A DNA stretch of 64,000 nt, taken from [Muricauda] lutisoli (nom. illeg.). GTDB taxonomy: Bacteria; Bacteroidota; Bacteroidia; Flavobacteriales; Flavobacteriaceae. A program made the position numbers and the translations under genes. The notes beneath the pieces are model-generated. The model saw only the letters and a list, made by a program, of their open reading frames with translations, was not told the origin of the DNA and did no database searches. The stretch is taken from the NCBI RefSeq assembly GCF_017313105.1, contig NZ_JAFLND010000001.1:930001-994000 (forward strand), in the 5' to 3' direction. Position 1 is the stretch's first letter. Each line of letters opens with the position of its first letter. This document shows positions 1 to 64,000 of the stretch, in pieces.

Positions 1-342
1 ATGACCATTCAGGAGCTTGGTGTTATTTTCCAACACAATGTACCTGTGAAGATCGTGGTATTGAACAACGACCACTTGGGGATGGTACGCCAATGGCAAG
101 AACTATTCTTTGACAGGCGCTATGCATCCACGGTAATGACCAACCCGGATTTTGTAAAAATCGCGGAAGGATATCATATCAAATCAAGAAGGGTTACCGA
201 AAGAGGAGACCTTCAAGATGCAGTAGAAGAAATGATGGCGTCCAAAGACCCTTACTTTTTGGAAGTGAAAGTGGAAAAAGAGGACAACGTATTCCCTATG
301 ATACCATCAGGAGCATCCGTTTCAGACATCAGATTAAAATAA
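1..342 (+). CDS. ilvB: Acetolactate synthase large subunit, C-terminal part (cut by window edge)
   Basis: This is the last 113 residues of a thiamine-diphosphate-dependent acetolactate synthase catalytic subunit, which condenses pyruvate with pyruvate or 2-oxobutyrate in valine, leucine and isoleucine synthesis. The stretch NNDHLGMVRQWQ followed by FFDRRYA is the conserved segment of the C-terminal ThDP-binding domain of this family. The family is usually 560-590 residues, so roughly four fifths lie upstream of base 1, and the ATG at base 1 is an internal methionine in the TIQELG segment, not the start. The regulatory subunit ilvN follows after 67 bases with no clear promoter between them, so one operon is likely. 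Confidence 0.95.
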   Translation: MTIQELGVIFQHNVPVKIVVLNNDHLGMVRQWQELFFDRRYASTVMTNPDFVKIAEGYHIKSRRVTERGDLQDAVEEMMASKDPYFLEVKVEKEDNVFPMIPSGASVSDIRLK

Positions 343-409
343 AAACAGATTAACCTCGATGAAGGAAAAGCTTATTTTGCTTTATCGGGGCACAAGCGTA
401 TAAAGCACT

Positions 410-937
410 ATGGAAAAACAATGGTATACCATCTCGGTGTATTCCGAAAATCATGTGGGGTTGCTCAATAGAATATCTGGAATATTTTTAAAGCGACACA
501 TCAATATTGAAAGTTTAAATGTTTCAAAATCAGAGATAGAGGGTGTTTCTAAATTCACGATTGTGGTTTTTACCACCGAGGATTGGACACGAAAAATCGT
601 AGGTCAGATAGAAAAACAAATAGAGGTCATCAAGGCATATTATCATACCGATGATGAAACCATTTATCAAGAATCTGCCTTGTTTAAAATTGCTTCACAT
701 TTGTTGTTCGATGAACGTCAGATACAAAACATCATCAAAGAAAGCAATGCGCAGATCGTTACCGTGAACCGTGAGTTTTTTGCATTGGCCAAAACGGGTC
801 GTAGGCACGAAATCGACGAAATGCACGATGCATTGGAACCTTACGGTATTATGCAGTTCGTGCGCTCGGGCAGGATAACGGTGACCAAGGCAGCAATGCC
901 CATTAGCGAAATATTACAGGAATTTCAAGAAAACTAA
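410..937 (+). CDS. ilvN: Acetolactate synthase small (regulatory) subunit
   Basis: 175 residues, the usual size of an IlvN/IlvH regulatory subunit. The N-terminal ACT domain (about residues 5-75) begins with YTISVYSENHVGLLNRISG, the ligand-binding ACT signature that senses valine in this family. The C-terminal IlvN domain (about 90-165) contacts the large subunit. It sits between the large subunit and ketol-acid reductoisomerase, so the ilvB-ilvN-ilvC-ilvA order is that of a branched-chain amino-acid operon. The ATG at 410 gives the expected N-terminus. Valine feedback is a family property and is not shown by the sequence. Confidence 0.96.
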   Translation: MEKQWYTISVYSENHVGLLNRISGIFLKRHINIESLNVSKSEIEGVSKFTIVVFTTEDWTRKIVGQIEKQIEVIKAYYHTDDETIYQESALFKIASHLLFDERQIQNIIKESNAQIVTVNREFFALAKTGRRHEIDEMHDALEPYGIMQFVRSGRITVTKAAMPISEILQEFQEN

Positions 938-961
938 ATAGCATAAAATCAAATATTAAAA

Positions 962-2437
962 ATGGCAAATTACTTTAACACACTATCACTTCGCGAACAA
1001 CTGACACAGTTGGGAAAATGTAGATTTATGGATTCCAGCGAGTTCGCTGATGGTGTTACCGCACTAAAAGGAAAGAAAATTGTAATTGTTGGGTGTGGTG
1101 CCCAAGGGTTGAACCAGGGGTTGAACATGCGTGACTCCGGATTGGATATTTCGTATGCCCTTCGTCCAGCGGCTATAAAGGAAGAAAGACAATCCTTTAA
1201 AAACGCAAAAGAGAACAACTTTGTAGTGGGTACTTATGAGGAATTGATTCCGGATGCTGACCTGGTCATCAACCTAACACCGGATAAACAGCACACCAAT
1301 GTGGTAAGCACAGTAATGCCTTTGATGAAAAAAGGGGCCACCTTATCATACTCCCATGGTTTCAATATTGTGGAAGAAGGAATGCAGGTGCGTGAGGACC
1401 TTACCGTGATCATGGTAGCACCAAAAAGTCCAGGTTCCGAGGTGCGTGAAGAGTACAAAAGAGGATTTGGTGTGCCAACCTTGATTGCCGTTCACCCAGA
1501 AAATGATCCAGAAGGGAAAGGTTTGGAGCAGGCCAAAGCATATGCTGCAGGAACAGGAGGGGACAAGGCCGGAGTTCTTGAATCATCATTTGTGGCGGAA
1601 GTAAAGTCAGATTTGATGGGAGAGCAGACCATTCTTTGCGGTTTGTTACAAACAGGATCTATTCTTTCCTTCAACAAAATGATCGAAAAAGGAATCGATG
1701 AAGCATACGCCTCCAAATTGATTCAGTATGGTTGGGAAACTATTACGGAAGGTTTGAAACAAGGAGGTATCACCAATATGATGGACCGTTTGTCCAATCC
1801 AGCCAAGATCAAGGCTTTTGATTTGGCAGAAGAGTTGAAGCAAATCATGCGTCCATTGTTCCAAAAGCATATGGACGATATTATGAGCGGACATTTCTCC
1901 AAAACCATGATGGAGGACTGGGCCAATGGCGATAAAAACCTATTGGATTGGAGAGCTGCCACAGGGGAAACTGCTTTTGAAAAAACACCAGCCGGAGATA
2001 TGGAAATCGCTGAGCAAGAATATTACGACAATGGGGTGTTGATGGTCGCTTTTGTGAAATCCGGTGTGGAATTGGCCTACGAGACCATGACCGAATCCGG
2101 AATTATCGGTGAGTCCGCTTACTACGAATCGTTGCACGAGACGCCATTGATCGCAAACACCATTGCAAGAAAGAAATTGTTCGAAATGAACCGTGTAATC
2201 TCGGATACGGCAGAGTACGGTTGTTACTTGTTCGATCATGCTTGTAAGCCACTTTTGACCGACTTTATGAAGAAAGTGGATACGGACATCATCGGTAAGC
2301 ACTTTGGTGAAGGCAAGGATACCGGGGTGGACAATGTAAGGTTGATCGCGGTGAACAAGGCTATCCGTGAGCACGACGTGGAAGTCGTTGGTGCTAGATT
2401 ACGTGCATCGATGACGGCAATGAAGCCAATCGGATAA
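962..2437 (+). CDS. ilvC: Ketol-acid reductoisomerase, long class II form
   Basis: Converts acetolactate or acetohydroxybutyrate into the dihydroxy acids using NADPH and Mg2+. The Rossmann motif GCGAQG is at residues 44-49. The metal-binding segment [12 protein letters not shown] carries the conserved Asp and Glu. At 491 residues it matches the long class II enzyme with a duplicated knotted C-terminal domain (the E. coli type), not the roughly 330-residue class I form. It starts 24 bases after ilvN and ends 19 bases before ilvA, so it is co-transcribed with both. Confidence 0.97.
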
Positions 2438-2456
2438 TCCAAAAACCATTGGCCCT

Positions 2457-3722
2457 ATGAACGAAACTGTGGAAATCTATTTTCCGCAAATAGCGGATAT
2501 TTATCAAGCAGCAAAGACCATTGCCCAAGTGGCAGAAGTAACGCCTTTGCAGCAAAGTATCCGCTATTCCAAAACCCATGGGGCCAATATTCTTCTTAAA
2601 CGGGAAGACCTTCACCGTGTACGTAGCTATAAAATACGTGGGGCATACAACAAAATAAGCTCCCTTGGTCAAAATCAATTGGATAGCGGTGTGGTGTGTG
2701 CCAGCGCTGGGAACCACGCACAGGGCGTTGCCTTTGCCTGTAGTCATTTACGGGTAAGAGGCACCATTTATATGCCCGTAGTCACTCCAAAGCAGAAAAT
2801 AGACCAGACCAAGATGTTCGGCGGGGAATGGGTCGATGTGGTTCTGGAAGGGGACACCTTTGACGATTCCAAGAAAGCAGCCGAATTGTTCTGCGAGCAA
2901 GAAGGCAAAACCTTTGTCCATCCGTTTGATGATGAAAAAACCATTGAGGGTCAAGCAACGGTTGGTTTGGAGATATTGCAACAATCCAGCGAGCCCATCG
3001 ATTATGTTTTTGTGGCTGTTGGTGGCGGTGGATTGGCATCGGGACTTTGCGGTACGTTCCAGGCATTATCGCCCAATACAAAAATAATAGGGGTGGAGCC
3101 CGAAGGAGCACCATCCATGCTAAAATCAATTGAACAGGGGGAGTTGGTGGAACTGGAAAAGATAGATAAGTTTATTGATGGAGCGGCTGTTCAAAAAGTT
3201 GGGTCGCTGACCTATCCCATTTGCAAGGAATATCTGTACAAAATGGTGACTGTTCCCGAAGGAAAAGTATGCCAGACCATTTTGGACCTCTATAACAGGG
3301 ATGCTATTGTGGTGGAGCCCGCTGGCGCCCTAACTATTGCTGCCCTGGATTATTTTAAGGAAGAAATCAAGGATAAAAATGTGGTTTGTGTGGTAAGTGG
3401 AAGCAACAACGACATTACCCGCACCGCCGAAATCAAGGAAAGGGCCTTGCTATACGCCCAATTGAAGCACTATTTTATTGTGAGGTTTCCACAGCGTCCA
3501 GGAGCGCTGAAGGAATTTGTAGTTGATATCTTGGGTCCAAACGACGATATTACACATTTTGAGTATTCCAAAAAATCGAGTAGAGAAAATGCACCTGCCA
3601 TTGTTGGGGTGGAACTAAAATCGCCCGATGACCTCGAGCCTTTGGTCCAAAGGATGAAGGAAAACAATTTCTTTGGGGATTATCTCAACAATAAACCTGA
3701 TTTGTTCCAGTATTTGGTGTGA
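2457..3722 (+). CDS. ilvA: Threonine ammonia-lyase (threonine dehydratase), biosynthetic
   Basis: PLP enzyme that deaminates threonine to 2-oxobutyrate, the entry point to isoleucine. Lys59 in SYKIRGAYNK is the Schiff-base lysine, SAGNHAQG (83-90) binds the cofactor region, and the tetraglycine phosphate loop is at 189-192. The 421-residue length and the C-terminal ACT-like domain (about 335-415, starting YFIVRFPQRPGALKEF) match the short biosynthetic form with one regulatory domain, not the two-domain E. coli enzyme. Last gene of the ilv cluster. Its presence means the cell need not make 2-oxobutyrate through citramalate. Confidence 0.95.
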   Translation: MNETVEIYFPQIADIYQAAKTIAQVAEVTPLQQSIRYSKTHGANILLKREDLHRVRSYKIRGAYNKISSLGQNQLDSGVVCASAGNHAQGVAFACSHLRVRGTIYMPVVTPKQKIDQTKMFGGEWVDVVLEGDTFDDSKKAAELFCEQEGKTFVHPFDDEKTIEGQATVGLEILQQSSEPIDYVFVAVGGGGLASGLCGTFQALSPNTKIIGVEPEGAPSMLKSIEQGELVELEKIDKFIDGAAVQKVGSLTYPICKEYLYKMVTVPEGKVCQTILDLYNRDAIVVEPAGALTIAALDYFKEEIKDKNVVCVVSGSNNDITRTAEIKERALLYAQLKHYFIVRFPQRPGALKEFVVDILGPNDDITHFEYSKKSSRENAPAIVGVELKSPDDLEPLVQRMKENNFFGDYLNNKPDLFQYLV

Positions 3723-3822
3723 TGCCACCAACATTTTCAAGCATCATTATTATAAAGTTTGGTTTTCAATAGATACAAAAGGCCACCTATAAAAACAGTG
3801 TGATTTTCAATGGTTTTTATGT

Positions 3823-3830
3823 TAGCTTTG
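3823..3830 (+). promoter_or_regulatory. Candidate -7 promoter element TAGCTTTG
   Basis: Exact match to the Bacteroidota -7 consensus TAnnTTTG, 49 bases before the ATG of the GapN-like gene, in a 157-base gap. No convincing -33 TTTG at 18-20 bp. The rest of the gap shows nothing else I can name. Confidence 0.5.
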
Positions 3831-3879
3831 TGTAGCATGGGTGACCATTTATCAACACTAATCGCTTAAACAACAACTA

Positions 3880-5472
3880 ATGGCAACAAATACAACAGCA
3901 ATACCGGAAGCTTTTCAAATTACCGAAGAGATTCATCAAAAAACATATTTGGTCAATGGGGAACTGCGTAAATGGGACGGGGATACTACCCCCGTGATCT
4001 CCACCATATCATCCACGGAGGAATATGTGCCAACTACTTTGGGAAGTGTGCCCGATATGGGAGAGCCCGAGGCAATGGATGCTCTGGATGCAGCTCTGTC
4101 GGCATATGATAGGGGACAAGGGCTTTGGCCTACCATGAAAGTAAAGGACCGTATTGAGTGTATGGAGACGTTTGTGAAGAAAATGGAGCAAAAGCGGGAA
4201 CAAGTAGTAAAGCTTTTGATGTGGGAGATAGGGAAGTCCAAACCAGATTCCTACAAAGAATTCGATCGTACCGTTGAATATATTTATGATACCATCGAGG
4301 ATTACAAACAGCTAGACCGTGATTCGGCAAAGTTTCAGAAACACGATGGTGTTTACGCCCATATCCGTAGAGGTCCGCTTGGGGTGGTATTATGTCTTGG
4401 GCCATACAATTATCCATTGAACGAAACCTTTGCCTTGTTGATTCCTGCCATCATAATGGGAAACACTACAATTTTTAAACCTGCAAAGCATGGTGTTTTG
4501 TTGATCACACCGCTTTTGGAGGCGTTTCAGAGCAGTTTTCCCAAAGGAGTGGTGAATATACTTTTTGGTAGGGGAAGGGCTGTAGCAGCGCCAATAATGA
4601 AAACTGGAAAGGTGGACGTGTTGGCCTTGATCGGTAACAGTAAATCGGCCAATGCGTTGCAGGACCAGCATCCAAAAAGTAACAGGTTGCGATTGGTTTT
4701 GGGTCTAGAGGCCAAAAACCCGGCCATTGTGCTTCCGGATGCCGAGTTGGACCTGACCATCAACGAATGTATTTCAGGTACATTGTCCTTCAACGGGCAG
4801 CGCTGTACCGCTTTAAAGGTGGTTTATGTGCACGACGAAGTAAAAGATGATTTCCTGAAGCGTTTCGCAGAGAAAGTAGATGGATTGAAATTCGGGAACC
4901 CTTGGGACGATGGTGTGAATTTGACCCCACTCCCCGAGCCTGATAAGCCTGCCTATATTCAGGAGTTGTTGGATGATGCTTTGGCCAAAGGGGCCAAGAT
5001 CATCAACAAAAAGGGAGGCAAGCATTTTGATAATTACATATGGCCTGCAGTACTGTACCCTGTGACAAAAGATATGCGAGTATATCAAGAAGAACAGTTT
5101 GGCCCTATAATTCCCGTGCTTTCTTTTAAAGATATAGAAGAGCCTTTGGACGATATGGCAGAATCCAACTACGGACAGCAGGTAAGCTTGTTCGGCAAGG
5201 ATGTATATACTTTGTCTCCACTTATTGATACTTTGGCAAACTTGGTTTGCCGCGTAAACCTGAACAGTTCCTGTCAACGTGGACCGGATGTGTACCCATT
5301 TACGGGTAGAAAAGATTCTGCGCAGTCCACTTTGAGTGTACACGATGCGTTGCGTTCCTTCTCCATCCGAACATTTGTGGCTTTCAAGGACAATAGTTTG
5401 AACAACCAGACCGTGGAGCAATTAATGGAAGCTAAAGTGAGCAACTTCTTGAGCACGGATTACATCTTGTAA
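3880..5472 (+). CDS. gapN: NADP-dependent glyceraldehyde-3-phosphate dehydrogenase (GapN-like aldehyde dehydrogenase)
   Basis: Aldehyde dehydrogenase superfamily protein of 530 residues. The catalytic parts are complete: Asn177 in GPYNYPLN, the FKPAK cofactor segment at about 199-203, the general base Glu277 in LGLEAKNP, and the nucleophile Cys309 in FNGQRCTA. The GLEAKNP variant and overall length resemble the non-phosphorylating GapN branch that flavobacterial genomes annotate as glyceraldehyde-3-phosphate dehydrogenase (NADP+), which oxidises G3P directly to 3-phosphoglycerate. Substrate is inferred by family resemblance. It has its own promoter and a strong terminator, so it is a single-gene unit between the ilv and leu clusters. 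Confidence 0.8.
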
Positions 5473-5490
5473 AAGAAAGTTCTCAGAACT

Positions 5491-5520
5491 AAAAAAGCCC
5501 CGAAATTCGGGGCTTTTTTA
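5491..5520. terminator. Bidirectional rho-independent terminator
   Basis: Nine-pair stem AGCCCCGAA/TTCGGGGCT with almost no loop, A6 on the left and T7 on the right. It separates the convergent gapN (ends 5472) and leuB (ends 5541) and should act in both directions. Confidence 0.93.
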
Positions 5521-5540
5521 TTGGTTTTATGTGAAGTTGG

Positions 5541-6599
5541 TTAAATGTTCTTTGCCAACCAGTCGCCAACTTCGCTGGTCTTGTATGATTTTCCACCATC
5601 GGAAAGATCTTCGGTAACTACACCTTCGGCCAATGATCTGTTCACTACCTCACGGATGGCTTCGGCTTCGTTTTTAAGACCAAAAGCCGTTTCGAACATC
5701 ATTGCGGCGGATAAAACAGTTGCCAATGGATTGGCAATATCTTTTCCAGCTGCTTGTGGGTAAGAACCATGAATAGGCTCGAACAAAGATGTTTTTTCGC
5801 CCAAAGAAGCTGATGGCATCAATCCCATAGATCCGGAAATCACAGATGCTTCATCTGTTAGAATGTCTCCGAACAAGTTTTCTGTGATCAAAACGTCGTA
5901 AGCACTCGGCCATTGTACCAAACGCATGGCTACGGCATCCACAAATTCATAGGATACTTCCACTTCAGGATACTCTTTTTCCAATTTCTGAACGGTTTCC
6001 CTCCATAAACGTGAAGTTTCCAACACGTTGGCCTTGTCCACGCAACAAAGCTTTTTGGAGCGCTGCATGGCCATTTCAAAACCTTTTTTGGCCAAACGCT
6101 CTACTTCTGCGCGTGTGTAGGTGCAGGTATCATAAGCGGTGTTGTCGTTATCCTCACGGCCTCTTTTACCAAAATAGATGCCTCCTGTCAGTTCACGAAG
6201 GAAAACAAGGTCGGTACCCTCAATTCTTTCTTTTTTCAAAGGAGATTTTTCTATCAATGAAGGAAATGTAAAGGTTGGACGAACGTTGGCGAACAACCCC
6301 AGTTTTTGTCGCATTTTCAACAAACCTTGCTCAGGGCGTACCTTGGCGGATGGGTCATTGTCAAAACGTGGATGACCGATTGCGCCAAAAAGAACGGCGT
6401 CGGCAGCAACACAGGCTTCGTGGGTTTCATCCGGGTAAGGTTCACCAACGGCATCAATCGCTGCAGCGCCGGTTAGGGCAGGGGTCCAGCTAATTTCGTG
6501 ACCGAACTTTGCAGCTACAGCATCGGATACTTTTACGGCTTGATCAATTACTTCGGGGCCAATCCCATCTCCGGCCAAGAGCGCTATGTTTAGTTTCAT
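5541..6599 (-). CDS. leuB: 3-isopropylmalate dehydrogenase
   Basis: NAD-dependent beta-decarboxylating dehydrogenase of leucine synthesis, 352 residues, the normal size. The N-terminus [11 protein letters not shown] and the C-terminal [18 protein letters not shown] are the classic nucleotide and substrate signatures of the isocitrate/isopropylmalate dehydrogenase family, and [11 protein letters not shown] supplies metal-site acidic residues. It is the last gene of the minus-strand leuC-leuD-leuA-leuB series, 41 bases after leuA. Confidence 0.96.
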
Positions 6600-6640
6600 T
6601 ATATCAATTATCGGTTATCAATAAAAATTATCAAAGTCTG

Positions 6641-8158
6641 TTATACTAAATTCAACATTTTTTCCGTGGCTTTAATGGCGGATACCGTTTGGTCCGAATC
6701 TAGCCCACGGGTGGTAAACTCCTTTTCTTTGGTCTGCCATGTGATCACCGTTTCGCAAAGTGCATCGGAATTACTGCCTGGAGGGATCCGCACGGCATAA
6801 TCCACTAGTTTGGGTAATTCACGTCCCTCTTTTTTATATACCTTTTTCAAAGCGTTGATAAAAGCATCGAATTGTCCATCTCCCTGAGCATTTTCCTCAT
6901 AAGTCTTCCCCTCAATTTCAATGGAAAGGGTGGTGGAGGGTTTCAATCCTTTGGAATGTGTTAAGACATATGATTTTACAAAAACCTTCTGCTGATGCAG
7001 ATTGCTGTCCAATACATCGGAAATGATGTAGGGCAGGTCATCTTTTGTGACGCGTTCTTTCTTGTCGCCAAGTTCAATGATCCGTTCGGTGACCTTTTTC
7101 AGTTCATCATCGTTCAAGGTCAATCCAAGCTCCTGAAGATTCTTTTGGATGTTTGCCTTTCCTGATGTTTTGCCCAACGCATATTTACGCTTTCTACCAA
7201 AACGCTCTGGCAATAAATCATTAAAGTATAAATTCTTTTTACTATCTCCATCTGCATGTATGCCAGCTGTTTGTGTAAACACATTATCTCCAACAATAGG
7301 TTTGTTGTCAGGTATGCTGAAACCTGTAAAGGCGGATACCAGCTTGCTTACTTTGTAAAGGGATGATTCCTTCACGCCAATCTTGATTTCCGGTAAAAAG
7401 TCATTGATTACCGCCACGGCGCTGGCCAAAGGTGCATTGCCCGCACGCTCGCCCATCCCGTTTACGGTAAGGTGCAACCCATGGGCGCCAGCTTTTAAAG
7501 CCTCCATCACGTTGGCTACGCTCAAATCGTAATCGTTGTGACCATGAAAATCAAAATGGGTACTTGGGTACCGTTCAATGATTTCCTTGAAAAACTCTCC
7601 TGTCTCGGTATGGGTCAGCACACCCAAGGTATCCGGTAACAGAATTCGTTTAATGGGTTGTTGGGTCAGAAAATCCAAAAACTGAAAAACATACTCTTTG
7701 GAATTCCGCATTCCATTGCTCCAATCTTCCAAGTAAACATTGGTTTCAATACCGAGTTTCTGTGCTTCTGAAACCACATTTTCAATTTCTGTAAAATGCT
7801 GTTTTGGAGTCTTTTTGAGCTGATGGGTTAAATGGTTCAATGAACCCTTGGTGAGCAGGTTTTGAACTTTTGCTCCTGCTTCTTGCATCCACTTAAGAGA
7901 AACCCCATTGTCCACAAAAGTGAGTACTTCAACTTTGGAAATATATCCTTCGGCAGCGGCCCAATCGGTTATGTTTTTAACCGCTTGCAACTCTCCTTCG
8001 GAAACACGTGCGGAAGCCACTTCAATGCGGTCCACCTTGAGTTCTTCCAACAAGAGTTTGGCCAAGGTAAGTTTTTCCGAAGCCGAAAAGGAAACCCCAG
8101 AGGTTTGCTCACCATCCCGTAGGGTGGTGTCCATAATTTCTATGGTACGTGTTTTCAT
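6641..8158 (-). CDS. leuA: 2-isopropylmalate synthase-family protein (LeuA by context)
   Basis: DRE-TIM metallolyase of 505 residues that joins acetyl-CoA to a 2-oxo acid. Residues 10-17 (DTTLRDGEQ region) form the catalytic motif. The metal-binding HGHND is at 205-209, and GMGERAGN follows at about 234-241. A C-terminal LeuA dimer/allosteric domain occupies about 385-505. Its place between leuD and leuB argues for isopropylmalate synthase. However, the HGHNDYDLSVAN version of the metal motif differs from the usual HCHNDLGLAVAN of LeuA, and a citramalate-synthase-like relative is possible. The nearby ilvA makes citramalate synthesis unnecessary, so I favour LeuA. Confidence 0.8.
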   Translation of the reverse strand: MKTRTIEIMDTTLRDGEQTSGVSFSASEKLTLAKLLLEELKVDRIEVASARVSEGELQAVKNITDWAAAEGYISKVEVLTFVDNGVSLKWMQEAGAKVQNLLTKGSLNHLTHQLKKTPKQHFTEIENVVSEAQKLGIETNVYLEDWSNGMRNSKEYVFQFLDFLTQQPIKRILLPDTLGVLTHTETGEFFKEIIERYPSTHFDFHGHNDYDLSVANVMEALKAGAHGLHLTVNGMGERAGNAPLASAVAVINDFLPEIKIGVKESSLYKVSKLVSAFTGFSIPDNKPIVGDNVFTQTAGIHADGDSKKNLYFNDLLPERFGRKRKYALGKTSGKANIQKNLQELGLTLNDDELKKVTERIIELGDKKERVTKDDLPYIISDVLDSNLHQQKVFVKSYVLTHSKGLKPSTTLSIEIEGKTYEENAQGDGQFDAFINALKKVYKKEGRELPKLVDYAVRIPPGSNSDALCETVITWQTKEKEFTTRGLDSDQTVSAIKATEKMLNLV

Positions 8159-8189
8159 TTTTTAGTGCCGTAGTGTTCCGAGCAATTGA

Positions 8190-8786
8190 TTATAAGGGCG
8201 TGCTTTCGGCGTATTTCTCAATATCTTTCTGGATGTTCAGTAAGTAATCGATATCATCAAAACCATTGAGCATATTGCCTTTTTTATAATCGTTGATGTC
8301 AAAGCTTTCGTGTTCTCCCGTAGCTAAAATGGTAATCTTTTGTTCCGGTAGATTGATTTCCAATTCTGATTTTGGGTCTGCTTCGATTGCCTTGAAGATT
8401 TTATCCAAAAACTCAGGGCTCACTTGAACTGGAAGTACACCGATGTTCAGGCAGTTGCCTCTAAAAATATCTGCAAAAAAGCTGGATACCACACAGCGGA
8501 AACCATAATCATAAACCGCCCAAGCTGCGTGCTCTCTGGAAGAACCTGAACCGAAGTTTTTTCCTCCCACCAGGATTTTTCCTGAGTAGATGGGATTGTT
8601 CAGTACAAATTGTTCTTTTGGTGTTCCATCGGAATTATATCTCCAGTCTCGGAACAAATTGTCTCCAAATCCCTTACGCTCGGTAGCTTTTAGAAATCGT
8701 GCTGGGATGATCTGATCGGTATCCACATTTTCGATAGGTAATGGTACCGCTGTACTTGTTAGTATGTTGAATTTATCGTAAGCCAT
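8190..8786 (-). CDS. leuD: 3-isopropylmalate dehydratase small subunit
   Basis: 198 residues, the swivelling small subunit that pairs with LeuC to isomerise 2- to 3-isopropylmalate. The N-terminal ENVDTDQIIPARFLK and the FGSGSSREHAAWA substrate loop are family hallmarks. It lies 81 bases after leuC and 31 bases before leuA on the same strand. Confidence 0.96.
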   Translation of the reverse strand: MAYDKFNILTSTAVPLPIENVDTDQIIPARFLKATERKGFGDNLFRDWRYNSDGTPKEQFVLNNPIYSGKILVGGKNFGSGSSREHAAWAVYDYGFRCVVSSFFADIFRGNCLNIGVLPVQVSPEFLDKIFKAIEADPKSELEINLPEQKITILATGEHESFDINDYKKGNMLNGFDDIDYLLNIQKDIEKYAESTPL

Positions 8787-8816
8787 CTTATTTCGATTAT
8801 CAGTTATTCAATTATC

Positions 8817-8846
8817 AATTGCCAATTGATTGTTAATTGCCAATTG
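8817..8846. repeat. Exact 12-bp direct repeat in the leuC-leuD gap
   Basis: AATTGCCAATTG occurs at 8817-8828 and again at 8835-8846, an 18-bp period. It lies in an AT-rich stretch (about 8796-8867) made of CAATT/ATTGCC/TTATC words that can also pair with themselves. A similar ATCAATTATCGGTTATCAAT word lies between leuA and leuB. Function unknown. Confidence 0.7.
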
Positions 8847-8867
8847 TTTATTGCTCATTGTTTATAG

Positions 8868-10280
8868 TTACGCCAATACTTCTTCTCTCATTAATTCCCT
8901 TGGGTCGGTTACTTTTCCTGTAATGGCTGCAGCTGCGGCCACCAAAGGACTTGCCAATAGTGTACGTGCTCCAGGACCTTGTCGTCCTTCAAAGTTTCTG
9001 TTGGAAGTACTTACGGCATATTTCCCAGCTGGGATTTTATCATCGTTCATGGCCAAACAAGCGGAGCAGCCCGGCTCTCTCAATTCAAAACCAGCTTCGG
9101 TCAAAATATCCAAGATACCTTCTTCTTTGATGGCCTCTTCCACTTTGTGGGAACCGGGGACCAACCAAGCAGTCACGTTGTCGGCTTTTTTCTTTCCTTT
9201 TATGATTGAGGCAAAGGCTCTAAAATCTTCAATTCTACCATTGGTACAGCTGCCAAGGAATACGAAATCAATAGGTTTGCCTACCATGGCTTCACCTTCG
9301 TTATAGTTCATGTATTCCAAGGATTTTTTGTAGGTGGCAGGAGAACCGTCGATGCTTTCTGCCATAGGAATATCCTTGCTGATACCGATGCCCATCCCAG
9401 GGTTGGTACCGAAAGTGATCATAGGTTCTATCTCGCTGGCATCAAAAGTCACCTCTTTGTCAAACTCGGCGTCATCATCAGAATAAAGGGTGCTCCAATA
9501 TTCCATGGCAGCATCCCAATCCTTGCCTTTTGGCGTGTATTCCCTTCCTTTAATGTATTCAAACGTGGTTTCGTCGGGAGCGATCATACCTCCACGGGCA
9601 CCCATTTCAATACTGAGGTTACAAACCGTCATCCGGCCTTCCATGGACATATTTTTGAAGACATCTCCTGCATATTCGGCAAAATAGCCGGTTGCACCGG
9701 AGGTGGACAGTTTAGAAATGATGAAAAGTGCTACATCCTTTGGCGTTACCGCTTCACTCAACTCTCCATTTACATTGATGCGCAAACTCTTTGGTTTGGG
9801 CTGCATAATGCATTGTGTGGATAATACCATTTCCACTTCACTGGTTCCGATACCAAAGGCAATGGCCCCAAATGCACCATGTGTAGAGGTGTGGGAATCA
9901 CCACAAACAATGGTGGCACCGGGGACGGTAATTCCGTTTTCCGGGCCAATTACGTGTACAATTCCATTTTTCTTATGTCCAAGTCCCCAATATGGAATGT
10001 TGTGGGCGTTGGCGTTTTCTTCCAAAGCCTTTAGTTGATTGGCGGACAATGGGTCCTTAACGGGCAAGTGTTGGTTTCGTGTTGGGGTATTGTGGTCTGC
10101 CGTTGCAAAAGTGCGCTCTGGGTACAATACTTTTATTCCTCGGTTCTTTAATCCTAAAAAAGCTACGGGACTCGTTACCTCATGAACCAAATGCCTGTCT
10201 ATAAAGAGTACATCCGGACCGTTCTCAATATGCTTTACCACGTGGGAATCCCAAACTTTATCAAATAGTGTCTTGCTCAT
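8868..10280 (-). CDS. leuC: 3-isopropylmalate dehydratase large subunit
   Basis: Aconitase-superfamily [4Fe-4S] hydro-lyase, 470 residues as expected. It carries the cluster-ligand segments FLGSCTNGR and [10 protein letters not shown] and the aconitase motif [13 protein letters not shown]. First gene of leuCDAB. A Bacteroidota-type promoter lies just upstream. The 201-base gap before recG contains no leader peptide rich in leucine codons that I can find, so classical attenuation is not supported. Confidence 0.96.
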
Positions 10281-10306
10281 TGTGTCTTCAATAATTTGTA
10301 AGCCTA

Positions 10307-10314
10307 CAAAGTTA
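10307..10314 (-). promoter_or_regulatory. Candidate -7 element TAACTTTG for leuC
   Basis: Minus-strand TAACTTTG (plus strand CAAAGTTA) fits TAnnTTTG and lies 27 bases before the leuC ATG. The -33 element is not obvious. Confidence 0.5.
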
Positions 10315-10481
10315 AAATTTGTATGTAAAACCGGTTTTCGGTTAGTGGTAAAATTACGATGTTCAACCGCAATTTCAATAGGTTGTTTTTAAAGTTAACA
10401 AATCTTAAGAGTTGATATTCAGTTTGTAACAAAGATGTACGGCGAATTGTCCAACCTTTCAATTACAAACCTAAATCGCTG

Positions 10482-12587
10482 CTAACTAATATAATTCCAA
10501 ATGGTTTTGTTGGCCATCATTTTGGAATAGGCATTTAAGATGGGCGCGTTTTCGGCTTTTTCCAGTTTTGGGTCGTGCTTCAGTAGTTGAATCGCATGAT
10601 AACGAGCCGTTTTTAGAATTTGGTTGTCCTTAACGATGTCCGCTATTTTGAGGTTCAACATACCGCTCTGTTGAGTGCCCATTAAATCGCCAGGCCCACG
10701 AAGTTTAAGGTCGACCTCCGCGATCTCAAAACCATCGTTGGTGCCCACCATGGTTTGTAAACGGGTTTTGGCATCTTCGGATAGTTTGTGTCCTGTCATT
10801 AAAATACAAAAGCTTTGTTCTGCACCTCGGCCCACTCGACCCCGGAGCTGGTGCAATTGAGACAGTCCAAACCGTTCTGCGCTTTCAATGATCATAACAG
10901 AGGCATTCGGTACGTTCACGCCTACTTCAATGACCGTCGTGGCAATCATAATTTGGGTTTCGCCCTTAACAAAACGCTCCATTTCGTAATCTTTGTCGGT
11001 AGGTTTCATTTTTCCGTGCACAATGGAAATTTGATACTCGGGTTGTGGAAAATCACGGACAATGCTTTCATAGCCATCCATCAAGTCCTTGTAATCAAGT
11101 GCTTCAGATTCTTGGATAAGTGGATATACAATATAAATCTGCCTTCCTTTTTTGATTTCATCTTTTATAAACCCAAACACCTTAAGTCGATTGCTGTCAT
11201 ATCTATGGACCGTTTTAATGGGTTTTCTACCAGGAGGAAGCTCATCAATCACCGAGATATCCAAATCACCGTACAGACTCATCGCAAGGGTTCTTGGAAT
11301 AGGAGTGGCCGTCATCACCAAAATATGGGGAGGCGTTTGGTTTTTATGCCAAAGTTTGGACCGTTGTGCCACGCCGAATCGGTGCTGTTCGTCCACTATG
11401 GCCAAGCCAAGGTTTTTGAACTGCACTTTATCCTCCAAAACCGCGTGGGTGCCGACCAGAATGTTCAAATTGCCATTTTCGAGCTGATTGTGCAGCAAGG
11501 TGCGTTCGGATTTTTTCGTGGAGCCTGTCAACAAGGCAATCTTAACGTCCATATTTTCCAAAAGTTCCTTGAGACCATTATAGTGCTGCGTAGCCAGAAT
11601 TTCGGTCGGGGCCATCAAACAGGTTTGGAAACCGTTGTCAATGGCCAGCAGCATGCACATTAAGGCCACAATTGTTTTACCTGAGCCCACATCACCTTGT
11701 AACAAGCGGTTCATTTGGGCATTGCTGCCCAAATCGTTTCGGATTTCCTTGATCACCTTTTTTTGTGCCTTTGTAAGTTCAAAAGGCAAGTGGTTTTCAA
11801 AGAATTCGGTGAACTTTTCACCCACAGCCTCAAAAGGCATTCCTTTGATTTTTTGCTTGCGGAGCATTTTTTTTGAAATGAGCTGCAATTGCACAAAAAA
11901 CAACTCTTCAAATTTTAGTCGAAACTGCGCTCTGGCCAATAATTCCTGATTCTTCGGGAAATGAATGTTGAAAAGAGCGGAACTCTTCGAAATCAATTTT
12001 AACTCTTCCATAATCGTGGGCGACAAAGATTCTGGAAACTTACCCTGGCATTCCAGGAACAATTGTTGGATCATTTTGCCAATGACTCGATTTGTGATGC
12101 CTTTATTGCTCAATTTCTCCGTAGAAGGGTATATGGGCTGCATCACCATTTTTAACCCCTGTTGATGTTTTTGTAAGGTCTCCATTTCGGGGTGCGGCAT
12201 CGAGAATGTGCTTCCGTATTTGTTCACCCTGCCAAAAACTACGTAGGGTTCGTTCAATTTTAAATTTTCCTTGATCCATTTATGGCCACGGAACCAAACC
12301 AGGTCCATTTGTCCGGTTTCATCCAAAAAGGTCGCTACTAAACGCTTCCCTCGTTTCTGCTCTACTGTTTTTATATGGACGATCTTTCCCACTACCTGCA
12401 CATCGGCACCACTGGGCTGTAGTTGATTTATTTTGTAATAACTGGTTCGATCTAGATAGCGGTTGGGGAACAGGTGCAACAGGTCCCTAAAGGTCTCAAT
12501 GCCCAATTCGGCCTTTAGGGCTTCGGCCCGGTTGGGGCCAACACCTTTCAAATATGCTATGGGAGTTTGCAGAAAATTGGGATTCAT
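10482..12587 (-). CDS. recG: ATP-dependent DNA helicase RecG
   Basis: Branch-migration helicase that remodels stalled forks and Holliday junctions. The N-terminal wedge/OB domain is followed by a superfamily 2 core: GDVGSGKT (about residue 298), DEQH box in AIVDEQHRFG (about 398), MTATPIPRTLA, and QLRGRVGRG (about 580). I place the start at 12587 (MNPNFLQTPI, 701 residues, the usual length). The frame stays open to 12650, but that extension has no family match and would overlap the divergent peptidase gene. Confidence 0.95.
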   Translation of the reverse strand: MNPNFLQTPIAYLKGVGPNRAEALKAELGIETFRDLLHLFPNRYLDRTSYYKINQLQPSGADVQVVGKIVHIKTVEQKRGKRLVATFLDETGQMDLVWFRGHKWIKENLKLNEPYVVFGRVNKYGSTFSMPHPEMETLQKHQQGLKMVMQPIYPSTEKLSNKGITNRVIGKMIQQLFLECQGKFPESLSPTIMEELKLISKSSALFNIHFPKNQELLARAQFRLKFEELFFVQLQLISKKMLRKQKIKGMPFEAVGEKFTEFFENHLPFELTKAQKKVIKEIRNDLGSNAQMNRLLQGDVGSGKTIVALMCMLLAIDNGFQTCLMAPTEILATQHYNGLKELLENMDVKIALLTGSTKKSERTLLHNQLENGNLNILVGTHAVLEDKVQFKNLGLAIVDEQHRFGVAQRSKLWHKNQTPPHILVMTATPIPRTLAMSLYGDLDISVIDELPPGRKPIKTVHRYDSNRLKVFGFIKDEIKKGRQIYIVYPLIQESEALDYKDLMDGYESIVRDFPQPEYQISIVHGKMKPTDKDYEMERFVKGETQIMIATTVIEVGVNVPNASVMIIESAERFGLSQLHQLRGRVGRGAEQSFCILMTGHKLSEDAKTRLQTMVGTNDGFEIAEVDLKLRGPGDLMGTQQSGMLNLKIADIVKDNQILKTARYHAIQLLKHDPKLEKAENAPILNAYSKMMANKTIWNYIS

Positions 12588-12633
12588 CGAACTAAAATAT
12601 GTAATTTGGAAGGACTTTTGATAAGATGATGGT

Positions 12634-14724
12634 ATGAAGCTGAGCCCCATAGTTGTTTTTTTCTTATTGGTACAGTTCCTGTCCGGCCAAATTCAGGATA
12701 AGGTCAACTTTGTCCATGCCGATGTTGTGATCGAACCCATACCTGTTGAGAACCGCATAAATGGGAGGGTAACGTATCAATTCAATGTACTGGAAGATGT
12801 GAATTCCATTTTTTTGGATGCTGTAAACCTTGAATTTTTAAATGTTTCTTTTGATGGTGTAAAAGTAGATTACGATTACAATGGCAAAAGAATCACCGTG
12901 AATAAAGAGTTTAAAAGCGGGGGGAACCATACCGTGTCAATGGATTATGTGGCAAAACCAAAACAAACAGTATATTTTTTAGGATGGGACGATGCCGTTG
13001 GAAACAATGAGCAGGTTTGGACCCAGGGCCAAGGAAAATATACCAGTCATTGGTTGCCCAGTTTTGATGATATGACAGAAAAGGTTGAGTTTGACCTAGA
13101 AATTATCCTAAAAGAGGATTACACCGTAGTTGCCAATGGAAACCTCATTAAAAAGCAGATATTGCCCGATTCCAACGGGTATTTATGGCAGTTTGATATG
13201 AAAGAGCCCATGAGCAGTTATCTGGTCGGTTTTGCGATTGGGGACTATGATAAGAAAACGATTGAATCATCTTCGGGAATACCGATTGAACTGTATTACG
13301 AACCTTCAGACTTTAAAAAAGTAGAACCCACATACCGACACACCAAACATATTTTCGATTTTTTAGAAGAAGAAATAGGGGTTTCGTATCCATGGCAGAA
13401 CTACAAACAGGTTCCTGTTCAGGATTTTCTGTACGCAGGGATGGAAAACACCACCTGCACCATATTTTCCAATCAATATGTAATAGACTCCATAGCTTTT
13501 ATGGACAAAAACTACGTGAACGTCAATGCGCACGAGCTGGCCCACCATTGGTTTGGCGATTTGGTAACAGAAACCAGTAGTGAGCACCATTGGCTGCACG
13601 AGGGTTTTGCAACATTTTATGCTTATTTGGCGGAAAAAGACATTTTTGGTGACGACTACTATTATTGGCACTTATTGAATACTGCACAAGCATTGCAGAA
13701 CTTTTCCGAGGATGATCAGGGCGAAGCATTGCAAAATTCAGGAGCGGGCAGCCTAACCTTCTACGAAAAAGGAGCTTGGGCCTTGGTGATGCTGCAAGAT
13801 AGAGTGGGAGAGGAGACCTTTAAAAAAGGGATTCAGAACTATCTGAACAAATTCGCATTTAAAAATGTGACCATTTCAAATTTAATGGAGGAGCTGGAAA
13901 AGGTATCGAGCGCTGACCTTAAAGATTTTGAGAAATTGTGGTTGAAGAATCCCGATTTCCCTTACGACCAAGTGGTTTCGTTTTTGCAGAAGAAGAATTC
14001 ATCTATCGAAACCTATTTTTATCTGAAAGATAAAATGGCGGAACAGCCCGATAAAACCGAGGCAATTTTAAAACGCAATTGGAGAAAACTTAAATCGAGT
14101 CAATTAAAGGAAAACCTTGTTTTAGATTATGGGGCCAAGTTGTCACCTGAGTTTTTGGGCTCCATTCTGCAGTCTGGAGATTTAAAAACACGGCAAGGGG
14201 TAATACTGTCCCAGAACAACATTCCTGTGGAGCTCAAGATTGCGATGGAAGGTCTTTTAAAAGATAAAAGCTATAAGACGGTTGAAGCTGCTTTATATCG
14301 TTTGTGGACAGACTTTCCACAAAATAGGAGTAAATACCTCAATGAAACCGATGGAATTAAAGGTTTTCCCAATAAGAACATTCGATTACTATGGTTGACA
14401 CTGGCCTTGGTCACGCCTGAATATAACACCGATTCAAAGGCACTTTATTTTGATGAATTGAGCGGGTATACTGGTTCTGAACATCATTTTGAGACCCGTT
14501 TGATCGCATTTCAGTATTTAAAGAGCATAGGTGGCTTTACGGATACGGTACTAAAAAATCTTGTGGAGTCCTGTAGTCATCATGTGTGGCACTTTAGAAA
14601 ATCGGCCAGGGAAATATTGAACGACTTTTTGCAATCCGAAGGAAACACTGCCCGCATTAAGGGACTTTACCCTTTGTTAAGTCAGGAAGAAAAACAATAT
14701 TTGGAGAAAACTTTAGGTGAATGA
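12634..14724 (+). CDS. M1 family aminopeptidase, secreted or periplasmic
   Basis: Zinc aminopeptidase of 696 residues. A signal peptide covers about residues 1-18 (MKLSPIVVFFLLVQFLSG). The N-terminal beta-sandwich is followed by the exopeptidase motif AGMEN and the zinc site HELAH (His300, Glu301, His304) with Glu323 in WLHEGF, the canonical HEXXH-18-E spacing. The C-terminal third is helical. Divergent from recG with only 46 bases between starts. The next gene, a patatin, overlaps its stop by four bases (ATGA), indicating translational coupling. Confidence 0.92.
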   Translation: MKLSPIVVFFLLVQFLSGQIQDKVNFVHADVVIEPIPVENRINGRVTYQFNVLEDVNSIFLDAVNLEFLNVSFDGVKVDYDYNGKRITVNKEFKSGGNHTVSMDYVAKPKQTVYFLGWDDAVGNNEQVWTQGQGKYTSHWLPSFDDMTEKVEFDLEIILKEDYTVVANGNLIKKQILPDSNGYLWQFDMKEPMSSYLVGFAIGDYDKKTIESSSGIPIELYYEPSDFKKVEPTYRHTKHIFDFLEEEIGVSYPWQNYKQVPVQDFLYAGMENTTCTIFSNQYVIDSIAFMDKNYVNVNAHELAHHWFGDLVTETSSEHHWLHEGFATFYAYLAEKDIFGDDYYYWHLLNTAQALQNFSEDDQGEALQNSGAGSLTFYEKGAWALVMLQDRVGEETFKKGIQNYLNKFAFKNVTISNLMEELEKVSSADLKDFEKLWLKNPDFPYDQVVSFLQKKNSSIETYFYLKDKMAEQPDKTEAILKRNWRKLKSSQLKENLVLDYGAKLSPEFLGSILQSGDLKTRQGVILSQNNIPVELKIAMEGLLKDKSYKTVEAALYRLWTDFPQNRSKYLNETDGIKGFPNKNIRLLWLTLALVTPEYNTDSKALYFDELSGYTGSEHHFETRLIAFQYLKSIGGFTDTVLKNLVESCSHHVWHFRKSAREILNDFLQSEGNTARIKGLYPLLSQEEKQYLEKTLGE

Positions 14725-15635
14725 GGGCATTGGTCATTTCGGGAGGTGGTAGCAAGGGTGCCTTTGCAGGCGGAGTTGCTCAATTTTTGATTCAAGAAGC
14801 CAAACACGACTACGATCTTTTTGTAGGAACATCCACCGGGAGCCTTTTAATTTCCCATTTGGCACTGAACAAACTGGATAAGATCAAGGACATTTATTCA
14901 AATGTTAATCAACATAGCATTTTTAACAATTGTCCTTTCATCATCAAGAAAAAACATGGGGTCGAGACCATTGCTATCAACCACTGGAACGTACTCAGGA
15001 ATTTTTTAAAGGGCAAAAAAACCTTTGGTGAGAGCGAAAACCTTCGGAAACTGATCCGAAGGTCCATTACCGTTCAAGAGTTCAACAAACTCAAAAAAAG
15101 TAAAATGGATGTGGTGGTCACGGTTTCCAATCTATCTTTGAACCAAGTGGAGTACAAATCCATAAACGATTGTACCTACGACGAGTTTTGTGATTGGATC
15201 TGGATATCCTCCAACTATACTCCCTTTATGAGTTTGGCCAAAAAGAACGGCTGTGAATATGCTGATGGTGGTCTGGGAACTTTAGTCCCCATCGAAGAGG
15301 CATTGAATCGTGGTGCGACCGAGGTGGATGTAGTGGTGCTACATACCGAGGTAAACCATTTGAACCGTATGTCGTCCAAAAACCCATTTGATCTGATCAC
15401 TACCATTTTTGGCTTTATGCTCGACCGTATCGAGAACCAAAATATCAGGATCGGTAAATTGGTGGCGAATCAAAAGGATGCCATCATCAATTTTTACTAT
15501 ACGCCAACGGTTCTCACCACAAACTCATTGATCTTTAACAAGGAACGAATGACCTTGTGGTGGAAGCGCGGTTATTTGTACGCCAAGAACAAGAATGAGG
15601 AAACAAGCCCCATTGAACCTGAAAAGCAGGAATAG
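14721..15635 (+). CDS. Patatin-like phospholipase
   Basis: Serine acyl hydrolase of 304 residues. The oxyanion loop GGGSKG is at 8-13, the nucleophile Ser38 lies in GTSTG, and the catalytic Asp182 in ADGGLG completes the Ser-Asp dyad. There is no signal peptide, so it is probably cytoplasmic. It is coupled to the upstream M1 peptidase through an ATGA overlap. A phospholipase or lysophospholipase role is the family expectation; the substrate is not known. Confidence 0.9.
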   Translation: MRALVISGGGSKGAFAGGVAQFLIQEAKHDYDLFVGTSTGSLLISHLALNKLDKIKDIYSNVNQHSIFNNCPFIIKKKHGVETIAINHWNVLRNFLKGKKTFGESENLRKLIRRSITVQEFNKLKKSKMDVVVTVSNLSLNQVEYKSINDCTYDEFCDWIWISSNYTPFMSLAKKNGCEYADGGLGTLVPIEEALNRGATEVDVVVLHTEVNHLNRMSSKNPFDLITTIFGFMLDRIENQNIRIGKLVANQKDAIINFYYTPTVLTTNSLIFNKERMTLWWKRGYLYAKNKNEETSPIEPEKQE

Positions 15636-15636
15636 C

Positions 15637-16158
15637 TTATTTCCAAAGTTCGCTCACCTCTTTTTTAACGTAGGCCAAGGCGGCGTTGGATGGTGACTCC
15701 TTTTCCATAGTTTGGTTCAGGATGTCCTCTCGCAATTTATCAGGTGAATCGGTTTCGCTCATTCCAGCGGAACGGATAATCTGTATGGTCGTATTTTTTG
15801 CGGTCTTGATGATGTTCCAGCAGGAATCCGACATATAAATCTGTTGCGATAAATTGTGTTCAAATTCCGTTTCAATCTGTTTGATCAAAAGGTTTTCGTA
15901 ATCACTTTTGTTTTTCCCAGTTGGTGATACACGAACCACTAGACTGTTCAAGGCAATACGTTCCAAAAAAAGGGCCATGCGCTCGTACGCCTGCAATCGG
16001 ATAGGGAGGGTTTCCTTTTGGGAATCCTTGTGCAATAAAAATCGTCTGCGGCCATCTTCGTTTCGGGTGTGCAATCTAAAAAAGTAGAATGCCACAGCAC
16101 CAGTAACAACGGCTGGCAGTAAATAAGAAAATAACTGAAGGATTTGATCTCCACTCAT
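15637..16158 (-). CDS. Conserved membrane-anchored protein of unknown function
   Basis: 173 residues with one N-terminal transmembrane helix (about 8-28, LFSYLLPAVVTGAVAFYFF), then a charged mostly helical cytoplasmic part. I recognise the type as a conserved flavobacterial hypothetical but cannot assign a function. It ends one base after the convergent patatin stop and lies 76 bases downstream of the OmpA-like gene on the same strand. Confidence 0.8.
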   Translation of the reverse strand: MSGDQILQLFSYLLPAVVTGAVAFYFFRLHTRNEDGRRRFLLHKDSQKETLPIRLQAYERMALFLERIALNSLVVRVSPTGKNKSDYENLLIKQIETEFEHNLSQQIYMSDSCWNIIKTAKNTTIQIIRSAGMSETDSPDKLREDILNQTMEKESPSNAALAYVKKEVSELWK

Positions 16159-16234
16159 AAGGTAGTCTGGTTTTTTATTGATTTTACACTACCAAGAACG
16201 CATCAAAACCACAAAAATTATGTTTAATGAAAGG

Positions 16235-17008
16235 TTATTGGGCCGCTTTGGCGCTTTCTTTTGCCTTGGCATAAAAACCTTTGTAATCGGGTTGTAATTT
16301 AATGTTGATGCCTTCCCTGAAATTACCGTCCTTGGCAGAAATTGAAATACCATCTGCAGGAACCTCCAAAGTGCTCACCAATGTTGAAGCAACAGATGCC
16401 ACTTGATTATAGGTGGGGCCAAATTCGCCAGTAATGTTCAATCCTTCAATTTCAGCTTTAAAGTTGGGGTTGGCCTTGATTACATCGGCAACACCGCCCA
16501 ACCAAGTTTTCCCCTCTTCGGTCAACTCAGCGGAAGTGTCCGAACCAAAAAGTGTATTCAAACTATTACTTATAATGATAATACCGCCCTCAACACCTAC
16601 TTTGGCGTTTTCGCCCAAGGTCTGCTTTATTTGTGTCAACGAAACAATGGCAGTAGAGTCGTTGGCGGAAATCATATCGTTGATGCCGCTGAGCTGCTTT
16701 TCTTTTCTGGAAAGGGCCGCCATGGCCTTGTTCACGTTTTCGGAATTTTGTTTGGAAAGTTCGGAGAAGTTGCTCAGGTTGCCCAATAGGGTAGCGTTGG
16801 CATCTCGCAGGCTTACATTTTCCGCTCTTAAAGCCTCGGCCTCTGCACTGCTGGACGATATTTCCCGTTTTGCCTTGGCCAATTCCTGCTCCACTTTGGA
16901 AATTTTTGTTTTCAACGTATCAATTTCAGCAAAAAGCTCACTTTTTCGTTGAGAAAAAGCACTTGTGGCTATCACTAACAACAGGATCAGGGGTAAGTTT
17001 CTTTTCAT
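16235..17008 (-). CDS. Exported coiled-coil protein with a degenerate OmpA-like C-terminus
   Basis: 257 residues. A signal peptide (MKRNLPLILLLVIATSAFSQ) precedes a long coiled coil (about 22-110, heptad-rich, IDTLKTKISKVEQELAKAK). The C-terminal domain (about 125-245) has the order of an OmpA/Pal domain, with an initial strand like the GIIIISNSL segment, LTEEGKTWLGGVADVIKANPNF and an AEIEG strand. It lacks the GHTDN and NRR peptidoglycan-binding motifs seen in the intact OmpA protein at 28260-29132, whose architecture it otherwise mirrors. Probably a paralogue that lost diaminopimelate binding. Confidence 0.65.
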   Translation of the reverse strand: MKRNLPLILLLVIATSAFSQRKSELFAEIDTLKTKISKVEQELAKAKREISSSSAEAEALRAENVSLRDANATLLGNLSNFSELSKQNSENVNKAMAALSRKEKQLSGINDMISANDSTAIVSLTQIKQTLGENAKVGVEGGIIIISNSLNTLFGSDTSAELTEEGKTWLGGVADVIKANPNFKAEIEGLNITGEFGPTYNQVASVASTLVSTLEVPADGISISAKDGNFREGINIKLQPDYKGFYAKAKESAKAAQ

Positions 17009-17046
17009 AAGTAGTACAATTTGGTGTTTAAATATCTGGGTCTAAA

Positions 17047-18621
17047 TTATAATGTTTTTTCCAATGACGGTTTTCCGCCTAAGTGTGCGCAATCAAAAAG
17101 ATGCTGCATGGATTTAAATGCCACTTGTTCCTTTTGATACCCATAAACGGATTTCAAATCGCTGCTAAGATAATCATCATCTACATTCACTTGCACATCA
17201 TCCATCTTAAATTGACATGGATGTTCGTATCCTGCGGCATGGGTGATTTCCAAAAACTCTTTCTTGAAAGTTTTAAAGTATTGCGCCAATCTATCCGACT
17301 TTAAGGGCACATTTATGCCATTTTGAAGCCATTTCTTTTGTGTGGCAACACCGGAAGGACATCTATTGGTGTGGCAAACCTGTGCTTGTATGCACCCTAT
17401 GCTCATCATAGCTTCCCGAGCAACATTGATACAATCGGCACCCAAGGCAAATGCCATTGCCGCCTTGCCTGGGAAACCTAACTTTCCACTGCCGATAAAT
17501 ACGAGTCTTTCCGTAAGTCCGCGTTCCATGAACAAGCTATATACTTTGGAAAAACCATAAGTCCATGGAAGGGAAACATAATCTGCAAAACTTGGTGGGG
17601 CTGCTCCAGTACCCCCTTCACCACCATCAATAGTAATAAAATCGGGGCCTTTGCCCGTTTTTTTCATTAAATCGGCCAATTCGATCCATTGATCAACTTT
17701 TCCGATAGCGCCCTTTATGCCCACGGGGAGGCCTGTTTCATCCGCAATAGATTCTATAAATTCCAAGAGCTCTGGAATTGTGGAAAATGCTTTGTGAGTG
17801 GGAGGGGAAATCACATCTTTGCCGACTTCAACACCTCGTATCTCGGCAAGTTCCGGGGTTATTTTTGAGCCGGGAAGCACACCGCCTTTACCAGGTTTAG
17901 CTCCTTGGGAAAGCTTGATTTCAATAGCTTTGATGCAAGGGTTTTCATCGACCAGGACTTTTAGCTTGTCCATGGAAAATCCTCCATCTCTCGACCTCAC
18001 TCCAAAATATCCCGTTCCAAAATGAAAAATAACGTCACCTCCTTGTTTGTGATAAGGTGAGAGTCCTCCTTCACCTGTATTGTGGTATGCACCGCACTTT
18101 TCCACACCTCTGTTCAATGATTCGATGGCCGCAGCGGACAACGAACCAAAGCTCATGGCCGAAACATTGATGATGGATGCAGGGCGATATGGCTTTTTAC
18201 GTTTGTTATAAGCGCCCATTACCTTAGCGCATGGCAAAAAATAGGGGTGTTCTTTATTTGGGTGGTTTTCGGGGACCTGAAACCCGATCATGGCATTTTT
18301 AATGAAGATGTGCTGATGTTTGTAAATATCCCTGTCCGTGCCAAACCCCTCGTAATTATTCTCTTTTTTGGCCGATGCATAAATCCAGCCACGTTCTATA
18401 CGATTAAAAGGGAGTTCTTCCCGATTGTTGGCAACAAAATATTGGCGCATTTCAGGTCCTATACTCTCCAACCAATACCGAAGATGGCCTACCACAGGGT
18501 AATTGTGACTAATGGTATGGGCTTTTTGGAAAAAGATATCGCGAATAGCAACCAATATCAGAAAAATCAAAACCCAGGCCCACCAAGGGATATCGCCCAA
18601 AAAATCAAGGAATGCTTCCAT
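17047..18621 (-). CDS. Membrane-anchored FMN-binding glutamate-synthase-family protein
   Basis: 524 residues. An N-terminal transmembrane helix (about 13-30, WAWVLIFLILVAI) is followed by the FMN/central barrel domain of glutamate synthase: NVSAMSFGSLS, GEGGLSPYH, IDGGEGGTGAAP, and the 3Fe-4S ligand segment CIQAQVCHTNRCPSG at about 410-424. It has no glutaminase domain and no GltD partner nearby, so it is not a conventional glutamate synthase. This stand-alone group is widespread, but its reaction is not settled. The 116-base gap upstream, after the M20 gene, has nothing clear. Confidence 0.85.
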   Translation of the reverse strand: MEAFLDFLGDIPWWAWVLIFLILVAIRDIFFQKAHTISHNYPVVGHLRYWLESIGPEMRQYFVANNREELPFNRIERGWIYASAKKENNYEGFGTDRDIYKHQHIFIKNAMIGFQVPENHPNKEHPYFLPCAKVMGAYNKRKKPYRPASIINVSAMSFGSLSAAAIESLNRGVEKCGAYHNTGEGGLSPYHKQGGDVIFHFGTGYFGVRSRDGGFSMDKLKVLVDENPCIKAIEIKLSQGAKPGKGGVLPGSKITPELAEIRGVEVGKDVISPPTHKAFSTIPELLEFIESIADETGLPVGIKGAIGKVDQWIELADLMKKTGKGPDFITIDGGEGGTGAAPPSFADYVSLPWTYGFSKVYSLFMERGLTERLVFIGSGKLGFPGKAAMAFALGADCINVAREAMMSIGCIQAQVCHTNRCPSGVATQKKWLQNGINVPLKSDRLAQYFKTFKKEFLEITHAAGYEHPCQFKMDDVQVNVDDDYLSSDLKSVYGYQKEQVAFKSMQHLFDCAHLGGKPSLEKTL

Positions 18622-18737
18622 TTGTATTGTTAAAAGTAGTGATTACAAATATCAAGCCCCAATATCCAAATTCCAAATAATGGAGGATATTGGGGCTGAT
18701 CGGATGTTTTGTTCTTTATGTACTACTTGTCCGAATT

Positions 18738-20018
18738 TTATTTTCTGTCCAAGAAATCCAACGCTATGTTGGTCATGGCCTTTACGCCCAACAACATTCC
18801 ACTGTCATCAATTTTAAAATCCGGTGTGTGGTGTGGATAATGCTCGTCCGGACCTGCATTTGGGTCTTTACCTCCCAAGATGAAAAAGAAACCGGGCACT
18901 TCTTTTTGATAGAATGAAAAATCCTCTGCTCCAGTGGTGGCGTTTACCAAGTTTACATTTTCATCACCAGCAACTTCTTTCAGGCTTCCTATGGATGCTT
19001 CTGTCAATGCTGGATCATTGTATGTGATCAAAGTACCTTTTGCAATATCCACAGTGGCTTCCGCACGGTAAGCTTTGGCAATATTGGCGGCCATTTCCTT
19101 CATTCTTGCATTCAGTTTTTCCTGCATATCATAATCCAAAGTACGGATGGTACCGACCAATTCGGCACTCTCTGGTATGATGTTGTTTCGGACACCTCCA
19201 GAAATTTTACCAACGGTGATCACAGCAGCTTCTTTTGTCAATTCCATTTCACGGCTGATGATGGACTGAAAGCCATCGATAATTTTGGCAGCCACGTATA
19301 TTGGGTCAACTCCGCTCCAAGGTGCGGAACCATGGGATTGCTTTCCTTTGATGCTGACTACAAAACGTTGTGCTGCTGCCATGGCACCACGCGGTTTATA
19401 GGCAATTTGGCCTACAGGAAGGTAAGAACCTATGTGAAGACCGTAAATCGCGTCTACCTTTGGATTGTCCAAAACCCCTTCTTTTACCATTAATTCCGCA
19501 CCTCCTTCTTCTCCAGGAGGCGCTCCTTCTTCAGCAGGTTGGAAAATAAATTTTACAGTTCCACGAATCTTGTCCTTGTTTTTGGCCAATATTTCTGCGG
19601 TACCCATTAAAATGGCAATATGAGTATCGTGCCCACATGCGTGCATTACGCCAACTTCTTGCCCCAAATAATCGGATTTCACTTCCGATTTAAAGGGAAG
19701 GTCGTTTCTCTCGGTTACGGGTAGGGCATCGATGTCCGCTCTGAGAGCAACTACTTTTCCTGGTTTATTTCCTTTTAGTATTCCCACAACTCCCGTATGG
19801 GCTACACCTGTCTGCACTTCAATACCTAGAGATTCAAGGTGTTCGGCAATTTTCTCGGCCGTTTTGAACTCTCGGTTGCTCAATTCGGGGTTTTGGTGGA
19901 TATCGTGTCGCCATTCGATCACTTTGGATTCAATGGCGGCAATGTCTTTTTCCAGCCCGTGTTGGGCATACATGGATAAACTTGCAGAACATAGTGCAAG
20001 TGCTAAAATTTTCTTCAT
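18738..20018 (-). CDS. Exported M20 amidohydrolase (aminoacylase/hippurate hydrolase type)
   Basis: Di-zinc hydrolase of 426 residues with a signal peptide (MKKILALALCSASLSMYA). The M20D motif HACGHDTHIAILMG, the EEG segment (QPAEEGAPPGEEGG) and the catalytic-domain glutamate/histidine ligands are present, with a dimerisation lid domain in the middle. The family hydrolyses N-acyl amino acids or related amides, here in the periplasm. It begins 12 bases after the DsrE-like gene and is probably co-transcribed with it. Confidence 0.9.
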   Translation of the reverse strand: MKKILALALCSASLSMYAQHGLEKDIAAIESKVIEWRHDIHQNPELSNREFKTAEKIAEHLESLGIEVQTGVAHTGVVGILKGNKPGKVVALRADIDALPVTERNDLPFKSEVKSDYLGQEVGVMHACGHDTHIAILMGTAEILAKNKDKIRGTVKFIFQPAEEGAPPGEEGGAELMVKEGVLDNPKVDAIYGLHIGSYLPVGQIAYKPRGAMAAAQRFVVSIKGKQSHGSAPWSGVDPIYVAAKIIDGFQSIISREMELTKEAAVITVGKISGGVRNNIIPESAELVGTIRTLDYDMQEKLNARMKEMAANIAKAYRAEATVDIAKGTLITYNDPALTEASIGSLKEVAGDENVNLVNATTGAEDFSFYQKEVPGFFFILGGKDPNAGPDEHYPHHTPDFKIDDSGMLLGVKAMTNIALDFLDRK

Positions 20019-20030
20019 AATAGAGTTAGT

Positions 20031-20570
20031 TTATAATTTAATTGGACGGTATCCTTGGTTTTGTAATTGAATGTTGGCGGTCATTGCCGAGAGGGCAATT
20101 TTCACACCGGGAATCAAGTCTTCCTTTGGAAGCCCCCTTGTTTTTGAGGATTGCCCGCACATGATTACTTCTACTTTGGCATCCAGTAATTTTTCGACAA
20201 GCTCTCGATTGGGGTTTTTAACCCGATATCTGCTTTGATAAGCCTCATCTGAAAGTAGGTTTCTTGCCGCTGTTCCATGAACAATCAATGCTACCTTTAG
20301 TTGGGATAATGGTATGCCATTTTGTGCGTGCAAGTTTAAAAAACGGGCAACCGTATTGAGATTTATATTGATTTCGGTGTCAGACTCTGGTCCGTCCTTA
20401 ACATCGAACACTACTTTGAACTCTTGTGAGGTATCCGTTTTGAAATCGGGATTTTCTATGGCCCAAACTTGACCATAACCTTCTACAACGGGACCAGATT
20501 TTTTTTCTTGGGAAAAACCAGAAAATGTCATAAAAATTAAAAGAAATAGGGGGAAAGAGTAATAATTCAT
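20031..20570 (-). CDS. Exported DsrE-family protein
   Basis: 179 residues from the ATG at 20570 (a TTG six bases further up is possible but unneeded). A signal peptide of about 20 residues ends near FSGFSQ. The mature part has the DsrE fold pattern: a VALIVHGTA strand, then VEVIMCGQS with a single cysteine where sulfur carriers of the family hold their active thiol. Export of a DsrE protein is typical of Bacteroidota. The role is unknown. Likely first gene of a two-gene unit with the M20 amidohydrolase. Confidence 0.75.
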   Translation of the reverse strand: MNYYSFPLFLLIFMTFSGFSQEKKSGPVVEGYGQVWAIENPDFKTDTSQEFKVVFDVKDGPESDTEININLNTVARFLNLHAQNGIPLSQLKVALIVHGTAARNLLSDEAYQSRYRVKNPNRELVEKLLDAKVEVIMCGQSSKTRGLPKEDLIPGVKIALSAMTANIQLQNQGYRPIKL

Positions 20571-20573
20571 CAG

Positions 20574-20581
20574 CAAAATTA
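20574..20581 (-). promoter_or_regulatory. Candidate -7 element TAATTTTG at the DsrE start
   Basis: Minus-strand TAATTTTG ends only four bases before the ATG at 20570. If used, transcription would begin at or within a few bases of the start codon, giving an almost leaderless message. Confidence 0.35.
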
Positions 20582-20710
20582 ATTGAGGGCTTAAATATAT
20601 TTAAAAATAAGTCCAAATCCGAAAACGATGTTTATAAAAATTGAAAGCTTGATTTCAGCAAAAGGTCAATATTGGCTAATTTCACGCCTACTTTTAAAAG
20701 TTTCTGGCCC

Positions 20711-23041
20711 TTGAGTGATTTTATAGATGAATTGAACGATGCGCAGCGTGCTCCCGTACTGCATAAGGATGGACCGTTAATGGTGATTGCAGGCGCAGGC
20801 TCTGGAAAGACCCGTGTGCTTACTTACAGGATTGCCCATTTGATGGAGCAAGGGGTGGATTCCTTTAATATTTTGGCTTTGACCTTTACCAACAAGGCAG
20901 CGCGTGAGATGAAGAAACGTATTGCGACCATTGTGGGTAATTCGGAAGCAAAAAACCTTTGGATGGGTACCTTTCACTCCGTTTTTGCCAAATTACTCCG
21001 TTTTGATGGTGACAAATTGGGGTACCCCAGCAACTTTACCATTTACGACACCCAAGATTCCCAGCGTTTGATCGCTTCCATCATCAAAGAAATGGGGCTC
21101 GATAAGGATATTTATAAATACAAGCAGGTCCAGAACCGAATCTCATCCTATAAAAACAGTTTGATCACCGTAAAGGCTTATTTCCAGAACCCGGAGTTGA
21201 TGGAGGCGGATGCCATGGCCAAACGGCCAAGGTTAGGAGAGATTTATCAGAACTATGTGGATCGATGCTTTAAGGCGGGTGCCATGGATTTTGACGACCT
21301 TTTACTTCGTACCAACGAGCTGTTGACACGTTTTCCAGAAGTGTTGATGAAGTATCAGGATCGTTTCCGATACATTTTGGTGGATGAGTACCAAGATACC
21401 AACCACTCCCAATACTTGATCGTAAAGGCTCTTTCCGATCGCTATCAAAACATTTGTGTGGTGGGGGACGACGCACAGAGTATTTATTCTTTCCGGGGGG
21501 CGAACATCAGTAATATTCTCAACTTTCAAAGAGATTATGATGATGTGGCTGTTTATCGTTTGGAACAGAACTATCGTTCCACCAAAAATATAGTCAATGC
21601 GGCCAACTCCATTATTGCCAACAATAAAAATCAGTTGGAAAAGAATGTGTGGACCTCCAATGATGATGGGGGACTCATAAAAATACACCGTAGCGTGACC
21701 GATGCCGAGGAAGGCCGCTATGTTGCAGGCTCCATTTTTGAGAGCAAGATGCAGAACCAGATGCAAAATGGGGATTTTGCCGTGTTGTACAGGACCAATT
21801 CACAATCCCGTGCCATTGAGGATGCATTGCGTAAAAGAGACATACCATATCGCATTTATGGAGGATTGTCCTTTTACCAGCGTAAGGAGATCAAAGATGT
21901 ATTGGCTTATTTGCGACTGATCATCAATCCAAAGGATGAAGAGGCCCTGAAGCGGGTCATTAATTTTCCAACACGGGGGATAGGGCAGACCACGGTGGAT
22001 AAATTGGTGGTGGCCGCGAACCATTACGGGCGTTCCATCTATGAGGTCATGGACAATTTGGACAAACTCAATCTGAACATTAACGCGGGAACCCAGCGTA
22101 AGTTGACGGATTTTGTTACCATGATCAAGAGCTTTCAGATCATGAACGAAGGTTCCGATGCCTTTACGTTGGCAGAGCATGTGGCCAAAAAAACGGGACT
22201 GTTGTTAGAGTTCAAAAAAGATGGTACTCCTGAAGGGATAGCCAAAATGGAGAACATTGAGGAACTTTTGAACGGTATCAAGGACTTTGTGGAAGGACAA
22301 AAGGAAGTTGCCGACGCCACAGGTAGCTTGACCGAGTTTTTGGAAGATGTGGCACTGGCTACAGATATGGATAAAGAGGTGGAGGATGATGACCGAGTGG
22401 CCCTAATGACCATCCACTTGGCCAAAGGACTGGAGTTTCCTTACGTGTACATTGTTGGGATGGAGGAAGACTTGTTTCCATCTGCCATGAGCATGAACAC
22501 ACGAAGTGAGTTGGAAGAAGAGCGGAGGCTCTTTTATGTGGCACTTACACGTGCAGAAAAGCAGGCATTTCTGACCTATACCCAAAACAGGTATCGCTGG
22601 GGTAAACTGATCGATGCCGAACCGAGCCGTTTTTTGGAGGAGATAGAGGAGCAATATGTGGAGAATCTAACACCGGTTAACGATGGCTATCGTTATAAGT
22701 CCATGATCAACAAGGATATTTTTGGCGAGGTGGACAAAAGCAAGTTACGACAGGTAAAGCCCAAGAATGGTACGCCACCAAGTGTGCAAAAACCGAACGA
22801 AAACCAACTGCGCAAGCTACGAAAGCTAAAACCCGAAATATCCTCTCCCGCCAAGCCTATGGACCTTGACCCTGGTTTGGTCATTGGTGCACGGGTTAAC
22901 CATACCCGATTTGGAAGAGGAAAAATACTCAATATAGAAGGAGCGGGGAACGATAAAAAAGCAGAAATCCATTTTGATCAAGGCGGTATCAAAAAACTAT
23001 TGCTTCGTTTTGCCAAACTTGAGGTTTTGGACAAGGCCTAA
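20711..23041 (+). CDS. uvrD: UvrD/PcrA-type ATP-dependent DNA helicase
   Basis: Superfamily 1A 3'-5' helicase. Walker A AGAGSGKT is at residues 27-34, DEYQDT at about 225, QNYRST and VALMTIHLAKGLEFP further on, and the final motif VALTRAEKQ. The C-terminal tail (about 725-770, GARVNHTRFGRGKI) is the Tudor-like domain that binds RNA polymerase in PcrA. There is no ATG before the first motif. I choose the TTG at 20711 because LSDFIDELNDAQRAP then lines up with the usual family N-terminus. A second TTG at 20672 would add 13 residues. About 776 residues. Confidence 0.92.
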   Translation: MSDFIDELNDAQRAPVLHKDGPLMVIAGAGSGKTRVLTYRIAHLMEQGVDSFNILALTFTNKAAREMKKRIATIVGNSEAKNLWMGTFHSVFAKLLRFDGDKLGYPSNFTIYDTQDSQRLIASIIKEMGLDKDIYKYKQVQNRISSYKNSLITVKAYFQNPELMEADAMAKRPRLGEIYQNYVDRCFKAGAMDFDDLLLRTNELLTRFPEVLMKYQDRFRYILVDEYQDTNHSQYLIVKALSDRYQNICVVGDDAQSIYSFRGANISNILNFQRDYDDVAVYRLEQNYRSTKNIVNAANSIIANNKNQLEKNVWTSNDDGGLIKIHRSVTDAEEGRYVAGSIFESKMQNQMQNGDFAVLYRTNSQSRAIEDALRKRDIPYRIYGGLSFYQRKEIKDVLAYLRLIINPKDEEALKRVINFPTRGIGQTTVDKLVVAANHYGRSIYEVMDNLDKLNLNINAGTQRKLTDFVTMIKSFQIMNEGSDAFTLAEHVAKKTGLLLEFKKDGTPEGIAKMENIEELLNGIKDFVEGQKEVADATGSLTEFLEDVALATDMDKEVEDDDRVALMTIHLAKGLEFPYVYIVGMEEDLFPSAMSMNTRSELEEERRLFYVALTRAEKQAFLTYTQNRYRWGKLIDAEPSRFLEEIEEQYVENLTPVNDGYRYKSMINKDIFGEVDKSKLRQVKPKNGTPPSVQKPNENQLRKLRKLKPEISSPAKPMDLDPGLVIGARVNHTRFGRGKILNIEGAGNDKKAEIHFDQGGIKKLLLRFAKLEVLDKA

Positions 23042-23134
23042 TGTATATTTTCGCTTTCTCATAATGAAACCGTTACTTGTTTAGCAATTTTCCAATTAAT
23101 TTTCGAGAGTTCAGTTGAGTGGTTAAAAATCCTT

Positions 23135-23160
23135 AAATTCAAATCCATTATTTTGAATTT
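23135..23160. repeat. Perfect 9-bp inverted repeat upstream of the hydrolase gene
   Basis: AAATTCAAA (23135-23143) and TTTGAATTT (23152-23160) are exact reverse complements around an 8-base loop, 23 bases before the ATG at 23183. It could be an operator or a weak terminator for the helicase gene. The remainder of the 141-base gap shows nothing further. Confidence 0.6.
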
Positions 23161-23182
23161 TTAGACCAAACCAACCACCTCT

Positions 23183-25399
23183 ATGAAGAATCTCTTTCTC
23201 AAACCTGTTTTTTTGGCAGTTGCTATACTTGTGATCACCCTTTTTGGAGTTGCAGGTTATCATTACGCTATTGGTTATCCTGCCTGGGTAACTATGATTT
23301 TAGGCATATTGATAGGCATTGTAATGCTCATTGTTTTAAAACTGCTGCTTAACTGGTTGGTTCCCTTTTTAAAAAAGATACCCTTACCGTTTGTCACAAC
23401 TTTTGCGGCAGGACTTTTGGCCCTTTACATTATGCGGATGTATGCCTTTAGGTGGCCACCGATTTTGTTTTATGGTCTCGCATTGTTCGGTTTTATTTGT
23501 TTGGTATTGTTCACCTTTGGGATTTGGCAAATCATCAAAAAGAAGAACCCGGGAACTGGAAGCATGCTTGTTGTTTCGGGTATCGTGCTGATGGCTTTTG
23601 GGTTTTATGGGTTCAACGCTTTGGATGGCGACCCTTATGTGAATGCATCATCGGAAGCAGGAGTCTTAGATATTACTACATTAAGTGAAATGGGTGTCGA
23701 TGACCCATCCACAAAAGGCAAATTCGATATAGAGGTTTTTACCTACGGCAGCGGAACCGACGAAAAAAGATCGGAATATGCCGGTGGTGTGAAAATAGAG
23801 ACACCTACCGTGGATGCATCAAGATTGCTTCCCGATTGGAAGGGAAAAAAGAAAAAATGGCGCGAAAAATATTGGGGATTCGGTGTGGACAGTTTCCCGC
23901 TGAATGCCCGTGTATACATGCCCAAAGGCGAAGGTCCTTTCCCCATGGTAATGATGGTGCACGGGAACCACAGCATGCTCGATTATTCTGATGGCGGCTA
24001 CGCTTATCTTGGGGAACTTTTGGCAAGTAGGGGGATTATTGGTGTTTCCGTTGATGAAAATTTTATCAATGCCCATTGGTCCGGTGACTTTAGGGGAAAG
24101 GAAATGCCTACTCGTGGATGGTTGTTGCTCAAACATCTAGAGCAATGGCAAAAATGGAACCAAGACAGTAATTCCGAATTGGCTGGTAAAGTTGATATGG
24201 ACAATATTGTTCTTGTGGGGCATTCCAGGGGCGGGGAGGCCGTATCCATAGCCGCCGCGTTTAACAAACTGGATAGATTTCCGGATAATGCCAACGAAAA
24301 GTTTGATTTTGGTTTTGGTATAAAGGGCATAATCACCATCGCTCCTACGGATTATAGATATAATCGTGAAATTAGTTTAAGAGACATCAATTATTTGTCC
24401 ATACAAGGCGCTTACGATTCGGATGAAACCAGTTTTTGGGGTATGCGTCCTTTCCATCGATTGCAGTTTTCGGATGATTTTGATGGTTTTAAAGCAGGTT
24501 TGTACATGAACCATGCGAACCATGGCCAGTTTAACTCTACTTGGGGACGCTCCGATTTTGGGGCTCCCATGAAATGGTTGCTAAATCTTGAACCCTTGGT
24601 TAAGGGTGCGGAACAGCGTCAAGTTGCCAAAGTATATGTGAGCGCTTTTGCAGAGGCCGTGCTAAAAGGGAACAAAGAGTATCAACCCATGTTCAAAAAT
24701 GTGGAATTGGTCAGTGATTGGTTGCCCCAAGAAGATTATAGAAGCCAGTACAGTGATGTTCATAAAAATATACTTGTGAATTTCGAAGGTAATCTGGATG
24801 TGACAAAAGCAGCCAATGGAATAAAGCTAAAGGCGGAAAATTTTAAGGTCTGGCGCGAAACAGAACTGGATGCCAGGGATGGAGGAAGCCAACAAAACAA
24901 TGCTTTGGTCCTTGGTTGGAGCCATGGCAAAGAGGTGAATAGTGATTCCATTCCCATATATAAAATCAGATTGCCAGATACTTTAAAGAATTTAGGAAAA
25001 GCCGATACCTTGGCGTTTTCCTTGGCCATGGGCGACATTTCCGAATTGGAAGTCAATAAAGGGAAGGAAAAGACCGAGCCACCAAAAGCCGGATATAATT
25101 TTAGCATCATGCTCAAGGACAGTGTTGGTAATTCGGCAGCAGTGGAAATAGCTGAAACAAATAAGCTTCCAGGAATCATTAAGACCAAATTCACCAAGTT
25201 CAAGTTTTTGGACAAGGATATGATCGGAGAAAACTCGGAAACCCAATTGAAGAGTTGTTACGTCCCCATCTCTGCTTTCTTGGAGCAGAACGATAGTTTG
25301 AAGTTGAACAACTTAAAAAGCATCAACCTGATTTTTGACAAGGACACGTTGGGGGTTGTTGTTTTGGATGATATTGGGTTTTACAGTAACGAGGATTGA
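23183..25399 (+). CDS. Membrane protein with alpha/beta-hydrolase domain
   Basis: 738 residues. Four to five transmembrane helices fill about residues 7-160. An extracytoplasmic alpha/beta-hydrolase core then shows the oxyanion strand MVMMVHGNHS and the nucleophile elbow GHSRGG with Ser348; IITIAPTDY is a later core strand. The last 200 residues look beta-rich and may be a separate domain. The elbow resembles chlorophyllase- or lipase-like and polyester-hydrolase families, but no substrate can be read. It stands alone, with a 141-base gap upstream and a convergent neighbour 15 bases downstream. Confidence 0.75.
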   Translation: MKNLFLKPVFLAVAILVITLFGVAGYHYAIGYPAWVTMILGILIGIVMLIVLKLLLNWLVPFLKKIPLPFVTTFAAGLLALYIMRMYAFRWPPILFYGLALFGFICLVLFTFGIWQIIKKKNPGTGSMLVVSGIVLMAFGFYGFNALDGDPYVNASSEAGVLDITTLSEMGVDDPSTKGKFDIEVFTYGSGTDEKRSEYAGGVKIETPTVDASRLLPDWKGKKKKWREKYWGFGVDSFPLNARVYMPKGEGPFPMVMMVHGNHSMLDYSDGGYAYLGELLASRGIIGVSVDENFINAHWSGDFRGKEMPTRGWLLLKHLEQWQKWNQDSNSELAGKVDMDNIVLVGHSRGGEAVSIAAAFNKLDRFPDNANEKFDFGFGIKGIITIAPTDYRYNREISLRDINYLSIQGAYDSDETSFWGMRPFHRLQFSDDFDGFKAGLYMNHANHGQFNSTWGRSDFGAPMKWLLNLEPLVKGAEQRQVAKVYVSAFAEAVLKGNKEYQPMFKNVELVSDWLPQEDYRSQYSDVHKNILVNFEGNLDVTKAANGIKLKAENFKVWRETELDARDGGSQQNNALVLGWSHGKEVNSDSIPIYKIRLPDTLKNLGKADTLAFSLAMGDISELEVNKGKEKTEPPKAGYNFSIMLKDSVGNSAAVEIAETNKLPGIIKTKFTKFKFLDKDMIGENSETQLKSCYVPISAFLEQNDSLKLNNLKSINLIFDKDTLGVVVLDDIGFYSNED

Positions 25400-25414
25400 T
25401 TGATTTTAAAAACA

Positions 25415-26755
25415 TTACTCAGCAAATCCACAATATATCTGTCCTGTAGCTTTTACCATTGGATAGGCTGACCTGTATTCCAGTAGAATGGTTTTATAAT
25501 AACTCGTTTGGTCTCCATACGCAGGATTACAGTTTGGCTTATTATCCAACACATCCATATGGCTGATGGGTTGTGAAAACAATAAGGCATCCTTGTAAAG
25601 TTTGACTCCTGATTGGGAGATGCTGGTAACATATTGCTGTTTTTGGATGTCATAAATCAATAAAGGGGAACTGTTTGGAGTTCCGGATAGTTCCAAAAAC
25701 AAGTATTGTTTTAACTTGGCCAATAGTCGAGCATTGTATGCACTGTAAGAAAGTTCTATGGGTGGGATTATGTTATTTGCCATAATCTTTAATTCTGTTG
25801 TTCCTTCATTTGGATTATAGCCATAGTCAATTTTGGTACTGTCCTTAAAAACGAGTTGGTAAGAAGGCGAATCTCCGTTTTGTATGGTAACGATAGGTTT
25901 TTCCGAGCCATTTAAAAATCCGTTCTCATAACTTTCAACTCCGTTAAAAGCATTCTCTATTAGAGTTTCATCTATTTGTGCCATTTCTTGTTGATAGCTT
26001 TTTCCGTTAAAGGAGAGTATTTCGTAGGTTAATCCCCAATTGTTGTCTGGATAGGCTCTATTTGGAATGTATATTTTGGAAGCGCCATCAATTATGATAA
26101 AATCCATAGGATTATCCAAAATATGGTTGATGCTCATTGAATATCGATTTCCAGGAAAAATATGGGCCTTTTTTAAGCCATTATCATCCATGACAAAGGC
26201 ATTGAGTGAGATAAAAATGTCGACATCCGATGATCGACCGGAGCCTTTGAACAGATAAACGGGTTGTTGCGTTTTATGGTTAAGCTTGTGAATGTCGGTG
26301 AATCCTGTAGATGTGTCATTTAAAACAAATGATTCCAAACCATGAGTGCTGCTATGCAATACGATGCATTTCAATTCAGGACTTGAACCTCCTAACCTGG
26401 TGTCCCAAGAAAAGGCGATGATTGAGGTGTCTCTCGAAATCGCAATGGACAACTCTTCCTCAAGGTCTACTTTCAAAAATTCATAAACAGTATCAGGGTG
26501 ATTCATAGCATTTAGAAATCCTGCTATTTTCTGGTTTATTTTTACAGCTTGTTCGTAAAAATCGGTATCGTCTGTATCAAGCTGATTGAGTTTGATCAAA
26601 AGATTGGGAATGGAATCAATTCCAGAAATGCTGTTGTTGGAACCAAGCGTATCTGGCGCCTTATTTTTGCACTGAAGAAACAATATAGCTAAAAATGGGA
26701 AGACGAGTAATGATTTTAGGGTTTTCAAAGCACTAGTTAAGTAGGTTGTTAACAT
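25415..26755 (-). CDS. Lipoprotein of unknown function, paralogue of its upstream neighbour
   Basis: 446 residues with a lipobox ending at Cys29 (AILFLQCKN). Its start overlaps the end of the upstream lipoprotein gene by 23 bases, indicating coupled translation. The segment around residues 105-175 (LSIAISRDTSIIAFSWDTR, then PVYLFKGSG) matches the order of motifs in the upstream lipoprotein (ITFSFSEDKQMGVFSWYTK, VVYLLNGD), so the two are distant paralogues. The C-terminal half has no counterpart in the smaller protein. No known domain recognised. Confidence 0.75.
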   Translation of the reverse strand: MLTTYLTSALKTLKSLLVFPFLAILFLQCKNKAPDTLGSNNSISGIDSIPNLLIKLNQLDTDDTDFYEQAVKINQKIAGFLNAMNHPDTVYEFLKVDLEEELSIAISRDTSIIAFSWDTRLGGSSPELKCIVLHSSTHGLESFVLNDTSTGFTDIHKLNHKTQQPVYLFKGSGRSSDVDIFISLNAFVMDDNGLKKAHIFPGNRYSMSINHILDNPMDFIIIDGASKIYIPNRAYPDNNWGLTYEILSFNGKSYQQEMAQIDETLIENAFNGVESYENGFLNGSEKPIVTIQNGDSPSYQLVFKDSTKIDYGYNPNEGTTELKIMANNIIPPIELSYSAYNARLLAKLKQYLFLELSGTPNSSPLLIYDIQKQQYVTSISQSGVKLYKDALLFSQPISHMDVLDNKPNCNPAYGDQTSYYKTILLEYRSAYPMVKATGQIYCGFAE

Positions 26756-27344
26756 AAGTTTTTTCTGCTACCGGCATCGTTGATTCCACCAAGTACCCAT
26801 TGGTTATGGTATACCCCAATATGGTTGGTTCTTCCGAGACTCTGTCGCCATTTAAGAGGTAGACTACGTTGCCGTTGTCCTTTTGAACTGAACCTATACT
26901 ATTGAATATCAATGATTTACCATACAAGGATGAGGCGGTCACTTTATCTTTGGATTTGAAAAGAGCTATGTTTTTAATAACATGTCCCAAACAGTCCATT
27001 TTTGTATACCAAGAGAACACTCCCATCTGTTTGTCTTCGGAAAATGAGAAGGTGATTTGATGCTCCTTGGCTTGATACGCTTCGACCAGCCTATCAAATT
27101 CATCAATGGTTCGAATGTTTTCCACAATCCCCCGCATATCTTCATTAATGGTGACTATCTCATCCAGATTTTTACAATCTATGGTGTCGATATCCTGGAG
27201 CTCGGCCAGAAGTTTGTCCATTTGCTCCAAAGTTGCATGTGCATTGAAAGGGTTTTTATTGGATCTGGTGGAGCTGTTACAACCATATAGAGATAGCAGT
27301 AACATGAGGCATATTAATGGCGTAACCATTATATTTAATCTCAT
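26733..27344 (-). CDS. Small lipoprotein of unknown function
   Basis: 203 residues with a lipobox ending at Cys22 (LLLSLYGCNS). A helical region (about 35-95) precedes a beta-rich part containing FSWYTKMDC and VVYLLNGD, shared in order with the 446-residue lipoprotein immediately downstream. First gene of this two-gene unit. The 239-base gap upstream holds the divergent promoter of the Sua5-type gene and no other feature I can support. Confidence 0.75.
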   Translation of the reverse strand: MRLNIMVTPLICLMLLLSLYGCNSSTRSNKNPFNAHATLEQMDKLLAELQDIDTIDCKNLDEIVTINEDMRGIVENIRTIDEFDRLVEAYQAKEHQITFSFSEDKQMGVFSWYTKMDCLGHVIKNIALFKSKDKVTASSLYGKSLIFNSIGSVQKDNGNVVYLLNGDRVSEEPTILGYTITNGYLVESTMPVAEKTYVNNLLN

Positions 27345-27533
27345 TGGGATGTGTTTTTTAATTAAAGTTGGGGCATTTATCTCATAAAAGATGGGGTCGA
27401 TTAACCAATATGCCTTATGAATTGATGAATGACTCTTTTCTATTTATGTAGATTTCAAAATATTTTCAGGTTGGGTGCTTCTTAATGTGTCAAATAGGAT
27501 TTGAACCTATGTTATGCACGCCGCAATAAGTAC

Positions 27534-27541
27534 TATCTTTG
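27534..27541 (+). promoter_or_regulatory. Candidate -7 element TATCTTTG
   Basis: Exact TAnnTTTG match 42 bases before the ATG of the threonylcarbamoyl-AMP synthase gene at 27584. Confidence 0.55.
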
Positions 27542-27583
27542 TGTTCAATTCCTTATGCTTTTTTGCACTTATTTTAACAAAGG

Positions 27584-28204
27584 ATGGCGGAGCTTATAAA
27601 ACTTTACGAAGAAAACCCTAACCCAAAGCAGGTTCAGCAAGTAGTGGATGTGCTCAAGAAGGGCGGACTTGTAATTTACCCTACCGACACGGTGTACGGA
27701 CTTGGTTGCGATATTACAAACTCCAAGGCACTACAACGAATTGCCCGTATAAAAGGAGTAAAGCTGGAAAAAGCGAATTGGTCCTTTATTTGTGCAGATT
27801 TGAGCAATTTATCGGATTATGTTAGGCAAATAGACAGTCCTACATTTAAGATTTTGAAAAGAACCTTGCCTGGACCATATACTTTCATTCTACCGGGAAA
27901 CAATAACCTTCCAAAGGATTTTAAAAAGAAAAAAACAGTAGGTATCCGTGTTCCTGACAATAACATTGCCCGCGCATTGGTCAAGGGATTGGGGCACCCC
28001 ATTGTTTCTACTTCCATTCGTGATGACGATGATATTTTGGAATATACTACAGACCCGGAACTTATTTTTGAGAAGTGGCAGAACCTTGTTGATGTTGTGA
28101 TTGATGGGGGATATGGTGATAATGTGGCTTCTACGGTAATCGACCTCTCCGGAGATGAACCCGAAGTGATTCGTGAAGGCAAGGGAAGTCTTGAGATATA
28201 TTAA
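27584..28204 (+). CDS. L-threonylcarbamoyladenylate synthase (Sua5/YciO/YrdC family)
   Basis: 206 residues, the size of the single-domain YrdC/YciO enzyme. GGLVIYPTDTVYGLG and the later KTVGIRVPDN form the conserved nucleotide and bicarbonate/threonine pocket. The family makes threonylcarbamoyl-AMP for the t6A37 modification of tRNAs reading ANN codons. YciO-type paralogues lack proven activity, so TsaC versus YciO cannot be decided here. Monocistronic: own promoter, and a hairpin just after the stop. Confidence 0.88.
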   Translation: MAELIKLYEENPNPKQVQQVVDVLKKGGLVIYPTDTVYGLGCDITNSKALQRIARIKGVKLEKANWSFICADLSNLSDYVRQIDSPTFKILKRTLPGPYTFILPGNNNLPKDFKKKKTVGIRVPDNNIARALVKGLGHPIVSTSIRDDDDILEYTTDPELIFEKWQNLVDVVIDGGYGDNVASTVIDLSGDEPEVIREGKGSLEIY

Positions 28205-28210
28205 ATAAAA

Positions 28211-28230
28211 AAGCGGCCAATCGGCCGCTT
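28211..28230. terminator. Terminator between the Sua5-type and ompA genes
   Basis: Stem AAGCGGCC/GGCCGCTT with loop AATC. The A-rich run to its left gives a good U-tract for minus-strand transcripts leaving the OmpA gene; the plus-strand side is less T-rich but still serviceable. Confidence 0.85.
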
Positions 28231-28259
28231 TACTATTTTAAGCTTATTAAGCTCAGTTC

Positions 28260-29132
28260 TTATTTTCCTGTACCACCGATAGCAGGATCTTTCATTCCTT
28301 CTTCGATCATGTTATAGAACTGATCGATTTTTGGAAGTACAACAATTCTTGTTCTTCTGTTCTTGGCTCTATTGGCAGAAGTATCATTGTCAACAAGTGG
28401 CACGTAGTAGCTACGTCCAGCTGCTGTCATTCTTGCAGGATCAACACCAAAATCGTTTTGAAGGATTCTCACAACGGATGTTGCTCTTTTGGCGCTCAAA
28501 TCCCAGTTGTCCAATAGAACACCGCTTCTGTAAGGTACGTTATCGGTGTGTCCTTCTACCATAAACTCAAAGTCAGGCTTGTTGTTTACCACTTTGGCCA
28601 CTTTTCCAAGCACTTCTTTAGCTGCACTTGTTACGTTGTAGCTTCCGCTTCTAAACAACAATTTGTCAGAAATGGATACGAATACCACACCTTTTTCAAC
28701 ACTGATTTCGATGTCTTCGTCGTCCAAGTTGCCCAGCACGCCTTTAAGGCTCTGTACCAAAGCAAGGTTAACGGAGTCTCTTCGTGTAACGGCATCTTGT
28801 AATTTTCTGATGGTAAGGTCTTTTTCTCGAAGACTTTCCAATGATTTTTCAAGGTTTTCAGCACCTTTTGTAGTAAGCGTTGTCAAGTTGCCCATGTTGT
28901 TGATGAGCTCTTGGTTGTTCGCTTTAAGGAATGCGTTTTGGTCTTCGAGGGTTTTCAACCTAGAATCTGCAGTTGCTTTTTCTTCCAAGCAATCGTTCAA
29001 CTTAACGGTTGCAGAATTCAATAGGTCTTGGGTTTCTTTGTGTTTGGCTTCCAGTTCGGCATATTTCTTCTGCGATACGCAAGAGGATAAAAGAACTGTC
29101 ATTGCCAATGTTCCTAGGAAAACTTTTTTCAT
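28260..29132 (-). CDS. OmpA-family peptidoglycan-binding lipoprotein
   Basis: 290 residues with a lipobox at Cys18 (MTVLLSSCVS), a long coiled coil (about 22-130), then a full OmpA C-terminal domain. EGHTDNVPYRSG, NWDLSAKRA and NRRTRIVVLPK are the peptidoglycan-binding residues. It tethers the outer membrane to the cell wall. The protein at 16235-17008 shares the same signal, coiled-coil and OmpA-like layout but lacks these motifs. Confidence 0.9.
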   Translation of the reverse strand: MKKVFLGTLAMTVLLSSCVSQKKYAELEAKHKETQDLLNSATVKLNDCLEEKATADSRLKTLEDQNAFLKANNQELINNMGNLTTLTTKGAENLEKSLESLREKDLTIRKLQDAVTRRDSVNLALVQSLKGVLGNLDDEDIEISVEKGVVFVSISDKLLFRSGSYNVTSAAKEVLGKVAKVVNNKPDFEFMVEGHTDNVPYRSGVLLDNWDLSAKRATSVVRILQNDFGVDPARMTAAGRSYYVPLVDNDTSANRAKNRRTRIVVLPKIDQFYNMIEEGMKDPAIGGTGK

Positions 29133-29187
29133 AGTTCAGAGTATAATTTAAGGATTGTTAGATTTTTCAAATGTTAAAAAACTACAC

Positions 29188-29195
29188 CAAAATTA
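29188..29195 (-). promoter_or_regulatory. Candidate -7 element TAATTTTG for the OmpA lipoprotein
   Basis: Minus-strand TAATTTTG (plus strand CAAAATTA) lies 56 bases before the ATG at 29132, in the 96-base gap after the glycosyltransferase gene. Confidence 0.4.
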
Positions 29196-29228
29196 GATAA
29201 AAAGCAAGGCACCTATATTTCGGCTTCG

Positions 29229-30230
29229 TTAATCTTTTACTAAAATGTTAAAATTCTTTACTTGATGTACGAAGTAAGACCACACTATGGATGTCGTAAC
29301 GTAATACTTTAGTATAAAATTAGCTTTTTCCCGTTTTCTATACATTTTTATAAAGTTAGCATAAAAACTTAGATGCGCCTTTAAAATGGCAAAGCAGTGA
29401 TCAAACTTTAATTGAAAAATAAAGCGCAGGGCTGCAATCGCATCGAAGATCAGTCTGGCAAACACCAATGGCAACGCCTTTTTTCTGGGAAGGTTTTTGG
29501 TAATGGAATACAGGGAGTTCCTAAAATTGAGAAAGGTCTTTTTTGGATTCATGTTGGATAGCGTACTGCCCCCTAAATGGTACACATGGCTGTGCCCCAC
29601 ATAATACACGCTGTGCCCTGCATTTTTGGCCCGCCAACAGAGGTCGATTTCCTCCTGATGTGCAAAGTAGTCCTCGTCGAAGCCTTCCAGTTCCCGGAAG
29701 ACCTCACTTTTAATGAACATGCAGGCTCCTGTGGCCCAAAATACTTCCTTGATGTCGTTGTATTGGCCCTCATCCTTTTCTATGGTCTGGAAGATACGTC
29801 CCCTGCAGAAAGGGTATCCGAACATATCAATGAATCCGCCTGCGGCCCCAGCGTATTCAAAATGGTCCTTTTGGATCAGGTCTAAAATCTTGGGTTGTAT
29901 GATAGCGGCCTCTGGCAGTGTATCGAAAGCATTTTTGATGGGCTCCAGCCAATTAGGTGTTACTTCCACATCAGAATTCAAAAGACAGAAGATGTCGGCC
30001 TCAATATGTTTGAGACCATCGTTGTAGCCTTTGGCAAAACCGCCATTGGTGTTGTTCTGAACGATTCCGACAGTTGGGTAGTGTTGCTTTAGAAAATCTA
30101 CCGATCCGTCGGTACTGGCATTGTCCACCACAAAAATATCCGCTCCTTTGGAATACTCCATGACCGAGGGCAGGAACCTTTCGAGCAAGGCTTCCCCATT
30201 CCAATTGAGTATGACTACAGCGATTTTCAA
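29229..30230 (-). CDS. Family 2 glycosyltransferase
   Basis: 333 residues, GT-A fold. The N-terminus VVILNWNGEALLERFLPS, NASTDGS and LLNSDVEV (the DxD-type metal site as NSDVE) match GT2 enzymes of the rhamnosyl/dTDP-sugar type, with CMFIKSEVF and DLCWRAK in the acceptor half. The reading frame upstream reaches an in-frame stop five codons before, without any ATG, so the start must be the TTG at 30230. It is probably co-transcribed with the nuclease-like gene 12 bases upstream. The product is unknown. Confidence 0.88.
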   Translation of the reverse strand: MKIAVVILNWNGEALLERFLPSVMEYSKGADIFVVDNASTDGSVDFLKQHYPTVGIVQNNTNGGFAKGYNDGLKHIEADIFCLLNSDVEVTPNWLEPIKNAFDTLPEAAIIQPKILDLIQKDHFEYAGAAGGFIDMFGYPFCRGRIFQTIEKDEGQYNDIKEVFWATGACMFIKSEVFRELEGFDEDYFAHQEEIDLCWRAKNAGHSVYYVGHSHVYHLGGSTLSNMNPKKTFLNFRNSLYSITKNLPRKKALPLVFARLIFDAIAALRFIFQLKFDHCFAILKAHLSFYANFIKMYRKREKANFILKYYVTTSIVWSYFVHQVKNFNILVKD

Positions 30231-30242
30231 AACGGAGGCAAA

Positions 30243-30689
30243 TTAACGGCTAAAATCAGGAATATCCTTCAAAAACGTATACTTTTCATTCTCGTGGTCC
30301 ATTTTGCAGTAGTAATGGTCCAAACCGTTGGTCACCATCAAATACTCCGCCTTTAGTTCGTAATTGTACCTCGCTATTTGGTCAAAAGTATCTTGGGTGA
30401 TCTTCACCTCGGGTGCCTTACACTCTATCAAAAGAAAAATGGAACCATCGGGATTGAACACAACAACATCGTATCGTTTCTTTAAATTGTTGACGGTGAG
30501 CTGCTTTTCCACATTGATCAAGCTTTTTGGATAATTTTTTGTGAACACCAAATACCTTAGCACATGTTGGCGTACCCATTCCTCAGGTTGGAGCACCACA
30601 AATTTTTTACGTAACCCATCAAAAATGTACTGCCTATTTTGGCTATTTTTGATTCGAAACGAATAAGGTGGAAAATTCAAATCTTGCAT
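30243..30689 (-). CDS. Small PD-(D/E)XK nuclease-like protein (HsdR N-terminal domain)
   Basis: 148 residues, a stand-alone version of the type I restriction HsdR N-terminal domain. The PD-(D/E)XK core shows as YDVVVFNPDGSIFLLIECKAP, giving the Asp and the ExK of the fold, preceded by EEWVRQHVLRYL. There is no helicase, methylase or specificity subunit nearby, so it is not a restriction system. It is divergent from holA with 26 bases between starts. Nuclease activity is untested. Confidence 0.8.
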   Translation of the reverse strand: MQDLNFPPYSFRIKNSQNRQYIFDGLRKKFVVLQPEEWVRQHVLRYLVFTKNYPKSLINVEKQLTVNNLKKRYDVVVFNPDGSIFLLIECKAPEVKITQDTFDQIARYNYELKAEYLMVTNGLDHYYCKMDHENEKYTFLKDIPDFSR

Positions 30690-30715
30690 TCTACAAAACT
30701 GGTGATATAATTTGA

Positions 30716-31717
30716 ATGGACAAAGTAAAAGAGATTGTATCGGAAATCAATAATGGAAATCCAAAACCCATCTATTTTTTAATGGGGGAGGAACCGTATT
30801 ACATTGACAGAATTTCCCAATATATTGCCGAAAACGTCCTCACCGAAGATGAAAAAGGGTTTAACCAAATGGTACTTTACGGTAAGGACACCTCTGTTGA
30901 TGAAGTTGTGGAAAATGCCAAGCGCTTCCCAATGATGGCGCAGTACCAGGTAGTTATCGTAAAAGAAGCGCAACATCTGTCAAGAACTATCGAAAACCTT
31001 GTTCCTTACGCGGAGAATCCACAACCCACCACAATTTTGGTGCTTTGTTATAAGTACAAAAAGTTGGACAAGCGTAAAAAACTCTATAAGTCCATTAATA
31101 AGACCGGGGAGCTCTTTGAAAGTAAAAAACTGTACGATAATCAGGTGGCGGACTGGATTCGTAGAACCATGGCCAGTAAAAAATATAGGATTTCTCCCAA
31201 GTCCTGTGTAATGCTGGTGGAATTTTTGGGAACTGATCTAAGCAAGATCAGCAATGAACTGGATAAGCTGACTTTGATCGTGCCTCCAACCACAGAAATA
31301 ACGCCGGAGTTGATCGAGGAACATATAGGGATCAGTAAAGACTTCAATAATTTTGAGCTAAAGAAAGCGATAGGGGAGCGAAATGTAAAAAAAGCGTCAC
31401 GTATCATCGATTATTTTGCGCAAAACCCAAAGGACAATCCTTTTGTGGTCACAGTAACCCTGTTGAACACTTTCTTCACCCAATTATTACAATATCACGG
31501 GCTCAAGGACCATTCCCCCGGTAATGTGGCCAAAGTGCTTGGGGTCAATCCTTATTTTGTTAACGAGTATGTCGTTGCAGCTCGCAATTATCCTATGAAA
31601 AGGGTGAGCGGTATTATTTCCAGCCTTAGAAAGTTGGATTTAAAAAGCAAAGGGGTAGGGGCCAGCAACATGGCGCAAGCCGATTTGCTGAAAGAACTCC
31701 TTTCCGAAATAATCTAG
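30716..31717 (+). CDS. holA: DNA polymerase III delta subunit
   Basis: 333 residues, the clamp-loader subunit that opens the sliding clamp. Recognised by PIYFLMGEEPYYIDRI at the N-terminus, the DNA pol III delta AAA+-like region with LVLCYKYKKLDKRKK, and the all-helical C-terminus with FELKKAIGERN. This is a normal size for the Bacteroidota form. Convergent with the DoxX gene, one base apart. Confidence 0.92.
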   Translation: MDKVKEIVSEINNGNPKPIYFLMGEEPYYIDRISQYIAENVLTEDEKGFNQMVLYGKDTSVDEVVENAKRFPMMAQYQVVIVKEAQHLSRTIENLVPYAENPQPTTILVLCYKYKKLDKRKKLYKSINKTGELFESKKLYDNQVADWIRRTMASKKYRISPKSCVMLVEFLGTDLSKISNELDKLTLIVPPTTEITPELIEEHIGISKDFNNFELKKAIGERNVKKASRIIDYFAQNPKDNPFVVTVTLLNTFFTQLLQYHGLKDHSPGNVAKVLGVNPYFVNEYVVAARNYPMKRVSGIISSLRKLDLKSKGVGASNMAQADLLKELLSEII

Positions 31718-31718
31718 A

Positions 31719-32096
31719 TTACTTTTTGTCCACGCTGTATTTGCCAGGACCCAATAACATTATTACCACAAATACGGTAAGGTATAGCAGTGCCGTTTCT
31801 TTTCTTCCGAACGGATCTGCTCCATGGATAACGAAACCGGCAACAAACATGGTAAATGCTGTAGGGATAGCTGCCCATCGTGTTTTAAAACCAATAATTA
31901 TCAATAGCGGACATACGACCTCGGCAATAACGGTTAAAAAAAGAGAAGGTGCTTGACCAATTCCAAAGGGGTTGGCAAACTCCGTATTACCGTTGATAAG
32001 ATTCATGAGTTTGGGGTATCCGTGGGTAAGCATAAAAGCGGATGGTACAATTCTTAACAGTGCCAATCCGAGGTGTATCAATGTATTGTTTTTCAT
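31719..32096 (-). CDS. DoxX-family membrane protein
   Basis: 125 residues with four predicted transmembrane helices (about 5-24, 45-65, 70-90, 100-118), including LRIVPSAFMLTHGYPKL and the conserved inner segment typical of DoxX/YphA proteins. Members act in quinone or thiol-linked membrane redox, but the role here is unknown. Single gene with a 98-base gap to the E1 gene. Confidence 0.85.
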   Translation of the reverse strand: MKNNTLIHLGLALLRIVPSAFMLTHGYPKLMNLINGNTEFANPFGIGQAPSLFLTVIAEVVCPLLIIIGFKTRWAAIPTAFTMFVAGFVIHGADPFGRKETALLYLTVFVVIMLLGPGKYSVDKK

Positions 32097-32194
32097 GTGG
32101 GGAAATTTTAATCCACGTGAAAATATAAATTATGTTTTAAAAAACGCAACAATAATTGATGAAAGGTATTTTTGAATTGATCTCACTTAACAAT

Positions 32195-34606
32195 TTATCT
32201 TAGTGCTGGATAAGATTTTGGGTCGGATTCGTTCATAATTTGGTATACCTTCTCAAAAATATCTTCTGCATTTGGTTTGGAAAAATAATCTCCATCCGAC
32301 GCATATGCAGGGCGATGGGCCTTTGCGGACAATGTTTGAGGGGCACTGTCCAAAAATCTATAACCACCTTGTTTTTCAATAACTTCCTGCATTAAATATG
32401 CTGAGCATCCACCTGGCACATCTTCATCAATTACCAAGAAACGATTGGTTTTTTCCAGACTTTTTACAACATCATGGTTTAAATCGAATGGAAGCAACGA
32501 CTGCGCATCAATAACTTCCGCGTCAATGCCGACTTCCAAAAGGTCTTGAGCTACTTTTTCAACAATTCTGAGTGTAGAGCCATAAGACAACAAGGTAATG
32601 TCCGTTCCTTCTTTAAGTGTCTCCACTTTGCCGATCGGTGTACAGAATTCCCCTAAGTTGGATGGCATATTCTCTTTTAGTCGGTAGCCGTTCAAACTTT
32701 CTATAACCAAGGCTGGTTCATCACTTTTCATTAATGTGTTGTAAAAACCAGCTGCTTGCGTCATGTTTCTTGGAGCCAATACATACATTCCTCGTAGCAA
32801 GTGAATCAATCCGCCCATGGGTGATCCTGAGTGCCATATCCCTTCCAAACGATGCCCTCTAGTGCGAACAATCAGTGGTGCTTTTTGTTTTCCGACCGTG
32901 CGGTACATTAGGGTCGCCAAATCGTCACTTAAAGTTTGGATGGCGTATAATATGTAATCCAAATATTGGATTTCGGCAATTGGTCGCAATCCACGAAGCG
33001 CCATACCGATTCCTTGTCCTATAATCGAGGTTTCCCTAATTCCGGTATCGGAAACCCTTAGTTCCCCATATTTATTCTGAAGCCCTTCCAATCCTTGGTT
33101 TACATCGCCAATGTTACCGGTATCTTCACCAAAAACAAGTGCTTCTGGATATTTACTGAATAGAGCGTCGAAATTGTCTCTTAATATGACTCTTCCATCC
33201 ACTTGATTTGCCTCGTTCGGGTATGTTGGCGGTATCGCCTGAACGTTAGTGGCTTTATTATCCAACTCGTTGTATAGATGGGAACCATATTCGAATTCAT
33301 TGGTACGCACAAAATCGTTTATCCATTCTTGGAGCTGTTTTTTCTCTGGGTTGGACTCCCCTAACAGATAACGTAGTGCTTTTCTTGATTTCGAAGCCAA
33401 ATCCTTTTTCAAAGGTTCTTCCGTGGCAATCAAATCGTTCTTTATTTTATCGATAAAGGCCCGATTCGGACTTTGTTTGGCAACTTTTTCGAGCAATTGC
33501 ACCAATTGCTTTTTAGCTGCCAGTTGTGGTTTTAAGAACTCGGACCAAGCCTCTTTTTTAGCAGCACGGACCTTATGTTTAATTTCCCGTTCCACTTTTT
33601 TCAATTCCTCTTCGGTACTTATACCGTTATCAATGATCCATTCTCTAAATCGCTTGTTGCAATCATTTTCACGTTCCCATTCCAAGCGTTCGGAGGATTT
33701 ATATCTTTCGTGCGATCCGGAGGTAGAGTGGCCCTGTGGCTGGGTTAGTTCCGTTACATGTATCAAAACGGGCACATGTTCTTCACGGGCTATGTCCGAC
33801 GCATTTTCAAAAGCATGGATAAGCGCAGTATAGTCCCATCCTTTAACTTTTAGTATTTCAAACCCATCATGGTCTTCATCTCTCTGCAATCCACTAAGCG
33901 CCTCGGAAATGTCGCCTTTGGTGGTGTGGTATTCAGATGGAACCGAAATACCGTATTCATCGTCCCAAATACTGATTACCATTGGCACTTGCATAACACC
34001 GGCCGCATTTAAGGTCTCAAAAAAGTGACCTTCACTTGTACTGGCGTTTCCGATAGTTCCCCAGGCCACTTCGTTGCCATTATCGGAAAAGTTGGTCTGA
34101 TCTATGCCCTCCACATGCCTGTATATTTTGGAAGCTTGGGCCAGGCCTAGTAAGCGAGGCATTTGACCTGCGGTACAGGATATATCGGCACTACTGTTTT
34201 TTTGAGCTGTTAGGTTTTTCCATGAACCATCCTCGTTTAAACTGTGGGTCACAAAATGACCACCCATTTGCCTTCCGGCGCTCATGGGCTCCTTTTCTAT
34301 ATCCGTGGTGGCATAAAGCCCATGAAAAAAGGCTTTTGGACTTAAATAACCCAATGCCATCATAAACGTCTGGTCTCGATAATAACCACTTCTGAAATCA
34401 CCATCTTGAAAAGCACGGGCCATGGCTAATTGGGGAAGCTCCTTTCCATCTCCAAAAATCCCGAACTTGGCTTTACCAGAAAGTACTTCTCTTCGTCCCA
34501 TTAAACTACATTCCCTGCTGGTTACAGCTGTCTCATAATCTTGAAGAATCTGAGATTTGAAATCGTCGAAGGAAATATCGTTACTTGTACTAGGATTAGG
34601 TTTCAT
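32195..34606 (-). CDS. 2-oxoacid dehydrogenase E1, fused alpha and beta subunits (branched-chain type)
   Basis: 803 residues. The first part (about 1-420) is the E1 alpha ThDP-binding domain with GNASTSEGHFFETLNAAG at 186-203. The second (about 460-803) is the E1 beta transketolase-like domain, starting near VILRDNFDAL and containing VFGEDTGNIGDVNQG. The alpha-beta fusion is the usual Flavobacteria form of branched-chain 2-oxoacid dehydrogenase E1. It would act with separately encoded E2 and E3 to oxidise the oxo acids of valine, leucine and isoleucine, and so make branched acyl-CoA primers for iso-fatty acids. Substrate specificity is inferred. Confidence 0.85.
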   Translation of the reverse strand: MKPNPSTSNDISFDDFKSQILQDYETAVTSRECSLMGRREVLSGKAKFGIFGDGKELPQLAMARAFQDGDFRSGYYRDQTFMMALGYLSPKAFFHGLYATTDIEKEPMSAGRQMGGHFVTHSLNEDGSWKNLTAQKNSSADISCTAGQMPRLLGLAQASKIYRHVEGIDQTNFSDNGNEVAWGTIGNASTSEGHFFETLNAAGVMQVPMVISIWDDEYGISVPSEYHTTKGDISEALSGLQRDEDHDGFEILKVKGWDYTALIHAFENASDIAREEHVPVLIHVTELTQPQGHSTSGSHERYKSSERLEWERENDCNKRFREWIIDNGISTEEELKKVEREIKHKVRAAKKEAWSEFLKPQLAAKKQLVQLLEKVAKQSPNRAFIDKIKNDLIATEEPLKKDLASKSRKALRYLLGESNPEKKQLQEWINDFVRTNEFEYGSHLYNELDNKATNVQAIPPTYPNEANQVDGRVILRDNFDALFSKYPEALVFGEDTGNIGDVNQGLEGLQNKYGELRVSDTGIRETSIIGQGIGMALRGLRPIAEIQYLDYILYAIQTLSDDLATLMYRTVGKQKAPLIVRTRGHRLEGIWHSGSPMGGLIHLLRGMYVLAPRNMTQAAGFYNTLMKSDEPALVIESLNGYRLKENMPSNLGEFCTPIGKVETLKEGTDITLLSYGSTLRIVEKVAQDLLEVGIDAEVIDAQSLLPFDLNHDVVKSLEKTNRFLVIDEDVPGGCSAYLMQEVIEKQGGYRFLDSAPQTLSAKAHRPAYASDGDYFSKPNAEDIFEKVYQIMNESDPKSYPALR

Positions 34607-34716
34607 GGATTGTTGAAAGATTTTTGCGAAAGTACTAAAAATCCGTCAAAAATGCAATATAGAGCTGCGTTAATAAAATAAGAATAATTTAAAAAAATGT
34701 TATTTTATTTTACTAT

Positions 34717-34756
34717 TTGACAATATATACTTTTTAAAATACCCCTGTATTGTCAA
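34717..34756. repeat. 9-bp inverted repeat in the gap after the M1-like/barrel gene
   Basis: TTGACAATA (34717-34725) and TATTGTCAA (34748-34756) are exact reverse complements around a 22-base loop. They lie just past the stop of the minus-strand gene at 34765, in an otherwise AT-rich 158-base gap. It could be a weak transcription end or an operator. Confidence 0.5.
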
Positions 34757-34764
34757 TTTGATAA

Positions 34765-37599
34765 TTAAAACCACTTTCTGGTGAATAGCCCAATTAAGGT
34801 TCTGGGGCTTATGGTAACCACAAAACGAATGCGCTCTCCGTAATCGTCATCGGCTATTTCCCAGCCTCTATTGGAATACACCGGGAAGTACAATTCAAAA
34901 TAATCGGTCACCAAATTTAAACGTATGCCGGAGTCGTAAACAAAACGTGCATTGTCTCCTTTATTTTTTAAAAATCCGAGGTCGCCATAAGCCTCTACCC
35001 ATCTCCAAATGTTGGTACTGGCATTGGTTGTCGCAATCCAATCGTTGGCAAATGGATTTTCCAATTTGGATTTAAATCCACCTTCGGCAATGATCACTTG
35101 CTGACTGTAAAGGCCGGAATCTTCTGACCTACCCAAATAAGCAAGATCGAACATGTAATCCGTTGGTCTGTCGAGGGCAAAACTAAAAAAGTCCGATTGT
35201 GTCTTGTTTCGCAAAAACTTTCCGGCGTAAAACCGCAGATTTAACTGCCGATTGCTTTGGAACAGTTTGCGATATTCCAATTCAAAGGCAAGTTTGGTAA
35301 ATTCGCTGGAATGCTGTGCATCCACAGACCAGGATGAATAATTCAAAATATTATTGTCAACATCGGTATAGCGTACATTCATTACCCCATAGTCAGGATC
35401 TGTATCCAGTTCACCTATCAAACTATCGTCGATACTCCTAAATACGCTTCTATACCTCAATAAAAGGAATTGTCTTCGGTTGGAAAGCAGGTCATTGGGT
35501 CTCCAGCCAAAGCTTACTGCCGGGGTTAAAGTTGAGAATCGTGAATTTTCCTGAAAGTGGGAAGTAGATGCAGAAAATGAATAATTTGTTACATACAATC
35601 CTGTTTTATTATGATACTTACGGTATCTGAGACTAGCCTTGCCCACAATGGTTCGCTCTAAAAAGGAGTAGGTCGGGGATATATCGTATTGAAAAGGTCT
35701 CTCCAAAAAAGTTTTGTTGTAGAGCCTTAGTCCTGGAGTTATACCATCATAAAGGTTGAAATTGGCTATTGGGACGTAAAAGATCTGATTGTAATAAGGG
35801 TTCTCGGTATCTTTAAAAAATTGAAATTTTAGTTTTTTATTACTGGAAAAGAACCCATTCAAAGTTTTCCAATTATCACGCTGATTGAATTCTGGGATAT
35901 TTTGGTCGTAGTTCAGCACTAAGCGGTCTTCACTTTTTCTGGGAATAGTAATTGTTTTTGTAGTGTCTATATCTGAAAACCAATAGTTGGAAACAACGGA
36001 ATCATTTTCAAGCCCAAAAACAGAGATCGGAACGTTGGTGCCCCGTTTATTTTTCAGCACAAAAGTGATGGAATCTTCGGTTTTCTCGACTTTCTTGATT
36101 TTAAAATCAATTTTTTTATCGGTGGCTACATATTCTTCAAAAAACCAATCCACGTTTTTATGAGCGTATTTTTCAATGGTTTTTCTAAAATCCAAAGCGG
36201 TTACTTGCTGCTTTAGCTTATAATTTTTATAAAAGTCCAGCACTGTACTATCTATTTTTTTCTCTCCTAAATAGGCAGATAGATAAGACATGCCCAGTCC
36301 AGCCTTGTAGCCATTGGCAATTTTCTGATTGAATTTGATCAATGAATCATTGGAGACGGTAAGCGCTTGATCAATATTCTTTCGGGCAGATAACATGCTG
36401 AAGAGCGAATATTGTTCGTTGAAGTCCATTTTTGCAAAATGAAAGTTCTTTATCCCCCAGATTTTAGAGAGTTTTCCGGCCAGTTTTTGATTTGGATAAT
36501 TCTCTTCTACATACTTTATCATTAGATAATATCCGATGGCGTCGTTTACCCATCGCTCTTTTCTTGGGTCTAGGTAAAGTGATTCCTTTAAGTAACTACG
36601 AATGGCCGTTTTCAAAAACTTCATTTCAAATTGAAATTTTTCTTCATAAGGCCTTATGAATGAAGGTAACTGACTTATTCCGTACAATGGGGATTTATTG
36701 TAATCGAATTCACTTACCAGAAGGTTGTCATGGGGATACTTGCCCAAATTTTCATACAGAAACTGGGCAATGTTATTGATCGAGACCCCCTGTGTAATTT
36801 CTTCATATTTATTGGACTCTATATCTGTTGTGATGGTCAAATAATCAGTCACATGTTTGGTGAACCTGTCATCAATGGTCAGTATGAGTTCACAATTTTT
36901 CCTTTTGTTGCCAAAAAGCTGAACATGTTGACCTCCCGGGAAACTTGAAACGTTGGATTTTCTATAATTGGAGGCTAGGAACAGGTTTTCAGGATAGGTG
37001 AAATTGATTCTTGTCTCTGTGACATCCGTATAGAGGTCGTCCAGATTAATGTTGTTATATAACTTCCATTCCCCATCAAAGACGGCAGGGGTAAAATACC
37101 AATCCACTATATTGTACCCTATGTTCCCGTTATGCCCATACCCTGTAAATTTAGCTTCGGGCAATCTTATGGTATAGGTAAAGAACAGTTGGATCGATTC
37201 ACCTGGCTTAAGGACTTCATTCAAACTAACGGAAATAATGTCCATGTTGCCTTCGCGTATCCAATCCAGTCCTGCATAGTTGTCATCTACAATGGTCCTA
37301 ATCGTGGTCTTACCTCGTTCCCTGTCTTTGGCAAGGTGTAGGCTTCTGTTGAATTCCTCGGCAAATCGCTTGGCAAGTGCGGTGTTTTTATTGGAATATG
37401 CATGGTTCCAATCATTGAAATAAAGGGTGGAAAGTCCTTTGTTCGAATGGTTGATGTAGGTGAAATGTTGCCGTATACGTATTTGATTGGTGGGACCATC
37501 GAGCGTGGCCACTATCTCATTCTGATGTTGCCCCCAAACTTTGGGACACATCATAAGGATTAGCAGCGAAACGTTAAATAATATTCGATATTTGGTCAA
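34765..37599 (-). CDS. M1-peptidase-like protein lacking the zinc site, fused to a C-terminal beta-barrel
   Basis: 944 residues. A signal peptide (about 1-23, ending VWGQ) is followed by an M1-like N-terminal beta domain (about 27-260). The helical domain is where HEXXH should lie, but residues 331-335 read TAIRS and the glutamate helix reads RWVNDAIGYY, so no zinc ligands remain and no HEXXH occurs anywhere. From about 590 to the C-terminal FTRKWF the sequence alternates like an outer-membrane barrel. The only start near the signal peptide is TTG at 37599. It lies 10 bases after the LOG gene and is probably in an operand series with uvrA. Role unknown. Confidence 0.75.
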   Translation of the reverse strand: MTKYRILFNVSLLILMMCPKVWGQHQNEIVATLDGPTNQIRIRQHFTYINHSNKGLSTLYFNDWNHAYSNKNTALAKRFAEEFNRSLHLAKDRERGKTTIRTIVDDNYAGLDWIREGNMDIISVSLNEVLKPGESIQLFFTYTIRLPEAKFTGYGHNGNIGYNIVDWYFTPAVFDGEWKLYNNINLDDLYTDVTETRINFTYPENLFLASNYRKSNVSSFPGGQHVQLFGNKRKNCELILTIDDRFTKHVTDYLTITTDIESNKYEEITQGVSINNIAQFLYENLGKYPHDNLLVSEFDYNKSPLYGISQLPSFIRPYEEKFQFEMKFLKTAIRSYLKESLYLDPRKERWVNDAIGYYLMIKYVEENYPNQKLAGKLSKIWGIKNFHFAKMDFNEQYSLFSMLSARKNIDQALTVSNDSLIKFNQKIANGYKAGLGMSYLSAYLGEKKIDSTVLDFYKNYKLKQQVTALDFRKTIEKYAHKNVDWFFEEYVATDKKIDFKIKKVEKTEDSITFVLKNKRGTNVPISVFGLENDSVVSNYWFSDIDTTKTITIPRKSEDRLVLNYDQNIPEFNQRDNWKTLNGFFSSNKKLKFQFFKDTENPYYNQIFYVPIANFNLYDGITPGLRLYNKTFLERPFQYDISPTYSFLERTIVGKASLRYRKYHNKTGLYVTNYSFSASTSHFQENSRFSTLTPAVSFGWRPNDLLSNRRQFLLLRYRSVFRSIDDSLIGELDTDPDYGVMNVRYTDVDNNILNYSSWSVDAQHSSEFTKLAFELEYRKLFQSNRQLNLRFYAGKFLRNKTQSDFFSFALDRPTDYMFDLAYLGRSEDSGLYSQQVIIAEGGFKSKLENPFANDWIATTNASTNIWRWVEAYGDLGFLKNKGDNARFVYDSGIRLNLVTDYFELYFPVYSNRGWEIADDDYGERIRFVVTISPRTLIGLFTRKWF

Positions 37600-37609
37600 C
37601 GCGATACGA

Positions 37610-38302
37610 TTAAAAATTTGGGCTCAGTGTTCTGCCTTTGTAGAAGGCATCTATAATTTCAACAACTTCATCTTCAGTGTCCACTAATTTAATCAGGTCC
37701 AAATCTTTTGGGCTTATATTGCCCGCTTCAACCAAGGTGTTTTTAATCCAATCCATTAAACCTTTCCAGAACTCTGTTCCCACAAGAATAATAGGGAAGG
37801 TGTGTATTTTATGTGTTTGGATAAGGGTAAGGGCCTCAAAGAATTCATCCAAGGTCCCAAATCCACCTGGCATTACAACAAACCCTTGGGAATATTTCAC
37901 AAACATGACCTTGCGCACGAAGAAATAGTCAAAGTCGAGGCTCTTATCTTCGTCGATAAAAGGATTGTCGTGTTGCTCAAAAGGGAGGTCTATGTTCAAC
38001 CCAACGGAAGTTCCTCCCGCTAAGTTGGCCCCTTTATTACCGGCCTCCATGATTCCTGGGCCTCCACCGGTGATGACCCCATATCCGGCTTCGGATATCC
38101 TTTGGGAAATCTTCACTGCCAAATCGTAGTAAGGATGACCTTCGCGCACCCTGGCCGACCCAAAAATGGATACGCATGGGCCGATTACGCTCATTTTTTC
38201 AAACCCATTGACAAACTCGCCCATAATTTTGAATATGGCCCACGAATCGTTTGTCTTTATCTCATTCCATCCTTTGGAATGTTTTTCTCTTCGCATGTGC
38301 AT
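37610..38302 (-). CDS. LOG-family Rossmann protein (TIGR00730 type)
   Basis: 230 residues. GGGPGIMEAGNKGA and PGGFGTLDEFFEALT are the LOG-family signatures (PGGxGTxxE), as in cytokinin riboside 5'-monophosphate phosphoribohydrolases. Bacterial members often hydrolyse nucleotide 5'-monophosphates; the cellular role is generally uncertain. It sits 15 bases after uvrA and 10 bases before the M1-like/barrel gene on the same strand. Confidence 0.9.
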   Translation of the reverse strand: MHMRREKHSKGWNEIKTNDSWAIFKIMGEFVNGFEKMSVIGPCVSIFGSARVREGHPYYDLAVKISQRISEAGYGVITGGGPGIMEAGNKGANLAGGTSVGLNIDLPFEQHDNPFIDEDKSLDFDYFFVRKVMFVKYSQGFVVMPGGFGTLDEFFEALTLIQTHKIHTFPIILVGTEFWKGLMDWIKNTLVEAGNISPKDLDLIKLVDTEDEVVEIIDAFYKGRTLSPNF

Positions 38303-38317
38303 CTTTGTTCAGTATTT

Positions 38318-41179
38318 TTAAACTGCTCGTTTAATTTTTTGATTTGTATTGTCCAATTCTTTCTTTAAAAACTTAGCCGTGTAGCTTTTGTCGTCTTTCG
38401 CAACTTCTTCTGGAGTTCCCGCTGCAACAACTGTTCCACCACCTCTTCCTCCTTCGTATCCAATGTCTATTATATGGTCCATCATTTTTATAACGTCCAT
38501 ATTATGTTCTATCACCAATATGGTATTGCCTTTATTCACTAGGCGCTCAAGTACTTCCATAAGTACCCGGATATCTTCAAAATGTAAGCCTGTGGTCGGT
38601 TCGTCGAGGATGTAAAACGTGTTTCCAGTATCTCTTTTGGAAAGCTCTGTTGCCAATTTCACCCTTTGGGCCTCTCCACCAGAGAGGGTAGTGGATTGCT
38701 GTCCTAAAGATATATAACCCAAACCTACATCTTTTATTGTCTTAAGTTTACGATGAATTTTTGGAATATTCTCAAAGAAATCCACTGCTTCGTTGATGGT
38801 CATCTCCAACACATCCGCAATGGATTTTCCCTTGTAGCGTATTTCCAAGGTTTCCCGGTTAAATCTTTTGCCATTACAAGTCTCGCATTCCACGTAAACA
38901 TCGGGCAAAAAGTTCATTTCTATGACTTTGAGCCCCCCACCTTGACAGGTCTCACATCTTCCACCTGCCACATTAAAGCTAAAACGGCCAGGTTTGTAGC
39001 CGCGAATGGTAGCTTCCGTGGTTTTGGAGAAAAGTGAACGTATTTCACTAAAAACACCTGTATAGGTGGCTGGATTTGACCTTGGTGTACGCCCAATCGG
39101 TGATTGGTTGATATCAATGACCTTGTCTATGTGCTCCAGCCCTTTAATTTTTTTGTAAGGCATCGGTTTTTTAACTCCATTAAAGTAATGGGCGTTCATA
39201 ATAGGGTAGAGGGTTTCGTTTACCAAAGTGGACTTGCCACTGCCCGATACTCCCGTGACCCCTATTAGGTTTCCCAAAGGGAAATCCACGGTAACATTCT
39301 TAAGGTTGTTGCCCGTACAACCGGATAGGGTGATTTTTTTGCCCGTTCCCTTGCGTCTTTCCTTAGGTACGGGAATTTCCATCTCGCCCGTAATGTACTG
39401 TGCCGTGATGGTGTGGTGGTCGATAAGTTCTTTTGGACTTCCTTCAGAAATGATTTCACCCCCATGTTTTCCTGCTTTTGGGCCAATGTCGATAACATGG
39501 TCGGCACATTCGATCATATCCCGGTCGTGTTCCACTACGATTACAGAATTACCAATATCGCGAAGTGCTTCCAGGGAATGGATCAGTCGTTCGTTGTCAC
39601 GTTGGTGCAAACCTATACTTGGTTCATCCAAAATGTAGAGCACTCCCACCAATTGCGAGCCGATTTGGGTGGCCAATCGGATGCGCTGTGCTTCGCCTCC
39701 CGACAACGATTTGGAGCTTCGGTTCAATGAGAGGTAGTCAAGCCCCACATCCAATAAAAAACCAACTCGGGCCTTAATTTCCTTAATGATTTCCTCGGCG
39801 ATTTTCTTTTGGTTCCCCTCCAAGGTATCTTCCAAATGTTTGAAGAAGTTGGCAAGTTCGGCAATGTCCATCTGGGCCAACTCCGCAATATTTTTACCAT
39901 CTATTTTAAAATAGAGGGATTCTTTTCGCAATCGGGAACCTTCACAAGCAGGACATTCCACCTTGTCCATATACTCCTTCGCCCATCGTTTTATAGATGT
40001 CGAGTTGGCTTCTTCGTACTGTGTTTTGATGAAGTTGGAAATGCCCTCGTAATCAATTTTGTACTGTCTTTTTACACCCAGGCTTTTGGAATCCACTTCA
40101 AAACTTTCCTTACCGCCATTTAAAATAACGTTCATGGCTTCTTCTGGAATCTTTTCAATTGCATCCGATAGGTCAAAATTGTAGCGTTGTGCAATAGTTT
40201 CCAATTGTTTGAAGGCCCAGGATTTTTTGTATTCGCCAAGGGGAGCAAGTCCGCCGGATTTGATGGATACTTTTTTGTTCGGGATGATTTTATGCTCGTT
40301 CACCTGAAACACGTGGCCCAATCCGCTGCATTCGGGACACATCCCTTTTGGCGAGTTAAAGGAAAACGTATTGGGCTCAGGAGTGGGGTAGGAGATGCCC
40401 GATGATGGACACATTAAATCCCTACTGAAATACCTTGGCACGGATTCACCCTCCTCCAGAACCATGAGGACGTTGTCCCCACTGTACATGGCGGTGTTGA
40501 TGGTCTCGCTCAATCGTTTGTGGAAATCTTCACTATCGCCCACCTTTAAACGATCTATTACAATTTCGATATCGTGGGTTTTGTACCGGTCTACTTTCAT
40601 CCCCTTGGTGATGTCCATGATCTCACCATCCACTCGTACCTTTACAAAGCCTTGTTTAGCAATCTGCTCAAAAAGTTCGCGATAGTGCCCTTTTCTCGAT
40701 TTGATAATAGGGGCCAATACATTTATTTTTTTGTCTTTGTACGATGCAATGATCAAATCTTTGATTTGCTCATCGCTGTAGCTCACCATTTTTTCGCCCG
40801 TGTTGTAACTGTAAGCGTCACCAGCTCTGGCAAACAAAAGTCGGAGGAAGTCATAGACCTCGGTAATGGTGCCTACTGTGGAGCGAGGAGACTTTGAGGT
40901 TGTTTTTTGTTCAATGGCAATTACAGGGGACAACCCGTCGATTTTATCCACATCGGGGCGTTCCAATCCGCCCAAAAACTGTCTAGCGTAGGCCGAAAAA
41001 GTTTCAATATACCTTCGCTGGCCTTCGGCGTAGATGGTATCGAAGGCCAAAGAGGATTTTCCACTCCCGGAAAGCCCTGTGATCACGACCAGCTTTTCGC
41101 GTGGTATGGTAACATCTATATTTTTGAGATTATGGACCCTTGCGCCCTTAACCTCAATATTTTCTTCGTAATTGATCAT
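38318..41179 (-). CDS. uvrA: UvrABC excinuclease subunit A
   Basis: Damage-recognition ATPase of nucleotide excision repair, 953 residues. Two ABC ATPase modules are present: [14 protein letters not shown] and [14 protein letters not shown] as Walker A motifs, with SLSGGEAQR and TLSGGEAQR signatures. The zinc modules are intact (CPSSG with CPECSG, then CETCQGG with CETCNG). A -7 element precedes it. I see no copy of the LexA-like operator found at 45719-45797 in front of it. Confidence 0.97.
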
Positions 41180-41195
41180 AAATCATAGCAAACCT

Positions 41196-41203
41196 CAAAA
41201 GTA
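41196..41203 (-). promoter_or_regulatory. Candidate -7 element TACTTTTG for uvrA
   Basis: Minus-strand TACTTTTG (plus strand CAAAAGTA) lies 17 bases before the uvrA ATG, with no clear -33 partner. Confidence 0.5.
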
Positions 41204-41282
41204 GCGATTTGAGACGTAAAAAGGAAGTGGCCCGGGGTTTCGTTTTTGATACCGAAAAATGCAAGGAGCCTTATTTTTCACA

Positions 41283-43031
41283 TCAAATTATGAGACGTAC
41301 CCCGCCCAAATCCTGTAAAGGGTATGGGAATCTGTCACTAGGGCTCCCAATGAACATAAAATTGATGGGAATGTTCCATTTTTCGGATAGTTCTTTTATC
41401 AAATTTGGGGTAAACTCCCCATGTAATTGGATAAATTCAACTTTGATTTCGGGATACTCCCTGTCCAACACATTCAAGTCAGACACAAAGTTATCCGTGG
41501 CCTTTTCCCCTTCAGGAAAAACGGATACAATTTTTAATTTCCGTGTATGCTCATTATTTCGAATATAAAGCAACACTTTGTTTAGGGCCGCCACATCATC
41601 CTTTTTAGTGAAATAAACAAACTCTTGGTCGTTGATGCGGTCGATCACCTGATTGATGCCACGATAGGATTTAAGTAAAAAACGGTTGACGGGATCAAGA
41701 AAATATCGAATCAATCGCAACAGCAACTTTAAAAGGGCCGTTCTGTTGAGCATTACCAAAACCAAGGCGATGGTGGGAATAAAGTATTCCATGAATACAG
41801 CCAGGTAATCCGGGTTTAGCAATATGTTGCCCACCAAGGCCAAAATTACCGCAGCAATGGCAATCAATAGGGATAACCAACCAGAACGCTCAGGTCTAGG
41901 TAGATTTTTGCGTCTAACCTTCAACAAAATATTACCAATGCCAAAAAGTGCCATCACCGACAAAAATGCTATCGTGTAAACGCCCGCCAATGCCTCCAGG
42001 TTTCCTTCGGTAATCAATAGGATAGAGACACACAGCATAAAGAAAACTATGGCGATGCGATAAGTACTTCCATTTTTATTTCTTTTTAAAAGAAATGGGG
42101 GTAAAATTCTATCCAATGTAATACGCTCCACCAAACCAGACACACCCACAAAAGAGGTGAGTACGGCACCGCTTAATACCAACACAGCATCCACGGAAAC
42201 CAAAAACGATAGCCAGGAACCGCTTACTTGGTTCCCCATGATGGACAACAAGGCTTCACTGTTGGATTCTATATCCGAGATGGGTAGTACGGCCAAGGCC
42301 AAAAACGCGATCAAGGGATTAAAAATGGTGACCACCACCCACATGTTGCGCAAAGTTTTTGGGAACACTCCTTTTTTCTGTTCCTCAACAAAGTTGGCTG
42401 AACTTTCAAAACCGCTGATTCCCAACATGGCGGCAGAAAAACCAAAAAAGAGGGCCATGGGCAAGGCTCCGTGCTTTACGGGCAATGCATTGTTGTTGGA
42501 AAACACTTCCCATCCATGTTCAAAAAGGTAAATACCTGCAAAGGAGGACAATAATATCAAAGAGGATAAGTGAAAAATGAATATAGCTATGGCAACTTTA
42601 GAGGATTCACCAATACCGATGATCACTAACCCCATAAAAATGGCCAGCAGACAAATAGTGGCCAAAATAACAGGAAGCTGGGGTACGATATTCTTAAGAT
42701 ATGCCATGGCTTCATTGGCAGAAATCACAGCAGTTGCCATGTAAGACAATAACGTAAGGGATGCAGCCAAAGATGCCATGCTTTTACTGGTAGTATTGAG
42801 CAGGGCATTGTATGCACCACCGTTCATAGGAAGGGCTCCGACCACTTCGCCATAGATTTTTCGAAATAAAAAGAGAACGACTCCTACGATGAGTAAAGAA
42901 ATCCATGCGTATTGACCGGCATGTAAGACGGCCAAGGCCGACACGTAAAGGCATGATGAACTGATGTCGTTACCACTAATGGACGTTGAGGCCAACTCTC
43001 CGAGCTTTGCTCTAAGTTTGTGTGGTTCCAT
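41283..43031 (-). CDS. APC-family amino-acid permease with cytoplasmic C-terminal extension
   Basis: 582 residues. About twelve transmembrane helices lie within residues 20-435, with the APC motifs ISGNDISSS near the first helix and ALPMNGGAYN. A roughly 140-residue soluble C-terminal tail follows (about 445-582), a common regulatory extension of this transporter branch. Substrate unknown. Not in a clear operon: uvrA lies 104 bases downstream and a divergent gene 78 bases upstream. Confidence 0.88.
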   Translation of the reverse strand: MEPHKLRAKLGELASTSISGNDISSSCLYVSALAVLHAGQYAWISLLIVGVVLFLFRKIYGEVVGALPMNGGAYNALLNTTSKSMASLAASLTLLSYMATAVISANEAMAYLKNIVPQLPVILATICLLAIFMGLVIIGIGESSKVAIAIFIFHLSSLILLSSFAGIYLFEHGWEVFSNNNALPVKHGALPMALFFGFSAAMLGISGFESSANFVEEQKKGVFPKTLRNMWVVVTIFNPLIAFLALAVLPISDIESNSEALLSIMGNQVSGSWLSFLVSVDAVLVLSGAVLTSFVGVSGLVERITLDRILPPFLLKRNKNGSTYRIAIVFFMLCVSILLITEGNLEALAGVYTIAFLSVMALFGIGNILLKVRRKNLPRPERSGWLSLLIAIAAVILALVGNILLNPDYLAVFMEYFIPTIALVLVMLNRTALLKLLLRLIRYFLDPVNRFLLKSYRGINQVIDRINDQEFVYFTKKDDVAALNKVLLYIRNNEHTRKLKIVSVFPEGEKATDNFVSDLNVLDREYPEIKVEFIQLHGEFTPNLIKELSEKWNIPINFMFIGSPSDRFPYPLQDLGGVRLII

Positions 43032-43084
43032 GAATGCTGGTTTATAAAACCGACAACGAAGTTAGGGCTTACAACCAAAAATTC

Positions 43085-43092
43085 TAAATTTG
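43085..43092 (+). promoter_or_regulatory. Candidate -7 element TAAATTTG
   Basis: Exact TAnnTTTG match 16 bases before the ATG at 43109, giving a short leader. Confidence 0.55.
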
Positions 43093-43108
43093 AGAACAGA
43101 AAATAATT

Positions 43109-43642
43109 ATGATTATGAAATTATTGGGCATTGGCTCCAGAATAGACCACCCGGAATATGGCAAGGGTGTGGTCACTAACGTATCATCCAAACATTATTG
43201 GGTTACCTTTTTGGAAAACGGGTTGGAAACCATAGATCTCGATGCTGATTTTGAAGTAATCGAAGGTGTGGAGGACGAAGTGGACAGTGTAAGTTTTTTT
43301 GATGTGGAACGCTCCTTGGTGAAAATACTGGAGAAATGGAGCGACACCCATGAAAAAGTGGCCATAGCGGATAAATGGAAAGGCGGGAAACTGATTTTGG
43401 AACCCGATGATGGCACAGCAAACAAGGAAATGCCGATTGAGACTTTTTTCCATAAAATTGTAATGGTGCGCGATCGCATCCGTGTGATGGAGCAAAAGAT
43501 TAACAGCAGCAAGAACCTGGAAGACCAAGAAAAAGTGTATCTACAGCAATATATCACACGTATTTATGGTAGCTTAACCAGTTTTAATGTGCTGTTCAAA
43601 ACCAAAAGCGACCATTTTGTGGGGGAGAGGGGAAAGGGATAA
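43109..43642 (+). CDS. Conserved protein with a Tudor/KOW-like N-terminal domain
   Basis: 177 residues (the second ATG at 43115 is equally possible). The N-terminal domain (about 5-50: GIGSRIDHPEYGKGVVTNV, then WVTFLENGLETIDL) aligns with the C-terminal Tudor-like domain of the UvrD helicase at 20711-23041 (GARVNHTRFGRGKI). The rest is helical and charged (about 60-175). I do not recognise the whole protein. It is convergent with the DUF4130 repair gene with no spacing, and close to uvrA. A nucleic-acid or RNA-polymerase contact is an inference only. Confidence 0.72.
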   Translation: MIMKLLGIGSRIDHPEYGKGVVTNVSSKHYWVTFLENGLETIDLDADFEVIEGVEDEVDSVSFFDVERSLVKILEKWSDTHEKVAIADKWKGGKLILEPDDGTANKEMPIETFFHKIVMVRDRIRVMEQKINSSKNLEDQEKVYLQQYITRIYGSLTSFNVLFKTKSDHFVGERGKG

Positions 43643-44419
43643 TTAAACCGCCTCCTTTTTCTCACTCAAATATTTCCAATATCGTTTTGGCACATGTTGG
43701 GTATGTAATTTAGGATTGATACGTGAAGAGATATTGGTGCTTTTAAAATAATCGTTCCAAAGGGTCTGGTATTCGTATTCCTCATGTGTAAAGACGTCAC
43801 TTTTCGCGGTTTTGTTGTGATGTATGTCCTTTAAGTTCAAGGAAACCATCTCCACATGGTCCAAATCGTAATAAATACCATATTTGCGTTTTACATCGTA
43901 GATCAGCCATTTTTGGTCCGCGTACCGATCACGAAAATGTTTGGAGATTAAGGGCAATACATCAAAATCGGGTTCAATATTGGCAAAATATATATCGTCC
44001 TTGGTCAATTGAAACCTAACAAAAGCTTCCATTCGATGCTTTTCACGTCCCACTTTTCTGGCCAGTTGGGCTATGTATAGTACAGTGCTGTCCGAATAAT
44101 CCAAATACTTGCCATTTTTGGTGCGCATTAATTTTTGAATATAGGAGTAAAGCATCATTTCCACGCCTTCGGTTTCGCTCAAAAAAGCAAAATAGACGTT
44201 CGAAATGGCGTTGTGGCTCCTGTTGCGGATACCGTTCCAAACTCGTTTGGCTTTTTCTACATGGGTAAAAACGGTTTCGGTTTCTGAAAACAATCCGTTT
44301 TGGGATTGATTGTTCTTTTGAATGTCCGCCACATTGATCTTTTCATCAAAGGCGACGAAAACGGCGGTCAAGAATCCGTTAAAACTACCGTCATAAATTA
44401 AGGTTGTTGAAGCATTCAT
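43643..44419 (-). CDS. Putative DNA-repair protein, DUF4130 (TIGR03915 family)
   Basis: 258 residues. Recognised by STLIYDGSFNGFLTAVF at the N-terminus and VGREKHRMEAFVRFQ with KYGIYYD in the middle, the DUF4130 signature. It is paired with the radical-SAM protein just upstream, a pairing conserved across bacteria and long predicted to be a DNA modification or repair system. This version ends with the usual SSRINPKLHTQHVPKRYW and lacks the uracil-DNA-glycosylase-like extension present in some members. Biochemical activity is unproven. Confidence 0.88.
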   Translation of the reverse strand: MNASTTLIYDGSFNGFLTAVFVAFDEKINVADIQKNNQSQNGLFSETETVFTHVEKAKRVWNGIRNRSHNAISNVYFAFLSETEGVEMMLYSYIQKLMRTKNGKYLDYSDSTVLYIAQLARKVGREKHRMEAFVRFQLTKDDIYFANIEPDFDVLPLISKHFRDRYADQKWLIYDVKRKYGIYYDLDHVEMVSLNLKDIHHNKTAKSDVFTHEEYEYQTLWNDYFKSTNISSRINPKLHTQHVPKRYWKYLSEKKEAV

Positions 44420-44452
44420 AGCGCTTATATTTTGTGTTTTTTTGTGTCACTA

Positions 44453-45715
44453 TTAATTGAATAATGACAATTGCGTGCTGTACTGATTCCGAAATTTCCC
44501 AGAGGAGTTTTGTAGTATCATACCTTTTATTTTATCCGCGTCCAAGTCGCGACGCTCCCAATGCCGGGAGTCGCATACCATGAAATATTGTGCACGGTTG
44601 AGGGCCACACCAATCTTTTTGAGATGGTCCCAGTTCAATTTCCTAAACTTTCTTGCTTTTATAATTTTGTCCACCGAGCGCATGCCAATGCCTGGAATTC
44701 GGGCCAAAAGGCGCTTATCTGCCGTATTTACATCCACTGGAAAATGATGAAGGTTTCGCAAAGCCCAAGAGAGTTTCGGGTCCACATCCATGTCCAAGTT
44801 GGGATGCCGGTTGTTCAAGATTTCCCCGATGGAAAAGCCATAAAAACGCAACAACCAATCCGTCTGGTACAATCGGTTTTCGCGCAACATCGGCACTTGC
44901 GACCCAATGGCAGGCAAACGCGAGTCGTGGGTCACGGGAACGTACCCGGAATAGTATACACGCTTCATATGGAACGTTTTGTAATAATAGGCCGCGGAAT
45001 ACATGATATCCTTGTCCGATTCTCCAGATGCTCCTACAATCATTTGAGTGCTTTGACCCGCTGGCGCATATTTTGGGGTACTTTTTATGATTTCCCGCTC
45101 GGATTTATAACGTACGATTTCGTTTTTCACCTTCTCCATAGGTTTGGTGAAATCTTCATGCTTTTTGTCAGGCGCCAATAATTTGAGCCCAGAGATAGTG
45201 GGAACTTCAATATTTACGGAAAGCCGGTCGGCATAAAGCCCAGCTTCGTACATTAATTCATCGCTTGCCCCAGGGATTGACTTTAAATGGATGTATCCAT
45301 TAAAATTTTCCTCTTCACGAAGTTTTTTAGCTACGGATACCAAGCGCTCCATAGTATGGTCTGGACTTTTAAATATGCCGGAACTCAAAAAAAGTCCTTC
45401 AATATAATTTCTACGATAAAAATTGATGGTAAGATCGACCACTTCTTGCACCTTGAAAGCAGCTCTAGGCACATCATTGCTTTTTCGGGTAACACAGTAG
45501 GCACAATCAAAAATGCAATGGTTGGTCAACAAGATCTTTAATAGGGACACACACCGCCCATCTGCTGTGTAGCTATGACAAATTCCCATTTTGGAAGCAT
45601 TGCCCAACCCTTTTCCTTTATTGGTCCTATCGCTTCCGCTACTGGCACAGGAGACATCGTACTTGGCCGCATCTGCCAATATGTTCAGTTTTTCACGTAT
45701 CCTATCAAAATTCAT
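44453..45715 (-). CDS. Putative DNA modification/repair radical-SAM protein (TIGR03916 family)
   Basis: 420 residues from the ATG at 45715; the frame is open to a TTG at 45733, but that would use codons inside the operator. CxxxCxxC (Cys67, Cys71, Cys74, in CIFDCAYC) binds the [4Fe-4S] cluster that cleaves S-adenosylmethionine. A C-terminal helix-hairpin-helix (about 327-357, VDVNTADKRLLARIPGIG) suggests DNA binding. Together with the DUF4130 protein 33 bases downstream it forms a predicted DNA-repair pair. Its promoter and start are covered by inverted repeats shared with the divergent LexA-like regulator. Confidence 0.9.
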   Translation of the reverse strand: MNFDRIREKLNILADAAKYDVSCASSGSDRTNKGKGLGNASKMGICHSYTADGRCVSLLKILLTNHCIFDCAYCVTRKSNDVPRAAFKVQEVVDLTINFYRRNYIEGLFLSSGIFKSPDHTMERLVSVAKKLREEENFNGYIHLKSIPGASDELMYEAGLYADRLSVNIEVPTISGLKLLAPDKKHEDFTKPMEKVKNEIVRYKSEREIIKSTPKYAPAGQSTQMIVGASGESDKDIMYSAAYYYKTFHMKRVYYSGYVPVTHDSRLPAIGSQVPMLRENRLYQTDWLLRFYGFSIGEILNNRHPNLDMDVDPKLSWALRNLHHFPVDVNTADKRLLARIPGIGMRSVDKIIKARKFRKLNWDHLKKIGVALNRAQYFMVCDSRHWERRDLDADKIKGMILQNSSGKFRNQYSTQLSLFN

Positions 45716-45718
45716 AAC

Positions 45719-45733
45719 TTGGAAATATTCCAA
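45719..45733. promoter_or_regulatory. Operator-like inverted repeat O1
   Basis: TTGGAA-ATA-TTCCAA, six-base arms, perfect. It begins four bases before the radical-SAM ATG on the minus strand and covers its predicted transcription start. Confidence 0.8.
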
Positions 45734-45734
45734 T

Positions 45735-45742
45735 CAAATATA
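45735..45742 (-). promoter_or_regulatory. -7 element TATATTTG of the radical-SAM repair operon
   Basis: Minus-strand TATATTTG (plus strand CAAATATA), 20 bases before the ATG at 45715. It lies between O1 and O2 and touches the first base of O2, so a bound repressor should block it. Confidence 0.65.
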
Positions 45743-45756
45743 TGGATATAATCCAA
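45742..45756. promoter_or_regulatory. Operator-like inverted repeat O2
   Basis: ATGGAT-ATA-ATCCAA: arms TGGAT/ATCCA match perfectly around the same ATA spacer. Centre 23 bp from O1. Confidence 0.75.
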
Positions 45757-45759
45757 ATA

Positions 45760-45774
45760 ATGGAAATAATCCAT
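45760..45774. promoter_or_regulatory. Operator-like inverted repeat O3
   Basis: ATGGAA-ATA-ATCCAT, arms ATGGA/TCCAT around the same core with one inner mismatch. Centre 18 bp from O2, in the space between the two divergent promoters. Confidence 0.7.
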
Positions 45775-45781
45775 AAAAGTT

Positions 45782-45811
45782 TTTGGAAATATTCCAAAAT
45801 AGCTATATTTG
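45782..45811 (+). promoter_or_regulatory. Promoter of the LexA-like regulator
   Basis: -33 TTTG (45782-45785), 18-bp spacer, -7 TATATTTG (45804-45811), a near-ideal Bacteroidota promoter. The ATG follows 44 bases after. Operator O4 covers the -33 element. Confidence 0.75.
45783..45797. promoter_or_regulatory. Operator-like inverted repeat O4
   Basis: TTGGAA-ATA-TTCCAA, identical to O1 and extendable to eight-base arms (TTTTGGAA/TTCCAAAA). Centre 23 bp from O3. Overlaps the -33 box of the regulator, as expected for autorepression. Confidence 0.82.
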
Positions 45812-45855
45812 AGAATGGATTGTCACTTCGATATGTTCGATTTGATATTATCAAC

Positions 45856-46614
45856 ATGATGATGGAAAATGAAATAACCCTAAAACGATTTACCGATATC
45901 CGCAGGGAACTTGGCTACACTCAAACCGAGTTTGCCAAATTACTGGGGGTTAAAAATACCACGGCCGACATAGAGCGTGGTAGAACCAAGCTTTCCGGTA
46001 AAGTAGTGGCCGAACTTTTGAAGCAATTCAAAATAAATCCGTTATGGCTTTTCGGCGAAAGTGATCAAAAACATTTGGATACTTCCAAAACCAGTGTTAT
46101 TCCAAAAGTAGTTACGGTTGACAATTCCGAAAATGACAACATGGTGATGGTAAACGCCAAGGCTGCTGCAGGGTATCCACAGAATATTTCTGATACTAGT
46201 TGGTATAGGCAGTTGCCTGCTTTTGATATGCCCATTCCCGAGTTCCGAAATGCCACCTATCGTGGTTTTCAGGTTGAAGGAGACAGTATGCTTCCCAATT
46301 TAAGACCCAATGATTGGGTGTTGGCGCGTGCCATTGAACATATCGATCATGTGAGCCCCAATAAAATGTATGTTGTGGTATTGCAGGATTCAGTAATGGT
46401 AAAAAAAATAGAGCGCAAGCCCAATTCCAATAACATCACCTTGGTCTCTTTAAACGAAACCTACCCTCCGTACGAAATCAAACCTTTTCAAATACAGGAA
46501 ATCTGGGAGGTGAGCAGTAAATTGACCTTTAACGTGGATGCAACTACGGAAACTGGCTTGTTAAAACAACTTCAAGAATCCATGGAGGAGTTGAAAAAAC
46601 AAATTGCCAAGTAA
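45856..46614 (+). CDS. LexA-like self-cleaving repressor (XRE helix-turn-helix plus S24 peptidase)
   Basis: 252 residues from the first of three in-frame ATGs (45856, 45859, 45862). An XRE-type helix-turn-helix occupies about 12-65 (ELGYTQTEFAKLLGVKNTT). The S24/LexA domain has a cleavage site AAAGY with the Ala105-Gly106 bond, nucleophile Ser144 in GDSMLP and general base Lys183 in VMVKKIE. This is the layout of repressors that self-cleave on contact with RecA filaments. The frame stays open to 45742, but that would put coding sequence over the promoter and operators. Divergent from the radical-SAM repair pair. RecA dependence is inferred. Confidence 0.9.
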   Translation: MMMENEITLKRFTDIRRELGYTQTEFAKLLGVKNTTADIERGRTKLSGKVVAELLKQFKINPLWLFGESDQKHLDTSKTSVIPKVVTVDNSENDNMVMVNAKAAAGYPQNISDTSWYRQLPAFDMPIPEFRNATYRGFQVEGDSMLPNLRPNDWVLARAIEHIDHVSPNKMYVVVLQDSVMVKKIERKPNSNNITLVSLNETYPPYEIKPFQIQEIWEVSSKLTFNVDATTETGLLKQLQESMEELKKQIAK

Positions 46615-46617
46615 GTT

Positions 46618-47535
46618 TTAAGCAAAGAATTTGTTTTTGATCGCGGTGGCCATGGTGTGGGCCGCACTCTGGTTTAAACGAAACCAGAGCTCAGGTTCAA
46701 AAATTTCCAGTTCGGCCAACGCCCAGTTACCGTCATTGTCCTTAAAAATATCGACTCTTGCGTAAATCGGCATCTCAGGTGCGGCATGTACAACACTTTT
46801 GGCAAATGCTATCTGCTCTTGACTTGGTTCATAATCATGAACCGTTCCACCGAAGTCATCCTGAACCCTGAAATCACCTGGTTTGGCAATCTTTAATACG
46901 GCGTGGGTAAACTCTCCATTAAAAACCATCATGGAGATTTCACCTTCGGAAACGATGTTCCCTTGAAATTCCTGAAGCATCATGGCCTCATTCCCGACCA
47001 ATTCCTTAAAGATGGATTCGTAATTGTTAACCTCGTCTTTTCCTATTTTGTAGGTGTGTCGAGCCGCTCCCGATACACAGGGTTTTAAAATATAGGTGTC
47101 AGCAGTAAAACCATATTCCGATTTTGCCTTTGCAATGGCATTGGCAAGTGTTATCTCTGAATTTTTTTCGGCAAAAACAGTTTTGGGAATGCTTACTCCA
47201 GCGTTGGATAGATCTTGCAAATAGTGCTTATCAATGTTCCAATAAATTAGGTCTTTGGAGTTGATGAATTGTGTTTGTTTTGAAGCTTTCTCCAACCATA
47301 AGGAAAACTCCGCATAACGGTCAAAATAGTCCCAAGTGGTTCGGAACAGGGCATATTTGGTGTTCGACCAATCAAAGTCAGGGTCGTCCCAAGCTTTACG
47401 CACCACATTTAATCCTTGACTTTGCAAAGCTTCCAAAACAAGTTGGTCTTCTTGCAGTACATTTTGGATGTAGGGTGTCTTTTCTTTTGGGGCCACGTAA
47501 CGGTGGTCCGTTAAAACAACAACGTCGAATTCCAT
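46618..47535 (-). CDS. ATP-grasp domain protein of unknown substrate
   Basis: 305 residues. The ATP-grasp pattern runs through YILKPCVSGAARHTYKI (ATP-binding lysine and loop), AMMLQEFQGNI, GEISMMVFNGEF and the metal-binding tail YARVDIFKDNDGNWALAELEIFEPEL. It resembles RimK/glutathione-synthetase-like and DcsG-type ligases that join a carboxylate to an amine. No biosynthetic partners are nearby. Convergent with the LexA-like gene, three bases apart, and only 10 bases upstream of the gamma-glutamyltransferase gene on the same strand. Confidence 0.8.
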   Translation of the reverse strand: MEFDVVVLTDHRYVAPKEKTPYIQNVLQEDQLVLEALQSQGLNVVRKAWDDPDFDWSNTKYALFRTTWDYFDRYAEFSLWLEKASKQTQFINSKDLIYWNIDKHYLQDLSNAGVSIPKTVFAEKNSEITLANAIAKAKSEYGFTADTYILKPCVSGAARHTYKIGKDEVNNYESIFKELVGNEAMMLQEFQGNIVSEGEISMMVFNGEFTHAVLKIAKPGDFRVQDDFGGTVHDYEPSQEQIAFAKSVVHAAPEMPIYARVDIFKDNDGNWALAELEIFEPELWFRLNQSAAHTMATAIKNKFFA

Positions 47536-47545
47536 TGAATGTTAA

Positions 47546-49231
47546 TTAATAACCAACTGCGGTATCATCTCCGCGTTTGTCCGCTCCACCTTCCAATTTT
47601 CCGTTGGGCAGAACGCGTATTGCATCCACCTTTCCTATGATAGGTGTACGCTCTTCGTTAATGATGTACCCTTTGGATTTTAATTCGGCCTTGAGTTCTT
47701 TGGAGAAACCTTCGGGCTCAAAAATCACCATATCGGGTAACCATTGATGGTGGAAACGAGGTGCATTTACCGCTTCTTGCATGCTTAGGTTAAACTCATA
47801 AACATTTAAGATGGTCTGTGCAACCGCTGTAATTATTGTTGAACCACCAGGAGTGCCTACAACCATGTATAGTTGGCCATCTTTTTCCACGATGGTAGGT
47901 GTCATGCTGCTCAGCATACGCTTTTCCGGTTCAATGCTGTTAGCTTCGGCGCCGATAAGCCCAAACATATTGGGTACACCGGGTTTGGCGCTAAAATCGT
48001 CCATTTCGTTATTCAAAAAGAAACCAAGTTCGGCACAGTATAGTTTGGAACCGTACCCTCCGTTTAAAGTAGAGGTAGCTGAAATGGCATTTCCTTCGCT
48101 GTCCACGATGGAGTAGTGAGTGGTCTGTGCGCTTTCAATGATCTCTACTTCACCATGGCTTACATCGGAAGACAACGTAGCCTTATCAAAAGAAAAGTCG
48201 GCCATTCTCTCTTGTAAGTAGTCATCGTTTAAAAGCACATCATAAGGAATGTCCACAAAGTCTGGGTCTCCAAGAAAGAAGTTTCTATCGGCATAGGCCC
48301 TTCGTGAAGCTTCGGTGAACAATTGTATGGTCTTGGTAGTGTTATGCCCAAACTTTGAAACATCATAAGGCTCCATCATTTTAAATATTTGATTGATGGT
48401 TACCCCTCCGCTACTGGGCGGACTCATGGAAATCACTTTAATGTCCTTATAATTAAAAACGATAGGGTCTCTCCAGACGGCTTCGTACTTTTCCAAATCT
48501 TCTTCGGTGATCAAACCTCCATTTTCTTGAACAAAAGCAGCTAGTTTTTGAGCAACCTCACCTTTGTAGAAACCATCACGACCCTGCTCCATTATTTTCT
48601 GGAGAGTTTTGGCGTAGGCAGGGTACTTTATGGTATCGCCTGCAACAAAAGGGTGGGCAAATTTGGTGCTGTCGCCATTGGCTTCAATAAAGCGCTCGCG
48701 TGTTCTTTCCAATCGATTGGCCTGTTTCTCGGTAACAACAACACCTTTGTTGGCGAGTTCGATAATGGGTTCGATGATATCCTTTAAAGGGAGTTTTCCA
48801 AATTTTTTGTGCACCTCCAATACTCCGGCAACGGTACCGGGAACTCCTACAGCAGTACCGCCAGATGTGCTTAAACCTGGGATTACATTGCCCAAGGAAT
48901 CCAAATACATGTTTTTATGGGCTGCCAAAGGGGCTTTTTCGCGATAATCGATTCCACCGACTTCTCCATTGTTTTTGCGGTAGACCATAAAACCACCACC
49001 ACCAACGCTTCCAGCAAAAGGATAGGCGACTACCAAGGAAAGTTCTGTGGCGACCATGGCATCAAAAGCGTTTCCGCCTTTTTTCATAATATCCACAGCC
49101 AATTGTGATGCTTCTTCACGGGCGGATACCACCATGGCCTTTTCGGCGACCAGTCCGGTAGGTGCTGCTGGTTGTTGTTTACAATTGATAAAAAAGATAA
49201 GGGGTAGGAAGAGGAGTACTAGTCTTCGCAT
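47546..49231 (-). CDS. ggt: Gamma-glutamyltransferase, lipoprotein form
   Basis: N-terminal-nucleophile hydrolase of 561 residues that transfers or hydrolyses gamma-glutamyl groups (glutathione turnover) in the periplasm. Lipobox ends at Cys17 (IFFINCKQQ). Self-processing would occur before Thr371 in the TTHYS motif, giving large and small subunits. STLNGGYGS and PGGSTIITAV are later substrate-pocket motifs. The start overlaps the upstream AcpH-like gene by 13 bases, so the two are probably translated together. Confidence 0.93.
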   Translation of the reverse strand: MRRLVLLFLPLIFFINCKQQPAAPTGLVAEKAMVVSAREEASQLAVDIMKKGGNAFDAMVATELSLVVAYPFAGSVGGGGFMVYRKNNGEVGGIDYREKAPLAAHKNMYLDSLGNVIPGLSTSGGTAVGVPGTVAGVLEVHKKFGKLPLKDIIEPIIELANKGVVVTEKQANRLERTRERFIEANGDSTKFAHPFVAGDTIKYPAYAKTLQKIMEQGRDGFYKGEVAQKLAAFVQENGGLITEEDLEKYEAVWRDPIVFNYKDIKVISMSPPSSGGVTINQIFKMMEPYDVSKFGHNTTKTIQLFTEASRRAYADRNFFLGDPDFVDIPYDVLLNDDYLQERMADFSFDKATLSSDVSHGEVEIIESAQTTHYSIVDSEGNAISATSTLNGGYGSKLYCAELGFFLNNEMDDFSAKPGVPNMFGLIGAEANSIEPEKRMLSSMTPTIVEKDGQLYMVVGTPGGSTIITAVAQTILNVYEFNLSMQEAVNAPRFHHQWLPDMVIFEPEGFSKELKAELKSKGYIINEERTPIIGKVDAIRVLPNGKLEGGADKRGDDTAVGY

Positions 49232-49812
49232 AGAGAAATGAATTTTTGGTTGGAAAAGGTAATCAATTCTTCAAAAAATGACGTGAATTCATTTTCGAAT
49301 TCTGTATAATTTTCTTCAAGGTCCAAAATGGCAAAATTCATTCGGGACTTGTTTTTGGTTCGTCGGTTCATGCCATTGAGTACACGGTCAATCCCAGCTA
49401 AATTCGCATAGTTGAGCAGCCAATTGTCAGCAATCATGTAGGGCATCATCCGTTTGGTCGCCATGGGAAGGATGTCATAATTGTCTTCCAATAAATCGTA
49501 GAACTTTTCTACATAGGTGTCCAAAGGCACATCTGAATAACTGCTCCAGTTTTTGGCCAAAAAATGATCGTAGTAAATATCAACGATCACTCGACTGTAA
49601 TGATGGTAATTTTTGTGAAGGCGTTTACTGCTTTTTCTGGCGGTTGGGTGTGCATCGGTGAAGGTGTCGATTTCCCGGTGCAACAAAATGCCTTTTTGAA
49701 TTTTTTCCGGTAAATGCTTGTACCTGTTGCCGCGAATGTGATCGGCAAAGAAATTACCCAAAGTTATTTCCTCATCATCAAAAGATAAATAGATATGCGC
49801 TAAGAAGTTCAT
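49219..49812 (-). CDS. ACP phosphodiesterase-like protein (AcpH/DUF479)
   Basis: 197 residues. FLAHIYLSFDDEEITLGNFFADHIRG at the start (first 20 residues suffice) and HREIDTFTDAHPT are the metal-binding histidine/aspartate motifs of the AcpH family, which removes the phosphopantetheine arm from acyl carrier protein. The family is broader than proven AcpH, so the exact substrate is uncertain. Overlaps the following ggt gene by 13 bases. Confidence 0.82.
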   Translation of the reverse strand: MNFLAHIYLSFDDEEITLGNFFADHIRGNRYKHLPEKIQKGILLHREIDTFTDAHPTARKSSKRLHKNYHHYSRVIVDIYYDHFLAKNWSSYSDVPLDTYVEKFYDLLEDNYDILPMATKRMMPYMIADNWLLNYANLAGIDRVLNGMNRRTKNKSRMNFAILDLEENYTEFENEFTSFFEELITFSNQKFISLCED

Positions 49813-49875
49813 CGGGGCAAATTCCTTTTCTGTCGAAATTTACAAATTCAAAACATGGAATCGGTTAAGCCCGAC

Positions 49876-49883
49876 TATATTTG
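49876..49883 (+). promoter_or_regulatory. -7 element TATATTTG for glmM
   Basis: Exact TAnnTTTG, 20 bases before the ATG at 49904, in a 91-base gap between divergent genes. Confidence 0.6.
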
Positions 49884-49903
49884 CAAAAACTTTTTTAACA
49901 ATT

Positions 49904-51292
49904 ATGACACTGATCAAATCCATTTCTGGCATACGAGGCACCATTGGTGGCCACACAAACGACAACTTAACGCCTGTAGATGCGGTAAAATTTGCAGCAG
50001 CATATGGCACTTGGTTAAAATCGTACTCGGATAAGGATGAATTAAAGGTCGTAATTGGTCGTGATGCTCGTTTGTCTGGTGAGATGATCCAAAATTTGGT
50101 CGTCTCCACCTTGGTAGGACTTGGAATGGATGTCATCGATTTAGGATTGTCCACCACACCAACAGTAGAGATTGCGGTTCCTTTGGAAAAAGCCGATGGA
50201 GGTATCATTTTAACCGCAAGTCACAACCCCAAGCAATGGAATGCCTTAAAACTCTTGAATGAAAAGGGGGAGTTTTTGGATGCGGAGCAAGGAGCAAAGA
50301 TTTTGGCCTTGGCCGAAAAGGAGGATTTTGACTTTGCCGAGGTCGATGATTTGGGAGAAATCACCAAAAATGATTCCTATATCGACATTCATATTGATGA
50401 AGTCCTGGAATTATCCTTGGTAGACGCCGAAACAATTGAAAAAGCTGGGTTTAAAGTAGTTGTTGATGGTGTGAACTCAACAGGAGGCATTGCCATTCCC
50501 AAATTGCTTGAGGAATTGGGGGTGGAAGTGGTAAAGCTCTATTGTGATCCAACGGGCCACTTTCCGCATAATCCCGAACCTTTGAAAGAGCACCTGGGCG
50601 ACATCTGTAAAAAAGTAGTCGAGGAAAAAGCTGATTTTGGTATCGTGGTCGATCCCGATGTGGACCGTTTGGCATTCATCAGCAACGATGGAGAAATGTT
50701 CGGCGAGGAATATACGTTGGTGGCCTGTGCAGATTATGTATTGTCCAAAACCAAAGGAAACACCGTTTCCAACCTATCATCCTCCAGAGCTTTGCGGGAT
50801 GTTACGGAAAAACATGGAGGAACCTACGAAGCCGCTGCAGTAGGAGAGGTGAACGTTGTGACCACAATGAAAGCCAATAACGCCATTATTGGTGGTGAAG
50901 GCAATGGCGGAATCATTTATCCGGAAAGCCATTATGGTCGTGATGCCCTGGTAGGAACAGCCTTGTTCTTGATGTTGATGGCAGAGCGTGGAGGGACGGT
51001 TGCCGAGCTACGCGCCAGCTACCCTAGCTACTTTATGAGCAAAAAGAAAATTCAACTGACCCCGGATTTGGATGTGGATGCGCTTTTGGAAGCCATGCAC
51101 AACAAATATAAAAATGAAGATGTGTCGACCATTGATGGAGTAAAAATTGATTTCCCAGAAAACTGGGTACACTTAAGAAAATCGAACACAGAACCTATTA
51201 TCCGAATTTACACTGAGGCAAAATCACAGGATCAAGCGGATGGTTTGGCCGACAGAATCATTGGCGAAATAAAGGAAGTGGCGGGAATCTAG
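49904..51292 (+). CDS. glmM: Phosphoglucosamine mutase-type phosphohexomutase
   Basis: 462 residues. Catalytic Ser106 in TASHNP, metal site DPDVDRLAF and the phosphate-binding tail LRKSNTEPIIRIY identify the alpha-D-phosphohexomutase family. The short TASHNPKQWNALKL region is typical of Bacteroidota GlmM, which makes glucosamine-1-phosphate for peptidoglycan and lipid A. A phosphomannomutase role cannot be excluded. Convergent with the acyltransferase gene, overlapping by four bases. Confidence 0.85.
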   Translation: MTLIKSISGIRGTIGGHTNDNLTPVDAVKFAAAYGTWLKSYSDKDELKVVIGRDARLSGEMIQNLVVSTLVGLGMDVIDLGLSTTPTVEIAVPLEKADGGIILTASHNPKQWNALKLLNEKGEFLDAEQGAKILALAEKEDFDFAEVDDLGEITKNDSYIDIHIDEVLELSLVDAETIEKAGFKVVVDGVNSTGGIAIPKLLEELGVEVVKLYCDPTGHFPHNPEPLKEHLGDICKKVVEEKADFGIVVDPDVDRLAFISNDGEMFGEEYTLVACADYVLSKTKGNTVSNLSSSRALRDVTEKHGGTYEAAAVGEVNVVTTMKANNAIIGGEGNGGIIYPESHYGRDALVGTALFLMLMAERGGTVAELRASYPSYFMSKKKIQLTPDLDVDALLEAMHNKYKNEDVSTIDGVKIDFPENWVHLRKSNTEPIIRIYTEAKSQDQADGLADRIIGEIKEVAGI

Positions 51293-52206
51293 TTGTTCGC
51301 CGCTTTGGCAGGTGTTTTCTGGAACTCTTTTGGCACTTTGTCTTTGTGTTTCCAGCGTTTGTGCGTCCAGAAGTAATATTCCGGTGCCTCACGAATAGAT
51401 TTTTCCGTTTCTCGTAGAAAGGCATCGGTAATTTCATAATTAGGAACTTCGGAAGGATTTTCAGACAGAATTTTAAAGGTACCTTCGTAATATCCTCTTT
51501 TCTTTTTACGAACCTTGAGGTAGATCGGGATAAAGTCGTTGGCTTTGCAGATTTCTTCGCCGCCAACATGAGCAGGAACCACAATTCCCATAAAGTCTGT
51601 CCAGTACTTTGTTCTACTGACCATAGGGGACTGGTCGCTGATTATACCAACCATCAATAATTCTTTACTTTCTTTTGCGGCCTTAAGAATTTTTCTGGAT
51701 TCTCTGGTGGATATGAGTTCAGTATTGTATTTGCCCCTGATGTCTCTGACCAACTTATCAAAATACTTGTTTTCCACTTTTTGATAAATACCGTAGCCTT
51801 TGGATTTGATTTGTAAATTCAGGGATAGTACCCACTCCCAACTGGCATAATGGGGAAGCATGAGCATAGTATTGAGACCTTTTTCTTCCAATCCGTTGAC
51901 GAGCTCAATATTGGTTACCGTAAAGCGATCTTGAATTTCTTTTTTGCTCATGCCCATGGTCTTCATCATTTCCAGAAATATGTCGCACATATGCTTGTAG
52001 AACTTTTTCTCTATCAGTAATCGTTCTTTTTCCGACTTTTCTGGGAAAACCAAAGCTAAATTGTTGCGGACCACCTTTTTACGGTAACCGATTACATGAT
52101 ATAAGAGCATGTAAACACCATCAGAAATAAAATAAATGATTTTAAAGGGAAGTCTGGAAATCAACCAGAGCAATGGATAAACAAGGATATAAACTACGAG
52201 TTGCAT
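51289..52206 (-). CDS. Lysophospholipid/lipid A acyltransferase (LpxL/HtrB family)
   Basis: 305 residues. An N-terminal membrane helix (about 3-25) precedes the HxxxxE catalytic motif (HYASWE) and DQSPMVSR, both typical of the late acyltransferases that add secondary acyl chains to lipid A at the inner membrane. The last residues are basic (AKAANN tail). The exact acceptor is not established. LpxH at 57662-58579 is a pathway partner elsewhere in the window. Confidence 0.88.
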   Translation of the reverse strand: MQLVVYILVYPLLWLISRLPFKIIYFISDGVYMLLYHVIGYRKKVVRNNLALVFPEKSEKERLLIEKKFYKHMCDIFLEMMKTMGMSKKEIQDRFTVTNIELVNGLEEKGLNTMLMLPHYASWEWVLSLNLQIKSKGYGIYQKVENKYFDKLVRDIRGKYNTELISTRESRKILKAAKESKELLMVGIISDQSPMVSRTKYWTDFMGIVVPAHVGGEEICKANDFIPIYLKVRKKKRGYYEGTFKILSENPSEVPNYEITDAFLRETEKSIREAPEYYFWTHKRWKHKDKVPKEFQKTPAKAANN

Positions 52207-52232
52207 AGGCTATTCTTGTGTGCAAATATAGC

Positions 52233-52240
52233 TATATTTG
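52233..52240 (+). promoter_or_regulatory. -7 element TATATTTG for the rhomboid gene
   Basis: Exact TAnnTTTG, 19 bases before the ATG at 52260. Its presence argues that the upstream open frame (GTG at 52218) is not coding. Confidence 0.6.
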
Positions 52241-52259
52241 GACCCAAACCTTTATTTAC

Positions 52260-52910
52260 ATGCTCAATTTACATATTGCTACTATTGCCATTATGGTCGC
52301 TAATGTTCTAGTTTCCCTGCGTGGATTCAATAACTCTGCTTTTTTTGATAGGTACAAGTTCAGTATCAACGCCATACAGGCCGGTCAGCGAGAACGGATG
52401 GTGACTTCGGGCTTTTTGCACGTGGACATTTCACATTTGTTCCTGAACATGTTTACCCTTTATTTTTTTGCTCCTGTGGTCATCGGATGGTTTGGTCCCA
52501 TAAAATTCTTGATTATTTATTTCATTAGTTTAATTGCAGGGAGCCTGTTAGCACTTTTCTTTCACAAAAACGAGCCTTTTTATAGTGCCGTTGGTGCCAG
52601 TGGGGCCGTGATGGGCGTCCTATATGCTGCTATATTGTTGAACCCGGACATGCAATTGGGCATTATGTTCATCCCTATTCCATTGCCTGCTTATGTGTTG
52701 GGTATTGCTTATTTGCTGTATTCCATTTGGGGGATGAAGAGTAGGATGGGCAACATTGGCCATACCGCACACTTTGGTGGTGCCATTGGGGGCTATGCAA
52801 CCACCTTGCTCTTTAAACCAGAACTTTTTGCTACGGACACTCTTATTGTGGTATTGTTGGCCATTCCAATCATTATACTTTTTGTGCTGGATAAAATGGG
52901 CAAAATATAG
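52260..52910 (+). CDS. Rhomboid-family intramembrane serine protease
   Basis: 216 residues. Six transmembrane helices are predicted, with catalytic Ser114 in GASGAVMG and His171 in GHTAHFGG forming the dyad, and the loop HVDISHLFLNM. I start at the ATG 52260 because a promoter lies just upstream. Convergent with the TlpA gene through a shared hairpin. Confidence 0.92.
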   Translation: MLNLHIATIAIMVANVLVSLRGFNNSAFFDRYKFSINAIQAGQRERMVTSGFLHVDISHLFLNMFTLYFFAPVVIGWFGPIKFLIIYFISLIAGSLLALFFHKNEPFYSAVGASGAVMGVLYAAILLNPDMQLGIMFIPIPLPAYVLGIAYLLYSIWGMKSRMGNIGHTAHFGGAIGGYATTLLFKPELFATDTLIVVLLAIPIIILFVLDKMGKI

Positions 52911-52920
52911 TTTACAAAAA

Positions 52921-52945
52921 AAGGCCTTGAAATTATCAAGACCTT
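52921..52945. terminator. Terminator between rhomboid and TlpA genes
   Basis: AAGGCCTTGA and TCAAGACCTT pair around AATTA with one C/A mismatch, flanked by A7 on the left and a T-rich tract on the right. Confidence 0.75.
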
Positions 52946-52971
52946 CTTTTACTTTACCTATATTCTATTGT

Positions 52972-54093
52972 TCAGCTCTTTCCAAGAATTTCAGCTACTT
53001 TTTCTTCCAAGGCTGGACCTCTGAGGTCTCTTGCTACAATAACGCCATTTTCATCCAACAAAAATGCCGCCGGTATCGCGTTGATGTTGTACATACGAGC
53101 AATCGGGTCCTGGAAACGCTGTAAATTGGAAATGTGGTTCCATTCCAAACCATCGGATTCGATGGCATTGGTCCAATGCTCTGCTTTGTTGTCCAAAGAA
53201 ACACCCAGTACATCAAACCCTTTGTCGTGATATTTCTTATATACGGAAACAATGTTTGGGTTTTCTGCTCGACATGGTCTGCACCAAGCTGCCCAAAAGT
53301 CTACCAAAGTAAGTTTGGCATTGCTGGTCACATCGCTTAGAGCAAGTACTTCACCCGTTGGAGTAGGGGCTGAAAAGTCCGGTGCCACAGCACCTATTTC
53401 AGTTGATTTAAGATTTTCGAGCTGTTCTGCAATTCTTTTACCGGGCTCTGTGGCCTTCATTTCAGGAGAAAGTCCTTCGAACAGTGCTTTGACCTCATCA
53501 ACGGGAAGTGCCTTTGTGGCCAAGAAATTACCAACAATAAGTACGGACACAAAAGCATTGGGATGCTCTTTGGCGTAGTTTAAGTTAAAGTCCTTAGCAT
53601 CTTCTTGAAACTCCATGAACTCTTCGCGAAGTGCTGCAACCGTAGCAGTATCTCTCTGCTGTGCCGCCATACGCATATCGTCTTGCATTGATCGCGCACG
53701 TTGCGATAGTTTCCTGGACTCTGTCAAAAAGTCCATGAACATTTCGTTCTGTTCGGTGCCTTTAATTTTGGCCTGATCAATACTATCTTTCTGGAATTCC
53801 ACTTCAATGGTCCCATTTTCAACGATTACAGGAACATTACCGCGAACTTGGTCCACAAAAATGTAATGCATTTTAGGTTCAACTTGGTTTCCACTGAAAC
53901 TGAACATACCATTTTGCACAGCTGCAGTATCAATATCTACCAATTGATTGATGGAGTCCGTTGTTTTTAAGAATATTTGGGTACCATTTTCGGGTTCACC
54001 ATCTATGGTACCGTTCAAAGTGTATCCTTTAGGGTCGGAATTACAGGAAGTTAGTAATATAACCCCAAGGGATAGTGTAACTAGTCTTTTCAT
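52972..54093 (-). CDS. TlpA-like thioredoxin-fold lipoprotein
   Basis: 373 residues. Lipobox ends at Cys17 (LLTSCNSD). A DUF4369-type N-terminal domain (about 20-120) and a helical linker precede the thioredoxin domain. Redox pair Cys271-Cys274 (WCRPCR) and cis-Pro341 (NAIPAA) are intact. It would reduce or isomerise disulfides in the periplasm, as in cytochrome maturation. Substrate unknown. Confidence 0.92.
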   Translation of the reverse strand: MKRLVTLSLGVILLTSCNSDPKGYTLNGTIDGEPENGTQIFLKTTDSINQLVDIDTAAVQNGMFSFSGNQVEPKMHYIFVDQVRGNVPVIVENGTIEVEFQKDSIDQAKIKGTEQNEMFMDFLTESRKLSQRARSMQDDMRMAAQQRDTATVAALREEFMEFQEDAKDFNLNYAKEHPNAFVSVLIVGNFLATKALPVDEVKALFEGLSPEMKATEPGKRIAEQLENLKSTEIGAVAPDFSAPTPTGEVLALSDVTSNAKLTLVDFWAAWCRPCRAENPNIVSVYKKYHDKGFDVLGVSLDNKAEHWTNAIESDGLEWNHISNLQRFQDPIARMYNINAIPAAFLLDENGVIVARDLRGPALEEKVAEILGKS

Positions 54094-54136
54094 TTAAAAA
54101 TCTTTAGGTTGCTAAGGTATTCAATGTTTATGGCAT

Positions 54137-54169
54137 AAAAAAACCCCTGACCGTATTGAGCCAAGGGTT
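54137..54169 (-). terminator. Terminator of the small outer-membrane protein gene
   Basis: On the minus strand AACCCTTG pairs with CAGGGGTT (one T-G wobble) and is followed by seven T residues, 22 bases after the stop at 54191. Confidence 0.8.
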
Positions 54170-54190
54170 AACTTTTTATTTAGAACAGAT

Positions 54191-54688
54191 TTAGAACTGG
54201 TATCGGATACCCAACGCTATATCAAAATCAAAATCATTGTCAAAGCCATCATAACCAAGTATGCCGATTTCGGGCCTAAAGTCCAATGATAGCAGCAATG
54301 GGATGTCAAAATCGTATTCTACACCAATGTCTCCTGCTGCGAATACAAACAACCCGTCATTATCATTGTTGAAATCTGGATTAGGTTCAAAATCCACGCT
54401 TCCTAATCCTCCACCAACACCGTAATACCAATTAAAGTTACCGTCCAATTGGTGTACCCATTGGTAAATACCCGCCAACTTAAAGGCGTCAAAATCTCTA
54501 CTGTCCCTCCAGCCAAGATCGAACTCGGCTCGATTGTATTGTCCTATTGATTTTTGATAGGAAATCTCGGCTCCGAAGCCGTCACTATCACCCAAACGCA
54601 ATCCCAAGGCATGCTCGGAAATATTCTGTGCGCTAAGGCCAACTGTTGCAAACAAAAATAAAACTGAAAATAATGTGGTAATCTTCAT
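54191..54688 (-). CDS. Small outer-membrane beta-barrel-like protein
   Basis: 165 residues with a signal peptide (MKITTLFSVLFLFATVGLSAQ). The mature part alternates polar and hydrophobic residues and ends in an aromatic tail (ALGIRYQF), typical of an eight-strand outer-membrane barrel. Function unknown. Divergent from the GlcD-GlcF fusion gene with 87 bases between starts. Confidence 0.8.
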   Translation of the reverse strand: MKITTLFSVLFLFATVGLSAQNISEHALGLRLGDSDGFGAEISYQKSIGQYNRAEFDLGWRDSRDFDAFKLAGIYQWVHQLDGNFNWYYGVGGGLGSVDFEPNPDFNNDNDGLFVFAAGDIGVEYDFDIPLLLSLDFRPEIGILGYDGFDNDFDFDIALGIRYQF

Positions 54689-54717
54689 AAGGGTCTCGTT
54701 AAGTTAAAAATTAGAGA

Positions 54718-54725
54718 TAGTTTTG
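54718..54725 (+). promoter_or_regulatory. -7 element TAGTTTTG
   Basis: Exact TAnnTTTG, 50 bases before the TTG start at 54776. Confidence 0.55.
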
Positions 54726-54775
54726 TATTAGATTTACGTTGTAAAACTAGTTTTAGTTCCCAAAAGTATTCCGAA

Positions 54776-57691
54776 TTGGATAAAAAATTGTTAAAAGACC
54801 TCTCATTGGCCTTAAAAGGTGAGTTGTTGTTCGATAATTTGAGCAAGGCCATCTATGCCACAGATGCCTCCGTATATAGAAAGTTGCCCATGGCGGTGGC
54901 CTACCCCAAAAATGCTGATGACCTTAAGGTTTTACTGAATTTTGCCAATGGGAATAAAATTGGATTGATTCCAAGAACAGCGGGAACATCTTTGGCCGGA
55001 CAATGTGTGGGAGAAGGGATTGTGGTCGATGTAAGTCGTTATTTCACCAAAATCATTAGTCTGGACAAAGACAAAAAACAAGTTACCTTAGAGCCTGGCG
55101 TGGTACGTGATGAGCTTAATCAATATTTAAAACCTTTCGGTCTTTTCTTCGGCCCCAATACATCTACGTCCAACCGATGTATGATTGGCGGTATGGTCGG
55201 CAACAATTCTTCTGGGACAACATCCATCCAATACGGTGTTACCAGGGATAAGGTTGTTGCCATGCAATGTGTGCTTTCGGACGGAAGTGATGCTTATTTC
55301 TCCGATATTTCCGAAGAAGAGTTTGAAAAGAAGAAACAAGGGCATTCATTAGAAGCCAAAATCTACAATGAACTTTACGAGGAGCTTTCCGAACAAGAAA
55401 CTCAGCACCATATAAAATCCGAATTTCCAAAACCTAGTATTCACAGAAGAAATACCGGGTACGCAGTGGATGAACTGCTCAAAAACAACATTTTTGGGGA
55501 TGATGAAGTCAACTTCAACATGTGTAAATTGTTGTCCGGAAGCGAAGGTACACTGGCCTTTACCACATCGGTAACACTGCAACTTGATGACTTACCTCCG
55601 CCATATGCAGCCATGGTAGCCACGCATTATAGAACATTGGAGGATTGTTTGAGCGATGTTGCACCTGTTATGCAACATAGCCTCCATCTATGTGAAATGA
55701 TGGACAAAGTAATTCTGGACTGTACCAAAAACAACAGGGCCCAATTGGCCAATCGTTTTTTTGTGGACGGTGACCCAGCGGGTATTTTGATGTTGGAAGT
55801 AAAGGCCGATTCCAAGGAAGATTTGGACAAACAACTGGATGAGTTGTTAAAAACGATTGAAAAGTCCGGCTTGAGCTACGCCAATCCTATTTTATATGGA
55901 GAGGACATCAATAAGGCGATAGAACTTCGTAAAGCAGGTCTTGGTCTGTTGGGCAATATGGTGGGGGATAGAAAAGCGGTGGCCTGTATTGAGGATACGG
56001 CCGTTGCTTTGGAGGACCTAAAAGATTTTATCGGCGAGTTTTCCCAGATCATGAAAGGGTATAACCAAGACGCTGTATATTATGCCCATGCAGGTGCTGG
56101 AGAATTGCATTTGCGGCCCATACTTAATTTAAAGAAATCGGAGGATGTGGTGTTGTTCCGAAGCATTACCACCGATGTGGCCAAGTTGACCAAAAAATAT
56201 CATGGAAGTTTTAGTGGAGAGCACGGGGATGGAATTGTGCGAGCAGAGTTCATACCACTGATGATAGGCGATACCAACTATGGGCTCTTGAAAAGGGTAA
56301 AAGCACTTTTTGACCCAAATTTGGTGCTGAACCCGGGGAAAATTGTGGATGCATACCCAATGGATGAGTCTTTGCGCTACAAAGTTGACCGCAAAGAGCC
56401 CGTGGTAAAAACACTGCTGGATTTTTCGGATAGTGAAGGGATTTTAAAAGCTGCCGAAAAATGCAATGGTAGCGGTGATTGCAGAAAGAGCCATAACATG
56501 AACGGTGGTATGTGCCCGAGCTACCAAGCCACCAAAGATGAAAAGGACACTACACGTGCAAGGGCCAATGCATTGCGTGAATTTTTGACCAATTCTGAAA
56601 AAACCAATCGGTTCGACCACAAAGAACTTAAAACGGCATTCGACCTTTGTTTGAGCTGCAAGGCCTGCGCCAGCGAATGTCCCAGCAATGTGGATGTTGC
56701 CGCCCTAAAGGCCGAATTCCTATATAATTACCAAGAGGCCAACGGATATTCCTTGCGAAGCAAGCTGTTTGCCCACAACACCCGATTGAATGCCATGGGA
56801 AGCACGGTTTCCGGCATCGCGAACTGGATGTACGAGTCCAAAATGGTCGGGGGAACACTTAAAAAAGCAGTAGGGGTGGCCCCGGAGCGCAACTTACCCA
56901 AGGTTGGCCGATTCAATTTTAAAAATCACCTAAAAAAGCATCGTGCAAAGCGAACCTACCTTTCCAAAAAACAGGTCGTCCTTTATATTGATGAGTTTGT
57001 GAAGTATCTGGATATCCAGATCGGGAAGGATGCCATAGAGCTATTGTGCAAATTGGGGTATGACGTGGAACTGTTCTATGGTGAAAGCGGGAGAACTTAC
57101 CTATCCAAAGGATTTTTGAAACAAGCCCAAAAATTGGTGGTCCAGAATATGGAGAATCTGAAAGGTATTTTAAATGAAGGAACCCCGATTGTGGGATTGG
57201 AGCCTTCTGCCATACTTTCGTTCAGGGATGAGTACCAGCGATTGCATGATGACAAGGAACAATTACAGAAATTGGCATCCCAATCATTTTTGATAGAAGA
57301 GTTTTTGGCCGCTGAAATCGCAGCGGGCCATATCACCTCCGATAGCTTTACCGATCAGGAAAAGACCATCAAAATTCACGGACATTGCCATCAAAAAGCG
57401 TTGAGCAATCAAAAAGTAACGTTCGATGTGTTGAATCTCCCCAAAAACTATAAAGTGACGATTATACCATCGGGTTGTTGTGGTATGGCAGGTTCTTTTG
57501 GTTACGAAAAAGAACATTTTGAAATAAGTATGCAGGTAGGTAAGCTAAAGTTGTTTCCCGCGGTGGAGAAAAGTGATGCCGATACTCTGATTGCGGCCAA
57601 CGGAACAAGTTGCAGGCATCAAATAAAGGATGGGACGAAAAGGGAGGCGCAACACCCCGTTTCAATCCTGAGACAGGCCCTTATCGTCTAG
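54776..57691 (+). CDS. Fused FAD-binding/Fe-S oxidoreductase (GlcD-GlcF type, 2-hydroxyacid dehydrogenase)
   Basis: 971 residues. The N-terminal half is an FAD-linked oxidase (PCMH) domain (about 35-260) with GMVGNNSSGT. The C-terminal half is iron-sulfur: CNGSGDC at 563-569, CLSCKACASEC with Cys625, 628, 631 and 635, then a CCG domain with SGCCGMAGSFG at about 900. This is the layout of fused glycolate/D-lactate dehydrogenases that feed electrons to quinones. Substrate not determined. No ATG precedes the FAD domain and a promoter ends 50 bases upstream, so I use the TTG at 54776. Confidence 0.88.
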   Translation: MDKKLLKDLSLALKGELLFDNLSKAIYATDASVYRKLPMAVAYPKNADDLKVLLNFANGNKIGLIPRTAGTSLAGQCVGEGIVVDVSRYFTKIISLDKDKKQVTLEPGVVRDELNQYLKPFGLFFGPNTSTSNRCMIGGMVGNNSSGTTSIQYGVTRDKVVAMQCVLSDGSDAYFSDISEEEFEKKKQGHSLEAKIYNELYEELSEQETQHHIKSEFPKPSIHRRNTGYAVDELLKNNIFGDDEVNFNMCKLLSGSEGTLAFTTSVTLQLDDLPPPYAAMVATHYRTLEDCLSDVAPVMQHSLHLCEMMDKVILDCTKNNRAQLANRFFVDGDPAGILMLEVKADSKEDLDKQLDELLKTIEKSGLSYANPILYGEDINKAIELRKAGLGLLGNMVGDRKAVACIEDTAVALEDLKDFIGEFSQIMKGYNQDAVYYAHAGAGELHLRPILNLKKSEDVVLFRSITTDVAKLTKKYHGSFSGEHGDGIVRAEFIPLMIGDTNYGLLKRVKALFDPNLVLNPGKIVDAYPMDESLRYKVDRKEPVVKTLLDFSDSEGILKAAEKCNGSGDCRKSHNMNGGMCPSYQATKDEKDTTRARANALREFLTNSEKTNRFDHKELKTAFDLCLSCKACASECPSNVDVAALKAEFLYNYQEANGYSLRSKLFAHNTRLNAMGSTVSGIANWMYESKMVGGTLKKAVGVAPERNLPKVGRFNFKNHLKKHRAKRTYLSKKQVVLYIDEFVKYLDIQIGKDAIELLCKLGYDVELFYGESGRTYLSKGFLKQAQKLVVQNMENLKGILNEGTPIVGLEPSAILSFRDEYQRLHDDKEQLQKLASQSFLIEEFLAAEIAAGHITSDSFTDQEKTIKIHGHCHQKALSNQKVTFDVLNLPKNYKVTIIPSGCCGMAGSFGYEKEHFEISMQVGKLKLFPAVEKSDADTLIAANGTSCRHQIKDGTKREAQHPVSILRQALIV

Positions 57692-58579
57692 GTAATCCTG
57701 ATCTACATTTTCTTCGCTTTCGCCAAAGTGTTCCTCGGTAACGTCCTCAATCTTGACTTCTTTATCGGTGATCGAAGCGATGAGGTCGTTCATATCCATT
57801 TCCTTTAAATCCTCGTCCACAAAGAAAGGAGAAAGTCTATCGTGATTGTAATGGTATATTTTCCAGCGTTTAAAAGAATACTCCAAAGCTGTCAGGTTTT
57901 CCACCCAATCCCCGGAATTTAAATAGGTGCAACTGCCATATTTGTTCTCGTACACCTCTTTTTTGGGTTGATGGATGTGTCCACAGACCACATAATCATA
58001 ATTGTTTTCTATGGCGAGCTCTGCCGCGGTCTTCTCAAAATTGTTGATGTACTTAACTGCACCTTTCACGCTATTTTTTATTTTTTTGGACAACGAATAT
58101 TTCTCACGTCCCATTTTGGCCAAGCACCAGTTCAGGAAGCTATTGATCAAAATAAGGATGTCGTAGCCGTAGCCGCCCAGCTTTGCCAACCATTTGGCAT
58201 TTTGTATGGAGACATCGAACACATCACCATGAAAAACCCAAGCTTTTTTACCATCCAGATTAAGCACCAGCTTGTTCATGATTTTAAAATTGCCCATTGA
58301 AGTATCACTGAACTTACGAAGCATTTCATCGTGATTTCCAGTGATATAGTAAACCTCGGTCCCTTTTGAGGCCATCCCGATGATTTTTCTCAACACTTTG
58401 AGATGGGAAGGCGGGAAATACCGTTTGCTAAATTGCCAGATGTCAATAATATCTCCGTTCAAGATCAGTTTTTTTGGCTGTATGCTATTGAGATATGTAA
58501 TGAGTTCATCTGCATGGCAGCCATAAGTTCCCAGATGTACATCCGAGATAACCGCCAATTCTATCTTCCTTTTTTTCAA
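57662..58579 (-). CDS. lpxH: UDP-2,3-diacylglucosamine diphosphatase-like metallophosphoesterase (LpxH family)
   Basis: 305 residues. Metal-site motifs run in order: Asp13 and His15 in SDVHLGTY, NGDIIDIW, GNHDEM, HGDVFD and GHIHQP. The LpxH/YbbF pattern identifies the lipid A precursor pyrophosphatase. The only start near MKKRKIELAVISDVH is TTG at 58579, with the usual N-terminus. Convergent with the GlcD-GlcF gene; the last 30 bases overlap. Confidence 0.82.
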   Translation of the reverse strand: MKKRKIELAVISDVHLGTYGCHADELITYLNSIQPKKLILNGDIIDIWQFSKRYFPPSHLKVLRKIIGMASKGTEVYYITGNHDEMLRKFSDTSMGNFKIMNKLVLNLDGKKAWVFHGDVFDVSIQNAKWLAKLGGYGYDILILINSFLNWCLAKMGREKYSLSKKIKNSVKGAVKYINNFEKTAAELAIENNYDYVVCGHIHQPKKEVYENKYGSCTYLNSGDWVENLTALEYSFKRWKIYHYNHDRLSPFFVDEDLKEMDMNDLIASITDKEVKIEDVTEEHFGESEENVDQDYLDDKGLSQD

Positions 58580-58719
58580 TGGTATAGGGTTTACTGCAAA
58601 ATAAAATGGTTGGGATAAATTAAAAATGAAATCGAAGTCATCAATTCATGAGGATAATGTTAAAAAATCATCATGCTGAAACTAAATATGTTACAATAAT
58701 ATTAAGGCATGACATCGTT

Positions 58720-58749
58720 TTTGAATTAGATTTGTATCGTCTACCTTTG
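58720..58749 (+). promoter_or_regulatory. Promoter of aroC with a second upstream -7 box
   Basis: -33 TTTG (58720-58723), 18-bp spacer, -7 TACCTTTG (58742-58749), 25 bases before the ATG. A second exact -7, TAGATTTG (58727-58734), lies within it. The rest of the 194-base gap back to the lpxH start is AT-rich and unassigned. Confidence 0.7.
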
Positions 58750-58773
58750 GGGACATCATAATTTATATACCGA

Positions 58774-59838
58774 ATGGCAGGAAATTCTTTTGGACAACTT
58801 TTTAGGCTCACCACCTTTGGTGAATCTCATGGAAAAGCATTGGGAGGTATCATCGACGGTTGCCCTGCAGGGATAACATTGGACTTGGATAAGGTTCAAG
58901 AGGAGTTGAACAGAAGAAAGCCCGGGCAATCTGCCATAGTTACACAGCGCAAGGAACCCGATACGGTAGAGATATATTCGGGTGTGTTCGAAGGAAAAAC
59001 TACAGGAACGCCCATTGGTTTTGCCATTCACAACACCAACCAGAAGTCCAAGGACTATTCACATATAAAAGACTCGTACCGACCATCCCATGCGGATTAT
59101 GTGTACGATAAAAAATATGGTTTCCGTGATTATCGCGGTGGGGGTAGAAGTTCTGCACGTGAAACCGCCAGTCGGGTTGTGGCAGGTGCCATTGCAAAGC
59201 AATTTTTAAGCGATATTAAAATAAACGCCTTTGTCTCCCAAGTTGGGGAGATGAAATTGGAAAAGCCTTATCAAGAATTGGACTTTGCCAAAATCGAGTC
59301 CAATGCCGTTCGTTGTCCCGATACCGAAATGGCCCAAAAAATGGAGGATTACATCAAATCCATAAAGAAACAAGGCGACACCATTGGTGGGGTAATCACA
59401 TGTGTGATCCAAAATGTACCAATTGGTCTGGGAGAGCCTGTTTTTGATAAACTACATGCCCGTTTGGGTGAAGCTATGCTTTCCATTAATGCGGTAAAGG
59501 GTTTTGAATATGGCAGTGGGTTTGCTGGAGTGGCCATGAAGGGCAGCGAACATAATGATGCCTTTAATGCCGACGGTACCACAAAAACCAACCGTAGCGG
59601 TGGTGTGCAGGGTGGTATCAGTAACGGTATGGATATTTACTTCAGTGTGGCTTTTAAACCTGTAGCAACCGTGCTGCAATCCTATGAGACGATCAATAAG
59701 GAAGGTGAACAAGTAACCACACAAGGCAAGGGGAGGCATGACCCCTGCGTTGTTCCAAGAGCTGTACCGATTGTGGAGGCCATGGCAGCATTGGTATTGG
59801 CAGACTATTCACTATTGGCCCGGACCAACAAAATCTAG
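58774..59838 (+). CDS. aroC: Chorismate synthase
   Basis: 354 residues. Uses reduced FMN to make chorismate from EPSP, the last step of the common aromatic pathway. [10 protein letters not shown] near the N-terminus, RPSHADY and [11 protein letters not shown] are the chorismate synthase signatures. Single gene with its own promoter; 56 bases separate it from the symporter gene. Confidence 0.97.
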
Positions 59839-59894
59839 TCCACGTTAGGACGTTTCCATTCAAAAAAGTATCTTTCCATCCATAATCTTACTTT

Positions 59895-61220
59895 ATGAAG
59901 AAATTGGAATTGCACTGGCAAATCCTGATAGGAATGCTGCTTGGTATTGTTTTTGGATTTGCGATGACCCAAATTAGTTGGGGCAAGGAATTTGTAAATG
60001 ATTGGATCCAGCCTCTGGGAACCATTTTTGTGAAACTTCTTAAGCTTATTGCCATACCTCTTATTTTGGCATCCTTGGTCAAAGGGATTTCCGACCTCAA
60101 GGATATATCAAAATTTAGGAATATTGGTCTCCGCACCATTGGAACCTATATCGTAACAACTGTAGTGGCTATCACCATTGGGCTTTTATTGGTAAATGTC
60201 CTGAATCCAGGTAGTGGAATTTCGGAAGATACGGTGACCAAATTGACCGATACGTACGCGAATGATGCCGGGGTTACCTCAAAATTGGAAGAAGCTTCGC
60301 GTCAAAAAGATAGTGGACCCCTCCAATTTCTTATTGATATGGTGCCTGACAATGCTTTGGCGGCCATGACGGATAATGCGCTGATGCTTCAAGTGATATT
60401 CTTCACCATTTTCTTGGGCATCTCCATGTTATTGATTGGGGAGAAAAAGGCAAAACCACTTAAAGATTTTTTTGATGCTCTCAACGATGTGGTTCTTAAA
60501 ATGGTCGATTTGATTATGTTGACGGCTCCTTACGCCGTTTTCGCCCTATTAGCGGGTGTTGTAGTGTCATCAAGTGATCCAGACTTGTTATTGGCCCTGT
60601 TGAAATATGCGGGTGTTGTTGTCTTGGGTCTTTTAATAATGATTATTTTCTACGCCACCGTGGTAGGTCTGGTTACCAAAAAGAATCCGTTTTGGTTTTT
60701 AAAAGAGATAAGTCCAGCGCAACTGTTGGCTTTTTCAACCAGTTCCAGTGCCGCTACTTTGCCGGTGACCATGGAAAGGGTAGAGGAGCATATTGGTGTG
60801 GATAAAGAAGTATCCAGTTTTGTACTTCCCGTAGGTGCCACTATCAATATGGATGGGACGAGTTTGTACCAAGGTGTTGCCGCAGTATTCATTTCGCAGG
60901 CCCTTGGGTTTGATTTGACTTTTGGAAATCAATTGACCATAGTGTTAACCGCTTTGTTGGCCTCTATTGGTTCAGCGGCAGTTCCCGGAGCGGGAATGGT
61001 AATGTTGGTGATTGTTTTGGAGTCCATTGGATTTCCTCCGGACAAATTGGCGATTGGCCTGGCCTTGATTTTTGCGGTTGATAGACCGTTGGATATGTGC
61101 AGGACCGTAGTGAATGTCACCGGTGATGCCACAGTTTCCATGGTTGTTGCAAAATCTGTGGACAAACTTGGCGACCCACATGTGGAAGAATGGGATGACC
61201 ATTATGATGAGGTCAAGTAA
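59895..61220 (+). CDS. Dicarboxylate/amino acid:cation symporter (DAACS family)
   Basis: 441 residues. Sequence features of the glutamate/aspartate transporter fold: the serine-rich SSSAATLPVTME hairpin, NMDGTSLYQG in the seventh helix and the later DRPLDMCRTVVNVTGD, both substrate/cation sites. Transport of glutamate, aspartate or C4-dicarboxylates with Na+ or H+ is the family role. Ends in a strong terminator. Confidence 0.92.
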   Translation: MKKLELHWQILIGMLLGIVFGFAMTQISWGKEFVNDWIQPLGTIFVKLLKLIAIPLILASLVKGISDLKDISKFRNIGLRTIGTYIVTTVVAITIGLLLVNVLNPGSGISEDTVTKLTDTYANDAGVTSKLEEASRQKDSGPLQFLIDMVPDNALAAMTDNALMLQVIFFTIFLGISMLLIGEKKAKPLKDFFDALNDVVLKMVDLIMLTAPYAVFALLAGVVVSSSDPDLLLALLKYAGVVVLGLLIMIIFYATVVGLVTKKNPFWFLKEISPAQLLAFSTSSSAATLPVTMERVEEHIGVDKEVSSFVLPVGATINMDGTSLYQGVAAVFISQALGFDLTFGNQLTIVLTALLASIGSAAVPGAGMVMLVIVLESIGFPPDKLAIGLALIFAVDRPLDMCRTVVNVTGDATVSMVVAKSVDKLGDPHVEEWDDHYDEVK

Positions 61221-61244
61221 ACCAAAGAAAGAAATACTTAAAAT

Positions 61245-61276
61245 AAAAAAGACCTCCATTTTTGGAGGTCTTTTTT
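61245..61276. terminator. Bidirectional terminator between symporter and MuiA-like genes
   Basis: GACCTCCA pairs with TGGAGGTC (61251-61258 with 61263-61270), flanked by A6 and T6, between convergent stops at 61220 and 61281. Confidence 0.93.
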
Positions 61277-61280
61277 GGTT

Positions 61281-63335
61281 TTAGAGGGATATATATCTTC
61301 CTTTTGGGAACCTAACTTGAAAAGAGAAGCTTTCCTTTTCCACGGATTTAGGTTCCATTGCCATATTCCAGGTCAATAAGCCTTTGTTCTGGTCATAGGT
61401 TGCATTATTGGTCACAATATCATCCACTTTGATCTCCTTGTTCTGTGATTTTGGTATGCGGTCCATGAGTTTTAGATTGATCTTGCTGTTCTTGTTATTT
61501 TTAACCTCCAGTACATAGCTGCGATCTAATATCCGGTTACTGCCCACAAAGGGTTTACTTTTAAAATTACGTTCCTGCTGCCTTGTTACCGTAATATTGT
61601 GCTCAATGCCCAACGATAAGATCATTTCTTTTTTTGTTGTGTAAGGATCTAAGACCGTTTTACCGGCGTAGGAACCTTCAAAGTAGATATTGGCTTCACC
61701 TGGCAATAGCTGGTGTTTCTCCCAATCTTTAAAACTGGCGGTGAGATATACATTTTCATTCAATATGGGAGCTGCAAAATATTCGTATGTAGCCGGTATT
61801 TTATAGGTGTTCACTTCAACGGACGTAATATCGCCATCGGATATAACGGTGTAAGGTTTTTTAATGGTAAATTCTGTTCTGGTTGCTCCTTCTTGGGTCT
61901 CGCTTTTCTTGGTTGTTATGACTACGACACCATTGATTCCACGGTTTCCATAAATTGCGGAGGCATTGGAGCCTTTCAGCACCTCAATGTCCTGGATTTC
62001 ATTTTCATCCAAGTCACCCTCAACAAAATTGTCAACAGGTACTCCATCTATAATGTAAAGGGGTTGGGGGTTGCTGGTCACCTTGGAAGCTCCTCTAATG
62101 GAAACCCCTGCCACTCGGCCTTTCAAAATTCGTTCGCCGGTAACCGCCCCTACAGCAGCAGTACCATAAGCTGTTACCACCACTTCATCCAAATGTTGTG
62201 CATCTTCTTCCATACGAACGTTCATAATGGAGGAGTAAATGGGCAATTCGTAAGGACGCATCCCGATATAGGAAAAGGTCAATTCTTGACCAAAGGGCAC
62301 CTCCAAAGCATAATTGCCATCAAAATCGGTTTGTGTGCCCTTGGTGGTGCCTTTGATCACAACATTTACTCCGGGCAGTGGAGTACCGGATTCGTCCGTA
62401 ATGGTCCCGACCACTTTTTTTACATTGGGATTAAAGGCATATCCCTTTTTCTTTGTGGCAGGGGTGTACCTTTTTTGGTAGGCACTCACAAAGTTCAAAT
62501 AATGGGCCTCAATTTTGGGTTTGCTGATATTGTGATTTGGATTACCGGTGGACAAAGCGATTTTTACATTTTTCCAATCCTGCCCCGTGTTTTGGTAAAC
62601 ATTGCCCTTGTATGCCAAGGAGAGCGGTGCGTTTAATCCAGTGGATTTAATGTCGTAATTGGGCACCCACCCCGCATCTTTCACCAAGTAGGACAGTGAA
62701 GCGTTCAGGTTGGTGGAAATCGGTGCATCAAAAGTAATGGTTATTTCCCCTTGTGGAGTCGCTTTGGCATTGTTTGCCTCGGCCAACTGTTGCTGTAGAT
62801 CGTTGATTTCCAGCTTTAGTTTGTTGATTTTTAAATGGGCCTTGAATATTTCATTTTTAATGCTGGTAATGCGCTCTCTGTAATATTGACCGACCTGTTT
62901 GATTCTTTCCAAATCCAGAACCTGACTGTCGCCATTTACAATTCTATTGGAGGTGATTACCTTTTCCTCTTCCTCGAGACCTGCAATGGTATTCTTTACC
63001 AATGAAACTTCATATTCCAGTTCTTCAATAGTGTTTTCCCATGCTTTGATCTTCGGGTTGCTCTCGGTTTTTTCAAGGTAATTGGTGTCGTAGGCAATAG
63101 CTAAAATGGAAACGGCACCTAAACCTGAAATTTGAATGCTGCTCTCATCAATTTTATGGGATAGCCCTGTAAAAACCACTTCGTTCGATCCTTCTTGTAA
63201 TAGACAGGAAGCTGCTCGTGTAATCTGGGCCCCATTGAGATAAACGGTAACCTCCTTTATTTTAGAGGTAGTTTTTATCGTATTGGCAAATAGCAAAAAG
63301 GGTGCGCACAAAAATAGAATGACTGTATTTTTCAT
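61281..63335 (-). CDS. MuiA/DUF4139 protein with an inserted SusC-type carboxypeptidase-regulatory and TonB-plug segment
   Basis: 684 residues, signal peptide about 1-17. DUF4140 (about 27-110) and a coiled coil (95-190) lead into DUF4139 (from about 205; LVKDAGWVPNYDIK). At about 305 the DUF4139 domain is interrupted. Residues 308-378 form a carboxypeptidase-regulatory sandwich (VVGTITDESGTPLPGVNVVI). Residues 383-476 form a TonB plug (DEVVVTAYG, YIIDGVPVDN, IEVLKGSNASAIYG, GVVVITTKK). DUF4139 resumes at about 487 (TIKKPYTVISDG) and runs to 684. There is no 22-strand barrel, so it is not a transporter. Family members without the insert are mucoidy inhibitor-like and of unknown function. Confidence 0.85.
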   Translation of the reverse strand: MKNTVILFLCAPFLLFANTIKTTSKIKEVTVYLNGAQITRAASCLLQEGSNEVVFTGLSHKIDESSIQISGLGAVSILAIAYDTNYLEKTESNPKIKAWENTIEELEYEVSLVKNTIAGLEEEEKVITSNRIVNGDSQVLDLERIKQVGQYYRERITSIKNEIFKAHLKINKLKLEINDLQQQLAEANNAKATPQGEITITFDAPISTNLNASLSYLVKDAGWVPNYDIKSTGLNAPLSLAYKGNVYQNTGQDWKNVKIALSTGNPNHNISKPKIEAHYLNFVSAYQKRYTPATKKKGYAFNPNVKKVVGTITDESGTPLPGVNVVIKGTTKGTQTDFDGNYALEVPFGQELTFSYIGMRPYELPIYSSIMNVRMEEDAQHLDEVVVTAYGTAAVGAVTGERILKGRVAGVSIRGASKVTSNPQPLYIIDGVPVDNFVEGDLDENEIQDIEVLKGSNASAIYGNRGINGVVVITTKKSETQEGATRTEFTIKKPYTVISDGDITSVEVNTYKIPATYEYFAAPILNENVYLTASFKDWEKHQLLPGEANIYFEGSYAGKTVLDPYTTKKEMILSLGIEHNITVTRQQERNFKSKPFVGSNRILDRSYVLEVKNNKNSKINLKLMDRIPKSQNKEIKVDDIVTNNATYDQNKGLLTWNMAMEPKSVEKESFSFQVRFPKGRYISL

Positions 63336-63360
63336 AATGGTTGGATATTAATTGTTTATC

Positions 63361-63368
63361 CAAACCTA
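63361..63368 (-). promoter_or_regulatory. -7 element TAGGTTTG for the MuiA-like gene
   Basis: Minus-strand TAGGTTTG (plus strand CAAACCTA), 26 bases before the ATG at 63335. Confidence 0.5.
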
Positions 63369-63445
63369 TGATTCAATTGTTCCAATTAAAACCGGGAATG
63401 GTGTGAATGGGTTGGTTGGCTGAGGGAACCCTGGGTTTTGATGAG

Positions 63446-63853
63446 TCAATCCAAAAACTTGGCTTTGAGCTCTGGGGTCGGAACCATGCAAGACTCCTGT
63501 TTACCGAACCATTTATAGCGGTTTTTGGCCACAAAGTCATAGATGGCGTTTCGGATGGAGGTAGGAATCCACGTAAAAACAGCGGTCAATTTCCATAAGC
63601 CTCCCAGGTCTTTTGCGATTTCCAAGGCAGCGTCGGATTTGGTATAATAGGCCACGCCGGGCTCAATAAGGATAATGGAATCCACTTTGCTGGTATCAAT
63701 ATGGCGTTGACCCACCAATTGTTGCCCCGCTTTGCTCTGTAGGGCCGCATAGCGGAATACATCTTTTTTGTCCCGTTTTATGACAAACTGGACAGAGCTG
63801 TTGCAAAGGTTACAGACCCCATCGAACAAGATTATTTTTTTACCGTTTTCCAC
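63446..63853 (-). CDS. DCC1-like thiol-disulfide oxidoreductase (DUF393)
   Basis: 135 residues. The DCC motif FDGVCNLCN carries Cys14 and Cys17 as a CxxC redox pair, and the family is a thioredoxin-like fold. The start is GTG at 63853; no ATG is available and the N-terminus MENGKKIILFDGVC is typical. A -7 element ends five bases upstream, so the message may be leaderless. Confidence 0.88.
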   Translation of the reverse strand: MENGKKIILFDGVCNLCNSSVQFVIKRDKKDVFRYAALQSKAGQQLVGQRHIDTSKVDSIILIEPGVAYYTKSDAALEIAKDLGGLWKLTAVFTWIPTSIRNAIYDFVAKNRYKWFGKQESCMVPTPELKAKFLD

Positions 63854-63857
63854 GGTG

Positions 63858-63865
63858 CAAAGATA
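63858..63865 (-). promoter_or_regulatory. -7 element TATCTTTG immediately upstream of the GTG start
   Basis: Minus-strand TATCTTTG (plus strand CAAAGATA). Only four bases separate it from the GTG at 63853, placing transcription start at or near the first codon. Confidence 0.6.
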
Positions 63866-63916
63866 GTGTGGAAGTAGCTGTCTTAGAAATATTAACTCAT
63901 AACAGCACGTGTAATT

Positions 63917-64000
63917 TTATAACCGATAAAATAGACCGAACGATAAAGCGGGCAACACTTTGGAGTCGGCCGTGGAGGATCCCCAGTCAAAATTGAACCA
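63917..64000 (-). CDS. C-terminal tail of an outer-membrane protein (cut by window edge)
   Basis: The last 27 codons before a TAA stop at 63917 are open and read like an outer-membrane barrel end: WFNFDW then KVLPALSFGLFYRL, with an alternating hydrophobic final strand. The gene continues beyond 64000. A neighbouring frame is also open over this short distance, so the reading is provisional. Confidence 0.5.
   Translation of the reverse strand, partial: WFNFDWGSSTADSKVLPALSFGLFYRL

Follow-up and report, generated by a model that had tools for sequence, protein, structure and literature searches.

The genome of the marine flavobacterium [Muricauda] lutisoli encodes an S24-type repressor whose gene is transcribed divergently from an operon for a radical-SAM protein and a DUF4130 protein, which raises the question of when this pair is produced and what it does to DNA. 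In the 64,000-nucleotide stretch analyzed here (the window; contig NZ_JAFLND010000001.1, positions 930,001 to 994,000), this arrangement very probably represents the locus that encodes the SOS repressor of Flavobacteriaceae, together with a repair pair that uses the same promoter region.

Repressor gene and shared promoter region

The gene for the non-canonical LexA-type SOS repressor (45856..46614, + strand) encodes a protein of 252 aa, for which a Pfam domain search identified an N-terminal HTH_3 domain and a C-terminal Peptidase_S24 domain. With the ATG at 45856 as start codon, the numbering exactly yields an A105-G106 scissile bond and an S144/K183 dyad. These residues had been named together with the helix-turn-helix and the S24 domain in an earlier note on this DNA; all of these features are present, and the residues are invariant in an alignment of 67 repressor homologues. 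The canonical LexA model TIGR00498 is not matched by the repressor, which has HTH_3 in place of a winged helix-turn-helix. It is the sole PF00717/S24 protein of the 3.42-Mb genome. Two operators are also present in the promoter of the gene for a homologue from Salegentibacter maritimus (65% identity).

The repressor gene and the radical-SAM/DUF4130 operon have a 140-bp promoter region in common. The earlier note had postulated shared operators without giving coordinates, and four GGA-N5-TCC palindromes are located at 45719-45797. Operator 1 (TTGGAAATATTCCAA, 45719..45733) lies 3 bp before the start codon of the radical-SAM gene and is followed by operator 2 (ATGGATATAATCCAA, 45742..45756), operator 3 (ATGGAAATAATCCAT, 45760..45774), and operator 4 (again TTGGAAATATTCCAA, 45783..45797), with spacings of 23, 18, and 23 bp. 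In 20,000 dinucleotide shuffles of the 140 bp, the number of such sites averaged 0.049 and never exceeded 2, compared with the four observed. Operator 4 lies within the spacer of a putative repressor promoter, TTTG-N18-TATATTTG (45782..45811, + strand), identified by pattern match only, which has the form of a Bacteroidota-type promoter of the -33/-7 class. A putative -7 element of the radical-SAM/DUF4130 operon, also TATATTTG and also only a pattern match, is located between operators 1 and 2 (45735..45742, - strand); a pattern search for a good -33 element of this operon revealed none.

Distribution of operators and gene pair

The exact sequence TGGAWWWWWTCCA occurs 16 times in the genome, with 10 sites inside ORFs and six in non-coding DNA. 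Four of the latter belong to the repressor/pair locus, and one each precedes a PA0069-type radical-SAM gene and dinB-dnaE2, while a second Y-family gene has no operator within 200 bp. This regulon was mapped by pattern searches, which may miss degenerate sites. The wider pattern TTGGA-N5-TCCAA with one mismatch matched too often (418 matches in the genome versus 155 for the reversed control) and was dropped, so that patterns with AT-rich spacers were used instead. A site at 54960 of the window was discarded for its position inside an ORF, and the sites C1:500328 and C5:18058 also fall within open frames. Two more non-coding sites of the AGGA type (L055, L062) look like chance matches and were left uncounted.

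The radical-SAM/DUF4130 pair has a patchy distribution and is present in 27 of 101 genera. In 16 of the 27 pair-bearing Flavobacteriaceae genera, the repressor is encoded beside the pair together with at least two operators, and at least two operators are retained in all 49 named loci in which the repressor adjoins the pair, against a background in which 4.6% of windows contain even one site. Control of the pair by the S24 repressor, as proposed in the earlier note, is thus supported at the sequence level by the operator array, the genome-wide map, the singularity of the S24 protein, and this conservation. Coupling of repressor and pair is not universal, since in nine of the 27 genera the pair lacks both a neighbouring repressor and a preceding GGA-N5-TCC. 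In some other flavobacteria, the pair is associated with a different XRE-S24 repressor or with CTAC-N5-GTAG dyads, and in Aquimarina a gene for a DUF559 nuclease-like protein is added to it. Across clades, the pair recurs with damage-type S24 repressors, with operons for DnaE-type polymerases, and once with dinB. Its repeated placement beside different S24 repressors suggests that damage-inducibility is important to the pair itself.

The radical-SAM protein and its DUF4130 partner

The radical-SAM protein (COG4277; 44453..45715, - strand) starts with the ATG at 45715, whereas the list of open reading frames had it starting at a TTG further upstream. TIGR03916 (E=3.6e-201; 668.7 bits versus a curated cut-off of 343.5) is the only NCBIfam model matched, and no SPL family model gave a match. 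The CxxxCxxC motif and the helix-hairpin-helix described in the earlier note are correct; the former is C67-x3-C71-x2-C74, the latter is C-terminal, and the domains are Radical_SAM and HHH_3 in Pfam. In addition, Cys 23, 46, and 55 are invariant and may hold an auxiliary Fe-S cluster. A sequence search against solved structures with this protein yielded nothing beyond weak helix-hairpin-helix (RuvA) matches.

The partner protein of 258 aa (43643..44419, - strand) was likewise recognized correctly as DUF4130 in its divergent arrangement (TIGR03915, E=1.5e-81, 273.7 bits versus a curated cut-off of 112.25; Pfam DUF4130, 1.6e-54). For two AlphaFold models of DUF4130, the top matches in PDB and viral structure libraries belong to the DHH/RecJ/Cdc45 superfamily, and for the better model the top eight PDB matches are all members of it (best E=1.7e-4, prob 1.00). 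The TM-scores of the DHH matches are low, at about 0.24-0.43. Comparison with NrnA and RecJ profiles by hhalign, based on shallow alignments, gave nothing significant, and neither a scan of viral contigs nor a sequence search against solved structures returned relatives of DUF4130. DHH motif I is partly kept as D10, S/T12, E/D/N14, and G15, giving the outline D-x-[ST]-x-[EDN]-G. Catalysis by DUF4130 is doubtful because Ser or Thr takes the place of the central metal-binding Asp in motif I and a search for DHH motif III revealed none. To judge by the structure matches only, DUF4130 appears to share its architecture with the nucleic-acid enzymes of the RecJ/Cdc45 family.

The assignment of the locus to the SOS response has to be weighed against a role of the S24 protein as a domesticated phage-type CI repressor, a local autoregulator for another signal that would leave the pair outside the SOS response. 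Its best phage-family match is indeed a transcriptional repressor (phrog_4, 1.3e-26), and the lack of a match to the canonical LexA model is in line with such an origin, but the same operators stand before dinB-dnaE2 and the PA0069-type radical-SAM gene, the genome encodes no second S24 protein, and the published relative from S. agarivorans binds GGA-N5-TCC and has a regulon that is induced by mitomycin C (PMC8565304). A purely local phage-type regulator is therefore very improbable.

With an SOS repressor locus as the preferred reading, the role of the pair can be considered. In PMC8565304, the operon was labelled COG1573-COG4277 with a uracil-DNA glycosylase (UDG) and proposed to be a base-excision system correcting errors of SOS polymerases, which also agrees with the NCBIfam name of TIGR03916, 'rSAM_link_UDG'. 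However, a UDG domain is absent from the window protein and from each of 47 Bacteroidota DUF4130 proteins, only one of the 99 Bacteroidota genomes having TIGR03915 contains a TIGR03915 open frame of more than 371 aa, in which no clear second domain is seen by eye, and the predicted fold of DUF4130 is DHH-like rather than UDG-like; we regard base excision by a UDG as highly implausible here. Less remote, though still unlikely, is that the pair serves phage defence or the introduction or removal of a DNA modification, and that its position under a damage switch is incidental, with no repair of lesions. NCBIfam terms the family 'DNA modification/repair', thymine modification has been suggested for DUF4130 (PMC3765255), and the patchy spread would fit such a function, whereas the recurrent company of damage-type S24 repressors, DnaE-type operons, and dinB across clades, and the LexA control predicted also in Clostridium (PMC3828012), argue for lesion repair.

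Proposed mechanism and comparison with known systems

In the undamaged cell, dimers of the S24 repressor would occupy the four operators at 45719-45797 and silence both the repressor gene and the pair operon, as well as dinB-dnaE2 and the PA0069-type radical-SAM gene elsewhere; recognition of these operators is assumed by analogy with the published work on a relative. After DNA damage, filaments of RecA on single-stranded DNA are inferred to stimulate self-cleavage of the repressor at Ala105-Gly106 via Ser144/Lys183, which would free the operators and lead to production of the pair along with translesion polymerases. The radical-SAM protein would then most likely act by radical chemistry on a base that is damaged or single-stranded, with DUF4130 most likely as a divergent nucleic-acid-binding or phosphoester-processing partner of the DHH/RecJ/Cdc45 type, not as a uracil-DNA glycosylase; for these two roles taken together, which lean on the predicted fold, we see about even chances. 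More tentatively, and with somewhat poorer prospects, DUF4130 could be an unrecognized, probably degenerate DHH/RecJ/Cdc45 branch acting in a new SOS repair process, in which the radical-SAM protein would alter the damaged base, DUF4130 would hold or trim single-stranded DNA, and the DUF559 nuclease-like protein would join in Aquimarina, flavobacteria having put the pair under at least three different S24-type switches. Spore-photoproduct or alkylation damage, which the earlier note had considered as substrates, finds no support in the sequence. Probable SOS control of this widespread pair points to the conditions under which its activity should be sought, and the predicted DHH-like fold replaces the idea of a uracil glycosylase with a DUF4130 protein that may touch single-stranded nucleic acid or a phosphodiester.

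SplB, the spore photoproduct lyase, is likewise a radical-SAM DNA-repair enzyme and is SOS-controlled in several bacteria, but the window protein differs from it in its exclusive match to TIGR03916, its C-terminal helix-hairpin-helix, and its three further invariant cysteines. DUF4130 resembles the DHH superfamily (RecJ, NrnA/PggH, PAP phosphatase, Cdc45) in its top structural matches and motif I outline and departs from it in its low TM-scores, lack of a profile match, replaced motif I Asp, and missing motif III. In Clostridium acetobutylicum, LexA control has been predicted for the pair CAC3343-CAC3344 (PMC3828012), which has the same radical-SAM annotation and a partner, CAC3344, that may be DUF4130; that pair would be under canonical LexA, whereas the repressor described here is of another S24 type with another motif.

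The closest counterpart is the non-canonical LexA SOS system of Flavobacteriaceae with its S24 repressor and GGA-N5-TCC motif (PMC8565304, Sanchez-Osuna et al. 2021). Both have HTH_3 and S24 domains, the Ala-Gly/Ser/Lys residues, several GGA-N5-TCC copies, and autoregulation, and common targets are dinB with dnaE, a radical-SAM gene (COG1533), and the COG1573-COG4277 operon, the same pair, which had already been predicted as a regulon member. The regulatory arrangement is thus not new, and the extent of this control, which the earlier note had called unknown for other Bacteroidota, is largely mapped by published work. Unlike the published system, the regulon found here is small and comprises three intergenic regions, the second protein of the pair is devoid of the UDG domain, and an account is given, for each locus, of the divergent arrangement with the repressor around four operators. 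The module is a further case of the published Flavobacteriaceae SOS system, to which the present analysis adds the absence of UDG, the predicted DHH-like fold, the alternative repressors and dyads, and the DUF559 gene of Aquimarina.

Architecture of the locus

The pair consists of a DUF4130/TIGR03915 gene (43643-44419, minus strand) and, after a gap of 33 bp, a TIGR03916 radical-SAM gene (44453-45715, minus strand), both scoring far above their curated cut-offs, and it is divergent from the repressor gene (45856-46614, plus strand). The three-gene layout claimed in the earlier note is borne out. The repressor matches HTH_3 and Peptidase_S24 and is the sole carrier of an S24 domain among the proteins of this genome (3.42 Mb, 99.97% completeness; closest named relatives Flagellimonas/Allomuricauda). 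Its proposed self-cleavage residues A105-G106, S144 and K183 are found at these positions with the ATG at 45856 and are invariant across 67 homologues. The CxxxCxxC and helix-hairpin-helix motifs ascribed to the radical-SAM protein are likewise present (C67x3C71x2C74; Radical_SAM and HHH_3 domains). Outside the radical-SAM motif, C23, C46 and C55 are kept in 132/132 homologues covering that region, and this invariance makes it plausible that the protein holds an auxiliary Fe-S cluster in addition to the radical-SAM one.

The 177-aa ORF adjoining the DUF4130 gene (43109-43642) has no Pfam or NCBIfam match. Convergent with the repressor gene is a gene for an ATP-grasp protein akin to the D-cycloserine synthetase DcsG (46618-47535; 150 bits, under the 360-bit cut-off).

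Operators and regulon

The operators suggested to be shared by repressor and pair are indeed present: the 140 bp separating the repressor and radical-SAM starts contain four GGA-N5-TCC palindromes (45719, 45742, 45760 and 45783; spacings 23, 18 and 23 bp), compared with a mean of 0.049 and a maximum of 2 in 20,000 dinucleotide shuffles. By pattern match, the fourth operator sits within a putative Bacteroidota-type repressor promoter, TTTG-N18-TATATTTG, and operators 1 and 2 flank a putative TATATTTG element for the pair. Across 41 aligned promoters, mean identity is 89% in the GGA/TCC arm columns, 80% in the other operator columns and 76% in the rest.

Exact TGGAWWWWWTCCA sites occur 16 times genome-wide, versus 11 for the reversed control. 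Six of the 16 are non-coding, namely four at the locus, one upstream of a PA0069-family radical-SAM gene and one upstream of dinB, which is followed by a gene for a 999-aa DnaE-type polymerase; both of these promoters contain a second, looser site. No site was found in the 200 bp upstream of a second Y-family polymerase gene, and uvrA (38318-41179, 2.5 kb off the locus) is not preceded by an exact GGA-N5-TCC operator of this kind.

In a sample of one genome per genus, 27 of 101 Flavobacteriaceae genomes encode the radical-SAM protein; 16 of these have the divergent repressor with at least two operators, two have operators without an adjacent repressor, and nine have neither. The divergent repressor occurs at 49 of the 78 readable named loci, always with at least two operators (49/49); of random 250-bp stretches, 4.6% contain one or more.

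Flavobacteria were found to link the pair to several kinds of S24 switch. In Formosa and Cellulophaga (loci L177, L179, L182, L188 and L189), and also at L085 and L087, the divergent neighbour of the pair is a different XRE-S24 protein. This protein has about 200 aa, a C-terminal domain matching LexA and UmuD models, and a Cys-Gly instead of an Ala-Gly cleavage site. The palindrome at all seven loci is of the TATCTCATAATATGAGATA type, and TCAT-N3-ATGA is present in 5/5 Formosa/Cellulophaga promoters (background 0.6%); at L189, dinB comes next after the repressor gene. Several Winogradskyella loci carry CTAN-N5-NTAG dyads in the pair's promoter, e.g. CTACTATATGTAG, and the same dyad precedes the genome's own S24 regulator in both cases examined; one of these two regulators has a DnaE-type gene as its divergent neighbour. 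A DnaE-type gene directly precedes the pair in two genomes. The order at five Aquimarina loci (L193, L194, L201, L203, L210) is repressor, GGA-N5-TCC dyads, a DUF559 gene (E=3.4e-13) and then the radical-SAM gene, whose start the DUF559 gene overlaps.

The Aquimarina DUF559 (Vsr/REase-like) gene, e.g. L193:4361-4741, gives a three-gene operon behind the dyads. The Winogradskyella dyads (L181, L192, L196, L200; L225, L226), which precede both the pair and the genome's own S24 regulator, are of the CTAC-N5-GTAG type and vary the published CTAA-N5-TTAG motif. None of the known SOS motifs is seen in the pair's promoters at L178, L204 and L081, which contain a AAACATATGTTT palindrome. In Galbibacter (L215), the S24 regulator is apparently divergent from a second DUF4130-like ORF, not from the radical-SAM gene.

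Predicted fold of DUF4130 and possible chemistry

A sequence search of solved structures returned no relative of DUF4130, and profile comparison with DHH families gave no significant match. Of two AlphaFold models, one was seeded with the window protein (pLDDT 78.6, pTM 0.70) and the other with an Algoriphagus homologue (pLDDT 84.3, pTM 0.78); they are not fully independent, as most of the alignment is common to both. The top five matches of the first among solved structures comprise PAP phosphatase, a DHH-domain protein, CDC45 and RecJ2; for the second, 8/8 top matches belong to the DHH superfamily (PggH, E=1.7e-4; PAP phosphatase; RecJ with DNA; CDC45), all these likenesses having low TM-scores. 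Named matches in a viral structure library are mostly DHH phosphohydrolases, NrnB and RecJ. Motifs are only partly retained, with D10, G15 and R59 invariant, Ser/Thr at position 12, mostly an acidic residue or Asn at position 14, and no DHH triplet. Taken together, this gives about an even chance that DUF4130 is a divergent, possibly non-catalytic DHH-like protein. As the most likely mechanism, a damage-induced radical-SAM enzyme and a RecJ/Cdc45-like protein would act jointly on single-stranded DNA.

Relation to described systems

The label of a UDG system given to the COG1573-COG4277 operon does not fit Bacteroidota, since 0/47 of their DUF4130 proteins contain a UDG domain and nearly all open frames are shorter than 350 aa. 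The observation of the earlier note on the locus is confirmed; added here are the removal of this label for Bacteroidota, the predicted DHH-like fold of DUF4130 and the link of the pair to several S24 switches. The species abbreviated as S. agarivorans in PMC8565304 is Salegentibacter agarivorans. GGA-N5-TCC S24 repressors of Flavobacteriaceae have been described, specific binding and mitomycin C induction have been shown for the S. agarivorans regulator, and the COG1573-COG4277 operon is listed as a conserved member of the S24-repressor regulon (PMC8565304). DUF4130 has been noted as a predicted mutagenesis-related enzyme (PMC3765255), and LexA control has been predicted for a radical-SAM operon of the same annotation in Clostridium acetobutylicum (PMC3828012). 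Control of the pair by a damage repressor, as proposed in the earlier note, is supported and largely published already (PMC8565304, PMC3828012), and, given the published repressors, S. agarivorans tests, operon listing and clostridial prediction, the locus is a member of an already described system.
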